Source: Bacilli bacterium (GTDB lineage Bacteria; Bacillota_I; Bacilli_A; RF39; UBA660). From it: a DNA stretch of 43,577 nt. Positions 1 to 43,577 of this stretch are shown in pieces (the first letter of the stretch is position 1; each line of letters opens with the position of its first letter). Location: NCBI GenBank assembly GCA_017432665.1, contig JAFRIS010000008.1, positions 1 through 43,577 of the forward strand. The letters are read 5' to 3'. The translations under genes and the position numbers were made by a program. The notes beneath the pieces were generated by a model. The model was not told where the DNA came from. It ran no database searches and saw only the letters and a program-made list of their open reading frames with translations.

Positions 1-19
1 AACAGATCATACTTTAAAA

Positions 20-94
20 TGGCTGCCTCGGTTAGATTCGAACTAACGCATGTCAGAGTCAAAGTCTGATGCCTTACCGCTTGGCTACGAGGCA
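20..94 (-). tRNA. tRNA-Gln (anticodon TTG)
   Basis: Cloverleaf read on the minus strand. The 7-bp acceptor stem TGCCTCG/CGAGGCA, the T-arm with GTTCGAATC and the seven-base loop CTTTGAC, which gives anticodon TTG, are all present. The 3' CCA is encoded. It is the last gene seen in a four-tRNA cluster; more tRNAs could follow beyond the window edge. Confidence 0.95.
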
Positions 95-101
95 ATATAA
101 G

Positions 102-186
102 TGGTGGAGAGAGATGGATTCGAACCATCGAACTCAATGAGAACAGATTTACAGTCTGTCGCGTTTAGCCACTTCGCTACCTCTCC
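102..186 (-). tRNA. tRNA-Tyr (anticodon GTA)
   Basis: Cloverleaf on the minus strand with acceptor stem GGAGAGG, anticodon loop CTGTAAA (GTA), a long variable arm as expected for bacterial tRNA-Tyr, and an encoded CCA. It lies 7 bases upstream of tRNA-Gln in the same cluster. Confidence 0.95.
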
Positions 187-194
187 ACAAAAAA

Positions 195-270
<76 letters not shown>

Positions 271-275
271 ATTAA

Positions 276-352
276 TGGTGGGCGATATAGGACTCGAACC
301 TGTGACCCCCTGCTTGTAAGGCAGGTGCTCTAACCAACTGAGCTAATCGCCC
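276..352 (-). tRNA. tRNA-Val (anticodon TAC)
   Basis: Cloverleaf on the minus strand with acceptor stem GGGCGAT/ATCGCCC, anticodon loop CTTACAA (TAC) and encoded CCA. It is the first tRNA of the cluster, directly downstream of a consensus promoter. Confidence 0.95.
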
Positions 353-376
353 GAACTATTCCGGTTGACAGTATTA

Positions 377-405
377 AATATACCAATTTATGCTTAATTT
401 GTCAA
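377..405 (-). promoter_or_regulatory. Sigma-A promoter of the tRNA Val-Thr-Tyr-Gln cluster
   Basis: Minus strand: -35 TTGACA (400-405), 17-base spacer, -10 TATATT (377-382). Transcription would start about 15-20 bases before tRNA-Val. The near-consensus match fits a stable-RNA promoter. Confidence 0.85.
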
Positions 406-438
406 CCAAAATCAACATTTTTTTTACTTTTAAGTAAA

Positions 439-780
439 CTATTCGTCGTATGTTGAAATCCACTTATTTAGATTTTCTTCCAAACATTTAAAGCCCTCTC
501 CTGTTTCTTTGATTTTACCAGTAAACTTTTTTTGAGAGCGATAATCGATATTTTTAATACTTAATTTTAGTTTCTCATAGTTATGATCAATCGCAATAAC
601 TTCAGCTTTAATTGTTTCACCTATTTTTGCATAATCATTTACATTCTTTACAAAAGAATTAGATATTTCTGAGATATGAATAAGACCATTAATGTTGTCA
701 TCTAAAGATAGAAAGATTCCATATTTCTCAATACCTGTTACTTTTCCAAATACTATGTCTCCTATTTTTATTTTATCCAT
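439..780 (-). CDS. S1 RNA-binding domain protein (CvfD/GSP13-like)
   Basis: A 113-residue protein. Residues 1-75 form a single S1 (OB-fold) domain: a GDIVFGKVTGIEKYGIFLSL opening, then GLIHISEIS and a closing strand LKLSIK. The 40-residue tail is charged. Size and layout match the Bacilli family of small S1 proteins (GSP13/YugI, CvfD), which bind RNA or ribosomes and act in stress or post-transcriptional control; that role is inferred from the family. The start has a good site (GAGGAG, 8 bases before ATG). The gene is monocistronic and divergent from the NifU-like gene, and the two promoters overlap. It could equally be annotated as a generic S1 protein. Confidence 0.85.
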   Translation of the reverse strand: MDKIKIGDIVFGKVTGIEKYGIFLSLDDNINGLIHISEISNSFVKNVNDYAKIGETIKAEVIAIDHNYEKLKLSIKNIDYRSQKKFTGKIKETGEGFKCLEENLNKWISTYDE

Positions 781-801
781 AATATACTCCTCAGTTAGTA
801 C

Positions 802-830
802 ATTATATCATATAATTACTATTTTGTTTA
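802..830 (-). promoter_or_regulatory. Extended -10 promoter of the S1-domain gene
   Basis: Minus strand: TGA-TATAAT with the -10 hexamer at 802-807 and a weak -35 (TAAACA, 825-830) at 17-base spacing. The -35 area coincides with that of the divergent NifU-like promoter. Confidence 0.6.
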
Positions 831-856
831 CTAAATTTATCTATTTGTGTTATAAT
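827..856 (+). promoter_or_regulatory. Extended -10 promoter of the NifU-like gene
   Basis: Plus strand: TGT-TATAAT (-10 at 851-856) with a possible -35 TTTACT at 827-832, spacing 18. A start near 862 leaves a leader of only about 10 bases (GTGGTGATTTT) before ATG. Confidence 0.6.
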
Positions 857-871
857 TTTTGTGGTGATTTT

Positions 872-1111
872 ATGAAAAAAAGAACTGATACAGAGTTAAA
901 AATAATAGCCTTAATTGAAAAAATAAGACCATTTTTAATTAGTGATGGTGGTAATTTAGAATTTGTAAAGTATGAAAATAACATTGTTTATGTTAGATTA
1001 ATGGGTGCTTGCAAAGATTGCCCAATGATAGATGTAACTTTAAAAGATGGTATTGAAGAATTAATTATTAATGAAATCCCCGAAGTAAAGGAAGTAATTA
1101 ATTTAGATTAA
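872..1111 (+). CDS. NifU C-terminal-domain Fe-S scaffold protein
   Basis: A 79-residue protein starting MKKRTDTELK. It is essentially a stand-alone NifU C-terminal domain: IEKIRPFLISDGGNLEFVKY, then LMGACKDCPMIDVTLKDGIE with the CxxC pair that binds an Fe-S cluster, then EVKEVI. The family carries or transfers assembled clusters in the cytoplasm. A longer upstream frame exists from 692, but ATG 872 is preferred: it has a GGTG site, sits just after a good promoter, and begins where the family begins. It is one of only two plus-strand protein genes here. A cysteine desulfurase is encoded separately at 21665-22789, so the two may cooperate, but they are not linked. Confidence 0.88.
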   Translation: MKKRTDTELKIIALIEKIRPFLISDGGNLEFVKYENNIVYVRLMGACKDCPMIDVTLKDGIEELIINEIPEVKEVINLD

Positions 1112-1141
1112 AAAAGAAGTAAGTTTTACTTACTTCTTTTT
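1111..1141. terminator. Bidirectional terminator between convergent genes
   Basis: Perfect 13-bp inverted repeat (1111-1123 / 1129-1141) around a 5-base loop, A-rich on one side and T-rich on the other, so it ends in U-runs on both strands. It overlaps the stop codon of the NifU-like gene and the last codons of the converging acidic gene. Confidence 0.85.
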
Positions 1142-2640
1142 GTTCCTATTTCCATCATTGAATCAAGTTCTTTTGCAACGCTTTCATTTGACTCGATACT
1201 TGCTTTATAGTTATCTATTTCTTGACTGTTCTTTTCTCTTTCTTCTGCTAATTCTTCACTTCTTTTATTAGCTTCTTCTATTTCAGCATCATATGAAGCC
1301 ATGTATCTTTGGAAAGCTTGCATTTTTTCTTGAACAGCTTTTTCACTTTCAACTGCTTGTTCACGCATTTTTTCTACTTGATCATAACTTAATTTTAAAT
1401 CTCTTTCAGCATTAGCAGCTCTTTCTTCTGCTGCTTTTTTAGCTTTTAATTTTTCTTCTTGTTGTCTTTTCATTTCTTTTAGGATTTCTATAGAATTTGT
1501 TTTTTCTACATCACCAACAGTTGCATTAGAAAAGTCAAAAACCATTCCTTCTTCTTTTGAGTCTTCCTCTTCTTTAACTTCTATTGGTTCAATTGCTTCA
1601 TCACGATCATCAACTATTTCCGGCATTACTCTTTCATCTTCAACAACTGGTTCTTCTACTTTAACACCAGCTATTTCTTCAGCAATTACAGCATCGTCAA
1701 GTTCCTTGTCATCTTCTTCAATTACTGGCTCTGCTGCACTAGTTACTACTTCAGCGATTACAGCATCATCAAGTTCCTTATCATCTTCTTCAATTACTGG
1801 CTCTTGAGTAGCTTCTTCTACGACAGGAGCGCCTCCTACTAAACCATCGATATCGACATCTTGAGAATTATCTTTTTCAGCTAGTCCAATTAATCCTTGA
1901 ATTTGATCTTTGATATCTTCATCTGTTAAATCTTTTTCAGGGAAATCATCAAGTGAAACTGATTCTGAAACACTACTTTCTGGTTGAACCACAACGGCTG
2001 ATTCTACTTTTGGAATATCAGTAACTTCTGGAGCAAAACCTTCATTCTCCACAACTGGCTCCATAGAAGCAGGAACTTGTTCTTCAGGAGAGTTAAATGT
2101 TTCACCAGTAATATCGCCTTCAAAACCTTGAATACTTTCTTCTTGTGGATTATCTACAAATGTTGATACTCTTTGACCAGCCATTTTTGTTCTTTCAATG
2201 TTTTCACCCTTAATTCTTATAGGTCTAGTTCTTTGAAATCTATATGAAGAATAATATTTTTCAGCATCTAAAGCATTTAAAGCGTTTACTCTTTGTTCAA
2301 GATTAAGTGCATACTCAGATTTCTCTTTTGCCATTTGAGCATATTCTGGAGTTGCCATTTGCTCAACAGGTGTCTCCATAGCATCTTGAACCATTTCACG
2401 TGTTACATCAGTGATTTCTTCTTCTAACATTTTTTTATCTTCTTCTATTTTTTCTGGTTCGACATTTTTAAAGGCTTGAGCAAAATCTTCTGCTTGTACA
2501 TTTTCTCCACCTGTTACTTTAGCTACATAACGCTCTATATGACTCATAGACTCAGTAGTACATTTTACTTGATTACTTACTAATGGACTTTTTCCATCCA
2601 TTAAATCATAAGTAGGATTAAGCATTTTAACATCATTCAT
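1126..2640 (-). CDS. Acidic coiled-coil protein of unknown function
   Basis: A 504-residue, Glu/Val-rich soluble protein; I do not recognise a domain. Residues 1-165 look ordered (MNDVKMLNPTYDLMDGKSPL, then helical stretches). The middle, about 170-380, is acidic and low-complexity, with an 18-residue segment EPVIEEDDKELDDAVIAE present twice in near-tandem. Residues 385-500 form a long predicted coiled coil (EEKLKAKKAAEERAANAERD and similar). No signal peptide or membrane segment is visible. Start ATG 2640 follows AAGGAGG. It lies 27 bases downstream of a DUF1292-like gene and is probably co-transcribed with it. The same pairing occurs at 18488-20118, which suggests a structural or scaffolding partnership; this is inference only. 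Confidence 0.8.
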   Translation of the reverse strand: MNDVKMLNPTYDLMDGKSPLVSNQVKCTTESMSHIERYVAKVTGGENVQAEDFAQAFKNVEPEKIEEDKKMLEEEITDVTREMVQDAMETPVEQMATPEYAQMAKEKSEYALNLEQRVNALNALDAEKYYSSYRFQRTRPIRIKGENIERTKMAGQRVSTFVDNPQEESIQGFEGDITGETFNSPEEQVPASMEPVVENEGFAPEVTDIPKVESAVVVQPESSVSESVSLDDFPEKDLTDEDIKDQIQGLIGLAEKDNSQDVDIDGLVGGAPVVEEATQEPVIEEDDKELDDAVIAEVVTSAAEPVIEEDDKELDDAVIAEEIAGVKVEEPVVEDERVMPEIVDDRDEAIEPIEVKEEEDSKEEGMVFDFSNATVGDVEKTNSIEILKEMKRQQEEKLKAKKAAEERAANAERDLKLSYDQVEKMREQAVESEKAVQEKMQAFQRYMASYDAEIEEANKRSEELAEEREKNSQEIDNYKASIESNESVAKELDSMMEIGTKRSK

Positions 2641-2667
2641 ATGATGATACCTCCTTGTTTATAATTA

Positions 2668-2943
2668 TTATTCAGCTTTTGATAATTCACGAAGAACATC
2701 TTTTACTCTATTCCATTCTTCTTCGTCATCTATTCCTAGTAGTTTTGGTTCATCAGATGAACGATCTACATTTGAAACATATACAGTTACATTACCATTC
2801 TCATCTTTTTCATTCTTAGTATAAATAACATATTCTTTTTTTGTATCTTTGAATTCAAATGCTACAATAACTTCAACTTCTTCAATAGAACCATCTTCTG
2901 AAACTATTGACATTTTCTTTTTTTCTACTTCTTGATTTTCCAT
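2668..2943 (-). CDS. DUF1292-like protein
   Basis: A 91-residue acidic protein. The core IVSEDGSIEEVEVIVAFEFK, then KEYVIYTKNEKDENGNVTVY and a closing EEEWNRVKDVLREL, is the usual DUF1292 layout: beta strands, an aromatic YxxYT strand and a final helix with EEW. The family is widespread in Firmicutes and its biochemical role is unknown. The gene leads a two-gene unit with the acidic coiled-coil protein and has a strong ribosome site (GGGAGG). It resembles the protein at 19852-20118 in architecture and in having an acidic partner gene downstream. The family call is by pattern, not by search. Confidence 0.75.
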   Translation of the reverse strand: MENQEVEKKKMSIVSEDGSIEEVEVIVAFEFKDTKKEYVIYTKNEKDENGNVTVYVSNVDRSSDEPKLLGIDDEEEWNRVKDVLRELSKAE

Positions 2944-2982
2944 AAAAATCCTCCCTTTATTATTACATACTATCTTAATATA

Positions 2983-3011
2983 ATTCTATCAATAAAATAC
3001 TATAAACACAA
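2983..3011 (-). promoter_or_regulatory. Promoter of the first DUF1292/acidic-protein unit
   Basis: Minus strand: -35 TTGTGT (3006-3011), 17-base spacer, -10 TAGAAT (2983-2988) with an upstream TGA extension. Confidence 0.55.
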
Positions 3012-3015
3012 GCAT

Positions 3016-3294
3016 TTATTTGATTTTTTTAAGCAAAAAGGTCTTAGATCCAAAACTACAATAATTCTTCTTATAATTATCTAAGTTTTTAATATCATTT
3101 AAAGCCTTAGCTTCTTTATTCTTACTATCAAAAAAGCCTTTTAAACGAACTTTTTCATAGGCATAGTCTCCAAAAATATAATCAAATCTATCAAAATAAT
3201 CAGTTATTTTTTCAGCTAAAACATCTTTATCAATGCAATTTTCTTTATCTTCCACTATTTCGTATTCAATATCATTTATTACTATTTTTTTCAT
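3016..3294 (-). CDS. YutD family protein (DUF1027)
   Basis: A 92-residue protein matching the YutD pattern throughout: an opening strand VINDIEYEIVEDKENCID, the central YFDRFDYIFGDYAYEKVRLK (aromatic-GD-Y-LRG type) followed by GFFDSKNK, and the end NYCSFGSKTFLLKKI, equivalent to the family's CNFGC..FVLKK ending. Length is typical. The family is characteristic of Bacilli and its function is uncharacterised. The gene has its own promoter and an AAGGTGAT ribosome site. It is followed after about 70 bases by the DUF1292 unit, which has a separate promoter. Confidence 0.85.
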   Translation of the reverse strand: MKKIVINDIEYEIVEDKENCIDKDVLAEKITDYFDRFDYIFGDYAYEKVRLKGFFDSKNKEAKALNDIKNLDNYKKNYCSFGSKTFLLKKIK

Positions 3295-3310
3295 TGTATC
3301 ACCTTAATTA

Positions 3311-3338
3311 ATTATAACATACATTAAATATTTGTAAA
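3311..3338 (-). promoter_or_regulatory. Promoter of the YutD-family gene
   Basis: Minus strand: -35 TTTACA (3333-3338), 16-base spacer, TATAAT (3311-3316) preceded by TGT. Confidence 0.65.
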
Positions 3339-3360
3339 ATCCTCTGTCAATTATTTGTCA

Positions 3361-3387
3361 AAAAAAGAATGACTAATATCATTCTTT
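3361..3387 (-). terminator. Terminator of the histidine kinase pair
   Basis: Minus-strand hairpin AAAGAATGA / TCATTCTTT with a 6-base loop, followed by a T-run. It overlaps the kinase stop codon (TGA, 3379-3381). Confidence 0.8.
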
Positions 3388-5235
3388 ATTCTTAAAATAT
3401 TTATTTATAATCTGATTCAATTCTGATCGATTAATTGGCTTTGATAAGTATTCATCAAATCCTTCTCTTAGATACATATCTCTTACTCCTGTTATGGCAT
3501 TGGCTGTTAGAGCTACAACAGGTGGTATCTTATAGTCCGGTAACTTCTTTAAGATATGAACAACTTCTATTCCGTCAAGATCAGGCATCATGTGATCTAA
3601 AAAGATAATATCATACTGTTGCCCCGCTTTTATTTTATAAACACAATCTCTTCCACTAGTAATTGTTTCCACAGTAAATTTGTACTCAGATAATATTCTT
3701 TTTGTTACTTTTAAATTTAAATCATTATCATCAACCACTAGGACTTTCTTTCCACTACAGTCTAAGTAATCTATCTTTTCATCTTTATCATTTGCTTCTC
3801 TTATATCTCCTATTGGTGTGGCATCAACTATTCTTTGAGCTATTTCAATATAGAATGTTGTTCCCACTCCATAATCACTTTCAAACCAAATTTTTCCACC
3901 TAATAAGTCAACATATTTTTTTGTTATTACTAAGCCTAAACCTGTCCCTTCAATCTCATTTGTTGTTGCTGAAGTAAGTCTTGAAAATTTTTCAAATAAT
4001 TTATCATAATCTTCTGGTTTTATTCCATATCCAGTATCAGTAATCTTAAATTTCAAGATTACTGTATTACTTTTCATTTCTTTTGCTACTACTAATTTTA
4101 TCTTACCTACTTCAGTATACTTCATTGAATTAGTTAAGACATTTAACAATACTTGGAATACTTTTGTTGAATCTCCATACACCTTCTTTGGTATTTGCCT
4201 ATCTACTTCCGTGATAAATTCAACAGGTCTATTCGCAAGTCTTGCTTCGATTATACTGGATAATTCCAGAACAATATTTCCAATAGAATATTCTTTTTCT
4301 TCAATAGTTTCATTTCCAGATTCAATCTTTGATATATCCAAGATATTATTTATGATATCTAATAAATTGTTTCCTGATGTAGCAATATGTTCTATATCAG
4401 TTCTAATACTTTCCGGATCATATTCTGGATTATTTAATATTGTTTCACTAAAACCTACTATCGCATTCATTGGACTTCTTATTTCATGCGACATATTTGA
4501 TAAGAAATCTGATTTAGCTAAGCTTGATCTTTCTACTTCTTTTTTTAATTCTTCCAATGAATTAATCATCATTAAATCAGGATTTTCAATATAGAAATAT
4601 AAGAAATACATTCCTAATCCAAAAGCTAATCCAAATAGCATTGTCCTTGGAAACATAATTTGTAAAACTATGAATACAACCGATTCTGCAAGTATCAATA
4701 AGACTGCCATTCTATGACGAGCATTAATTTCATTTCTTCTTTTTATCATTAATATGATTGTCAACATAGAAATTATACTTGCATATATTATTGTGAAGTA
4801 TGTTGGCCATCCTGCAAGATATGTATAAGTTTCATAATTCATATCCGTAAATGGTAAAAATAAATATACAATTAAGCATACTCCTGTAAAAATTGAAATT
4901 ATTTTACATCTAGTATCCGTCTTAATTAATTCCCTTACTTTGTTTACTTTTATGTCTCGTAAAAAACAAATGCTGTATAAATAAAACATCCAAAACCAAA
5001 TAATACCTACAAACCAACTTAAACGTAAAATTAAATACCCTACAATACGCCAATTAAGAGAAAGAATACAATAACTTGATCCAATCTCTGTGATTAAGAT
5101 GATTATTACCGAATTTAATAAAATTCTATACAATTTATTACCTACAGATTTTTGCTGTTGCTGTAGATAATATGAAATCATTAATAGGACCATAAATCCT
5201 AAACTACCAATTGTTAATACTAATCCTGTTTTCAC
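3379..5235 (-). CDS. Hybrid sensor histidine kinase with C-terminal receiver domain
   Basis: 618 residues. About seven hydrophobic segments fill residues 1-215, followed by a short linker helix. The HisKA domain carries SNMSHEIRSPMNAIVGFSE with the phospho-accepting histidine at H250. The ATP-binding domain is intact: N box NVLTNSMKY, G1 DTGYGI, G2 GTGLGL. The C-terminal receiver has VLVVDDND and the phosphorylatable D547 in FLDHMMPDLDG, with conserved K in the YLSKPI end. The start is GTG 5235 behind a very strong GGGGGTGATT site. The protein would sense through its membrane domain and relay phosphate within itself; no output domain or DNA-binding regulator is encoded nearby. It lies 14 bases downstream of a paralogous kinase and is probably co-transcribed with it. 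Confidence 0.92.
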   Translation of the reverse strand: MKTGLVLTIGSLGFMVLLMISYYLQQQQKSVGNKLYRILLNSVIIILITEIGSSYCILSLNWRIVGYLILRLSWFVGIIWFWMFYLYSICFLRDIKVNKVRELIKTDTRCKIISIFTGVCLIVYLFLPFTDMNYETYTYLAGWPTYFTIIYASIISMLTIILMIKRRNEINARHRMAVLLILAESVVFIVLQIMFPRTMLFGLAFGLGMYFLYFYIENPDLMMINSLEELKKEVERSSLAKSDFLSNMSHEIRSPMNAIVGFSETILNNPEYDPESIRTDIEHIATSGNNLLDIINNILDISKIESGNETIEEKEYSIGNIVLELSSIIEARLANRPVEFITEVDRQIPKKVYGDSTKVFQVLLNVLTNSMKYTEVGKIKLVVAKEMKSNTVILKFKITDTGYGIKPEDYDKLFEKFSRLTSATTNEIEGTGLGLVITKKYVDLLGGKIWFESDYGVGTTFYIEIAQRIVDATPIGDIREANDKDEKIDYLDCSGKKVLVVDDNDLNLKVTKRILSEYKFTVETITSGRDCVYKIKAGQQYDIIFLDHMMPDLDGIEVVHILKKLPDYKIPPVVALTANAITGVRDMYLREGFDEYLSKPINRSELNQIINKYFKNKE

Positions 5236-5249
5236 TTAATCACCCCCAC

Positions 5250-7124
5250 TTATTGCTCACCAAAATATCTATGCATCAATTTATTTAAATCTTTGAAATT
5301 GATTGGCTTTGCTAAATAATCATTAAAGCCTTCTTCTAGATATTTTTCTCTAATTCCACTATATGAATTAGCCGTTAAAGCTATTATTGGTGGTATGTTT
5401 TCGGCTGTTTCTTTTATTACATTTAACGTTGCTACTCCATCCATTTCAGGCATCATATGATCCAAAAAAATCATATCATATTTTGTTTCTTTTACTTTTT
5501 CTACACATTCATGCCCATTTCTTGATGAATCTATTTTAGCTTTATACCCCTCTAATAATCTTGTAGCTATTTTTATATTTATGTCATTATCATCTACTAT
5601 TAATATTTTCTTATCAGATAAATCTAATTCTCTATTTTCTGGAACATCTTTTGATTTATTTATAAATATATCTCCAACTGGTTCTTCATTTATTACTTGT
5701 TGTTCTAAATAAACAAAATATTTTGTTCCTTTTCCAGTTTCATTTTTAAAGTCCATGGTTCCACCCATCATATTTATTAATTGTTTTGCAACTTCCAAGC
5801 CTAAAGTTACACTATCAATAATATTACCATCGACTTTTTCTCCCATTTTTACAAAATCATTGAAATCAAAATTCAAATACTCTTCTTTCATTTCATGTCC
5901 TGTATTTGATACTATAACTTCAATATTATACTTATCAGTTTCTACTTTTCTTTCTAAGAATTCCAATGTTATTTTTCCATAATTTGTATACTTCAAAGCA
6001 TTCAATAAAATATTTAAAACTATTTTATTAAATTTTTGATAATCTCCAAAATACCTTCTTGGTAGTTTTGGATCAACACTTATTTCAAATGTTATTTCTT
6101 TACTATTAATTTTAGATGAAAAATCACTGTTTATTTCAAATACTAAGTCTTGTAATTCATATTCTCTTTCAACTAATTTTTCTTTATTAGATTCAAGTCT
6201 AGATACATCTAAAATATTATTTATTAATCCTAATAAAGATATACTTGCTTCATGAATATTTTCTACATCATCTTTTACTGCGGCTTCTTCCCATTCTTCT
6301 TTTACTAGCAAAGATTCACTAAATCCTAAAATAGTACTCATTGGAGTTCTTATTTCATGACTCATATTCTCTAAGAATTCTGTTTTAGCCTTATTAGCAG
6401 CTTCTGCCTCTTCTTTTGAAGCTTGTACTTCAGCTAATAACTTACTATCTTGGCTCTCTATTGTAAAGAATAATGTAGCAATTATAAAACTAAATAAATA
6501 TGTCAATGTATTATAATCATAACCACTTATTGCTTGATATAATAACCAACTAATTACAAATAAAAGCGAAAAAATAAGTGGTATCATTTTCTCTTTTGGA
6601 AAGCTAAAACGTTTTCTCATTACCATAAACATAATAATTGCGCCAGCAATAAAACCAACAACATAAATAAAATATGATGCCGTACCGGCAAATGAATAAA
6701 TATCAGTATGTGAAGTATTATACTCAATTGGTAAAAAGCATGAAGAAATTGACGTGATCAAAGCAATTAAAGATAATGAAATCATATACTTTTTACGCAA
6801 TTTGTTTTTTTCTTCAGATTCATAATTAGATATGCTTGAAAATATAATATAGTATACAAAGCTAGCAATCCAAACTATTGCACCTATCAAATAAGTTCTA
6901 CACAAAATTTCTATTAGCAAAGGACTAGTATTAATTTTATACATACTATAGACATAACATACTTCCATAATTAAAAGAAATGCAGTTATTCCTATTAAAA
7001 AAGCAAAAGTATTACTATGTGTTTTACGTTGTTTACGCTTAGTGAAATACATGATTGATATTAGTACTAAAAAGATAAAAGCGCAAACAGAAAATCCAAT
7101 ACTTGAGAAAAATTTGGAAGTCAT
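5250..7124 (-). CDS. Hybrid histidine kinase with eroded ATP-binding motifs
   Basis: 624 residues from ATG 7124, chosen over an upstream TTG because AGGAGTGAT lies 5 bases before it. The layout matches the next gene: about seven membrane segments (1-230), a coiled linker, His[22 protein letters not shown] with H256, an ATP-binding region, and a receiver ([10 protein letters not shown]555 in [17 protein letters not shown]). The ATP-binding region keeps the N box (NILLNALKY), but G1 reads NTGHEM at 407-412 instead of DxGxGI, and G2 reads SVTLGL near 438 instead of GTGLGL. The frame is intact and the receiver conserved. It may be a catalytically weak or dead kinase that is phosphorylated by its paralogue in a heterodimer (inference). 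Confidence 0.88.
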
Positions 7125-7160
7125 AATATCACTCCTACTCAACACTACTCTATTATATTA

Positions 7161-7190
7161 ATTATATCTCATGAAATATAAAGAAATCAA
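7161..7190 (-). promoter_or_regulatory. Promoter of the tandem histidine kinases
   Basis: Minus strand: -35 TTGATT (7185-7190), 18-base spacer, -10 TATAAT (7161-7166). It drives the 7124 gene and, given the 14-base gap, the following kinase. Confidence 0.65.
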
Positions 7191-7226
7191 TTGCAAAATA
7201 GTGTTTTATTGTCATTGCTGTAAAGC

Positions 7227-7248
7227 AAAAAAGAGACTTAATCTCTTT
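7227..7248 (-). terminator. Terminator after trmL
   Basis: Minus-strand hairpin AAAGAGA / TCTCTTT with a 5-base loop, then a run of six T. It includes the trmL stop codon. Confidence 0.75.
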
Positions 7249-7750
7249 CTAAATAATCAGCTCCTTTATGAGGTTCCTCTCTTAACAAGTCATTATAATC
7301 TTGCTGTCTAAGCGCTTCATAAATCACAATTGCTACACTGTTAGATACATTTAGTGCTCTAACTTTATCAGTCATAGGTATTCTCATGCAATGTTCTAAG
7401 TCATCCTTTAATATTTCTTTTGGAATACCTGTTGATTCTTTACCAAAAATAAAATATAATTCATCATTATTTTTATTACTATAATCAAAACTAGTATGTG
7501 GTTTATGTCCATATCTTGTAAAGTAATAATACTTTCCAGGGTTTTTCTTTTTAAAATCATCAAAATTTTCATAAATTTCATATTCCAGTTTATCAATATA
7601 ATTAACCCCACTTCTCTTTAGATGAACATCATCAATCACAAAACCTAGTGGTTTAATTAAATGCAATTTTGTATTGGTTGCGACACATGTACGCATTATA
7701 TTTCCTGTATTTTGGGGAATCTCTGGTTCAAATAATACTATATTGTTCAT
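7238..7750 (-). CDS. trmL: tRNA (cytidine(34)-2'-O)-methyltransferase, TrmL/CspR
   Basis: A 170-residue SPOUT-fold protein, full length for TrmL. Visible motifs: the opening NIVLFEPEIPQNTGNIMRTC with the family's EIPxNTGNxxR, LHLIKPLGF, the FGKESTGIP cofactor loop, and RMPMT-type RIPMTDKVRALNVSNSVAIV closing the AdoMet knot. It 2'-O-methylates the wobble base of tRNA-Leu isoacceptors in characterised members. It is 23 bases downstream of the thioredoxin-fold gene and likely shares its transcript; a terminator follows at once. The start ATG is preceded by GGAGGT. Confidence 0.93.
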   Translation of the reverse strand: MNNIVLFEPEIPQNTGNIMRTCVATNTKLHLIKPLGFVIDDVHLKRSGVNYIDKLEYEIYENFDDFKKKNPGKYYYFTRYGHKPHTSFDYSNKNNDELYFIFGKESTGIPKEILKDDLEHCMRIPMTDKVRALNVSNSVAIVIYEALRQQDYNDLLREEPHKGADYLERD

Positions 7751-7773
7751 ACTACCTCCATTAGAAAAGGAGA

Positions 7774-8310
7774 TTACTCCCCTTCATCATTTAATTCAAT
7801 AAAATGTTTAACATCATCGATATCTAATTTCTTATCTTTTTTTGCTTGTAAAATTCTTACTGCTTTACCTTCATCAAATAAAACAATCGCAGGATAATTA
7901 GTAGTCAATTCTTTTTTCTTAGCATATTTATTATTAAAGCTATTCACAAATTCATCTTGATCTATACCAGTAACATTTAAATAAACTATATCATCTGCAA
8001 GTTCTTCTTTTTCAATTAACTTTTTAAATTTTTTCTCAAAACTTCTACATTTCTCATCATTAGATGTACAAATATAAATAAGAGAACTTGGATTATCTAA
8101 TACATAGTGTTCTAGGTCTTCACTTACTATTTCCTGTAGAGAATCTCTAATAACAGGTATTTCTTTTTGATATTCATCATATACATCATACCATTTACAT
8201 AGATATAGAACTAAACCAATAAACAATAAAATAATAACTACTAAAATAACATAATTCTTAGCTGTTCTTTTTTTTACATCTTCTTGCTTAGCCTTCTTTG
8301 TATTCGCCAT
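7774..8310 (-). CDS. Membrane-anchored thioredoxin-fold protein lacking CxxC
   Basis: 178 residues. A basic N-terminus (about 1-19) is followed by one membrane helix, YVILVVIILLFIGLVLYLC, giving an extracellular C-terminal domain. That domain reads like a thioredoxin fold: SLIYICTSNDEKCRSFEKKF where the active-site CxxC would lie, and TNYPAIVLFDEGKAV as the cis-proline segment. The cysteines are separated by six residues instead of two, so classical dithiol exchange is not expected; a substrate-holding role is possible. The start has a GGGAGTGAT site. It precedes trmL by 23 bases. Fold assignment is by motif reading and moderately secure; the function is unknown. Confidence 0.7.
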   Translation of the reverse strand: MANTKKAKQEDVKKRTAKNYVILVVIILLFIGLVLYLCKWYDVYDEYQKEIPVIRDSLQEIVSEDLEHYVLDNPSSLIYICTSNDEKCRSFEKKFKKLIEKEELADDIVYLNVTGIDQDEFVNSFNNKYAKKKELTTNYPAIVLFDEGKAVRILQAKKDKKLDIDDVKHFIELNDEGE

Positions 8311-8349
8311 TATATCACTCCCTATGTTTTTATTTTATCACAAAAACAA

Positions 8350-10503
8350 TTATTTTAATAGAATATTTTTTGTTTTAATAAAATCTTCATCGTAGAAATC
8401 ATATCTTATGTTATATTTATCAGATACTTTTGTAATCTTCTGGTTTTCATAATTTAAAATATGTGTATTTTTACCATCAAAAAATACTGGAAATTCTCTA
8501 TTGTTTATATCAATCAATTTATAATTCTTGTGATTAATTTTTAAATTTAGAATATTGCCTTTAACTATCATATTTTCTATACGTCCATAAACTAATACTT
8601 CAAATTCTAAATCGCCAAATTTTTCTTTATATTTAGTAACAAAATCATTTATTTCAGATTCTGTTAATTCAACTGATAGGGTTAACTTGTTAATACCAAT
8701 TTTAGATAAATAATATGCTGTATAAATATTAGTAACATTTAATGGATAATTACCTATTACTTCATAATCGTTATAACAGGCAAAGTCAGACACTAAACTT
8801 CTTTCTTGTAAATTATTTTCTATTTCATATAAACATCTAGGTAAATAAAAATAGACATTACTATTATTATACTTTTTATATAAATCAATATTATTTACAT
8901 AAATTCTATCTACTTTTAATTCTAAACAAGCTTTTAACTGTTCTTCAGTCATTACACTGCAAGTAGTTTTTTTATTAGATTTATAATTTGTCTTAGTAAC
9001 TTTTATTTCTTTCTTCAAGTAATTATTATCATAATTAATTCTTTTACCAATTAATTGATCTACTAATTCTCTTCTTAAATCATTAAGTCTTTTTATTTGA
9101 ATAAATATATTATTATCAATATCTATATTAAAACTAATACATATAAATGGAGTATTACCTAACTTAGTTAATTGTTTTTTAATTGATTCTTCAGTAATAG
9201 GATTATTAATAGATTCTTCAATTACATCTTCTTCTGCTTTTACAATATTTTGTCCATCACTCATTTCTATTATTAAATTACTATTTAATTTAGCTTTAAC
9301 TGTAATAGAAATATTAATTTTTCGTTCATGAATATTTTCAAATTCTTTTCCTAATAAATAATCCCCTGTTTTAGTAACAATATCTTTTTCTGTTAAACCA
9401 ATTTTATTATCTATATAACAAATATCAGTACTAGAACTAATTAAATTGTTTTTCTTATCATACAAATAATTTATAATAAGTCCTTTATTACTATTTAAAA
9501 ATCTTATCGCATCATATTGATGTATTTCGTTACCAGGATTTATTTTTATTTTTATTTTATCTTTAGTAACTTCTAATACTTTTCCTATTTCTAATCCAAT
9601 ATGATTAGGACTAACTGGATTCATTAATTCTATATCATTAGCATTAAATATTCTACCAAGAGTAAATTCTCTATTATAAATAGTTTTTAATTTATCAGTT
9701 TCTTTTTTTAAATCAAATTCTTTTTTATCAATTAGATTACGGTATAGTCTAGTAATAAAACCTACATACAAAGGACTTTTCATACGACCTTCTATTTTAA
9801 AACTATAAATAGTACTATTTAATAATCTATCAATATTGGGACTTGTATTTAGTTCTTTAGTACTTAATAAATATTTATTCTTAGAAATAATTTTATCATT
9901 TTCTTTTAAAGCATATGGTAATCTACAACTACCAGCACATTCTCCTCTATTTCCACCTCTTCCACCTAACATATTACTCATTAGACATTCACCAGAATAA
10001 GATATACACAAAGCTCCGTGAATAAAGGCTTCTTTTTCAATAGGAATATCAATATTATCTATTTCATCAATTGATAGTTCACGAGAAAAGACTACTCTTT
10101 TTACTCCTAAATCATAATATAATTTACAAATTTCTTTAGATGAAATATTTGCTTGAGTTGAAGCATGTATTTCTAAATTAGGATAAGTTTCACGTACTAA
10201 ACAGATCATTCCAAAATCTTGCATAATTAAAGCATCTACTCTATTCTTGTGTAAAAATTCAACTTGTTCAAGAAATTTATCCACTTCATTATTTTTAATT
10301 AAAGTATTCATTGTAACATAGACTTTTACACCATATAGATGGCAAAAATTAATTGCTTCAATAATCTCTTCATTATCAAAGTTTTTAGCAAATTTTCTAG
10401 CTCCAAAACTTTTGCATGCTAAGTAGACCGCATCACACCCATTATGAACAGCTTGTTTTAAACATTCCATGTCACCAGCAGGTACAAGTAATTCATGCAT
10501 CAT
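8350..10503 (-). CDS. U32 family protein, RlhA-like (23S rRNA hydroxylation)
   Basis: About 718 residues from ATG 10503. That start is chosen because GGGGTGATT lies just before it and the protein then begins at the conserved LLVPAGDMECLKQAVHNGCD; a more upstream ATG lies on top of a TACAAT -10 box and is unlikely. The first 300 residues form the U32 barrel: AVYLACKSFGARKFAKNF, a tract with conserved cysteines (SYSGECLMSNMLGGRGGNRG, then ECAGSC), and FKIEGRMKSPLYVGFITRLY. The remaining 400 residues include the DUF3656-type insert seen in RlhA. E. coli RlhA helps hydroxylate C2501 of 23S rRNA; the same job is likely but not shown here. It stands alone downstream of rubrerythrin. Confidence 0.82.
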   Translation of the reverse strand: MMHELLVPAGDMECLKQAVHNGCDAVYLACKSFGARKFAKNFDNEEIIEAINFCHLYGVKVYVTMNTLIKNNEVDKFLEQVEFLHKNRVDALIMQDFGMICLVRETYPNLEIHASTQANISSKEICKLYYDLGVKRVVFSRELSIDEIDNIDIPIEKEAFIHGALCISYSGECLMSNMLGGRGGNRGECAGSCRLPYALKENDKIISKNKYLLSTKELNTSPNIDRLLNSTIYSFKIEGRMKSPLYVGFITRLYRNLIDKKEFDLKKETDKLKTIYNREFTLGRIFNANDIELMNPVSPNHIGLEIGKVLEVTKDKIKIKINPGNEIHQYDAIRFLNSNKGLIINYLYDKKNNLISSSTDICYIDNKIGLTEKDIVTKTGDYLLGKEFENIHERKINISITVKAKLNSNLIIEMSDGQNIVKAEEDVIEESINNPITEESIKKQLTKLGNTPFICISFNIDIDNNIFIQIKRLNDLRRELVDQLIGKRINYDNNYLKKEIKVTKTNYKSNKKTTCSVMTEEQLKACLELKVDRIYVNNIDLYKKYNNSNVYFYLPRCLYEIENNLQERSLVSDFACYNDYEVIGNYPLNVTNIYTAYYLSKIGINKLTLSVELTESEINDFVTKYKEKFGDLEFEVLVYGRIENMIVKGNILNLKINHKNYKLIDINNREFPVFFDGKNTHILNYENQKITKVSDKYNIRYDFYDEDFIKTKNILLK

Positions 10504-10547
10504 AATCACCCCAAAATCACTCATATTGTATCATAAATACCAAATAT

Positions 10548-10572
10548 AAAAAAAGACCCTTATGGTCTTTTT
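10548..10572 (-). terminator. Terminator after rubrerythrin
   Basis: Minus-strand hairpin AAAAAGACC / GGTCTTTTT with a 5-base loop, followed by a T-run. The U32 promoter (TGA-TACAAT) lies directly beyond it. Confidence 0.85.
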
Positions 10573-10573
10573 A

Positions 10574-11116
10574 TTACATATAATTATCTGCTTTAACTTC
10601 AAAATAACTTTGTGGATGAGCACATACTGGGCATACTTTTGGAGCTTGCTTTCCAATATGAATATGTCCACAGTTACGACAAATCCAAATCTTTTCTCCA
10701 TCTTTACTGAATACTAATCCATCTTTTACATTTTCAAGTAATTTTCTATATCTTTCTTCATGGTGTTTTTCAATAGCAGCTACTCCTCTAAACTTAGCAG
10801 CAATTGCTTTAAATCCTTCTTCTTCAGCTACTTTAGCAAATTCTTCATACATTTCTGTCCATTCATAATTCTCACCATCAGCAGCAGCTTCTAAGTTTTC
10901 AATTGTAGAAGGTACTTCTCCACCATTTAATTCTTTAAACCACATTTTAGCATGTTCTTTTTCGTTATTAGCTGTTTCCTCAAAGATAGCTGCAATTTGT
11001 TCATATCCATCTTTCTTTGCCTTTGATGCAAAATATGTATATTTATTTCTAGCTTGTGACTCTCCTGCAAAAGCAGCCATTAAGTTTTGTTCTGTTTTAC
11101 TTCCTTTTAATTCCAT
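10574..11116 (-). CDS. rbr: Rubrerythrin
   Basis: 180 residues, standard length. The N-terminal four-helix diiron domain carries the ligand motifs: [28 protein letters not shown], and [15 protein letters not shown]. The C-terminal rubredoxin-like domain has CRNC (146-149) and CPVC (162-165) for one iron. Rubrerythrins reduce hydrogen peroxide in anaerobes, so this supports an anaerobic or microaerophilic life. The gene has its own extended -10 promoter (TGT-TATAAT near 11146) and a terminator, so it is monocistronic. The ribosome site is AGAGGT. Confidence 0.97.
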
Positions 11117-11163
11117 AATATACCTCTTTCTTAATCGTTTTATTTATTATAACATTTTAAAAC

Positions 11164-11186
11164 AAAAAGGAAAAGATTATTCCTTT
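11164..11186 (-). terminator. Terminator after the lon operon
   Basis: Minus-strand hairpin AAAGGAA / TTCCTTT with a 7-base loop and a T-run. It overlaps the last codons of the 223-residue unknown protein. Confidence 0.65.
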
Positions 11187-11848
11187 CCCCTTGTTAATTT
11201 TTTTATTTTTTGACATAATTCATCAACATAGATAGCTACTGTTCTTCTATCAATTCTTTCTTTTTTTAATTCACTAGTCATATGGTCTAGTTTATCTTGA
11301 ACATTAATTTGAACTTTTTCATCATCAAAAAAACTTGGACATTTCTTTTTAATGTAATTAAGTGACATTATTGTCTCCATATTATCACATGCGTATAAGT
11401 ATTCTTTCTCATCATTTTGCAATATAGAAACTAAGAATGAATCAAAGTTTAAGGCTGTAATCAACTCTTCTTCTTCACAAAAGCGAACCTCTCGTAATTC
11501 TTCTTGTTCAACTATGTAATTGTATCTATATGCGTATTTATCTCCCTCGCTCATTGTCACTATTTCATCGCATGCATCTGCAATCTGATTAACCAATTTT
11601 TTTACTTTCGGATTTGTATCATCAAACCCATGAATTGAAATTACTGATAAAATCTTATCAATATATTCTTCATTATTTAATAATAGAAAAGCTGTTTCAT
11701 TATTAATTAATAACCTTACAGAATCCAAGAATAATAAATAACTATCATAATCATCTTTATATATTTCTCTTAATGTACTAGTACTAAAATTAATTAATCG
11801 CTTTTTCAAATTAAGTACATTCAAAAATCTTGTTGTTTCTTCATTCAT
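11177..11848 (-). CDS. Hypothetical protein downstream of lon
   Basis: 223 residues, mostly predicted helix, acidic and Asp/Glu/Leu-rich, with no signal peptide or membrane helix. I do not recognise a family. Features are KKRLINFSTSTLREIYKDDY near the N-terminus, two cysteines in VRFCEEEELITALNFD and YLYACDNMETIM, and a basic C-terminus (IKKLTRGKE). It starts 12 bases after the lon stop, with an AAGGTGG site, and a terminator follows, so it is the second gene of a lon operon. A role as a Lon substrate, adaptor or unrelated passenger cannot be told apart from the sequence. Confidence 0.75.
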   Translation of the reverse strand: MNEETTRFLNVLNLKKRLINFSTSTLREIYKDDYDSYLLFLDSVRLLINNETAFLLLNNEEYIDKILSVISIHGFDDTNPKVKKLVNQIADACDEIVTMSEGDKYAYRYNYIVEQEELREVRFCEEEELITALNFDSFLVSILQNDEKEYLYACDNMETIMSLNYIKKKCPSFFDDEKVQINVQDKLDHMTSELKKERIDRRTVAIYVDELCQKIKKLTRGKE

Positions 11849-11860
11849 ATTATTACCACC

Positions 11861-14152
11861 TTAAAATATTTTTTTGAAGATATCACTATAGTTACTAACG
11901 CTAATAAACTTAATATCTTTCTTTACTTCTTTTGGAATTTCATCTAAATCTTTTTCGTTTTCTTTAGGAATAAATACTGTTTTTATTCCAGCACGATGAG
12001 CACCAATTACTTTTTCTTTTAAACCACCTATTCCTAATACTCTACCTCTTAGTGTTATTTCTCCTGTCATAGCAATTGTCTTAGGAACTTTTTTCTTAGT
12101 AAACAGACTAATTAAAGCAGTAGTAACTGTTACTCCAGCAGAAGGACCATCTTTATTAACAGCTCCTTCTGGAACATGAATATGAATATCATTTTTTTCA
12201 AACAGTTCATTCTTTATCTTATATTTATCCATATTAGATTTAATATAGTTTAACGCAATACGACATGATTCTTGCATTACTTCTCCTAAAGAACCAGTTA
12301 AAACTAAATCTCCTTTTCCTTTGAAAAGTGTTGCTTCTATTGGAAGAATATCTCCTCCAAAAATAGTATATGCCATACCATTAACTACACCTATTTCATC
12401 TTTGCCTGAGTTTTCTAGATATGAATATTTTTTCTTACCCAATAGTTCTTCAACCATTTTATTATCTATATTGTAAAAAGTAACATCCTCTGTTAGTAGA
12501 ATATTTTTAACAATTTTCCTAAATAAAGTCGCAATTGTTCTTTCTAATTCACGAACTCCAGCTTCTTTTGTGTAATTTCTAATAATTGTTAAAATGGCTG
12601 AATCTTCCATTTGAACTTGTAAACTAGTTAATCCATGTTCTTCTAGTTGTTTTGGTATTAAATGATTTTTAGCTATATCTAATTTTTCATATTCTGTATA
12701 ACTAGAAATATTAATTATTTCTAATCTATCCCTTAGTTCATAAGGAATTTGTTCTACATAATTAGCTGTTGCGATAAACATAACTTTACTTAAGTCAAAT
12801 TCCTCTTCTATATAATGATCAGAAAACTTATTATTTTGCTCTGGATCTAATACCTCTAATAGACTACTAGCTGGATCACCTTTTATATCTTTAGTCATCT
12901 TATCAATTTCATCAATAATAAAGACTGGATTAGTAGTACCAGCTTTTCTAATACCTTGAATTATTCTACCTGGTGAAGCTCCAATATAAGTTCTTCTATG
13001 TCCTACTATTTCAGCTTCATCATTAATTCCACCAACACTTATTTTAGCGGTCTTTCTACCTAAACTTTTGGCAATACTAATTGCTAGTGAAGTTTTACCT
13101 ACACCAGGAGGGCCTACTAAACAAAGTATTGGACTACGTAAATTGTTAGTATTTTGTTTTACAGCTAAATATTCTAAAATTCTATCTTTTACTTCTTCTA
13201 ATGCATAATGAGAAGAATCTAAGATATCTTTAACTTTATTTAAATCATCATTATCTTTAGTAAATTTATTCCATGGAAGATTAACCATCCATTCTAGATA
13301 TTCTCTAATCATTCCTAGTTCCGGAGAATTACTATTAAGACTATTATATCTTTCTAATTCTCTTTCTATTTTATCTTTTACTTTATTATTACATTTTAAT
13401 TTACTAAGTTTTTTCTTAATTCTTTCAACGTCAGAGTCTTTAGTATTTCCTTCTCCTAATTCTTTCTGCATTAATTTTATTTTTTCTCGTAAGAAATACT
13501 CTTTTTGAGTTTCATTTAATTCTTTTTCTACCTCAGCTTCTATCTGTTGTTCTAATTCAACAAACTTTAGATCTCTATTCATATCAACAACCAAATATTT
13601 AGCTCTTTCAATAGGATCTATTGTAGTAATATACTTTTTCTTTTCTTCATAATTAATCGGTAAATAACTAGCTATTAAGTCACATAAATCACTCAAAGTA
13701 TCTACATTATCTACTTGACTCATAATAGCATTACCCATATAAGGTACTTTTATCACATAATTATCAAGTGTCTTTAAAATAACATTAAAATATGTTTTTA
13801 CTTCCTCTGTTTCAATAATATCTACCGGTTTATGTTCAGCTTTGAAGAAATTATTTTCTTCTATTAAATCATATAATTCTACTCGATCTAATCCTTCAAT
13901 AACTAATCTTGTTTTACCATTAGGAACATTCATTTTTAATTTTAAACGTCCTAACACGCCATACTTAGGTAATGAAGTTATGCTATTAGCATGTTCTTCA
14001 ATAGGATTAACAATTATCATTAAATTATTTCCTATTCTACTAACCATATCTATCATTGGTTTATCATAAGTATTATCATATTCTATTCTTACTTCGGTAT
14101 TTGGGAAGATTACCATATCATTAATAACTAAAACTAATAATTTATCATTCAT
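11861..14152 (-). CDS. lon: ATP-dependent protease Lon
   Basis: 763 residues from ATG 14152. An upstream GTG at 14161 is rejected because it lies inside the GGGAGGTG ribosome site. Domains in order: a LON N-terminal substrate domain (about 1-195), a coiled-coil linker (VELEQQIEAEVEKELNETQK), the AAA+ module with Walker A GPPGVGKTS near 347 and Walker B VFIIDEIDK, then the S16 protease domain with catalytic S671 in KDGPSAGVT and K714 in LKEKVIGAHRAG. It is the cytoplasmic quality-control protease. Its promoter (14188-14215) shows no CIRCE inverted repeat, so HrcA control is not indicated. Confidence 0.97.
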   Translation of the reverse strand: MNDKLLVLVINDMVIFPNTEVRIEYDNTYDKPMIDMVSRIGNNLMIIVNPIEEHANSITSLPKYGVLGRLKLKMNVPNGKTRLVIEGLDRVELYDLIEENNFFKAEHKPVDIIETEEVKTYFNVILKTLDNYVIKVPYMGNAIMSQVDNVDTLSDLCDLIASYLPINYEEKKKYITTIDPIERAKYLVVDMNRDLKFVELEQQIEAEVEKELNETQKEYFLREKIKLMQKELGEGNTKDSDVERIKKKLSKLKCNNKVKDKIERELERYNSLNSNSPELGMIREYLEWMVNLPWNKFTKDNDDLNKVKDILDSSHYALEEVKDRILEYLAVKQNTNNLRSPILCLVGPPGVGKTSLAISIAKSLGRKTAKISVGGINDEAEIVGHRRTYIGASPGRIIQGIRKAGTTNPVFIIDEIDKMTKDIKGDPASSLLEVLDPEQNNKFSDHYIEEEFDLSKVMFIATANYVEQIPYELRDRLEIINISSYTEYEKLDIAKNHLIPKQLEEHGLTSLQVQMEDSAILTIIRNYTKEAGVRELERTIATLFRKIVKNILLTEDVTFYNIDNKMVEELLGKKKYSYLENSGKDEIGVVNGMAYTIFGGDILPIEATLFKGKGDLVLTGSLGEVMQESCRIALNYIKSNMDKYKIKNELFEKNDIHIHVPEGAVNKDGPSAGVTVTTALISLFTKKKVPKTIAMTGEITLRGRVLGIGGLKEKVIGAHRAGIKTVFIPKENEKDLDEIPKEVKKDIKFISVSNYSDIFKKIF

Positions 14153-14187
14153 TGATAACACCTCCCAAGAATTAAATACTGCTTACT

Positions 14188-14215
14188 ATTATATCTTATT
14201 AAAAATTTTTTTCAA
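14188..14215 (-). promoter_or_regulatory. Promoter of lon
   Basis: Minus strand: -35 TTGAAA (14210-14215), 16-base spacer, -10 TATAAT (14188-14193). Confidence 0.7.
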
Positions 14216-14216
14216 C

Positions 14217-14250
14217 AAAAAACTCTATAAAAATTTCTTTTTATAGAGTT
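14217..14250 (-). terminator. Terminator after trigger factor
   Basis: Minus-strand 13-bp hairpin AACTCTATAAAAA / TTTTTATAGAGTT (arms 14238-14250 and 14221-14233) with a 4-base loop, followed by TTTTTT. Confidence 0.85.
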
Positions 14251-14257
14251 ATTTTTA

Positions 14258-15523
14258 TTACTTATTTAATTCTTTTAATTTTTCGATTGTTTTACGCATT
14301 TCTAAGTCATATTGAACTAGTTCTATTCCACCAAAATTCTTTAAGAATTCTTCTTTTTCCATTTGATATTTCTTAGCTAATTCTTCCGCTTCTTTTTCTG
14401 CTTCTTTTAAATCTACTTTGATTTTCTCTAAGTTCATTACTTCTTCTAACATTAAACGATATAAAACATTATTATAAGCTTCTTTTTCCATTTGAGTTCT
14501 TAAATCTTTTTCGCTAGAATTAGTAAATTGATAATAAACATCTAAAGAGATTCCTTGCATTTTCATTTGTTCTTCGAAACGAGTCATTAAACGATCCACT
14601 TCTTCATCTACCATTTCTTCAGGAATATCCACTTCAACATTTTTAGATACTGTTTCTAATAAACTATCGACATATTTATTTTCAGCATCCATTTCTTTTT
14701 GAGCTTCAATAGATTTTTTAATTTCTTCTTTTAATTTTTCTTCAGAATCAATTCCATCCATTCCTAAATCTTCAAAGAAATCTTCATCTAATTCTCTTTG
14801 CTTTTTCTCTTTGATTTCATTAATTTTAACTTTAAATACTGCTTTAGCACCAGCTAATTCAGGAGCTCCATATTCTTCTGGGAAAGTTACTTCAATATCT
14901 TTTTCATCTCCAGTTTTCATACCAATAATTTGTTCTTCAAATCCTGGAATAAAAGTATTAGAACCTATTTCTAATGAATAGTTTTCTCCTTTTCCACCAT
15001 CAAATGCTATCCCATCTTTGAAACCTTCAAAATCGATAATAGCTACATCTCCTGCTTGTACTTTTCCTTCTTTAGTAATTAACTCAGTATATCTTTCTAG
15101 TAAATGTCCTAATTCATGATCTATTTCTTCTTTAGTTACTTTTACTTTTTCTGGTTTAACTCCTAAGCCTTTATACTTTTTAACTTTTACTGCTGGCTTA
15201 GTAACAATTTTGAAAATAAACTCTACTCCCTTATCAGTAATATCTTTTATATCAACAGCTGGTTGTACTACAGGTAAAAGTTTAGATTCATCCATTGCCT
15301 TAGTATAAGCTTCGGGTAATACTGCATTAGCAGCATCAAAATATAATGATTCTTTTCCAAATTTTTTTTCAAATACACTTCTTGGAACTTTACCTTTTCT
15401 AAAACCATCTACTTTAACTGTTTTTTGTTTTTCTTTAAATACTTTATCAAGTGCTTTTTCCCATGAGTCACCTTCTATTTTTATAGTCACTTCATGAACA
15501 TTCTTTACTTCTTTTTTTGCCAT
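14258..15523 (-). CDS. tig: Trigger factor
   Basis: 421 residues, full length. The N-terminal ribosome-binding domain (1-115) carries the signature DGFRKGKVPRSVFEKKFG. The FKBP-type prolyl isomerase domain, about 155-245, shows AIIDFEGFKDGIAFDGGKGE, FIPGFEEQIIGMKTGDE and VTFPEEYGAPELAGAKAVFK. The C-terminal helical arms (about 250-421) end in a Lys-rich tail. It binds at the ribosome exit tunnel and shields nascent chains. It is monocistronic, with a TTGTTT-17-TATAAT promoter (15545-15573) and a strong terminator. The ribosome site is TTGGAGGT. Confidence 0.97.
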   Translation of the reverse strand: MAKKEVKNVHEVTIKIEGDSWEKALDKVFKEKQKTVKVDGFRKGKVPRSVFEKKFGKESLYFDAANAVLPEAYTKAMDESKLLPVVQPAVDIKDITDKGVEFIFKIVTKPAVKVKKYKGLGVKPEKVKVTKEEIDHELGHLLERYTELITKEGKVQAGDVAIIDFEGFKDGIAFDGGKGENYSLEIGSNTFIPGFEEQIIGMKTGDEKDIEVTFPEEYGAPELAGAKAVFKVKINEIKEKKQRELDEDFFEDLGMDGIDSEEKLKEEIKKSIEAQKEMDAENKYVDSLLETVSKNVEVDIPEEMVDEEVDRLMTRFEEQMKMQGISLDVYYQFTNSSEKDLRTQMEKEAYNNVLYRLMLEEVMNLEKIKVDLKEAEKEAEELAKKYQMEKEEFLKNFGGIELVQYDLEMRKTIEKLKELNK

Positions 15524-15544
15524 ATTATTACCTCCAACGCTTAT

Positions 15545-15573
15545 ATTATACAGTATTATTTCATTTAAAACAA
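15545..15573 (-). promoter_or_regulatory. Promoter of tig
   Basis: Minus strand: -35 TTGTTT (15568-15573), 17-base spacer, TATAAT (15545-15550). Confidence 0.7.
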
Positions 15574-15643
15574 CACTATTTTTAGGGTATTATTTTTCTT
15601 TGGGCATTTTATTGTAAACTGTTAATAATATTAATAAGAAAAA

Positions 15644-15680
15644 TGTGTTACAATTTGTGTATCTTACAAAATGTAACACA
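15644..15680. promoter_or_regulatory. Likely operator: inverted repeat upstream of the RHH gene
   Basis: Perfect 9-bp arms TGTGTTACA (15644-15652) and TGTAACACA (15672-15680), 19 bases apart. The left arm contains an extended -10 (TGT-TACAAT, 15649-15654). The motif TTACAA occurs at 15648, 15664 and 15686. A second candidate promoter (TTACAA at 15664, TACAAT at 15687) encloses the right arm. The placement suits autorepression by the ribbon-helix-helix protein encoded just downstream (inference). Confidence 0.6.
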
Positions 15681-15710
15681 GCATATTACAATTCTGATAG
15701 GAGTGATACA

Positions 15711-15899
15711 ATGAAAGATTTTAAACTTCCTAATGCTAGCGAAGATAAATCAGTTTTAAAAACTATAAGACTTAAAAATAACACTTTGAAAGAGATTGAA
15801 AAATTATCTAAACAAAGTAATTTATCAGTTAATAGAATTATAAACGAGTGTTTAGAATATGCTCTTAATCATTTAACTGATGATAGTGAAACTAAATAG
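15711..15899 (+). CDS. Small ribbon-helix-helix DNA-binding protein
   Basis: 62 residues from ATG 15711 (site AGGAGTGAT); an earlier in-frame ATG at 15645 has no ribosome site and would read through the operator. The segment SVLKTIRLKNNTLKEIEKLS followed by KQSNLSVNRIINECLEYAL is a textbook Arc/MetJ-type ribbon-helix-helix: a strand with alternating T-I-R-L, then helix-turn-helix with SVNRIINE. Such proteins bind DNA as dimers at inverted or direct repeats and often repress their own gene. No toxin gene neighbours it, so an antitoxin role is not supported. It is one of only two plus-strand genes here and stands alone, with a terminator after it. Confidence 0.82.
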   Translation: MKDFKLPNASEDKSVLKTIRLKNNTLKEIEKLSKQSNLSVNRIINECLEYALNHLTDDSETK

Positions 15900-15921
15900 T
15901 GTCACTTCTAGCACATCTAAA

Positions 15922-15954
15922 AAGCAATACTTTATGTATTGCTTATTTTTTTTT
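15922..15954. terminator. Bidirectional terminator between the RHH gene and galE
   Basis: 9-bp hairpin AAGCAATAC / GTATTGCTT with a 5-base loop (arms 15922-15930 and 15936-15944), followed by nine T on the plus strand and by five T on the minus strand (15918-15922 complement). It serves both convergent genes. Confidence 0.85.
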
Positions 15955-16953
15955 ATTTTGTTTTAAGATAAAGTTATATGAATCTCGCATCATATCTTCT
16001 ATTCCTAGTTCAGCTTTCCATCCCAATTCTTTTAGGGCTTTAGATGGATCAGCATAGCAACTAGCAATATCTCCTGGGCGTCTGTCTACAATTTTATATG
16101 GAACTTTGACATTGTTAACTTTTTCAAAATTTTTAACTAAGTCTAATACACTATAACCTTTACCAGTTCCCAAATTGTAATAGAATAAACCTTCATCATT
16201 AATTGCTTTCTTCAAGGCACTTAAATGCCCTTTAGCTAAATCTACTACGTGAATATAATCTCTAACTCCTGTACCATCTGGAGTATCATAGTCATCACCA
16301 AAGACACTAAGTATTTTTAATTCACCACTAGCCACTCTAACAATATATGGCATTAAGTTATTTGGTATACCGTTTGGCTTTTCTCCAATTAATCCTGACT
16401 TGTGAGCTCCAATCGGATTAAAATAACGAAGAATAATTGCGGTAAATTGTGGATTAGCCACATGAATATCAGCCAAAATTCTTTCAATCATTAACTTTGT
16501 TGTTCCATATGGATTAGTTGTTCCACCCACTTTACACTCTTCAGTAATTGGTAACACTTCTGGATCTCCATAAACAGTAGCACTTGATGAAAAAATAAAT
16601 TTATTACAATCATGTTCTAGCATCTTCTTACATAAATGAAGCGTAGAAACTAAATTATTTTCATAATACATGATAGGCTCTTTTACTGATTCACCAACCG
16701 CTTTGTAACCAGCGAAATGCATTACAGCATCAATTTTTTGCTCCAAAAAGATTTTTTCCAAAGCATCTAAATCACAGACATCTGCCTCATAAAATTTAAC
16801 TTCTTTACCTGTAATTTCTCTAATTTTATCAACCACATCAATACTAGAATTAGATAAATCATCAATAATAACTACTTCATAGTCTTCATCTAATAATTCT
16901 ACTACTGTATGACTTCCTATAAATCCTAGTCCACCAGTAACTAATATTTTCAT
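15943..16953 (-). CDS. galE: UDP-glucose 4-epimerase
   Basis: 336 residues, typical for GalE. It opens [20 protein letters not shown] with the GxxGxxG NAD site, followed by [10 protein letters not shown]. The catalytic set is SSSATVYG and YGTTK with the tyrosine near 148. [13 protein letters not shown] and [13 protein letters not shown] are GalE hallmarks. It interconverts UDP-glucose and UDP-galactose, feeding surface glycan synthesis. Its ATG overlaps the stop of the Nudix gene (ATGA), so it is translationally coupled and is the last gene of the 20118-15943 operon. The C-terminus runs into the shared terminator. Confidence 0.96.
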
Positions 16954-17471
16954 TCAGCACCTCCAAATATATTATTATATTCTGAAAATACATATAACAT
17001 TTCTCTTCCAATATTCTCATCTAATTCACCTGACTCAATATTCTTTTCTAAAAAAGAATCAAAGTCTTCAAAATTAACGTAAAACAAATTAAAATCAGTA
17101 GCTAATTCTAATTCATCATATTCTGTTTCTTCTAAGTTTGGCTCTTCATCAGTAAAAAATCTATAATAATAAATTTTACTTAAAACTTTTTTTCCAGTAC
17201 CAAAATAATTTTGATTATAAGTAACAATTGACATAAAAGGATCTTCTGTTACTTTTAGATTTATTCCAGTTTCTTCTTTTATTTCTCTGACAATGCATTC
17301 ATTGATAGATTCATCACCATCTACATGTCCTCCAGGAAATTGATAAGTGTTATTATTATGAGCAATTAATATTTTACCATTGGAATTAAGAATCAATCCC
17401 TTTACTCTAATAACTTCACTTTCCATATCATTTTCTGTTAAATTTTTATCGTTAATTATTATTTCTTTCAT
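16950..17471 (-). CDS. Nudix hydrolase
   Basis: 173 residues from ATG 17471, chosen because AAAGGAAG lies 6 bases upstream; a longer frame from 17501 would overlap the previous gene. The Nudix box is complete: [15 protein letters not shown] followed by REIKEETGI. The fold opens with [20 protein letters not shown]. These enzymes hydrolyse nucleoside diphosphate-linked compounds; the substrate is unknown, though a neighbouring galE allows a nucleotide-sugar link. It starts 11 bases after the peptidase stop, and its stop overlaps the galE start. Confidence 0.9.
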
Positions 17472-17482
17472 AGTATCTTCCT

Positions 17483-18457
17483 TTATAAGTATCTTTCCCA
17501 ATATTCTGTAACACTTGGACTAACACTAGATAAAACCAAATCCATTGTATCAGCAATTAATTTAGCTTTTCTCCAAACAGTATTACCTCTATTTAAACAG
17601 CTAGCCTTACTAGGAGCCATCATATATTCAAAAGTAGATGCACGATCTTCAGTAGCTTCAGATTGAGCATAATTATTAACAAATCCAGCAGTCTGAGAAA
17701 AAGTAGTACTATAAGATAGACTTCCATCTATATTTCCCCAGCCAATAAATTCTGATGGATTAAGAGCATCCCAACTGTTATAATTAGCTCCTTTTTTAAA
17801 CAAGTATCTTTCAATATAATGATAAGACTCATGATAAAAAGTATCTTCAAATGTATGAGCTGCGGCAATAGAAATAGTTGCATCACTATAACTAGAATCG
17901 GTAATGCCTGTAATAGCATCATCTGAATATTTGTTTACAAGCATAATAGTAAGCGGTATCCCTCCATTTTTAATTTCCCTGAATAATCCCTCAGGATATA
18001 CTTTTAATGATTCTCTCAATCTTACTAATTGACTATTAATAACGGTACTATCTGTTATTGGTTCAGTAGCAATTCCTGAAATCGAATAACCTGAAGTCTC
18101 ATTACCATATTTAATGATAATACCATATTTATTTTGTATTTCTCCTCTAATACTATTATTCACTTCATCGATAGTCAAAATCCGATTATTAGTAGTAGTA
18201 TTTTTATTAGTATTAGTATTAGAATTTGTTTGATTACTAGGTGGTGTAGCTGGTCTTTTGTCTGTTTCATCTGCAGTTTCAATATGTACAGTACTATCAC
18301 CTGTATCACTCTCAACTATTACATCATTTGCAGGATTAATTAATTGTTGTTCTTCACGGGAATCTAAAAAAATTCCATATAAAAGCAAAGTAAAAGAGAT
18401 AGCAAACAGGATTTTTGCATAATATGCACTCTTACTAGAACGCCTGTTTTTATGCAT
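17483..18457 (-). CDS. Membrane-anchored putative zinc metallopeptidase (HExxH)
   Basis: 324 residues. A basic N-terminus leads into one hydrophobic helix (AKILFAISFTLLLYGIFL), then a Thr/Asn/Pro-rich spacer (about 65-92, SNTNTNKNTTTNNR), so the rest should sit outside the membrane. The catalytic motif HESYH gives H209, E210 and H213. SEATEDRASTFEYMMAP, 50-60 residues later, supplies candidate third ligands E267 or E270, a gluzincin-like spacing. The family is not recognised more precisely; ATLF-type or similar peptidases are possible. The gene lies 30 bases after the repeat-rich acidic gene and before the Nudix gene, in the same direction, probably one operon. Confidence 0.75.
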   Translation of the reverse strand: MHKNRRSSKSAYYAKILFAISFTLLLYGIFLDSREEQQLINPANDVIVESDTGDSTVHIETADETDKRPATPPSNQTNSNTNTNKNTTTNNRILTIDEVNNSIRGEIQNKYGIIIKYGNETSGYSISGIATEPITDSTVINSQLVRLRESLKVYPEGLFREIKNGGIPLTIMLVNKYSDDAITGITDSSYSDATISIAAAHTFEDTFYHESYHYIERYLFKKGANYNSWDALNPSEFIGWGNIDGSLSYSTTFSQTAGFVNNYAQSEATEDRASTFEYMMAPSKASCLNRGNTVWRKAKLIADTMDLVLSSVSPSVTEYWERYL

Positions 18458-18487
18458 AAAACCTCTCCTCTCTATCCCTTAATAATT

Positions 18488-19837
18488 TTAATTATTTGTT
18501 TTTTGCAAAGTTTTATTCATTTCACTTATAGCATTAGATAATTCTTCTGCTTTAGCTGTATTCCCCTTTGCATATTCTTGTTGCATTTGTTGCATCATTT
18601 GCTCAAGATCTTGAGCATTACTTACTGATTCCGCCGGTTGTTCTACTACAGGTATAACAGGTTGTTCTTGAGGTGCAGTCTTTTCTTTTGACACCTCATT
18701 TTGTGTTACATTTTGAACATCAAATGATGCGCGAGATTTTTCAGCTTGTGCTGTATTAACAATAATTCCTCTATCTTCAGTAACACCTTTCTTTTCATAA
18801 ACAGTTTGATTATCTACATTGTTTTCTACATCAGTTGCTACTACTGTTGGTGTTTCAACTACTGGCTCTGCAGCGGGTTGTTCTACCGCTGGTGCTTTAG
18901 CTACCGGTTCTGCAGCAGGTTTTTCCGCTGTTGGAACTTCTACCACTGGCTCGGCAACGGGTTGTTCTACCGCTGGTGCTTTAGCTACCGGTTCTGCAGC
19001 TGGTTGTTCTACTGTTGGAACTTCTACTACTGGTTCTGCAGCTGGTTGTTCTACCGCTGGTGCTTCAGCTACCGGTTCTGCAGCAGGTTGTTCCACTGTT
19101 GGTACTTCTACCACTGGCTCGGCAACGGGTTGTTCTACCGCTGGTGTTTCAGCTACCGGTTCTGCAGCTGGTTGTTCTGCTGCTGGTGCTTCAGCTACCG
19201 GTTCTGCAGCAGGTTGTTCCACTGTTGGTACTTCTACTACTGGTTCTGCAGCTGGTTGTTCTACCGCTGGTGCTTCAACTACCGGTTCTGCAGCAGGTTG
19301 TTCCACTGTTGGTACTTCTACTACTGATTCTGCAGGAGATTCTTCAGCTTCTTTTTCTTCTTCATTTTCTGCAGTTGGTTCTATTTCAGTAACAACTTCT
19401 TCCATTGGAAGTTGTATTACCGGTTCTTCTACTTTCTCTTTTTCTCGTTCATCTTCTTCCTGAACTTCCTTTTCAAAATCTACTTCATCTTCTTTTATTT
19501 CATTCTCCTCAGGCACTTTTTCCTGCATAGACATTTCTTGTGTGTTCTCAAGTTCTTCTTGATTTTCCATATCAGTAGAGTGTTCATTAAGTAAACTACT
19601 CTTATAATCAGTAATTCTCAACTCTTGAAATTGATAAGACTTTTCTAATTCTGTGCTTAATACCTTTAAGTTTTCTAGCCCAAGCATTAAATTTTCTATT
19701 CTTTGTTCTGCTTCTGCCACTTTATTAGAATCTTCTTCACTTTCCACTTTATTCCTAATTTGATCAATTAAACTTTCTGTCTCTATAGTCATATCCCATA
19801 GAGAACTTTTTGCTTCTTTCAAAAAATCTTTATTCAT
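18488..19837 (-). CDS. Acidic Pro/Glu/Ala repeat protein of unknown function
   Basis: 449 residues. Residues 1-70 look like a short coiled coil (KSSLWDMTIETESLIDQIRN and following). Residues 95-165 are very Glu-rich. About 178-331 consists of eleven 14-residue repeats of the type VEQPAAEPVVEAPA. The tail, about 420-449, is a short helix (DLEQMMQQMQQEYAKGNTAK). No signal peptide, membrane helix or sortase signal is visible, so the protein looks cytoplasmic and extended. It lies 14 bases downstream of a DUF1292-like gene, mirroring the pair at 1126-2943. The ribosome site is AAGGTGG. Function unknown; scaffolding is a guess. Confidence 0.8.
   Translation of the reverse strand: MNKDFLKEAKSSLWDMTIETESLIDQIRNKVESEEDSNKVAEAEQRIENLMLGLENLKVLSTELEKSYQFQELRITDYKSSLLNEHSTDMENQEELENTQEMSMQEKVPEENEIKEDEVDFEKEVQEEDEREKEKVEEPVIQLPMEEVVTEIEPTAENEEEKEAEESPAESVVEVPTVEQPAAEPVVEAPAVEQPAAEPVVEVPTVEQPAAEPVAEAPAAEQPAAEPVAETPAVEQPVAEPVVEVPTVEQPAAEPVAEAPAVEQPAAEPVVEVPTVEQPAAEPVAKAPAVEQPVAEPVVEVPTAEKPAAEPVAKAPAVEQPAAEPVVETPTVVATDVENNVDNQTVYEKKGVTEDRGIIVNTAQAEKSRASFDVQNVTQNEVSKEKTAPQEQPVIPVVEQPAESVSNAQDLEQMMQQMQQEYAKGNTAKAEELSNAISEMNKTLQKTNN
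18845..19306. repeat. Eleven tandem 42-bp units coding a 14-residue Pro/Glu repeat
   Basis: In-frame units of exactly 42 bases encode VEQPAAEPVVEAPA variants. Units tend to alternate between APA and VPT endings, giving an 84-bp higher-order period. Base composition is visibly richer in G and C than the flanks. Long spurious open frames on the opposite strand come from this repeat. Confidence 0.9.
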
Positions 19838-19851
19838 TTTAGCACCACCTT

Positions 19852-20118
19852 CTATGCATTAGCTATCCTTTTTAATAGTTTTTGAACATTTTGCCATTCA
19901 TCATCATTTTCAATTGGGTACATTTCTACCATATTACCATTTTTAACTATCCTAGTAATATAAAATATTTCATCGTCTTCAGCACCCACTTTTTCACCTT
20001 TGGAGTAAACCATATAGGATGTTTGATTATCCTCGCTAATTAAGTAAGTAATAAGTTCTGCTTCCATGTTTTCACCATTGTTGTTTTTAATGGTGATCAT
20101 CCTCTTTTCTTCCTTCAT
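19852..20118 (-). CDS. DUF1292-like protein (second copy)
   Basis: 88 residues from ATG 20118, placed 7 bases after GAGGG; a TTG one codon earlier is less likely. The pattern is the same as at 2668-2943: MITIKNNNGENMEAELITYL, then QTSYMVYSKGEK, a strand EIFYITRIVK, and the terminal helix NDDEWQNVQKLLKRIANA with the conserved EW. Function is unknown for the family. It leads an apparent operon of acidic repeat protein, HExxH peptidase, Nudix hydrolase and GalE. The two DUF1292-like proteins are clearly related in layout but diverged in sequence, so the duplication is old. Confidence 0.75.
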   Translation of the reverse strand: MKEEKRMITIKNNNGENMEAELITYLISEDNQTSYMVYSKGEKVGAEDDEIFYITRIVKNGNMVEMYPIENDDEWQNVQKLLKRIANA

Positions 20119-20143
20119 CAAAACACCCTCTATTCTAATATAT

Positions 20144-20172
20144 ATTATACAAAATAATTCATGATATGTAAA
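20144..20172 (-). promoter_or_regulatory. Promoter of the DUF1292-to-galE operon
   Basis: Minus strand: -35 TTTACA (20167-20172), 17-base spacer, TATAAT (20144-20149). Confidence 0.7.
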
Positions 20173-20176
20173 CTAA

Positions 20177-21400
20177 CTACTTAAATTGAAACATTAACCA
20201 TTCTGGCTTAAGTATTAATAAAGCACCTACGATTAACATGATAATTCCACCTACTAGGTGTGAATATTTATTATATTTTGTTGATATACCAGTAATTTTC
20301 ATAGTAAACATTGCGATAAAGAATACTATTAAATCATCCAATAAGAAGAATAATATATAGAGTAAAGTATATGTAAACCTCATAAATGAACTAGTATTAT
20401 TTATGACTAAAAGTTCTGTGAAAACCAATGGTAATCCTGCTGAACAAGCCAATTCAACTAAATTAACTGATACTGCTAAACCTATTACTCCAATTAATGC
20501 AATAATCAAACTCTTTTCACTAGTAAACTTCCTAATCTTTTTAAAAATTGTCTTTCTCTTTTTATCATCTACTACTTCGCAACCATCACTATTCTTACTT
20601 CTAATATTATTAATAAAACTCCTTAAGTTTATACCTGCTCCTACTAAAGCAATTATTGCAATAGCATTTCTAATCCAAATAATATTAGTCATTTTAACAG
20701 CTATTTGTAGCCATGATAGCATTATCAACATATAAACCAATGCCGAGGTTATTAGGAACGTAAGTCCAATAATCCACATTCTTTTACGGTCTTTCATACC
20801 TATTAAAATACTTAATAAGAATAACAATATCCACATAGCACAAGGATTAAAGCCATCCACTAAACCTATAACTCCGGCAGCAGTACCTAAAGAAACATTC
20901 TTTAAATTAACTTTGCCAAAAATTGGTAATTTAATTGATACTTCTTCGTCTTTTTTCTTTTCTTCTTTATCAAAGTCATCCTTTTTTTCTTCTTTAACAA
21001 AAGTACCATTCTTTATTCTTTCTACTTGATCAATATAATCATGTTCAATGTAGTATTCAATTGCATCTTTAATTCTAAGATTAGTTCCTGTACCATAACC
21101 TTTAATTACTGTATCCCCTATGACTGTTGTGGGTACTCCACTTCTTTTAATTTCAAAAGCTTCTTCTACTTTGCTTAATAAATCTGCATTTTGTTCATTG
21201 TACCAAACTTCATATTTGACTATTTTTAACTCTTCATAGTCATTATAAATACTATCCAAGTACTTTATTTCATCAGCACAGTGAGGGCAACCATCACCAT
21301 GAAATAAATATAAAGTTACTTCTTTTTCTTTAGCATTTAAAGTTATAGGCAACATAAAAGCAACTAGAAATACAATAATGTAACTAATTATTTTCTTCAT
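20177..21400 (-). CDS. Thioredoxin-CcdA/DsbD-like membrane fusion protein
   Basis: 407 residues. A signal-like helix (4-22) is followed by an extracytoplasmic thioredoxin/glutaredoxin-like domain with CPHC at 38-41 and the cis-proline segment RSGVPTTVIG. A charged Lys/Glu linker (about 135-155) leads to a CcdA-type transmembrane domain (about 170-405, six or more helices) with its two redox cysteines in DGFNPCAMW and LACSAGLPL. The family passes electrons from cytoplasmic thioredoxin through the membrane to extracytoplasmic thiols. Here the soluble domain is N-terminal, unlike the C-terminal thioredoxin of DsbD. The gene overlaps the small thioredoxin upstream by 17 bases. Confidence 0.88.
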   Translation of the reverse strand: MKKIISYIIVFLVAFMLPITLNAKEKEVTLYLFHGDGCPHCADEIKYLDSIYNDYEELKIVKYEVWYNEQNADLLSKVEEAFEIKRSGVPTTVIGDTVIKGYGTGTNLRIKDAIEYYIEHDYIDQVERIKNGTFVKEEKKDDFDKEEKKKDEEVSIKLPIFGKVNLKNVSLGTAAGVIGLVDGFNPCAMWILLFLLSILIGMKDRKRMWIIGLTFLITSALVYMLIMLSWLQIAVKMTNIIWIRNAIAIIALVGAGINLRSFINNIRSKNSDGCEVVDDKKRKTIFKKIRKFTSEKSLIIALIGVIGLAVSVNLVELACSAGLPLVFTELLVINNTSSFMRFTYTLLYILFFLLDDLIVFFIAMFTMKITGISTKYNKYSHLVGGIIMLIVGALLILKPEWLMFQFK

Positions 21401-21662
21401 TTATAATCCCTACTTCTATCATTTTATTATGTAATTCATCATAACTAAATTCTCCAGTTAAACGATCCACTTCTTTATCTCCATCCATAAAAATAAATAC
21501 TGGTAAAATTTTTCCTGGTTCGTATTTACTTACCTCATCTTCATCCATATCATAATCTAATTCTTCATAATCAAAGTGATAATTATCTTTTAACTTATTC
21601 CAAACTTTATTCATAACTAGACAACCACCACACCAAATTGCACCTATCTTAATTACTTTCAT
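21384..21662 (-). CDS. Small cytoplasmic thioredoxin-like protein
   Basis: 92 residues, no signal peptide. The active site is CGGC (11-14) in IGAIWCGGCLVMNKVW, with KILPVFIFMDGDKEVDRLTG as the cis-proline strand and turn. It is shorter than normal thioredoxin. It lies between a cysteine desulfurase gene (2-base gap) and a CcdA-like fusion (17-base overlap). The obvious reading is that it supplies electrons from the cytoplasm to the membrane protein, which is an inference from context. The ribosome site AGGAG is embedded in the last codons of the desulfurase gene. Confidence 0.85.
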   Translation of the reverse strand: MKVIKIGAIWCGGCLVMNKVWNKLKDNYHFDYEELDYDMDEDEVSKYEPGKILPVFIFMDGDKEVDRLTGEFSYDELHNKMIEVGIINEENN

Positions 21663-21664
21663 AA

Positions 21665-22789
21665 TTATCTCCTAAAACTAAGTTTCTCAATAGCTTCTTT
21701 TAAGGCATCTACAAAAATATCTATTTCTTCCTTAGTAGTTAGATAAGATAAACTTACTCTAATACTATTACTGGATTTATCTTTATCATGAGTTAATGCA
21801 TAAACTGCTTTAGAATAATCTCCTACAGAGCATGCGGTTTGTGTAGAAATATAAATTTCTTTTTCTTCTAAAGCATGTAGCATTACCTCACTCTTAATAT
21901 TTTTTAGACTTAAATTCACCATATTAGGTAAACAATTATCATTACTATTAATATAGACATCTACATCTTGTAATTTATCAATTAAATAATCATGTACTTC
22001 TTGTACTTTTTTACATTTTTCATCAAAGTCTTCATAAATTAATCTTAATGCTTTAGCAAAAGAAGCGATTAATGGAGTAGCTGGTGTTCCACTACGGAAT
22101 ATAGTAGTACTCTTACCTCCATGAATTAGTGGTTCAATCATTATCTTTTCTTTTTTAATTAAAGCCCCAATACCTTTCATACCATAAAATTTTTGACACG
22201 AAAGACTAGCTAGATCAACATAACTTAAATCTAGTTTTTCCTTACCAATACTTTGAGTTATATCACTATGAAAAATAGTTTTACTATTCTTACTCTTAAT
22301 TACTTCAGATAATTCTTTTAGGTTTTGCTTAACACCTACTTCACTATTTACAGAAGAAATAGTTACAAGTACAGTATCATCTCTAATTAATCTAATTAAA
22401 TCATCTAAATCTACTTTTCCATTTTCATCTAATGCTACAAAGTCTACTTCATAACCCAAAGTAGTTAAATAATTCAATGGAGCAACGATAGATGAATGTT
22501 CTAACTCAGTAGTAATAATATGTTTACCTCTATTAGCATATTTTAAACAGACACCTTTAATAGCTGTATTATTAGATTCACTAGCCCCACTAGTATAAAT
22601 AATCTCAGATGGTTTTACACCTAAGATATCAGCTATTTGTTCAGTACTAGCATCTATTAATTTTTTAGCTTCTACACCTATCTTATGTAAAGAGTTAGGA
22701 TTACCAATAAAATCTTTAGTTGCTTTTACATAAGTATCTAGTACTTGATCATTTACTGGTGTTGTTGCACTATAATCTAAATAAATCAT
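21665..22789 (-). CDS. Cysteine desulfurase (NifS/IscS family)
   Basis: 374 residues from ATG 22789, which has GAGAGTGAT upstream and gives the standard opening MIYLDYSATTPVNDQVLDTY; a longer frame from 22849 runs through the promoter and is rejected. It is a class V aminotransferase fold: TSGASESNNTAIKGV, TELEHSSIV, the PLP lysine K200 in SCQKFYGMKG, and the active-site cysteine C320 in TQTACSVGD. It removes sulfur from cysteine as a persulfide for Fe-S clusters or tRNA thiolation. A scaffold gene is not adjacent; instead two thiol-redox genes follow in the same operon. Confidence 0.93.
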   Translation of the reverse strand: MIYLDYSATTPVNDQVLDTYVKATKDFIGNPNSLHKIGVEAKKLIDASTEQIADILGVKPSEIIYTSGASESNNTAIKGVCLKYANRGKHIITTELEHSSIVAPLNYLTTLGYEVDFVALDENGKVDLDDLIRLIRDDTVLVTISSVNSEVGVKQNLKELSEVIKSKNSKTIFHSDITQSIGKEKLDLSYVDLASLSCQKFYGMKGIGALIKKEKIMIEPLIHGGKSTTIFRSGTPATPLIASFAKALRLIYEDFDEKCKKVQEVHDYLIDKLQDVDVYINSNDNCLPNMVNLSLKNIKSEVMLHALEEKEIYISTQTACSVGDYSKAVYALTHDKDKSSNSIRVSLSYLTTKEEIDIFVDALKEAIEKLSFRR

Positions 22790-22814
22790 ATCATCACTCT
22801 CTTTTCTCTTTATA

Positions 22815-22823
22815 ATTATATCA
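22815..22823 (-). promoter_or_regulatory. Extended -10 of the cysteine desulfurase operon
   Basis: Minus strand TGA-TATAAT (hexamer 22815-22820). No good -35 is seen, since that region is occupied by the upstream terminator. Confidence 0.5.
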
Positions 22824-22833
22824 AATTTCACAT

Positions 22834-22867
22834 AAAAAGAAAAACACAAATTACTTATTTGTGTTTT
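22834..22867 (-). terminator. Terminator after the 89-residue unknown gene
   Basis: Minus-strand 11-bp hairpin AAAACACAAAT / ATTTGTGTTTT (arms 22857-22867 and 22841-22851) with a 5-base loop, followed by a T-rich run. It overlaps the end of the 22851-23120 gene. Confidence 0.8.
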
Positions 22868-23120
22868 GATAATAATCTCTTTCAGAAATGGTATCAGATA
22901 TGTACTCTAAATCTTCATCAACAATGTCCATTTCTGATATTAACTCTTCTACTTGGAAGATAATATCTTTTAGACTATGACAATTTTTATATGAAATATT
23001 ATATCTTTCTAGTACTTCTATTTCTTTATTAGTAAGTAATATGCCATTGCCTATATCATTAAATTTACCACTATTAAAATCAATTTTATTTACTAATTCA
23101 TCAACATTATATTCTTCCAT
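22851..23120 (-). CDS. Hypothetical small acidic protein
   Basis: 89 residues, acidic, mostly helical, with no membrane segment. I do not recognise it. A middle segment, ILLTNKEIEVLERYNISYKN, resembles short helix-turn packing but is not diagnostic; CHSLKDIIFQVEELISEMD follows. Its ATG overlaps the stop of the preceding gene by one base (TAATG) and it lacks a strong ribosome site of its own, so it depends on translational coupling to the membrane protein upstream. This coupling and the terminator at its end support it as a real gene. Confidence 0.7.
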   Translation of the reverse strand: MEEYNVDELVNKIDFNSGKFNDIGNGILLTNKEIEVLERYNISYKNCHSLKDIIFQVEELISEMDIVDEDLEYISDTISERDYYQNTNK

Positions 23121-23641
23121 TATTTACAATTATATCCATTATTTTTAAATCTAGTCATTAATTCTCCATCTGTATAATGATCTCCTACAGATAGAGTTAT
23201 CACTTCACTGCTCTTAGTATTAGAATTAATAACTATTTCTAAATCTTCATTAGTAACAAAATTAATATTATCTAATAATAGTATTTCATCTTTATTAACT
23301 TCAATATTAACTGTAATACGATCAGTACCCATAGTATATTTAACTTTATCTCCTAAGTATTCTAATGTATTAGATAAAGCATTCCTAAATCCTTCAAGAT
23401 AATGATCATCTTTTAAATACTTATCTGGTAAAACAATTACTTTAGTTAATCTAATACTGTCTATTTCTTTTCCGTCTGTTACTGCGACAAATCTTTCTGT
23501 TAAACGAACATCTCCATCAAATGTTTTAACTTTTTCGCAACTAACTTCTGATTGTTTTATATTAGCAAATAAATAAACAATTATTGCGATAATTATAAAA
23601 GTTAAAACGATTGGAAAAGTCATATTCTTTCTAGTATTCAT
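23120..23641 (-). CDS. Hypothetical single-pass membrane protein
   Basis: 173 residues. One N-terminal membrane helix (MTFPIVLTFIIIAIIVYLFA) anchors an extracellular domain of about 145 residues with mixed strands and helices. Cysteines occur at the domain start (VSCEKVK) and at the very end (GYNCK), and could form a disulfide. I do not recognise the domain. The ribosome site GAGGTGG is strong, and an extended -10 (TGT-TATAAT) lies about 15 bases upstream, so the gene may be transcribed on its own, with the 89-residue gene coupled behind it. Confidence 0.75.
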   Translation of the reverse strand: MNTRKNMTFPIVLTFIIIAIIVYLFANIKQSEVSCEKVKTFDGDVRLTERFVAVTDGKEIDSIRLTKVIVLPDKYLKDDHYLEGFRNALSNTLEYLGDKVKYTMGTDRITVNIEVNKDEILLLDNINFVTNEDLEIVINSNTKSSEVITLSVGDHYTDGELMTRFKNNGYNCK

Positions 23642-23676
23642 AACTCCACCTCAAATATATTATAACACATTTATTA

Positions 23677-24582
23677 TTATCTTATTCTCAATCCACATTT
23701 AGGACAATAATTACTATTAGTTACATTTGTACCACATAATGGACAAAAATTAATACTAGTTGGCGCTGCCTGTGTTTCTACTAATTTAATTTTACCATCA
23801 TTATTAACAATACTTCCAGCTTCTAAATTCTCACTAAGATTTTGTTGAACTTTAGAAGTTTTATTAACTATTATAAAGCAAAGAACCACCATAATTATAT
23901 CAAACAATAAGAATGACCATGTAATTGTACTTGCCTTTGGAAGTGTCGGAATAGTAAGACCTTTAATTATACTTTCTTGTATAGCTAATTTTATATTTTC
24001 AGCCCAAATTAGTAATGAATCATAAATTGTATGAAATAGCATTGGTACTAATAAACTAAATGCTGTATTTCTAACAGTCATTGCTTTATTATTATTTAAA
24101 CTAGCTACTTTTGCTTTAGATAAATAGAATCCCATAAGTACACCAAAGCAAGCATGTCCAGGGACAGCTAAAAGTGCACGAACTATTGCAGTTCCAAATC
24201 CATATTTAAAAACATATAATATGTTTTCTACTAAAGCAAAACCTAAAGATACAAACACTGAATAAACAATAATATCATAAATTTCATCAAATTCTTGATT
24301 ATTATAAGCCTTAACTTTAACAATCAACCATTTAAAACCTTCTTCTGCTAGGGCTACTCCGATAAACACTTTGATAAAGATACTCAAAAAACTAAGAACT
24401 TTATCAGTATCACAGAATTCGTTTAGTACTAATTCTGTAGCAATTACCGGAATAGTGATTAAAGCTCCAAAGCCTAGTAATTTATATAATAATTTTACTG
24501 GTTCTCGATGTTGATCTTTAGAATATATGTAATAGCATAATGCAATTACTGGCAAAGCTGCTGCCATTAATAATACATCCAT
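23677..24582 (-). CDS. PrsW-family intramembrane protease with C-terminal zinc ribbon
   Basis: 301 residues, with about eight membrane helices. PrsW-type catalytic motifs are present: AEEGFK (about 78-83) between helices, AVPGHACFGVLMGFYL with a conserved histidine, and LFHTIYDSLL with a second. The C-terminus (275-301) carries a zinc-ribbon-like tail with CPLCG and CPKCG. PrsW in Bacillus subtilis cleaves the anti-sigma factor RsiW; the substrate here is unknown and no anti-sigma pair is nearby. A promoter (TTGGAG-17-TATAAT, 24601-24629) begins inside the last codons of the SDR gene. Confidence 0.88.
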   Translation of the reverse strand: MDVLLMAAALPVIALCYYIYSKDQHREPVKLLYKLLGFGALITIPVIATELVLNEFCDTDKVLSFLSIFIKVFIGVALAEEGFKWLIVKVKAYNNQEFDEIYDIIVYSVFVSLGFALVENILYVFKYGFGTAIVRALLAVPGHACFGVLMGFYLSKAKVASLNNNKAMTVRNTAFSLLVPMLFHTIYDSLLIWAENIKLAIQESIIKGLTIPTLPKASTITWSFLLFDIIMVVLCFIIVNKTSKVQQNLSENLEAGSIVNNDGKIKLVETQAAPTSINFCPLCGTNVTNSNYCPKCGLRIR

Positions 24583-24600
24583 TAAAATCTCTCCTCTTTA

Positions 24601-24629
24601 ATTATATCTTAAATAAATTTATACTCCAA
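24601..24629 (-). promoter_or_regulatory. Promoter of the PrsW-family gene
   Basis: Minus strand: -35 TTGGAG (24624-24629, inside the SDR coding end), 17-base spacer, TATAAT (24601-24606). Confidence 0.6.
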
Positions 24630-25401
24630 CTACTTTTGTCTCAGGAAGAGTACTAGCACCATCTATAACAATTCCTTGCCCAGTAATATAACTAGATTCA
24701 TCACTTGCTAAGAAAGCAGCCAACTCTCCAACTTCGTGAATAGTTCCTAATCTTCCCATCGGTATACCTTCCGCTATACCATCAATAATACTTTGTGGAT
24801 TTTCTGGTGCAGTTGCCTTAGCCATATTCTCTACCATTGGTGTTAAAACGTAACCTGGCATAATAGCGTTAACACAAATATTATCAGTAACTAATTCCAT
24901 TGCCAAAGCTTTAGTAAATCCTAAAACAGCAGACTTAGTAGTTGCATATGCTACTTCTCCACTATCCGCAACCATTGGTCCAGTAACACTACTTAGGTTA
25001 ACAATCTTTCCATACTTCTTTTCAATCATATGAGGAACTACTGCTTTAGAAACATTCCAAGTACCAATAATATTAATGCCGAAATGATTATCTCTCATAG
25101 CATCATCCATATCGACAAATTTCTCTAATTGACAAACACCAGCATTGTTTACTAAAACATCAATTTTACCAAATTTTTCAATTACTTCTGCTACATATTT
25201 ATCAATAGTCTCTTTATCTCTAATATCCACTTTATAACCTATTAAATTGGGATTGTTCTTTTCTTTTACAGTTTCAAATACTTGATCTGAATAATCAAAT
25301 ATTACTACTTTTGCTCCATACTTTAAAAAAACTTCGACAATTCCTAAACCATTGCCCATAGCTCCGCCAGTTACAATACATACTTTATTATCTAATTTCA
25401 T
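24619..25401 (-). CDS. Short-chain dehydrogenase/reductase
   Basis: 260 residues from ATG 25401, which follows GGAGGGAG; a longer frame from 25428 lacks this. Classical SDR motifs are present: TGGAMGNGLG cofactor loop, VIFDYSD after the second strand (an acidic residue there suggests NAD preference), VNNAGVCQ, SSVTGP, the catalytic YATTK and NAIMPGYVLTPM. The end, GELAAFLASDESSYITGQGI, is standard. The substrate is unknown; polyol or keto-reductase activity is typical. It appears monocistronic, about 100 bases after the PP2C gene. Confidence 0.9.
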   Translation of the reverse strand: MKLDNKVCIVTGGAMGNGLGIVEVFLKYGAKVVIFDYSDQVFETVKEKNNPNLIGYKVDIRDKETIDKYVAEVIEKFGKIDVLVNNAGVCQLEKFVDMDDAMRDNHFGINIIGTWNVSKAVVPHMIEKKYGKIVNLSSVTGPMVADSGEVAYATTKSAVLGFTKALAMELVTDNICVNAIMPGYVLTPMVENMAKATAPENPQSIIDGIAEGIPMGRLGTIHEVGELAAFLASDESSYITGQGIVIDGASTLPETKVVGV

Positions 25402-25495
25402 AGTATCTCCCTCCATACATTCAAACATTCTACTATAACCAGTATAACATAAATATAGAATTTTTAATTTTTAAAAGTAAAGTAAGTGTCAAATG

Positions 25496-25515
25496 AAAAA
25501 GAAGTTTACACTTCT
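25496..25515 (-). terminator. Terminator after the PP2C gene
   Basis: Minus-strand hairpin AGAAGT / ACTTCT with a 4-base loop, followed by five T. Confidence 0.6.
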
Positions 25516-26306
25516 CTTATGTATATAGCTCCACTAGCATTATCTCTTCCTTTGAAAGGAACAATATAATTAGCTAAAAATTTTCTTTTCAATCTATTAG
25601 GTACTTTTAAATTCTGATCAACATAAACAGCCTCGTCAATAATGCTATTTAATAAATTATCTTTAGATACTTTTCTAATTAAATTTCTAATCTTAGTATC
25701 GGTAATTATATCTGTTACTCCATCTGTTAATAGAATTAACAATTCATAATCATTATCAATTATTGTAGTTGAGACTTGACACAATTCTTTACATATACCT
25801 ATACAAGCAGTAACAATATTATTGTTTGAAAAATAACGTAAATCATCTTTTTTTACTTCACCATATTTATAATACATCCAAACATCAGAATCATCTTCTG
25901 TTACTTGAATTAATTTTTTATCTTTATAAATATACCCTCTAGAATCACCTACATTTAGAAGTATTGTGTTCTTTTTATTAACAAGAGCCAAAGTTAATGT
26001 CGTTCCTAATTTATCAACGCCATATTTTTTTACTAAATTATTATTTAATGTTTTAACATATCTTGTTAATAATTCAGCAATATGATCAGTATTGTTTAAA
26101 TCCTTAACATCTTTGCTTTGGAACCATTTTTCTAAAGATTCAGTTACATAACCAGCAGCAATTTCGCCATGTTCTCTACCACCCATGCCATCTGCGACTA
26201 ATAGCATTTTAATGCTTTTGTTTTTATTATGGGTAACAGCAAGAACTGAATCTTCATTCTTTTCTCTGATTAATCCTATATGAGTTTTGACATCTAATAT
26301 TTCCAT
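25506..26306 (-). CDS. PP2C-type protein serine/threonine phosphatase
   Basis: 266 residues from ATG 26306, chosen for the TGGAG site and because MEILDVKTHIGLIREKNEDS is the usual opening. Metal-binding motifs are present: REKNEDS, LLVADGMGGREHGEIAAGYV, LNVGDSRGYIYKD, LLTDGVTD and GRDNAS. It belongs to the PrpC/Stp group that opposes Hanks-type kinases. No such kinase gene is adjacent, whereas prpC and prkC usually sit together; the kinase may lie elsewhere. It is monocistronic, with a promoter overlapping the asnS terminator. Confidence 0.92.
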   Translation of the reverse strand: MEILDVKTHIGLIREKNEDSVLAVTHNKNKSIKMLLVADGMGGREHGEIAAGYVTESLEKWFQSKDVKDLNNTDHIAELLTRYVKTLNNNLVKKYGVDKLGTTLTLALVNKKNTILLNVGDSRGYIYKDKKLIQVTEDDSDVWMYYKYGEVKKDDLRYFSNNNIVTACIGICKELCQVSTTIIDNDYELLILLTDGVTDIITDTKIRNLIRKVSKDNLLNSIIDEAVYVDQNLKVPNRLKRKFLANYIVPFKGRDNASGAIYIREV

Positions 26307-26322
26307 AAAAATAACTCCAGTC

Positions 26323-26351
26323 ATTTTATATTATAGCATTATAAGTGTCAA
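26323..26351 (-). promoter_or_regulatory. Promoter of the PP2C gene
   Basis: Minus strand: -35 TTGACA (26346-26351), 17-base spacer, TAAAAT (26323-26328). The -35 begins in the T-run of the asnS terminator. Confidence 0.65.
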
Positions 26352-26385
26352 AAAAAAATAAGCTTTACAGTATTTACTGTAAAGC
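26350..26385 (-). terminator. Terminator after asnS
   Basis: Minus-strand hairpin with 11-bp arms GCTTTACAGTA / TACTGTAAAGC (26375-26385 and 26362-26372) and a minimal loop, followed by a nine-base T-run. Confidence 0.85.
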
Positions 26386-26391
26386 AATATT

Positions 26392-27774
26392 TTAATAGTT
26401 ACAATTTCCTGGTGTTCTTGGGTATGGAATAGAATCTCTAATGTTATCAACTCCTGTTAAATACATGATTAATCTTTCAAATCCCATTCCAAAACCTGAA
26501 TGAACACATCCACCATATTGTCTTAGTTTTAAGTACCATTCTAATCCTTCTTGTGACATATCCATTTCTTTCATACGTTTAACTAAAACATCAAAACGTT
26601 CTTCACGTTGAGAACCACCTATTAATTCTCCGCTACCTGGAACTAATAAATCTACTGCACCTACAGTTTCATTATCATCGTTAAGTCTCATATAGAATGC
26701 TTTAATATCTTTTGGCCAGTTATAGACAAATACAGGAGCATTGAACTTTTCTTCTGTTAAATACTTTTCATGTTCACGAGCTAAGTCTTCACCATATTTT
26801 GGTTCAAATTCAAATTTCTTTCCAGATTCAATTAAACATTTAATTGCTTCATGATGTGTAAGTCTAATAGCTTTAGAATTAACTAAATGATTCAATTTAT
26901 CTAATAAACCTTTTTCTACAAAATTATCTAAGAAAACTAATTCCTCATGACAATTTTCTAATACATACTTTACAACATATTTAAGCATTTCTTCCATGAT
27001 GTCCATATCCATATTTAAATCACAAAAAGCTATTTCTGGTTCAATCATCCAAAACTCATTAGCATGTGTTTTAGTATTAGAATTTTCTGCTCTAAATGTT
27101 GGGCCAAATGTATAAGTTTTAGTATAAGCTAAAGCAAATGTTTCTGCTTGTAATTGACCAGATACAGTAAGTGATGCTTGTTTACCAAAAAAGTCTTTTG
27201 AATAATCAACTTTACCATCTTTATCTTTTGGAATATTATCAAGATCTAAAGTAGTAACCTTAAACATTTCACCAGCACCTTCACAATCTGCTGCTGTAAT
27301 TAAAGGAGCATGAAAGTAAACATAATCATTCTCTTGAAAATATTTATGAATTGCAAAAGATGCTTTACTTCTAATATGAAATACAGCTTGGAACAAGTTA
27401 GTTCTTGGTCTTAAATAAGCTTGTTCTCTTAAGAATTCTCTTGAATGCTTTTTAGGTTGAATTGGATAATCTTCTGGACAATCTCCAAGTAAAACAACTT
27501 CTTTAGCTTGAACCTCAAACTCTTGTCCTTCTTTCGGAGATTTTACTACCTTACCAATTACTTTAATAGAACTTCCTATATGAAATTTTTGTATTTCATC
27601 AAAATCCTTTAATTTATTATCATAAACTATTTGAACAGGAGTAAAGAAAGTTCCATCTGAAAAAGAAATAAATCCGAATTCCTTTTGTTTACGATGATTC
27701 TTTATCCATCCTTCTAAAACAACTTCTTTACCTATATATTTTTTACTATCTTTAAATAATTCTCTATCTGTCAT
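26392..27774 (-). CDS. asnS: Asparaginyl-tRNA synthetase
   Basis: 460 residues, full length, class II. The N-terminal OB-fold anticodon-binding domain (about 1-110) carries KEVVLEGWIKNHRKQKEFGF. The catalytic domain has motif 2, FRAENSNTKTHANEFWMIE, and motif 3, GFGMGFERLIMYLTGVDNIR. The NTKTH signature favours asparaginyl over aspartyl specificity. It charges tRNA-Asn, one copy of which lies at the end of the window. The leader is short (TTGAAA-17-TAAAAT promoter at 27801-27829), so there is no room for a T-box. Confidence 0.96.
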   Translation of the reverse strand: MTDRELFKDSKKYIGKEVVLEGWIKNHRKQKEFGFISFSDGTFFTPVQIVYDNKLKDFDEIQKFHIGSSIKVIGKVVKSPKEGQEFEVQAKEVVLLGDCPEDYPIQPKKHSREFLREQAYLRPRTNLFQAVFHIRSKASFAIHKYFQENDYVYFHAPLITAADCEGAGEMFKVTTLDLDNIPKDKDGKVDYSKDFFGKQASLTVSGQLQAETFALAYTKTYTFGPTFRAENSNTKTHANEFWMIEPEIAFCDLNMDMDIMEEMLKYVVKYVLENCHEELVFLDNFVEKGLLDKLNHLVNSKAIRLTHHEAIKCLIESGKKFEFEPKYGEDLAREHEKYLTEEKFNAPVFVYNWPKDIKAFYMRLNDDNETVGAVDLLVPGSGELIGGSQREERFDVLVKRMKEMDMSQEGLEWYLKLRQYGGCVHSGFGMGFERLIMYLTGVDNIRDSIPYPRTPGNCNY

Positions 27775-27800
27775 AATATCCCTCTTTTCAATACTACTCT

Positions 27801-27829
27801 ATTTTATCTTTTATATAGTGTTTTTTCAA
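27801..27829 (-). promoter_or_regulatory. Promoter of asnS
   Basis: Minus strand: -35 TTGAAA (27824-27829), 17-base spacer, TAAAAT (27801-27806). Confidence 0.7.
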
Positions 27830-27835
27830 GTAATT

Positions 27836-28996
27836 TTAAATAATTCCACTAGAATATTTCCAAGCTATTATTCGAATAACAGCTTTATTGATTGTCTCAA
27901 TTGAAATATCTTTATCTTCAACTGATTTTAACACTTCTTTATACATTGTTACAAAATCGCTAGTTATAATCATATCGTTACCAGCATTAATAGCTAATGT
28001 GGCAGCTTTTCCATCTTCAACATATGCTTTTACTGCTTCCATAGCTAAATCATCTGTAACTACAATACCTGTAAAGCCTAATGTATTTCTTAATTCATCA
28101 ATTACTTTTTTACTCAACGATGCTGGGTACTCAGAATCCATACTTTTAACAACATTATGAGCAATTAATACACATGGTACTCCCTCTTTAATACCTGCTT
28201 CAAAAGGTAAAAAGTCTTTTTCTTTAAAACTCTCATAAGATCTTTCATCTATAGCAACACCTGTATGAGTATCTACATTATTACCATATCCTGGAAAGTG
28301 TTTTAAACATGAATTAAGATTAATTTCATTAGCTACCTTTACCATTTTCTTTATTAATTCACTTGTTTCTTTAGCATTTCTTCCAAATGTTCTATTATAA
28401 ATAAAATCATTTTCATTTGTAGAAACATCAGCTACAGGAGCTAAATTTAAATTAAGTCCTATATTCATTAATAATTTTGCTTTTTCCTCTTCGGTTTGCT
28501 TTAAAAGGATTTCTCCACCCTCTTCATAGTAATCTTTAGGTGCTTTGAACTTTTCACTTCTAAATTCTTTAAATCTACTAACTCTAGTAACAAATCCCCC
28601 TTCTTCATCAACACCTAAGATAAGAGGATATTTATTTTTTTCATTTACTTTATTTAATTCTTTTCTCATAGATTCTTTAGTATGATCTTCAAAATCTTTA
28701 GCAAATAATATATAACCACCAGGATTAAAATTACTTAGATATTCAGTATCTTCATATGCATATCTAACTAAGAATAATTGACCCACTTTTTCTTCTGTAG
28801 ACATTTCGTCTACTACTTTAATTGCTTCTTCATAATATTTATTAAATATTGAGTTCTTAACATCTTCATCTTTTAAAGCAATTACCTTTTTAGTCTCTTT
28901 ATTTACTTCTTTTTTAGGAGTATTATCTTGATTAAGATAAAAATATCCTCCTACACCTAATCCAATAATTAAGATTAGTATTAATAATTTTTTCAT
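27836..28996 (-). CDS. Membrane-anchored GH3 beta-N-acetylhexosaminidase (NagZ-like)
   Basis: 386 residues. An N-terminal hydrophobic helix (LLILILIIGLGVGGYFYL) without a lipobox cysteine anchors it outside the membrane. The GH3 domain shows MSTEEKVGQLFLVRY, LILGVDEEGGFVTRV, LAPVADV, and the NagZ-type loop KHFPGYGNNVDTHTG near 230-244, whose Asp-His pair serves in catalysis. VVTDDLAMEAV carries the nucleophile aspartate. It would trim GlcNAc residues from peptidoglycan or glycans. Only the catalytic domain is present, as in NagZ. It is the last gene of the pgi-to-GH3 run, 2 bases after the pseudouridine synthase. Confidence 0.92.
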   Translation of the reverse strand: MKKLLILILIIGLGVGGYFYLNQDNTPKKEVNKETKKVIALKDEDVKNSIFNKYYEEAIKVVDEMSTEEKVGQLFLVRYAYEDTEYLSNFNPGGYILFAKDFEDHTKESMRKELNKVNEKNKYPLILGVDEEGGFVTRVSRFKEFRSEKFKAPKDYYEEGGEILLKQTEEEKAKLLMNIGLNLNLAPVADVSTNENDFIYNRTFGRNAKETSELIKKMVKVANEINLNSCLKHFPGYGNNVDTHTGVAIDERSYESFKEKDFLPFEAGIKEGVPCVLIAHNVVKSMDSEYPASLSKKVIDELRNTLGFTGIVVTDDLAMEAVKAYVEDGKAATLAINAGNDMIITSDFVTMYKEVLKSVEDKDISIETINKAVIRIIAWKYSSGII

Positions 28997-28998
28997 AA

Positions 28999-29853
28999 TT
29001 ACTCCTTGTTCATAAGTTTCTTAAATTCACTAGGAATGCTTGTTTCAAATAAAATATCTTTTTTTAATTCTGGATAATACATCTTTAATCTATTAGCATG
29101 TAGATATAGTCTAGATTTATCATCTTTCATATCTCCATATTTATTGTCTCCAACTATTGGATGTCTTAAAGTATTAAAAGCTACTCTAATTTGATTCTTA
29201 CGTCCTGTTTCAATTGTGATACTTACTAATGAATAATGACTGTTTTCTTTTATTACTTTGTAATTAGTAATAGCTTCTTTTCCATCTCCATTTTTTACAG
29301 GAAATACTAAGTTAGTTTTATTTTCTTTTAAATACTGAACAATTCGATCTTCTTTATTTTTTAAATGGCCATGTACAATAGCAGTATATTCTCTTAAACT
29401 AACAAAGTCATTCCAATTTTCTTGAAGTTTATTTTTAGTTTTCATATCTTTAGCAAGTACTACTATTCCACTAGTATCTTTATCTAATCTATGAACTATA
29501 AACACTTTGGCATTTCTATCTTTACTAACTAAGTATTCTCTAACAATATGATACAAAGTTCTATCTTTTTCTTTTTCTGTTGCGATAGTAAGTAACCCAC
29601 TAGGCTTATTTACTACAATAATATGATCATCTTCAAATAAAATATCAAAAGGCAATTCTGCCTTGCCTTTACTATCAGTATCAATTACTATTTTCATGCC
29701 TGGAATTAGTTTATAGTTATACTTAGTAGTTTTATTATTATTTACATAAATAGCTCCATGCGTTAAGTATTGTTTTATTCTCTTCTTAGGCATATCCAAA
29801 TTATTATATAAATAATCTAGTAATTCGCCCTCTTTTTTTACTACTAGTTTCAT
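28999..29853 (-). CDS. RluA/RluD-family pseudouridine synthase
   Basis: 284 residues. An N-terminal S4-like RNA-binding domain (about 10-60) carries MPKKRIKQYLTHGAIYVNNN. The catalytic domain has the opening FEDDHIIVVNKPSGLLT and the active-site motif VHRLDKDTSGIVVLAKD with the nucleophilic aspartate. ETGRKNQIRVAFNTLRHPIV is the conserved closing block. It isomerises uridines in rRNA or tRNA; the exact target (RluD, RluB-like or other) is not determinable. It lies 9 bases after the HAD-like gene and 2 bases before the GH3 gene. Confidence 0.93.
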   Translation of the reverse strand: MKLVVKKEGELLDYLYNNLDMPKKRIKQYLTHGAIYVNNNKTTKYNYKLIPGMKIVIDTDSKGKAELPFDILFEDDHIIVVNKPSGLLTIATEKEKDRTLYHIVREYLVSKDRNAKVFIVHRLDKDTSGIVVLAKDMKTKNKLQENWNDFVSLREYTAIVHGHLKNKEDRIVQYLKENKTNLVFPVKNGDGKEAITNYKVIKENSHYSLVSITIETGRKNQIRVAFNTLRHPIVGDNKYGDMKDDKSRLYLHANRLKMYYPELKKDILFETSIPSEFKKLMNKE

Positions 29854-29862
29854 AGTCTACTC

Positions 29863-30558
29863 CTATACTTTTTTTATGACTTGTTCTACTCCTTTTTCAT
29901 CACGAGAAGTAGTTTTCTTTTTAGCAAATTTCATTAGTTCTTTACTAGCATTAGCAACAACATAGTTATGAGGAATATTACTAACAAGTTCTATATCACT
30001 TTCATTACCGCCTATTACTAATACTTCATTTAAAGAAATATTATTCCTCAAACTAATTTGGTCAACACCAGTAAACATACTAACCTTATTATTAGTAAAT
30101 TCTAAATACATTTTATTATTAAATTCAAAAATAGAATAATTAAGATTAATCTTAGTTAATTTATTTATTTCTTCCCTATTATCTATTTCTACTTCCACTT
30201 TATAAATATCTTTATCTACTATCTTTTTATATACCTCTGTTTCAGTATAATAATTAATTTTATAACCAGCAAATAACTCACTAATTTTATTTAAATTAGT
30301 TTGAGATATTTTTTTCTTAAATAGGCATTTATCTTTATTGACATCATAAACATAACTACCATTCAAAGAAATTATATAATCTACAAAATGAAAATCATGA
30401 TTATAATCTAATATTTCTTGATAGAATCTATTAGTGCAAATCGCAAAAATTACTTTCTTATTTCTAATTCGATCAATTTCAAGTACTGTACTTGTTGGGA
30501 TGGCTTCTTCTCTATCAATAATAGTATTATAGAAACCACTTACTACCATTTTTATCAT
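29863..30558 (-). CDS. Degenerate Cof-type HAD-like protein
   Basis: 231 residues with the fold pattern of Cof-type HAD phosphatases: an opening strand, CTNRFYQEI in place of motif II (S/T-GR), YIISLNGSYVYD, and VIGGNESDIELVSNIPHNYV in place of motif IV (GDxxND). The catalytic motif I, normally DxDGT, reads SGFYNT, so both aspartates are missing. Motif IV has lost the first aspartate. The frame is complete and has a strong GGGGGT site, so this looks like a retained pseudoenzyme, not a decayed gene. It overlaps the PAP2 gene by 32 bases and is in the pgi operon. A binding or regulatory function is possible. Confidence 0.75.
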   Translation of the reverse strand: MIKMVVSGFYNTIIDREEAIPTSTVLEIDRIRNKKVIFAICTNRFYQEILDYNHDFHFVDYIISLNGSYVYDVNKDKCLFKKKISQTNLNKISELFAGYKINYYTETEVYKKIVDKDIYKVEVEIDNREEINKLTKINLNYSIFEFNNKMYLEFTNNKVSMFTGVDQISLRNNISLNEVLVIGGNESDIELVSNIPHNYVVANASKELMKFAKKKTTSRDEKGVEQVIKKV

Positions 30559-31144
30559 ATTTATCTACCCCCAATATTACTAATATTAAGATTAGTAGTG
30601 ATAGTATATAACCTCCTAGAATATCACTAGGATAATGAACTCCTACATAGATTCTGCTTATTCCAATTAAAATAATTAAAATACTTAATAAACTTATTAA
30701 AAACACTTTTAAATATCTATTATTTACTTTGTGATAAATATAGTAAATTAAGAATCCATATATAGCAACACTTATCATCGCATGTCCTGATGGATAAGAA
30801 TAGCCGCCTTGTTTTATTAATCTTAAATGATCTGGTCTTGGTCTCATAAAAATATGTTTTAAAACTTGATTTGATAATACTGTTATAATTGGTATACTTA
30901 CTAGCATAAGACGATATTTATCCTTAATAAAGAAGAATAGTATTACTACTAATACAATGATAGTAATTGTATTACCACACTTCGTTATACTTTTAAAAAA
31001 CATATCCCAAAAATTATTGCGTATACTAATAATAGTATTATAAATAGCATCATCAAAACCATTTATATTATTTGTTAATACTAAAGTAGTTACTAGAACA
31101 AATAATAGTAACAAACTTATTATAATTAAATATTTCTTTTTCAT
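30527..31144 (-). CDS. PAP2-family membrane phosphatase
   Basis: 205 residues, six predicted membrane helices. The three PAP2 phosphatase motifs are present: KHIFMRPRP (KxxxxxxRP), SYPSGHAM (PSGH) and SRIYVGVHYPSDILGG (SRxxxxxHxxxD). Members of this layout dephosphorylate undecaprenyl pyrophosphate, phosphatidylglycerol phosphate or similar lipids on the outer face of the membrane; which one is not clear here. Its ATG overlaps the pgi stop (ATGA) and its end overlaps the HAD-like gene by 32 bases, so it is firmly part of that operon. Confidence 0.92.
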   Translation of the reverse strand: MKKKYLIIISLLLLFVLVTTLVLTNNINGFDDAIYNTIISIRNNFWDMFFKSITKCGNTITIIVLVVILFFFIKDKYRLMLVSIPIITVLSNQVLKHIFMRPRPDHLRLIKQGGYSYPSGHAMISVAIYGFLIYYIYHKVNNRYLKVFLISLLSILIILIGISRIYVGVHYPSDILGGYILSLLILILVILGVDKYDKNGSKWFL

Positions 31145-32328
31145 TTTAAAGCTTCTCTAACTTCTTTTTTATAGACTTCGACACCAGGTTGATCAAAAGG
31201 ATCTATTCCAAACAAATAACCGCTGAAGGCAGCACCTAACATAAAGAAATACATTAATGAAGTAATATTTTCAATATTCATTTCATCTAATTCTATTTCT
31301 AAACATGGTACATTACCACTGAAATGTGCACGCATTACAGAATCTAAAACTAAGTTATTTATTTCATGTAATTCTCTACCATTATAATCAACATAATTAG
31401 GAGAATTAGTCACTTTAATAAATGTTTCAAAAATAATTTTATTACCTTCTTGAATAAATTGTCCTAGTGAATGTAAATCTCTTGTATGAACAGTTGAAGT
31501 TGGATAAATACCCAAACCGTTTTTACCTTCAGATTCTCCATATAATTGTTTTAACCATTCAGTAAAATAACTCATATTTTCTTCATAAACACAATAGTTT
31601 TCAACAAACTTTCTCTTATCAAACAGACAATTTCTAATAACAGCATATTCATAGGCTTGGTCTAGTAATCTTTTTCCTTTGTAATATCCTTTAACTATCG
31701 CATCTAAATCATAGTTAATAGCTAATGGTAATAAGTGAGCTGGAGTAATAAATGAATATCTACCACCAATATCATTAGGTATTTCAAATGATTTATATCC
31801 TTCTTTATTCACTTCTTCACGAAGAGGCCCTTTATTCTTATCAGTAGTCACAATAATATGACTATTTAATTCTTCTGGGTATTTTCTTTTTAATAAATCT
31901 TTTAAAACTTTATAAGTAATAGTAGTTTCCATAGTACTACCGCTTTTACTAATAACGTTTAGACAGAAATTTTTATCTTTTAAATACTCTACTAATTCAT
32001 CTAAATATTTACTAGATAGAGTTGTTCCAGCATAAATAATTTCAAATTTAGAATCATTATAATAGCTTCTAAACATCTTATCAAATGCATAACTACCTAG
32101 GAATGATCCTCCTATACCAATTACTACTAAACAATCAAAACTATTCTTAATACTTTTAGCAGTATTCTTTAAATCATTCTTTAATTCTTCACTAATTTCT
32201 TTAGTCCAACCAGTCATAGTACTATTATTAAATTTATCTAATACTTCTTCTTTACGATTCATTAAAGTTTTATAATCATTTTCATCAATAAACGAATTTA
32301 CATAGGTGTTAAAATCAAATTTTATCAT
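31141..32328 (-). CDS. pgi: Glucose-6-phosphate isomerase
   Basis: 395 residues from ATG 32328, which sits behind GGAGAGTGAT; a longer frame from 32343 begins within that site. Visible motifs: VVIGIGGSFLGSYAFDKMF, VISKSGSTMETTITYKVL for phosphate binding, DIGGRYSFITPAHLLPLAI, YGESEGKNGLGIYP and QPGVEVYKKEV with a conserved lysine. This is a compact bacterial form, shorter than the about 550-residue type. It interconverts glucose-6-phosphate and fructose-6-phosphate in glycolysis. It heads a compact run with PAP2, HAD-like, pseudouridine synthase and GH3 genes; an extended -10 (TGA-TATAAT) lies just upstream. Confidence 0.94.
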   Translation of the reverse strand: MIKFDFNTYVNSFIDENDYKTLMNRKEEVLDKFNNSTMTGWTKEISEELKNDLKNTAKSIKNSFDCLVVIGIGGSFLGSYAFDKMFRSYYNDSKFEIIYAGTTLSSKYLDELVEYLKDKNFCLNVISKSGSTMETTITYKVLKDLLKRKYPEELNSHIIVTTDKNKGPLREEVNKEGYKSFEIPNDIGGRYSFITPAHLLPLAINYDLDAIVKGYYKGKRLLDQAYEYAVIRNCLFDKRKFVENYCVYEENMSYFTEWLKQLYGESEGKNGLGIYPTSTVHTRDLHSLGQFIQEGNKIIFETFIKVTNSPNYVDYNGRELHEINNLVLDSVMRAHFSGNVPCLEIELDEMNIENITSLMYFFMLGAAFSGYLFGIDPFDQPGVEVYKKEVREALK

Positions 32329-32361
32329 CCAATCACTCTCCAACTATCTATATTATATCAT

Positions 32362-32390
32362 AAAAAAAGAAGAAAGTCTTTTCCTCTTTT
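32362..32390 (-). terminator. Terminator after the ComEC-like gene
   Basis: Minus-strand hairpin of 8-11 bp containing one G-U pair (AAAAGAGGAAA / TTTCTTCTTTT) with a 4-base loop, followed by a T-run. It overlaps the stop codon. Confidence 0.65.
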
Positions 32391-33621
32391 ATCTAGTAAA
32401 ATTAATTGTTCCATTTGTATCAATAGTCATAACTACTGTTCCTTCAGCAGTGTAGTATGCAGGAACAGTTTTACCAGCACCCCTTCTAATTCTACTTAAA
32501 GCGACATTAGATGGTTTTCTAGTATTTGTTATTACTGCATAATCAGCTTTTAAATAGTTAACAGCGTCTTGATTATTATTAAATGATACATATCCATGAT
32601 GTGCAACTTTATAAACATCAATATCCCCAACTTGTCTATCAGTTATACTTTCTCTTTTTTGACCAAAATAATTTCCTATGTCTCCAGAAAAATACACCCT
32701 TCTTCCATTATAAGTTGCTACTGCACAAATACTATTAGCGTTTTCAAATCTTGTATGGTTAGCTGAACTAAGTCCGCCCATAGTTAAAAATTGTGTATTA
32801 TACAAATTAAAATGAATATTTCCTAGGTTAAAGCTTTGGCATTGAGGATTCGCAACATCACAAACATAAGTTCCTTTACTTTGAGCTTTTCTAATCATAC
32901 TGCGATAAGTTCCATTATGATTAGCTCCATCAGTTTTAGTAAAAAATTGCTTTACTCTAAAATTATCCATTACTTTATTATATCCACCAGTATGATCACC
33001 ATGAGCATGGGTAATTAAAACAAAATCCAATTCACTTACCCCTAATATTTTTAACTGCTTAACAACATAACTTGCTTTACCCCAAATACCTGTATCTATA
33101 AGACCAAATTTTCCTTCATCTTGAACTAATATAGCATCTGATGAAGCACCAACATTTAAGAAATAAACTGCATTTCCAGTAGAAGGAGCAGTAACAATGT
33201 CAGATCCTCCACTTTGCTTTGGAGCACTATCTTCATATCCGTTTGGATCAGGATTAATTGGCTGCATGTTTTTATTATCATCTATTTCAATATAACTCGA
33301 TCCTTGAAAAATATTCTCTTCAAGAGAACTCAATTCCTCTTCTTCTAAACAATTTCCTATTTTTGATTCTGCTGAAGTTATATTAAAAACAAACTTAGCC
33401 AATGTAGGAATCATAAAAACTATTATGAATGCTATAAAAGCATTTTGAATTCTTTTAAGACCTTTCTTATCATCAGGATTTCTCATCATCTTAATAAAAA
33501 GAAAAGTGACTGATATTAGTAATAGTATAGGAGCTGCTAATTGAATTATAGTCATAATTCTTTTAAATACTACTAAAAAGGCTATTGAAGCTCCATCATT
33601 ACATGCATAATTCATATTCAT
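32389..33621 (-). CDS. Two-helix membrane module fused to a ComEC-like metallo-beta-lactamase
   Basis: 410 residues (a start two codons later, at 33615, has better spacing from AGGGTGG). Residues 12-75 hold two long helices around a short basic turn: IMTIIQLAAPILLLISVTFL, then MMRNPDDKKG, then AFIAFIIVFMIPTLAKFVFN. This resembles VirB2/TrbC pilin-like proteins. A disordered Pro/Ser linker (about 100-145) leads to a metallo-beta-lactamase domain with THAHGDHTGG, FSGDIG and AHHG, the pattern of the ComEC/Rec2 C-terminal domain. The hydrolase should lie outside the cell and may cut DNA or other phosphodiesters (inference). It follows the DnaQ-like gene by 24 bases. Confidence 0.82.
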   Translation of the reverse strand: MNMNYACNDGASIAFLVVFKRIMTIIQLAAPILLLISVTFLFIKMMRNPDDKKGLKRIQNAFIAFIIVFMIPTLAKFVFNITSAESKIGNCLEEEELSSLEENIFQGSSYIEIDDNKNMQPINPDPNGYEDSAPKQSGGSDIVTAPSTGNAVYFLNVGASSDAILVQDEGKFGLIDTGIWGKASYVVKQLKILGVSELDFVLITHAHGDHTGGYNKVMDNFRVKQFFTKTDGANHNGTYRSMIRKAQSKGTYVCDVANPQCQSFNLGNIHFNLYNTQFLTMGGLSSANHTRFENANSICAVATYNGRRVYFSGDIGNYFGQKRESITDRQVGDIDVYKVAHHGYVSFNNNQDAVNYLKADYAVITNTRKPSNVALSRIRRGAGKTVPAYYTAEGTVVMTIDTNGTINFTR

Positions 33622-33645
33622 CCACCCTAATTAAATTATATCATA

Positions 33646-34110
33646 TTATTTATTATTTCCCTCATAAATAATTGCTTCATATAAAAGATCAACTAAATGG
33701 TTACTTGGTTCCAACTTATATTTATCAATTATTTCAGAAAATATATCTGGTTTGTATTCTAAATTTAAATATGAATAAATCATTTCTTTAGAATTATCTA
33801 GTTCTTTTAAATAATCCAAAGTATAAGAATTTTCTAAGATAAGTAAAGGATAATCTTCTACCCAATGTTTGAATTTATTAATAATAAAATAAATACTGTT
33901 AGCATAAGTAAACATATCTTTATCATAACTAATTATTCTTTTAATATCATCATTTTCAATCAAATTATTATTTACACGGTAATCAAAACGATCTATAAGC
34001 TTAATTCCTTCTAGTTTTAAAGCACTAATTTGAGCAATAAAGCCCTTATCACTTCTACTATGTGTAGGTATTATTTCAACTATAATATATTTATCTTTTT
34101 GTAAGTCCAT
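33646..34110 (-). CDS. DnaQ-fold exonuclease-like protein without catalytic acids
   Basis: 154 residues. Its layout echoes a small DnaQ-type 3'-5' exonuclease: KYIIVEIIPTHSRSDKGFIA matches the first strand, where DxE is expected, but reads E-I-I. AQISALKLEGIKLIDRFDYR fits the next two strands. LLILENSYTLDYLKEL stands where the HNxxFD motif belongs, and EPSNHLVDLLYEAIIYEG resembles the final HxAxxD helix, retaining H and D. Most metal ligands are missing, so activity is unlikely. The family call is tentative. It has a TGC-TATAAT promoter and precedes the ComEC-like gene by 24 bases, suggesting one transcript. Confidence 0.6.
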   Translation of the reverse strand: MDLQKDKYIIVEIIPTHSRSDKGFIAQISALKLEGIKLIDRFDYRVNNNLIENDDIKRIISYDKDMFTYANSIYFIINKFKHWVEDYPLLILENSYTLDYLKELDNSKEMIYSYLNLEYKPDIFSEIIDKYKLEPSNHLVDLLYEAIIYEGNNK

Positions 34111-34135
34111 ATTATCACCAAACTTATTATAGCAT

Positions 34136-34161
34136 AAAAAAAACTAAATCAATGATTTAGT
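34136..34161 (-). terminator. Terminator after the second WXG100-like pair
   Basis: Minus-strand palindrome ACTAAATCA / TGATTTAGT, followed by eight T. The promoter of the DnaQ-like gene follows directly. Confidence 0.8.
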
Positions 34162-34171
34162 CCTTTTATAA

Positions 34172-34486
34172 TTACGCTTTAATTCTTTCAATTTCTTTAA
34201 CATTAGCTGCAGATGTTTGTTGCATTTCTTCAGCACCTTTAGTTGCTCTTTCTTTAAAAGCATCTATTGTATTCTTTAACTCTTTGATATCAACATATAT
34301 TTCGTCTAATATTGGTTGTACTGCATCTGCGGCATCTCCACGCCAATCCATATTTACAGTAGTAGTTCTGTAAGTTTCCATACTTGTTACTGCTGCATTT
34401 ACATTACTCTGCAATCTATCAATTTCAGTACGCATACTTAAATATACTTGTTTAATTTCAGCATCATTACCACTAGGCTTAGGCAC
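34172..34486 (-). CDS. WXG100 (ESAT-6-like) protein
   Basis: About 104 residues from GTG 34486, preferred because AAGGTGG lies 8 bases upstream; a GTG at 34498 falls inside that site. Two long helices are separated by a turn with VNMDWRGDAADAVQ, which carries the W-x-G of the family (WRG). The C-terminal helix is Lys/Glu-rich. WXG100 proteins are small secreted helical hairpins handled by type VII secretion; no EssC, EsaA or YukD gene is in this window. It overlaps the previous WXG100 gene by 8 bases, so the two products are made together and may pair. Confidence 0.85.
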   Translation of the reverse strand: MPKPSGNDAEIKQVYLSMRTEIDRLQSNVNAAVTSMETYRTTTVNMDWRGDAADAVQPILDEIYVDIKELKNTIDAFKERATKGAEEMQQTSAANVKEIERIKA

Positions 34487-34802
34487 GGTAATCACCACCT
34501 TCTAATTGTTTTGCAGCCAATTCATTTTCTTTATCAGTATCTTGATAATTAGTAGCCACTTGACCTGTTCTAGGACCCAATTCCTCTAATTGACTTATGT
34601 GAAGGTCTAAACGTGCTTTTAAATTACTAAATGAATTTATATACGCCTTTGATGATTGACCTTGCCATACTGCACTTGAAGTAATTGTTTCCATAGAATT
34701 ATTAACATCATTAAAAATTCTACGAACCTCTGTAGCAATATCAGCATACTTGGTAGCAGTGCTATGTAAGCTTCGTGGATCAACCTCTAAAAAACTACTC
34801 AT
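34479..34802 (-). CDS. WXG100 (ESAT-6-like) protein
   Basis: 107 residues from ATG 34802 (MSSFLEVDPR), 9 bases after GAGGAG. Two helices flank the turn SSAVWQGQSSKAYINSF with W-Q-G at mid-length, the signature position. The tail ENELAAKQLEGGDYRA shows no clear YxxxD/E secretion signal at the expected place, though NYQDTDKE is nearby. It is the first gene of a two-gene unit with its own promoter (34825-34853), downstream of the large glucan synthase gene. Confidence 0.87.
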   Translation of the reverse strand: MSSFLEVDPRSLHSTATKYADIATEVRRIFNDVNNSMETITSSAVWQGQSSKAYINSFSNLKARLDLHISQLEELGPRTGQVATNYQDTDKENELAAKQLEGGDYRA

Positions 34803-34824
34803 TAAAATCATCTCCTCTATATTA

Positions 34825-34853
34825 ATTTTAATATATTCAGAATGGTTATTCAA
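34825..34853 (-). promoter_or_regulatory. Promoter of the downstream WXG100 pair
   Basis: Minus strand: -35 TTGAAT (34848-34853), 17-base spacer, TAAAAT (34825-34830). The -35 touches the left arm of the inverted repeat at 34852-34894. Confidence 0.6.
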
Positions 34854-34894
34854 GTAACTTTACACTTATGAAAAACCAGAGTGTAAAGTTACTT
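34852..34894. repeat. 15-bp perfect inverted repeat between ndvB-like and WXG100 genes
   Basis: Arms AAGTAACTTTACACT (34852-34866) and AGTGTAAAGTTACTT (34880-34894), with a 13-base spacer. The right arm contains the stop codon of the large gene. On the minus strand no T-run follows the hairpin, although the loop itself contains TTTTT, so it is not a standard intrinsic terminator. Confidence 0.8.
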
Positions 34895-37800
34895 AGTTAC
34901 ATAAACCATAATTTGATGTTCTTTACCATCATCAATCAAGCTAATTGTTGAATGAACTTTTTTACCATCTAATTCAATCAATTCTTTACTGCTTTTTTTA
35001 ACTTCAATATTATAATCTGTATTTTGATAACGATATACAGCTTTGAAGCCATCCCAAGCAATTGGTATTTTTGGTTCTAATTTTAATTTATCACCATATT
35101 TTTTGATACCCAATATCTCTTCAATACCAACTTTATAGAACCATCCAGCTGAACCAGTATACCATGTCCAACCTCCCCTTCCTGGGAAGTTTTCAGATGA
35201 ATAAATATCTGCGGCAATTACATATGGTTCTACCTTATATTTTTCAACATATTGAGCATTTTTAGTTCGATTAACTGGATTAATCATTTGATAATAACGA
35301 TATGCACGATCATGATATCCAGCTTTAATTAAAGCCATTAAATACCAAGCAACCGAATGTGTATATTGACCACCATTTTCACGAATACCTTTAGGATAAC
35401 TCATAATATACCCCGGGTTATTAAGTGATTTTGCAAAAGGCGGAGTCAATAACTTAATAATTTTATTCTTATTATCAACTAATTGTTCTTCAACTGAAGT
35501 AATTGATTTTTGAACTCTATCCTTAGGAGCTACTCCACTAATAATAGCAAAACTTTGTGATATTAAGTCAATCTTACACTCATTATTTTCATGACTACCT
35601 AGTTTATCACCATTATCAAAGAAAGCTCTTAGATAATAATTACCATCCCAAGTCTTTTTATTAAGATCTTCTTTCAAGTCATTATTAAATGAAATATATT
35701 CTGTAACATCAAATTTAGAATCATATTTTTTCATCATATCAACAAACATATCAATAATATTATATAAGAAGAATCCTAACCAAACACTTTCTCCTTTACC
35801 TTTAATACCGACAAGATTCATACCATCGTTCCAATCTCCACCACCCATTAAAGGTATTTTATGTTTACCAAGCGATGTCATAGATAATTCTAATGATTTT
35901 AAACAGTGTTCTAACAATGTTTCTTTATGATCTGAATAACTAAATACTATGCCTTTTTCATTTTCATAATCGCTTAGTTTTTCACCTAATACATATGGTA
36001 CTTTTTCTTTCAAAATATCATAATCATTAGTTGTCTTAACATAATTAATTGTTGCGTATACTAACCATAAGAAATCATCTTTATATCTACTTCTTAATCC
36101 AAAATGATTAATCTCATGCCACCAATGAAGAACATCTCCTTCTTCAAATTGATGAGCAGCATTAATTAAGATTTGTCTTCTTGTATATTTAGGATTTACT
36201 AAAACAATATTCATAGAATCTTGTAACTGGTCACGATAACCAAAAGCTCCACTTACCTGATAGAATCCTGCTTTTGCTAAAATTCTTGCGGAAATAGTTT
36301 GATATAAATACCAACCATTTACCATGTAATCAAAACTTTCATCCGGTGTTTTTACTTGAACAGTACTCAATGTTTTATGCCATTCATCTTTTACTTGTTT
36401 TAATTCCTTCTTACAATTAGAAATATTAGTAAATGTCTTAATTAAATTCAAATTTTCTTTATCACTTTGACTACATCCCATAGCAAAGACAAGCGTTCTT
36501 TCTTCATCAGCTTCTAAGTTAGCTTCAACAACAATACTTTTAATTAACATTTTATTACATTCAGCAAACTTAATTTTCTCTGATGAAGTCATAAAGACAT
36601 TTACATCTCCATAATTAATACTATATACATTACGCATTTTCAAATAATTGTCTAATCCCATAAATTCAGTAAGTATATGGCGAGAAGTTTTCTCTTCAAA
36701 ATTACCAAAAGTTGGATTAATCCAGAATTCAATATCTACTTTGCTAGCTTTCTTTTTCTTATTAGTTAACTTCATTAAGTAAATCTTAACAGTTTCCTTA
36801 TTAGCTACAAATTCTGTTACTTCATGTTTAAACTCTTCTGTTTCACTTTCTAAAATACTATATCCAAATCCATGAGTACATTTTTCAGGATCAAATCTTT
36901 TTCCATTGAATTTAAATCCTTCACTCTGGTCATTAATTACCATTTCATTAGTCCATGAAGATATTTTAAATTCTCCAGAGTTATAAGCATAAGTATATCC
37001 ACAACCATTGTTAGTAACTATAGTACCAAAATTCTCATTTGCAATTATATTGGACCATGGCATAGGAGTATTCTTATTATAAATAACATATTCTTTACCA
37101 TTATTTTTAAATCCACCAAAACCATTATCCAAAGTTAATCTTTCTTTTTTATCAATTGGTATATTTTCTTCTATTTCTGTTGGTTGATACTCAGTAATAG
37201 TATTCTTTTCTTGTAGTTCTTCTACTGCTTCTTTTAAACTAATGTGATCACTTACTACAAATCTTAATCTAGGAACAATATCTAATAAACTTTGATCTTC
37301 TTTAGTAATATCTTCAGCATTAATAACAGTAATACTACCAGGTGTATGATAGAAACTATTTAAAGTATACATACGGTATTTTTCATCTTTGACAGTCTTT
37401 TCAATAACCTCTGCATATTGCCCTCTTTCTTTATTAATAATTATTACATCAACAAAGATAGATTTATTTTTAAAATACTCAAATGCTTTTAAAATATCAT
37501 AGACAAAACTCATACCACTAATATCCGTAATTTCAGCAGTAATAATTGGTCTATCTCCACTGACACCATATTTCCATAAACCTGTTTGTCCAAGAGCATT
37601 CTTTCTTAAGTAATTCATTCTTTCTTCAGAAACTGATATTCGAGTTGTCTGATACAAATAATTTAGCATGATATTAAATGTTCTCATCATTTCTCCATTT
37701 AAATTCATGTTCTTAGTATTAATGGTATTCATTAAACTAGAAACTAAGAAAGCTCTTTCTAATTCATAAGAATTATTATAACTATCTATAATATCAGCAA

Positions 37801-40800
37801 TTTGTTCCCTGCTTCTACCAAATCCTACAAGCATATAGACAATTGTTGAACCATTAGCTGGGACTGATACTTGATTTCTTAATGATAAAACAGGATCTAA
37901 GTTATCACCAGCATGATTAGATAATTCTTTATTTAAAGCATCAGCGTTATTAATTACATTACCTCTACCAATAAAGTTTAATCTTTCTGTTTCATAAGAA
38001 TATTTATCTAATGGGTTATCTATTATTAATCTAGTTACCATATAACTACTTAGATTAGATTCTCCTCTAGCTTTTCTTCTAGCAGTTAAACTGTTAGTGT
38101 CAGGATTAAAATCAGTCTTAATAAACATATTATTAAATACTTTATGACTGACATCATTCATATTCTCAGAAAGAATTGGTTCTGTATAACTTGTTAATTC
38201 TAATTTAACATCTTGATCACTTTCATTTTTAAAAGTAATTTTTCTTATTTCAGCATGATGATTTTTACAAACAGTTATTTCAGTCTTAGTAGTAATATCT
38301 TTATCTTTACGCATAAATTTAATTTTATCAGAAGCAAATACCACCTCATACTTTTCTGGTTTAACATTCATAGGAGCATAAGTATTACTCCAAATATAAT
38401 TAGTATTTAAGTTTTTAATGAATAAGAATATACCATAATCTTGCTCAGTAACTTTACGATACCTATTTAATTGTAAAGTTCTATATCTAGAGAAACTATC
38501 TCCTCTATCATTCATAATTAATGAATATTTTTTATTAGATAATACTGACATTTCTGGTAAATAAGAAATATAATCAAAAGCACGAATATCATTTTCAACT
38601 ATCTCTTTCTTATAGTTATACTTCTTATATCTAGCCATTTTCATATCAATGCTTGTCTTTACTTGAACTTTTTCTTTTAATAAAATTTCAAAGGTTCTAA
38701 TATTAACATTTGAATGAAAATATCTCTTAATAGCTCCTGATTTTAAATAGTTAGTTATTCCTAATAAACTCATACCTTGATGGTGAGCAAAATAAGATTT
38801 AACTACTCCTCTATTATCATAATCATAGGCTTCATATAATCCATAATTATCATACATTTCTAAGTCTTTAAACTTATTAATATTTTCATAAACATCTTCT
38901 GGGAACATCTCCATGGCCATTAACGATGAATATGGTGATAGAACCAATCTATTCTCTTTATCTTCTTTTGCTTTTAATTGTGGAGTTGCAAAAGCTTTAT
39001 ACTTATAATTTAAAGAATTGTCTAGTTCATTATAAGCTGATTCTGAAATACCCCAAGGTAGTTTATGAGATACTCTATTAACATAATCCTTTTGACAGAA
39101 ATGAGCAAAGTTATATGATTCATCCATTAAAGTATTATGATAATTCTTCATAAATAATAATGGCATATAATACTCAAATGCTGTTCCTGACCAAGAAATA
39201 AGCCCCTTATGTCCTTTATAAGTAGTTAATGACTTATCTAATGAGAACCAATGCTTATTAGGAGCATCTCCTAAGCAAATAGCTAAATAACTAGTTAAAC
39301 GTGATTCACTAGCAAACTTATTATAATTGTAAATTGATAGTTTACCTTCAAATTCATCATAACCAATACTAAAGACATTTTTCTTTGTATAAAGTTTTTT
39401 GAAATTAGCACCTTTAATTAACTTATCACAAACCTTAACTAACCTATCTTCTTTCTTAGTTTCTAAGAATTCTCTAGCTACAATTATATTAGCAATTAAG
39501 TTCCCAGAATCCACTGTAGAAACAAAGTTTGGTATTAATACTTTTTTAGTCCTAATATCATACCAGTTATATAAATGACCATGCCATTTATCAAGAGACT
39601 CAATTGAAGTTAATATTTTTCCTAGTAAATCAATAGCTTTATCTTCATCAATAAACTCTAATTCATAAGCACAAACAATACTACTTAATGAGAAACCTAT
39701 AGCAGTTGGAGAAGTTCTCATATCAAGTTTTTCTTCTCTGTTTTCTTGGTAATTATCTGGAATTAAATAATTATATTCTTCACATAAATTATCTTCAAAA
39801 TATTTCCAAGTCCTTAAAGCTAAGTCTTTAATTTCTTCAATTTTTCTTTCTTTTAAATCTACTGAATGATAATCAATAGTCCTACTAACTGTATATAAAA
39901 CAAATGGTCCTGTTAAAAATACTGCCGCTAATAAGAATGCTAAAGGATTATTAGTTATAATACCAATTACAATAAAAGCAATACTTGTAATAATATTAAA
40001 ACTGAAATTACGAATATAATTCTTTAGACTACCATCTACAGTCTTTTCTACTTCTTCAGCAGTAATCCAATTTAATAGATTCTTATGACTATATAATAAT
40101 CTATACATAGTTCTAAAGAATGCATCCATGTATAATTTACTGTAATATGGAATAGTTACAAAAACGATATAAGATCTTAATATAATACTTTTTCCACCAA
40201 AATATAAATTTTTATAATAGACATCTTTTTTACCTTTTTCTCTTTTAGCCATCTTACTCTTTAAGAAGAATAAGATTGAAACTGCTATTTCTAAGATAAC
40301 AAAACATATCCAGAATACAGACATTTCAAAACTACCTGTAAAAGCTAAAAATAATGTCAATAATAACATTGGATGTAAGAACATTCTAACAATGTTATCT
40401 AGTATTTTATATCTACCTAATAAATTAACTGGATTCTTTACTTTACGACCATTTTTGTTTTTAACTTTATTACCTAGCCAACCAATAATTTGAGCATCTC
40501 CACGAGCCCAACGATGTTGTCTAGTAATATCAACTAAGAATTTAGATGGGAAATCATCAATTAATTCAATATCAGATACATATCCACATCTCAAATAATT
40601 ACCTTCTAATAAGTCATGAGATAAAATCAAATTATCTGGGAAAGTATTATCTAATATTTTGTTAAATACTTCTAGGTCATAAATACCCTTTCCAACGAAA
40701 CTACCTTCTCCGAAACAGTCTTGGTAAACATTTGGAGTAACGGCAGTATAAGTATCAAATCCACCTATACCTGCAAAAACTTGACTGTATAGACTTCTAT

Positions 40801-42517
40801 TAGTAGCTTCAATATCAACGCTAACACGAGGTTGCATAATACCATAACCACTAACTACTTTTTTACCATTTTTTCCAATAACTGGTCTATTTAATGGGTG
40901 AGCCATAGCTCCCACTAAATTAAGTGCTGAGTTAAGAACTAATTTAGTATCAGTATCTAATGTAATTACATATTTAATACCCAATCTATTACCATGAAGA
41001 GTATTTACGTTGAAATATTTCTTTTCGTCAATATCTTCTCCCAATAATATTTTGTTAAATTGTAATAAAGCTCCTCTTTTTCTTTCATATCCCAAATATT
41101 GATCTTCTTTAGGATTCCAAAGACGTTTACGATAAATAAAATAGAAAATATCTTTTTTATACTTTTCATTTAATTTAGCAGCATATTCTTTACCATAATT
41201 AGCTACTTCTTCATCCCATGGCATAATTTCTTCACTAGCTGCTTTTACATCCCCTAATAATGTAAAATACAAATTGTCTGATTTATTAATCAAATAGAAT
41301 AATTCTAAAGTATCAAACATTTCTTTAACTTTATTTGTATTCGCAACTATAGTAGGAATAACTACCATAGTTTTTGATTCTTTAGGAATTCCTTTAGAAT
41401 AATCCAATTTAGGTAGTACTCTAGTCTTAGAAGTAGTAAGTAATATTTCATTCATAATTTGACTAAATATCTGACTAATAGGAATAAATAAAACTATAAA
41501 TCCTAAAATACGATATGGAATAAACCATTTAGTTAAATATACAGTAAATATAACTGTTAAGACTACTAATGTTAAAAGATAAACTACTACTCTAGCAGTA
41601 TTTTTATTTTGCTTAAATAATTCAAAACCAATATGTTTTTTCTTATCAAAAATCTTCTCTAGATAAGTATATTCATGCATTCTTTTTTTCTTCGCAAGTT
41701 CTACTAATCTTCTACGATATAAAGCTTTAGATTCAATTGTCATTTCTTTATATACAGAATCTGTCAATAATAATCTTTCAGCTGCAGATACTTTTTCATA
41801 TAATTTCTCTAGTGAATATTCATTCATATCTTTTAAGTCACTAAAGATATTAGATATTAAAATATTATTATCAATCTTACTTTGATATTCATCATTTATT
41901 AATTCTTTAATACTAACATTATTCTTTTGTAAGTATTCATTTAACTCTTTAAACAATTCATTACTACTAGGTCCTATTCTATGTAATTGATTATTAACTT
42001 CAAAAATATAATTAGTATTATTAGGAATTTCAAAATTATCAGGGATAAATGTTTTTAAAGTAAAATGTTCATTATTTTTAACAATGTTTCCTACGGCTTC
42101 TTTATTAATCAATTTACGACATTCATCACGACATAAACTATTTAATCTATCAGTGTACACTAAAACAATAGTCGTAAAAATATATGACAATTCTTTATAT
42201 GTAAATAGTTTATTGTTTTCTTCTTCATACTTCTTTAACTCTTCAACTAAATATTTAAAACTAATATTGTAATTTCTCTTACTGACAATATTTTTAATTA
42301 TTGAATAATTATCTCTAATTATCTTAGCATTTCTTTCTATTTCTTTCTTATTATCTAAAATACTATTTTTATGTTCAACCAATAAATAGTAGTTATCAAT
42401 TAACCACTCGTTAGTTATCTCTACATATTCATGATCTTTGGTCTTTTTAACTAAAAAATTATAGTATTCAGTTATGTCATTAAAGTCGTTAAAAAATTTT
42501 CTGATTAAATTAGCCAT
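34889..42517 (-). CDS. NdvB-like cyclic beta-glucan synthase/phosphorylase (GT84-GH94)
   Basis: 2542 residues. Order: an N-terminal helical region (1-300); two membrane helices (about 308-355); a GT2-like processive glycosyltransferase domain with TLDTDTKL (near 520), DLLEGNYLRCGY and QHRWARGDAQIIGW (from about 667); more membrane helices (about 715-755, 838-880); a glycoamylase-like domain (about 930-1250, ending YFAHHQGMSLLGITNYL); then beta-sandwich and GH94 phosphorylase regions (about 1260-2500) with GGGDWNDGMNLVG around 2228 and GGWTWYTGSAGWFY. This is the layout of NdvB/ChvB, which make and size cyclic beta-1,2-glucans. The product here could be cyclic or linear. Ribosome site GGGAG; extended -10 TGA-TATAAT at 42539-42547. 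Confidence 0.9.
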   Translation of the reverse strand: MANLIRKFFNDFNDITEYYNFLVKKTKDHEYVEITNEWLIDNYYLLVEHKNSILDNKKEIERNAKIIRDNYSIIKNIVSKRNYNISFKYLVEELKKYEEENNKLFTYKELSYIFTTIVLVYTDRLNSLCRDECRKLINKEAVGNIVKNNEHFTLKTFIPDNFEIPNNTNYIFEVNNQLHRIGPSSNELFKELNEYLQKNNVSIKELINDEYQSKIDNNILISNIFSDLKDMNEYSLEKLYEKVSAAERLLLTDSVYKEMTIESKALYRRRLVELAKKKRMHEYTYLEKIFDKKKHIGFELFKQNKNTARVVVYLLTLVVLTVIFTVYLTKWFIPYRILGFIVLFIPISQIFSQIMNEILLTTSKTRVLPKLDYSKGIPKESKTMVVIPTIVANTNKVKEMFDTLELFYLINKSDNLYFTLLGDVKAASEEIMPWDEEVANYGKEYAAKLNEKYKKDIFYFIYRKRLWNPKEDQYLGYERKRGALLQFNKILLGEDIDEKKYFNVNTLHGNRLGIKYVITLDTDTKLVLNSALNLVGAMAHPLNRPVIGKNGKKVVSGYGIMQPRVSVDIEATNRSLYSQVFAGIGGFDTYTAVTPNVYQDCFGEGSFVGKGIYDLEVFNKILDNTFPDNLILSHDLLEGNYLRCGYVSDIELIDDFPSKFLVDITRQHRWARGDAQIIGWLGNKVKNKNGRKVKNPVNLLGRYKILDNIVRMFLHPMLLLTLFLAFTGSFEMSVFWICFVILEIAVSILFFLKSKMAKREKGKKDVYYKNLYFGGKSIILRSYIVFVTIPYYSKLYMDAFFRTMYRLLYSHKNLLNWITAEEVEKTVDGSLKNYIRNFSFNIITSIAFIVIGIITNNPLAFLLAAVFLTGPFVLYTVSRTIDYHSVDLKERKIEEIKDLALRTWKYFEDNLCEEYNYLIPDNYQENREEKLDMRTSPTAIGFSLSSIVCAYELEFIDEDKAIDLLGKILTSIESLDKWHGHLYNWYDIRTKKVLIPNFVSTVDSGNLIANIIVAREFLETKKEDRLVKVCDKLIKGANFKKLYTKKNVFSIGYDEFEGKLSIYNYNKFASESRLTSYLAICLGDAPNKHWFSLDKSLTTYKGHKGLISWSGTAFEYYMPLLFMKNYHNTLMDESYNFAHFCQKDYVNRVSHKLPWGISESAYNELDNSLNYKYKAFATPQLKAKEDKENRLVLSPYSSLMAMEMFPEDVYENINKFKDLEMYDNYGLYEAYDYDNRGVVKSYFAHHQGMSLLGITNYLKSGAIKRYFHSNVNIRTFEILLKEKVQVKTSIDMKMARYKKYNYKKEIVENDIRAFDYISYLPEMSVLSNKKYSLIMNDRGDSFSRYRTLQLNRYRKVTEQDYGIFLFIKNLNTNYIWSNTYAPMNVKPEKYEVVFASDKIKFMRKDKDITTKTEITVCKNHHAEIRKITFKNESDQDVKLELTSYTEPILSENMNDVSHKVFNNMFIKTDFNPDTNSLTARRKARGESNLSSYMVTRLIIDNPLDKYSYETERLNFIGRGNVINNADALNKELSNHAGDNLDPVLSLRNQVSVPANGSTIVYMLVGFGRSREQIADIIDSYNNSYELERAFLVSSLMNTINTKNMNLNGEMMRTFNIMLNYLYQTTRISVSEERMNYLRKNALGQTGLWKYGVSGDRPIITAEITDISGMSFVYDILKAFEYFKNKSIFVDVIIINKERGQYAEVIEKTVKDEKYRMYTLNSFYHTPGSITVINAEDITKEDQSLLDIVPRLRFVVSDHISLKEAVEELQEKNTITEYQPTEIEENIPIDKKERLTLDNGFGGFKNNGKEYVIYNKNTPMPWSNIIANENFGTIVTNNGCGYTYAYNSGEFKISSWTNEMVINDQSEGFKFNGKRFDPEKCTHGFGYSILESETEEFKHEVTEFVANKETVKIYLMKLTNKKKKASKVDIEFWINPTFGNFEEKTSRHILTEFMGLDNYLKMRNVYSINYGDVNVFMTSSEKIKFAECNKMLIKSIVVEANLEADEERTLVFAMGCSQSDKENLNLIKTFTNISNCKKELKQVKDEWHKTLSTVQVKTPDESFDYMVNGWYLYQTISARILAKAGFYQVSGAFGYRDQLQDSMNIVLVNPKYTRRQILINAAHQFEEGDVLHWWHEINHFGLRSRYKDDFLWLVYATINYVKTTNDYDILKEKVPYVLGEKLSDYENEKGIVFSYSDHKETLLEHCLKSLELSMTSLGKHKIPLMGGGDWNDGMNLVGIKGKGESVWLGFFLYNIIDMFVDMMKKYDSKFDVTEYISFNNDLKEDLNKKTWDGNYYLRAFFDNGDKLGSHENNECKIDLISQSFAIISGVAPKDRVQKSITSVEEQLVDNKNKIIKLLTPPFAKSLNNPGYIMSYPKGIRENGGQYTHSVAWYLMALIKAGYHDRAYRYYQMINPVNRTKNAQYVEKYKVEPYVIAADIYSSENFPGRGGWTWYTGSAGWFYKVGIEEILGIKKYGDKLKLEPKIPIAWDGFKAVYRYQNTDYNIEVKKSSKELIELDGKKVHSTISLIDDGKEHQIMVYVTK

Positions 42518-42538
42518 ATAACTACACTCCCTATTGAA

Positions 42539-42566
42539 ATTATATCATAAAAGTTATTGAATAACT
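42539..42566 (-). promoter_or_regulatory. Extended -10 promoter of the ndvB-like gene with a palindrome
   Basis: Minus strand TGA-TATAAT (hexamer 42539-42544). A palindrome AGTTATT-G-AATAACT (42552-42566) covers the upstream spacer and -35 area, where no good -35 is found. This is a possible operator. Confidence 0.5.
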
Positions 42567-42584
42567 ATAACAAAATACACAAAC

Positions 42585-42609
42585 AAAAAAACTCGTAATT
42601 TACGAGTTT
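42585..42609 (-). terminator. Terminator of tRNA-Ser
   Basis: Minus-strand 9-bp hairpin AAACTCGTA / TACGAGTTT with a 3-base loop, followed by a T-run. Confidence 0.85.
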
Positions 42610-42620
42610 ACTTTTAAAAA

Positions 42621-42711
42621 TGGCGGAGTAGGAGAGATTTGAACTCTCGCGCCAGTTGCCCGGCCTATACCCTTAGCAGGGGCACCTCTTCAGCCTCTTG
42701 AGTACTACTCC
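42621..42711 (-). tRNA. tRNA-Ser (anticodon GCT)
   Basis: 91-base cloverleaf on the minus strand with acceptor stem GGAGTAG/CTACTCC, anticodon loop CTGCTAA (GCT), a long variable arm typical of serine tRNAs, and an encoded CCA. It has its own promoter and terminator, between a WXG100-like pair and the ndvB-like gene. Confidence 0.95.
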
Positions 42712-42735
42712 ATTCCTCACTGCATCCGCACATAT

Positions 42736-42764
42736 ATTATCGCATATCGGCCTTATTTTGTCAA
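42736..42764 (-). promoter_or_regulatory. Promoter of tRNA-Ser
   Basis: Minus strand: -35 TTGACA (42759-42764), 17-base spacer, GATAAT (42736-42741), about 25 bases before the mature tRNA. Confidence 0.8.
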
Positions 42765-42767
42765 TGA

Positions 42768-43055
42768 TTAATGGACTTCTTCAGTCTGAGCCATCTTGTC
42801 GACAGCCGTTTGAATATTAGCAAGTTGATTATTAATAATAACCTTATAATCTTTAATATTTGAAGCTAGTTCATCCCAAGAATTTCTAAATGCAACAGCA
42901 GCATTTCCAGTCCAAGCACGACCTTCTACCCCTACTGCATCTACTATTTCATTATTGATAGTATCTAAACTACTTTCAGCAACTTCGATTGCTCTTTTTA
43001 TTTCATTAGTTAAAGTCTTTATTCCTTCAAAATCTATTTCATTACTATGTGTCAT
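42768..43055 (-). CDS. WXG100 (ESAT-6-like) protein
   Basis: 95 residues. A helical hairpin with the turn EGRAWTGNAAVAFRNSWDEL containing W-T-G at mid-length, as in WXG100 proteins. The first helix (GIKTLTNEIKRAIEVAESSL) and second helix (NIKDYKVIINNQLANIQTAV) are amphipathic. The C-terminus KMAQTEEVH lacks an obvious YxxxD/E motif. It follows a similar-sized helical protein by 11 bases and presumably pairs with it. Ribosome site AGGGGATG. The only gene between it and the ndvB-like gene is tRNA-Ser. Confidence 0.87.
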   Translation of the reverse strand: MTHSNEIDFEGIKTLTNEIKRAIEVAESSLDTINNEIVDAVGVEGRAWTGNAAVAFRNSWDELASNIKDYKVIINNQLANIQTAVDKMAQTEEVH

Positions 43056-43066
43056 ATATTCATCCC

Positions 43067-43360
43067 CTATTCAAAATTAGTTCTAGCAGAATCAGCTGCT
43101 TCATTTAACTCCATTATTTTTTGATTAATCATATCACAAAAAACTTTCATTTGTTCTTTAGCATCAATTAATGTTTGTCTTTTGTCATTATATTTATCCA
43201 TTATATCTTCATATAGTTTTATTTCATTACTCTTTAATACAGTTTCTAATTCTTTCATACAATTATCTAATGTTTCAATTGCTTCTGAATAATTCTTTGT
43301 TTGTTCATTAGCTACTTCTAAAGTATTTTGCATTTCTTGTAAGGAAAAGTTTAAAGCCAT
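43067..43360 (-). CDS. WXG100-like helical-hairpin partner protein without WXG
   Basis: 97 residues, all-helical, acidic, the size of ESAT-6 proteins. The first helix is about residues 5-45 (SLQEMQNTLEVANEQTKNYS) and the second about 50-95 (IMDKYNDKRQTLIDAKEQMK). The W-x-G turn is missing; the midpoint reads NEIKLYEDIMDKY. In many ESX pairs only one partner keeps WXG, so it is read as the partner of the 42768 protein (inference). It heads a two-gene unit with an excellent promoter and an AAGGAGTGAT ribosome site. Confidence 0.7.
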   Translation of the reverse strand: MALNFSLQEMQNTLEVANEQTKNYSEAIETLDNCMKELETVLKSNEIKLYEDIMDKYNDKRQTLIDAKEQMKVFCDMINQKIMELNEAADSARTNFE

Positions 43361-43383
43361 AATATCACTCCTTATCTAAGTTA

Positions 43384-43412
43384 ATTGTAATAATAACTAC
43401 TATATATGTCAA
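43384..43412 (-). promoter_or_regulatory. Promoter of the upstream WXG100-like pair
   Basis: Minus strand: -35 TTGACA (43407-43412), 17-base spacer, TACAAT (43384-43389). The -35 is 1 base beyond the T-run of the tRNA terminator. Confidence 0.8.
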
Positions 43413-43414
43413 AC

Positions 43415-43434
43415 AAAAAAACACCCTAAGGTGT
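43415..43434 (-). terminator. Terminator of the tRNA Asn-Glu cluster
   Basis: Minus-strand hairpin ACACC / GGTGT with a 4-base loop, followed by a T-run. Confidence 0.75.
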
Positions 43435-43445
43435 CTATATTCATA

Positions 43446-43522
43446 TGGTGACGAGTACGGAATTCGAATCCGTGAATGCTGCCGTGAAAGGGCAGTGTGT
43501 TAAGCCACTTCACCAACTCGCC
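43446..43522 (-). tRNA. tRNA-Glu (anticodon TTC)
   Basis: Cloverleaf on the minus strand with acceptor GGCGAGT pairing to ACTCGTC (one G-U pair), anticodon loop CTTTCAC (TTC), T-arm GATTCGAATT and encoded CCA. Confidence 0.93.
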
Positions 43523-43530
43523 AAATAAAA

Positions 43531-43577
43531 TGGCGCCCCAACTAGGACTTGAACCTAGGACCCCTTGATTAACAGTC
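43531..43577 (-). tRNA. tRNA-Asn (anticodon GTT), cut by the window edge
   Basis: Only the 3' part is inside the window: anticodon loop CTGTTAA (GTT), the T-arm GGTTCAAGTCC, the acceptor strand and encoded CCA. The 5' end lies beyond base 43577. It is 8 bases upstream of tRNA-Glu in the same transcript. Confidence 0.88.

What the first reader, a model, noticed from the sequence alone, without database searches (positions are those of the whole stretch)
34172..43360. NdvB-like giant gene bracketed by two pairs of WXG100-like genes
Four small helical-hairpin proteins, three with a clear W-x-G turn, flank the 7.6-kb glucan synthase gene on both sides, and each pair has its own promoter. No type VII secretion ATPase or membrane gene is present here. 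A glucan synthase/phosphorylase in such a setting is not a standard arrangement. It could mean the hairpins are exported by a system encoded elsewhere and act at the glucan-bearing surface, or that the cluster is coincidental.
Basis: partly seen in the sequence, partly recalled or inferred. Interest (0 to 1): 0.55.

Follow-up and report, generated by a model that had tools for sequence, protein, structure and literature searches.

The report
Secretion-partner gene pairs beside glucan gene
Two pairs of small helical proteins that look like partners of a type VII secretion system sit on both sides of a large sugar-polymer gene in a probable gut bacterium, most likely because the gaps around that gene take up insertions easily, not because the genes work together.

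Summary
The genes are real. Three of four hairpins carry WxG; two pass Pfam's WXG100 cut-off; 43067 has lost the tryptophan. The giant gene is a full cyclic beta-glucan synthase. A type VII ATPase (EssC, 988 bits) is encoded on another contig, and 37 of 39 genus genomes have one over cut-off.

The link to ndvB does not hold. ndvB is in 39 of 39 genus genomes. The tRNA gap holds the pair in 18 of 29 assessable genomes, is empty in 10, and holds another WXG-like gene in one. Downstream WXG genes occur in 6 of 33. None of 20 ndvB loci fetched from other genera shows the pair; 11 of the 12 with both tRNAs in line have an empty gap. There, relatives of the pair often head type VII cassettes. In three genus genomes with an empty gap the pair sits elsewhere, and the pair tree splits the gap's occupants into two lineages.

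Best reading: effector-less type VII partner pairs in insertion-prone gaps beside a housekeeping ndvB. Known kind; modest interest.

The parts
43446..43522 (-). tRNA-Glu(ttc), upstream edge of the insertion gap
   Evidence: ARAGORN; order Lys-Ile-Asn-Glu-Ser-ndvB in relatives
43419..43436 (-). terminator-like hairpin after tRNA-Glu; a similar hairpin is seen at this place in empty sites
   Evidence: consensus match; conservation by eye
43384..43412 (-). promoter-like site TTGACA-17-TACAAT for the upstream pair
   Evidence: 11 of 12 matches; consensus match only
43067..43360 (-). first gene of upstream pair (97 aa, family A2): WXG100-like hairpin that has lost the W
   Evidence: no PF06013 match; profile to an EsxA chain E 0.0019, second to a designed coiled coil at 0.00013
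42768..43055 (-). second gene of upstream pair (95 aa, family A1), WTG motif, WXG100
   Evidence: PF06013 E 3.5e-7 over cut-off; profile to an ESAT-6-like chain E 0.0011 and to EsxB chains from E 0.0025
42736..42764 (-). promoter-like site TTGACA-17-GATAAT for tRNA-Ser
   Evidence: a similar site is seen in empty sites of relatives (by eye)
42621..42711 (-). tRNA-Ser(gct), separates the pair from ndvB
   Evidence: ARAGORN
42589..42609 (-). terminator-like hairpin between tRNA-Ser and ndvB
34889..42517 (-). ndvB-like cyclic beta-glucan synthase (2542 aa)
   Evidence: Pfam GH94, supersandwich, PF10091; PDB 8rf9/8rf0 and 8wy1; matched in 39 of 39 genus genomes
34479..34802 (-). first gene of downstream pair (family A3), WQG motif and YxxxD near the C-terminus, EsxA-like
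   Evidence: PF06013 E 1.8e-11 and TIGR03930 over cut-off; profile to EsxA structures E 1.7e-9; motif
34172..34486 (-). second gene of downstream pair (family A4), WRG motif, WXG100-like below cut-off
   Evidence: PF06013 E 4.4e-4; hairpin model, mean pLDDT 79
33646..34110 (-). conserved 154-aa gene that directly follows ndvB in most relatives without downstream WXG genes

Best explanation
The four small genes are two separate, effector-less pairs of type VII secretion substrate/partner proteins (WXG100, Lap or Esx type), lodged in two gaps next to a housekeeping cyclic glucan synthase gene. The upstream pair stands between the terminator-like hairpin of tRNA-Glu and the promoter-like site of tRNA-Ser, in a gap that is empty in nearly all assessable genomes of other genera, so it was most likely inserted there. 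The downstream pair corresponds to the last two genes of a larger WXG/peptidase cassette found at the same place in some relatives. The pairs presumably form hairpin heterodimers that are exported by, or guide partners to, the EssC machine encoded on another contig. Shown: genes, gaps, EssC, family relationships, occurrence of the pair at several places, and purifying selection on the upstream pair. Inferred: insertion rather than loss, heterodimers, export, and that the partner effector is encoded elsewhere or no longer needed. No working link with glucan synthesis is indicated.
For: EssC over the TIGR03928 cut-off in this genome and in 37 of 39 genus genomes. Relatives of the pair in other genera: of 20 loci fetched, EssC and/or a DUF4176-like gene lies somewhere in the fetched stretch in 16 (8 with EssC, 13 with DUF4176-like; one of them PF13780 at E 3.3e-28). 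The tRNA gap: pair in 18 of 29 assessable genus genomes, empty in 10, another WXG-like gene in 1; of 20 ndvB loci fetched from other genera 12 have both tRNAs in line, 11 of them empty and 1 with unrelated DNA. In G012, G020 and G011, whose gap is empty, the pair sits elsewhere. A tree of 23 pairs splits the gap occupants into two lineages at 100/99 support, the window's lineage grouping with those three elsewhere copies. G274 has the pair after the same tRNA-Glu, followed by 171- and 468-aa ORFs, while ndvB is on another contig. dN/dS of the upstream pair 0.11-0.34. Larger cassettes with a peptidase-type protein in the downstream slot of L076, L070 and L110.
Against: Within this genus the upstream pair is common in the gap (18 of 29), and pair distances follow ndvB distances (Mantel rho 0.527, 0 of 2000 permutations), so it is largely inherited with the neighbourhood and a late functional tie cannot be ruled out. 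No effector stands beside either window pair. Of five large cassette genes of relatives scanned with Pfam (L140, L144, L151, L180, L188) only one, in L188, matched a toxin domain, so 'effector-like' rests on size and place for the others. 43067 lacks a WXG100 match; its membership rests on its orthologues, its fold and its partner. A recognised EssB (one match below cut-off) and a Pfam match for EsaB were not found; the genome is 71% complete. Only 2 of the 20 other-genus pair loci entered the pair tree, and 10 of 39 genus genomes were not assessable at the gap.
Confidence: 0.78

Rival explanations
1. The hairpins and the glucan synthase form one functional surface unit: exported hairpins act on or with the surface glucan.
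For: WXG-type genes on both sides in 5 genus genomes (G000, G019, G008, G026, G030); neighbouring genes include a Ddl-like ligase (named by eye) and, in several relatives, thioester-domain surface proteins (PDB 6fwv E 7.9e-13).
Against: ndvB with an empty tRNA gap in 10 of 29 assessable genus genomes, and no pair at any of 20 ndvB loci fetched from other genera, 16 of which hold enough upstream DNA to tell; pair away from ndvB in G012, G020, G011 and on another contig than ndvB in several other-genus genomes; tRNA-Ser and a terminator-like hairpin lie between.
Confidence: 0.06
2. The upstream pair is a decaying leftover of a lost effector cassette with no present function.
For: The pair stands with larger ORFs in G274 and G012, and the window has no effector beside it; 43067 lost the W.
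Against: Open frames with dN/dS 0.11-0.34 among four species, a strong promoter-like site, and 18 genus genomes that keep the two genes side by side.
Confidence: 0.1
3. The small proteins are unrelated coiled-coil hairpins, not type VII proteins.
For: 43067 has no WXG100 match, and its model matches many generic hairpins as well as EsxA (3zbh Z 10.8 at rank 36 of a tied list).
Against: 42768 and 34479 pass curated cut-offs; 43067-type genes stand beside 42768-type genes in the 21 genus cases seen, several orthologues keep a W at the turn, and in L148, L150, L151 and L154 a related pair directly follows EssC and an EsaB-like gene.
Confidence: 0.04

Closest known systems
Lap1/Lap2 partner pairs of LXG effectors, T7SSb (PMC9600955, passages read)
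   Same: Two adjacent small helix-turn-helix genes; in relatives they stand with larger genes and a DUF4176 gene, and that paper reports a DUF4176 gene in the telD operon
   Different: No effector and no DUF4176 gene beside either window pair; the Pfam list for the four proteins shows no DUF3130 or DUF3958; order relative to the large gene varies (in G012 the pair comes last)
EsxA/EsxB WXG100 proteins
   Same: Profiles A1 and A3 match EsxB and EsxA chains; A3 keeps WxG in 6 of 6 rows and a Yxxx[DE] motif in 5 of 6
   Different: Not beside EssC in this genus, whose main EssC locus carries EsaB-like, about 70-aa and 72-aa genes in the members viewed
T7SS subtypes c-j (PMC11217815; abstract, part 1 of the Results, and the sections on T7SSf, h/i, j and candidate substrates read)
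   Same: EssC with an EsaB-like gene and no recognised EssB; WXG100 genes scattered beside candidate substrates, as reported there for T7SSi
   Different: Kinase, phosphatase and other subtype genes were not searched for, so no subtype is assigned
[quoted passage not shown] cyclisation domain 8wy1)
   Same: Domains and length over the whole protein
   Different: From a Bacilli genome; catalytic residues and product not tested

Membership tests
WXG100 (PF06013) | Whole-protein score over the curated cut-off, for 42768-43055 and 34479-34853 | tested here: met
   30.9 and 44.6 bits against 27.3; both carry W-x-G
WXG100 (PF06013) | Same, for 34172-34498 and 43067-43360 | tested here: not met
   20.9 bits, and no match listed; called WXG100-like only
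Type VII secretion system, Bacillota type | EssC ATPase (TIGR03928) | tested here: met
   988 bits against 778.4 on contig C13
Type VII secretion system, Bacillota type | EssB/YukC (PF10140) | tested here: not met
   one match of 18 bits, cut-off 27.4; genome 71% complete
Type VII secretion system, Bacillota type | EsaB/YukD ubiquitin-like protein | tested here: inconclusive
   PF08817 no match in the genome and no Pfam family for the 85-aa gene that follows EssC; that gene is conserved in place in the genus members viewed
Lap1/Lap2-type effector partner pair | Encoded next to an LXG-type effector | tested here: not met
   none beside either pair in the window; related pairs in relatives stand with large ORFs
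Lap1/Lap2-type effector partner pair | Physical binding to an effector and need for its export | not testable with these tools
   needs experiment
NdvB-type cyclic beta-glucan synthase | Sequence match over the synthase, PF10091 and GH94 parts of known synthases in one protein | tested here: met
   (8rf9 and 8rf0 at reported E 0, three stretches each; 8wy1 E 1.7e-92)
NdvB-type cyclic beta-glucan synthase | Catalytic residues and cyclic glucan product | not tested
   residues not compared; product needs experiment

The most novel reading that the evidence does not exclude
Solo WXG pairs act in trans as shared export adaptors of a type VII system that, in this lineage, delivers cell-wall hydrolases: the same genome carries a WXG100-CHAP protein, a CHAP protein, and glucosaminidase and phage-tail-lysozyme proteins with weaker WXG100 matches at their N-termini. 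The ndvB locus, with its tRNA gap, thioester-adhesin slot and peptidase-cassette slot, would be an island for swapping surface genes.
Probability: 0.18. Interest if true: 0.55.

Novelty: new member of a known kind. Interest (0 to 1): 0.28.

Why it matters
It shows how a striking gene bracket can arise from two separate insertion gaps, and it places EssC in 38 of 39 genomes of one genus of small-genome Bacilli. If solo pairs serve effectors in trans, counting type VII substrates by neighbourhood would miss such partnerships.

Tried and rejected
Rejected: absence of a type VII system (EssC found). Rejected: ndvB itself carrying an export domain; the Pfam matches listed are glucan-enzyme domains. 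Rejected: pair at the main EssC locus; in the genus members viewed that locus has EsaB-like, about 70- and 72-aa genes. Not discriminating: VIA-align of the 43067 model gave EsxA (3zbh, Z 10.8, rmsd 1.6, 90 aligned) tied with many unrelated hairpins. hhalign of A1 against A2 gave 17% probability and A1 against A3 85%, so the two genes of the upstream pair are not shown to be homologous to each other. The weak YukC match on C27 was not followed up. Paper searches: 'WXG100' with 'cyclic glucan' gave 0 papers; 'type VII secretion' with 'RF39' gave 1, not read; the tRNA-gene/island search gave 60, 12 listed, none opened. In one search the ndvB interval of L072 was set wrongly by a 57-aa chance match; one search corrected it. 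In one search two of 20 loci (L141, L146) showed no pair because overlapping ORFs hid it; one search found it. G025's ndvB stretch was not fetched, and 10 of 39 genus genomes were not assessable at the tRNA gap. Four of the 20 other-genus ndvB contigs (L198, L199, L200, L203) end too close upstream to tell.
Full report
What is there. On the minus strand, reading 5' to 3', the region holds: tRNA-Glu(ttc), a terminator-like hairpin, a promoter-like site, the upstream pair (97 and 95 aa), a promoter-like site, tRNA-Ser(gct), a terminator-like hairpin, the 2542-aa ndvB-like gene, the downstream pair (107 and 104 aa from their likelier starts), and a conserved 154-aa gene. Pfam puts WXG100 over its cut-off for 42768 and 34479, below it for 34172, and lists none for 43067. 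The 43067 family (18 rows, A2) keeps a tryptophan at the turn in several rows and has lost it in others, the window's clade included. Its AlphaFold2 model is a two-helix hairpin with mean pLDDT 90.1, but the fold match to EsxA is tied with unrelated hairpins.

The giant gene. ndvB matches cyclic glucan synthase structures 8rf9 and 8rf0 (reported at E 0) and the cyclisation domain 8wy1 at E 1.7e-92. That 8wy1 is the Thermoanaerobacter italicus domain of PMC10834661 (search listing and start of abstract seen) is my recall. The gene is matched in 39 of 39 genus genomes and in 63 of 291 family genomes drawn.

The secretion system. The window has no type VII ATPase (one search lists none on contig C36), but contig C13 has an EssC of 1522 aa, TIGR03928 988 bits against 778.4, followed by an 85-aa EsaB-like gene and two small genes. 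In the genus 38 of 39 genomes match at 1e-50 and 37 of 39 are over the cut-off; the one without a match is G003. The same genome carries other candidate substrates: WXG100 over cut-off plus CHAP, a CHAP protein, phage-tail lysozyme with a weak WXG100 match (E 0.028), and a glucosaminidase with a WXG100 match below cut-off (E 7.3e-4). A cluster on C31 has two small genes, 481- and 536-aa genes and a DUF4176 gene.

The upstream gap. Across the genus the order is tRNA-Lys (opposite strand), Ile, Asn, Glu, gap, Ser, ndvB, with local losses of single tRNAs. Of 39 genomes, 29 are assessable: 18 have the pair (two of them without tRNA-Glu beside it: G035, where the contig ends, and G014, with phage-like genes in front), 10 are empty, and G003 has a 445-aa gene with a weak WXG100 match. 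The 10 empty gaps measure 84-298 bases; the pair-filled gaps with both tRNAs measure 720-754 bases, apart from G015 with 1825. The empty sites keep what looks like the tRNA-Glu terminator and the tRNA-Ser promoter, and the pair stands between these two (by eye).

Other genera. Of 60 other-genus genomes with ndvB I fetched 20 loci. None shows the pair within 3.2 kb of ndvB in what is assembled; the only profile match is a 168-aa ORF at E 0.01 in L202. Four of the 20 contigs end too close upstream to tell (L198, L199, L200, L203); four have 2 kb or more upstream but no such array in line (L190, L204, L207, L209); twelve have both tRNAs in line. Of these twelve, 11 are empty (83-120 bases) and one, G305, has a 771-base stretch with a 79-aa ORF that matches no WXG profile. 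So the gap was most likely empty before this genus arose.

The pair occurs at several places. Strong A1 matches (E below 1e-18) occur in 21 of 39 genus genomes: 18 in the gap and 3 elsewhere, in G012, G020 and G011, whose gap is empty. In G012 the copy stands beside 439- and 446-aa ORFs; the 446-aa one has no Pfam match. In the other two no such ORF stands beside it, although both contigs are short there. The tree of 23 concatenated pairs (21 of the genus and 2 of the other-genus pairs) has a 100/99 split: the window clade, G014, G015 and the three elsewhere copies on one side; the other 12 gap pairs and the two other-genus pairs on the other. Within the gap, pair and ndvB distances are correlated (18 pairs, rho 0.527, 0 of 2000 permutations), so inheritance with the neighbourhood is common. 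One of the other-genus pairs, G274, lies right after the same tRNA-Glu and is followed by 171- and 468-aa ORFs without Pfam matches; its ndvB is on another contig, beside a tRNA-Ser(gct) on the opposite strand.

What the pair belongs to. In 291 family genomes A1 matches 54. In 20 stretches fetched around the best matches, EssC lies in 8, an EsaB-like gene in 8, a DUF4176-like gene in 13 (one of them the query itself), and EssC or DUF4176-like in 16 (a 108-aa chance EssC hit in L152 is not counted). In L148, L150, L151 and L154 the order is EssC, EsaB-like, a first hairpin gene, A1, a 115-222-aa gene, then a 357-872-aa gene, with the DUF4176-like part as a separate gene in three and inside the 357-aa ORF in L148. 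The first gene in L148 matched A3 weakly and not A2. [quoted passage not shown] PMC11217815 (abstract and several Results sections read) reports one or two small WXG100-related genes next to nearly all candidate substrates of new subtypes.

The downstream gap. Of 33 genus loci where a downstream gene is assembled, 6 have WXG-profile genes within 4 kb (G000, G019, G008, G026, G030, G022). In G022 (L076) and in the named relative L110 the slot holds six genes, and in G030 (L070) five up to near the contig end, with WXG-like proteins and a C39 or NlpC/ELLD peptidase-type protein. The window's pair corresponds to the last two genes in L076 (first one BLAST E 5.6e-18; second by place and alignment) and, by place, in L110. 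The downstream pair diverges fast (dN/dS 0.29-1.06) against 0.11-0.34 for the upstream pair and 0.10-0.12 for ndvB (four species). Five genomes have WXG-type genes on both sides: G000, G019, G008, G026, G030.

Mechanism and confidence. Most likely the two genes of each pair form a hairpin dimer that is exported by, or guides a partner to, EssC. The 34479 family has WxG in 6 of 6 rows and a Yxxx[DE] motif in 5 of 6; the window's upstream pair has no such C-terminal motif. Purifying selection argues against decay of the upstream pair. Export, dimer formation and partner identity are inferred. A glucan role is not excluded by experiment, but nothing in the comparison calls for it.

Limits. The genome is 71% complete in 47 contigs; many genus contigs end near ndvB. 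EsaB-like, Ddl-like and similar names were given by eye or by similarity to genes of this genome. The genus was not named by a call; the five relatives are uncultured Bacilli, Bacillales or Erysipelotrichaceae MAGs, three of them titled from ruminant gut sites, and 'gut' for the window is inferred from them.

Noticed in passing
L070 11390-12586, L082 14269-16398, L085 1115-3076, L105 4415-5980, L072 4559-6019, L102 3809-5032, L075 13848-15470, L092 349-1830: A further slot, between tRNA-Ser and ndvB, holds thioester-domain surface proteins in these relatives (profile of the eight to PDB 6fwv at E 7.9e-13); absent in the window.
   Followed up: partly
L020 7304-11303 (G000 contig C19) and L022 1540-2370 (C13): WXG100 or weakly WXG-like N-termini with CHAP, phage-tail lysozyme and glucosaminidase domains: candidate type VII wall hydrolases in the same genome.
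   Followed up: partly
L188 2450-5419 (G011): 989-aa effector-like protein with a C-terminal ADP-ribosyltransferase match, on a stretch with EssC, EsaB-like and DUF4176-like genes.
   Followed up: no
L072 2-2661 (G014): Phage-like genes (reverse-transcriptase-like and lysozyme-like, named by eye) before the pair, upstream of tRNA-Ser.
   Followed up: no
window 32389-33621: Metallo-beta-lactamase-fold protein with an N-terminal stretch that weakly resembles a T4SS pilin domain.
   Followed up: no
window 18488-19837: ORF with a weak, below-cut-off Extensin match, in the GC-richest 2-kb bin of the window (0.366).
   Followed up: no
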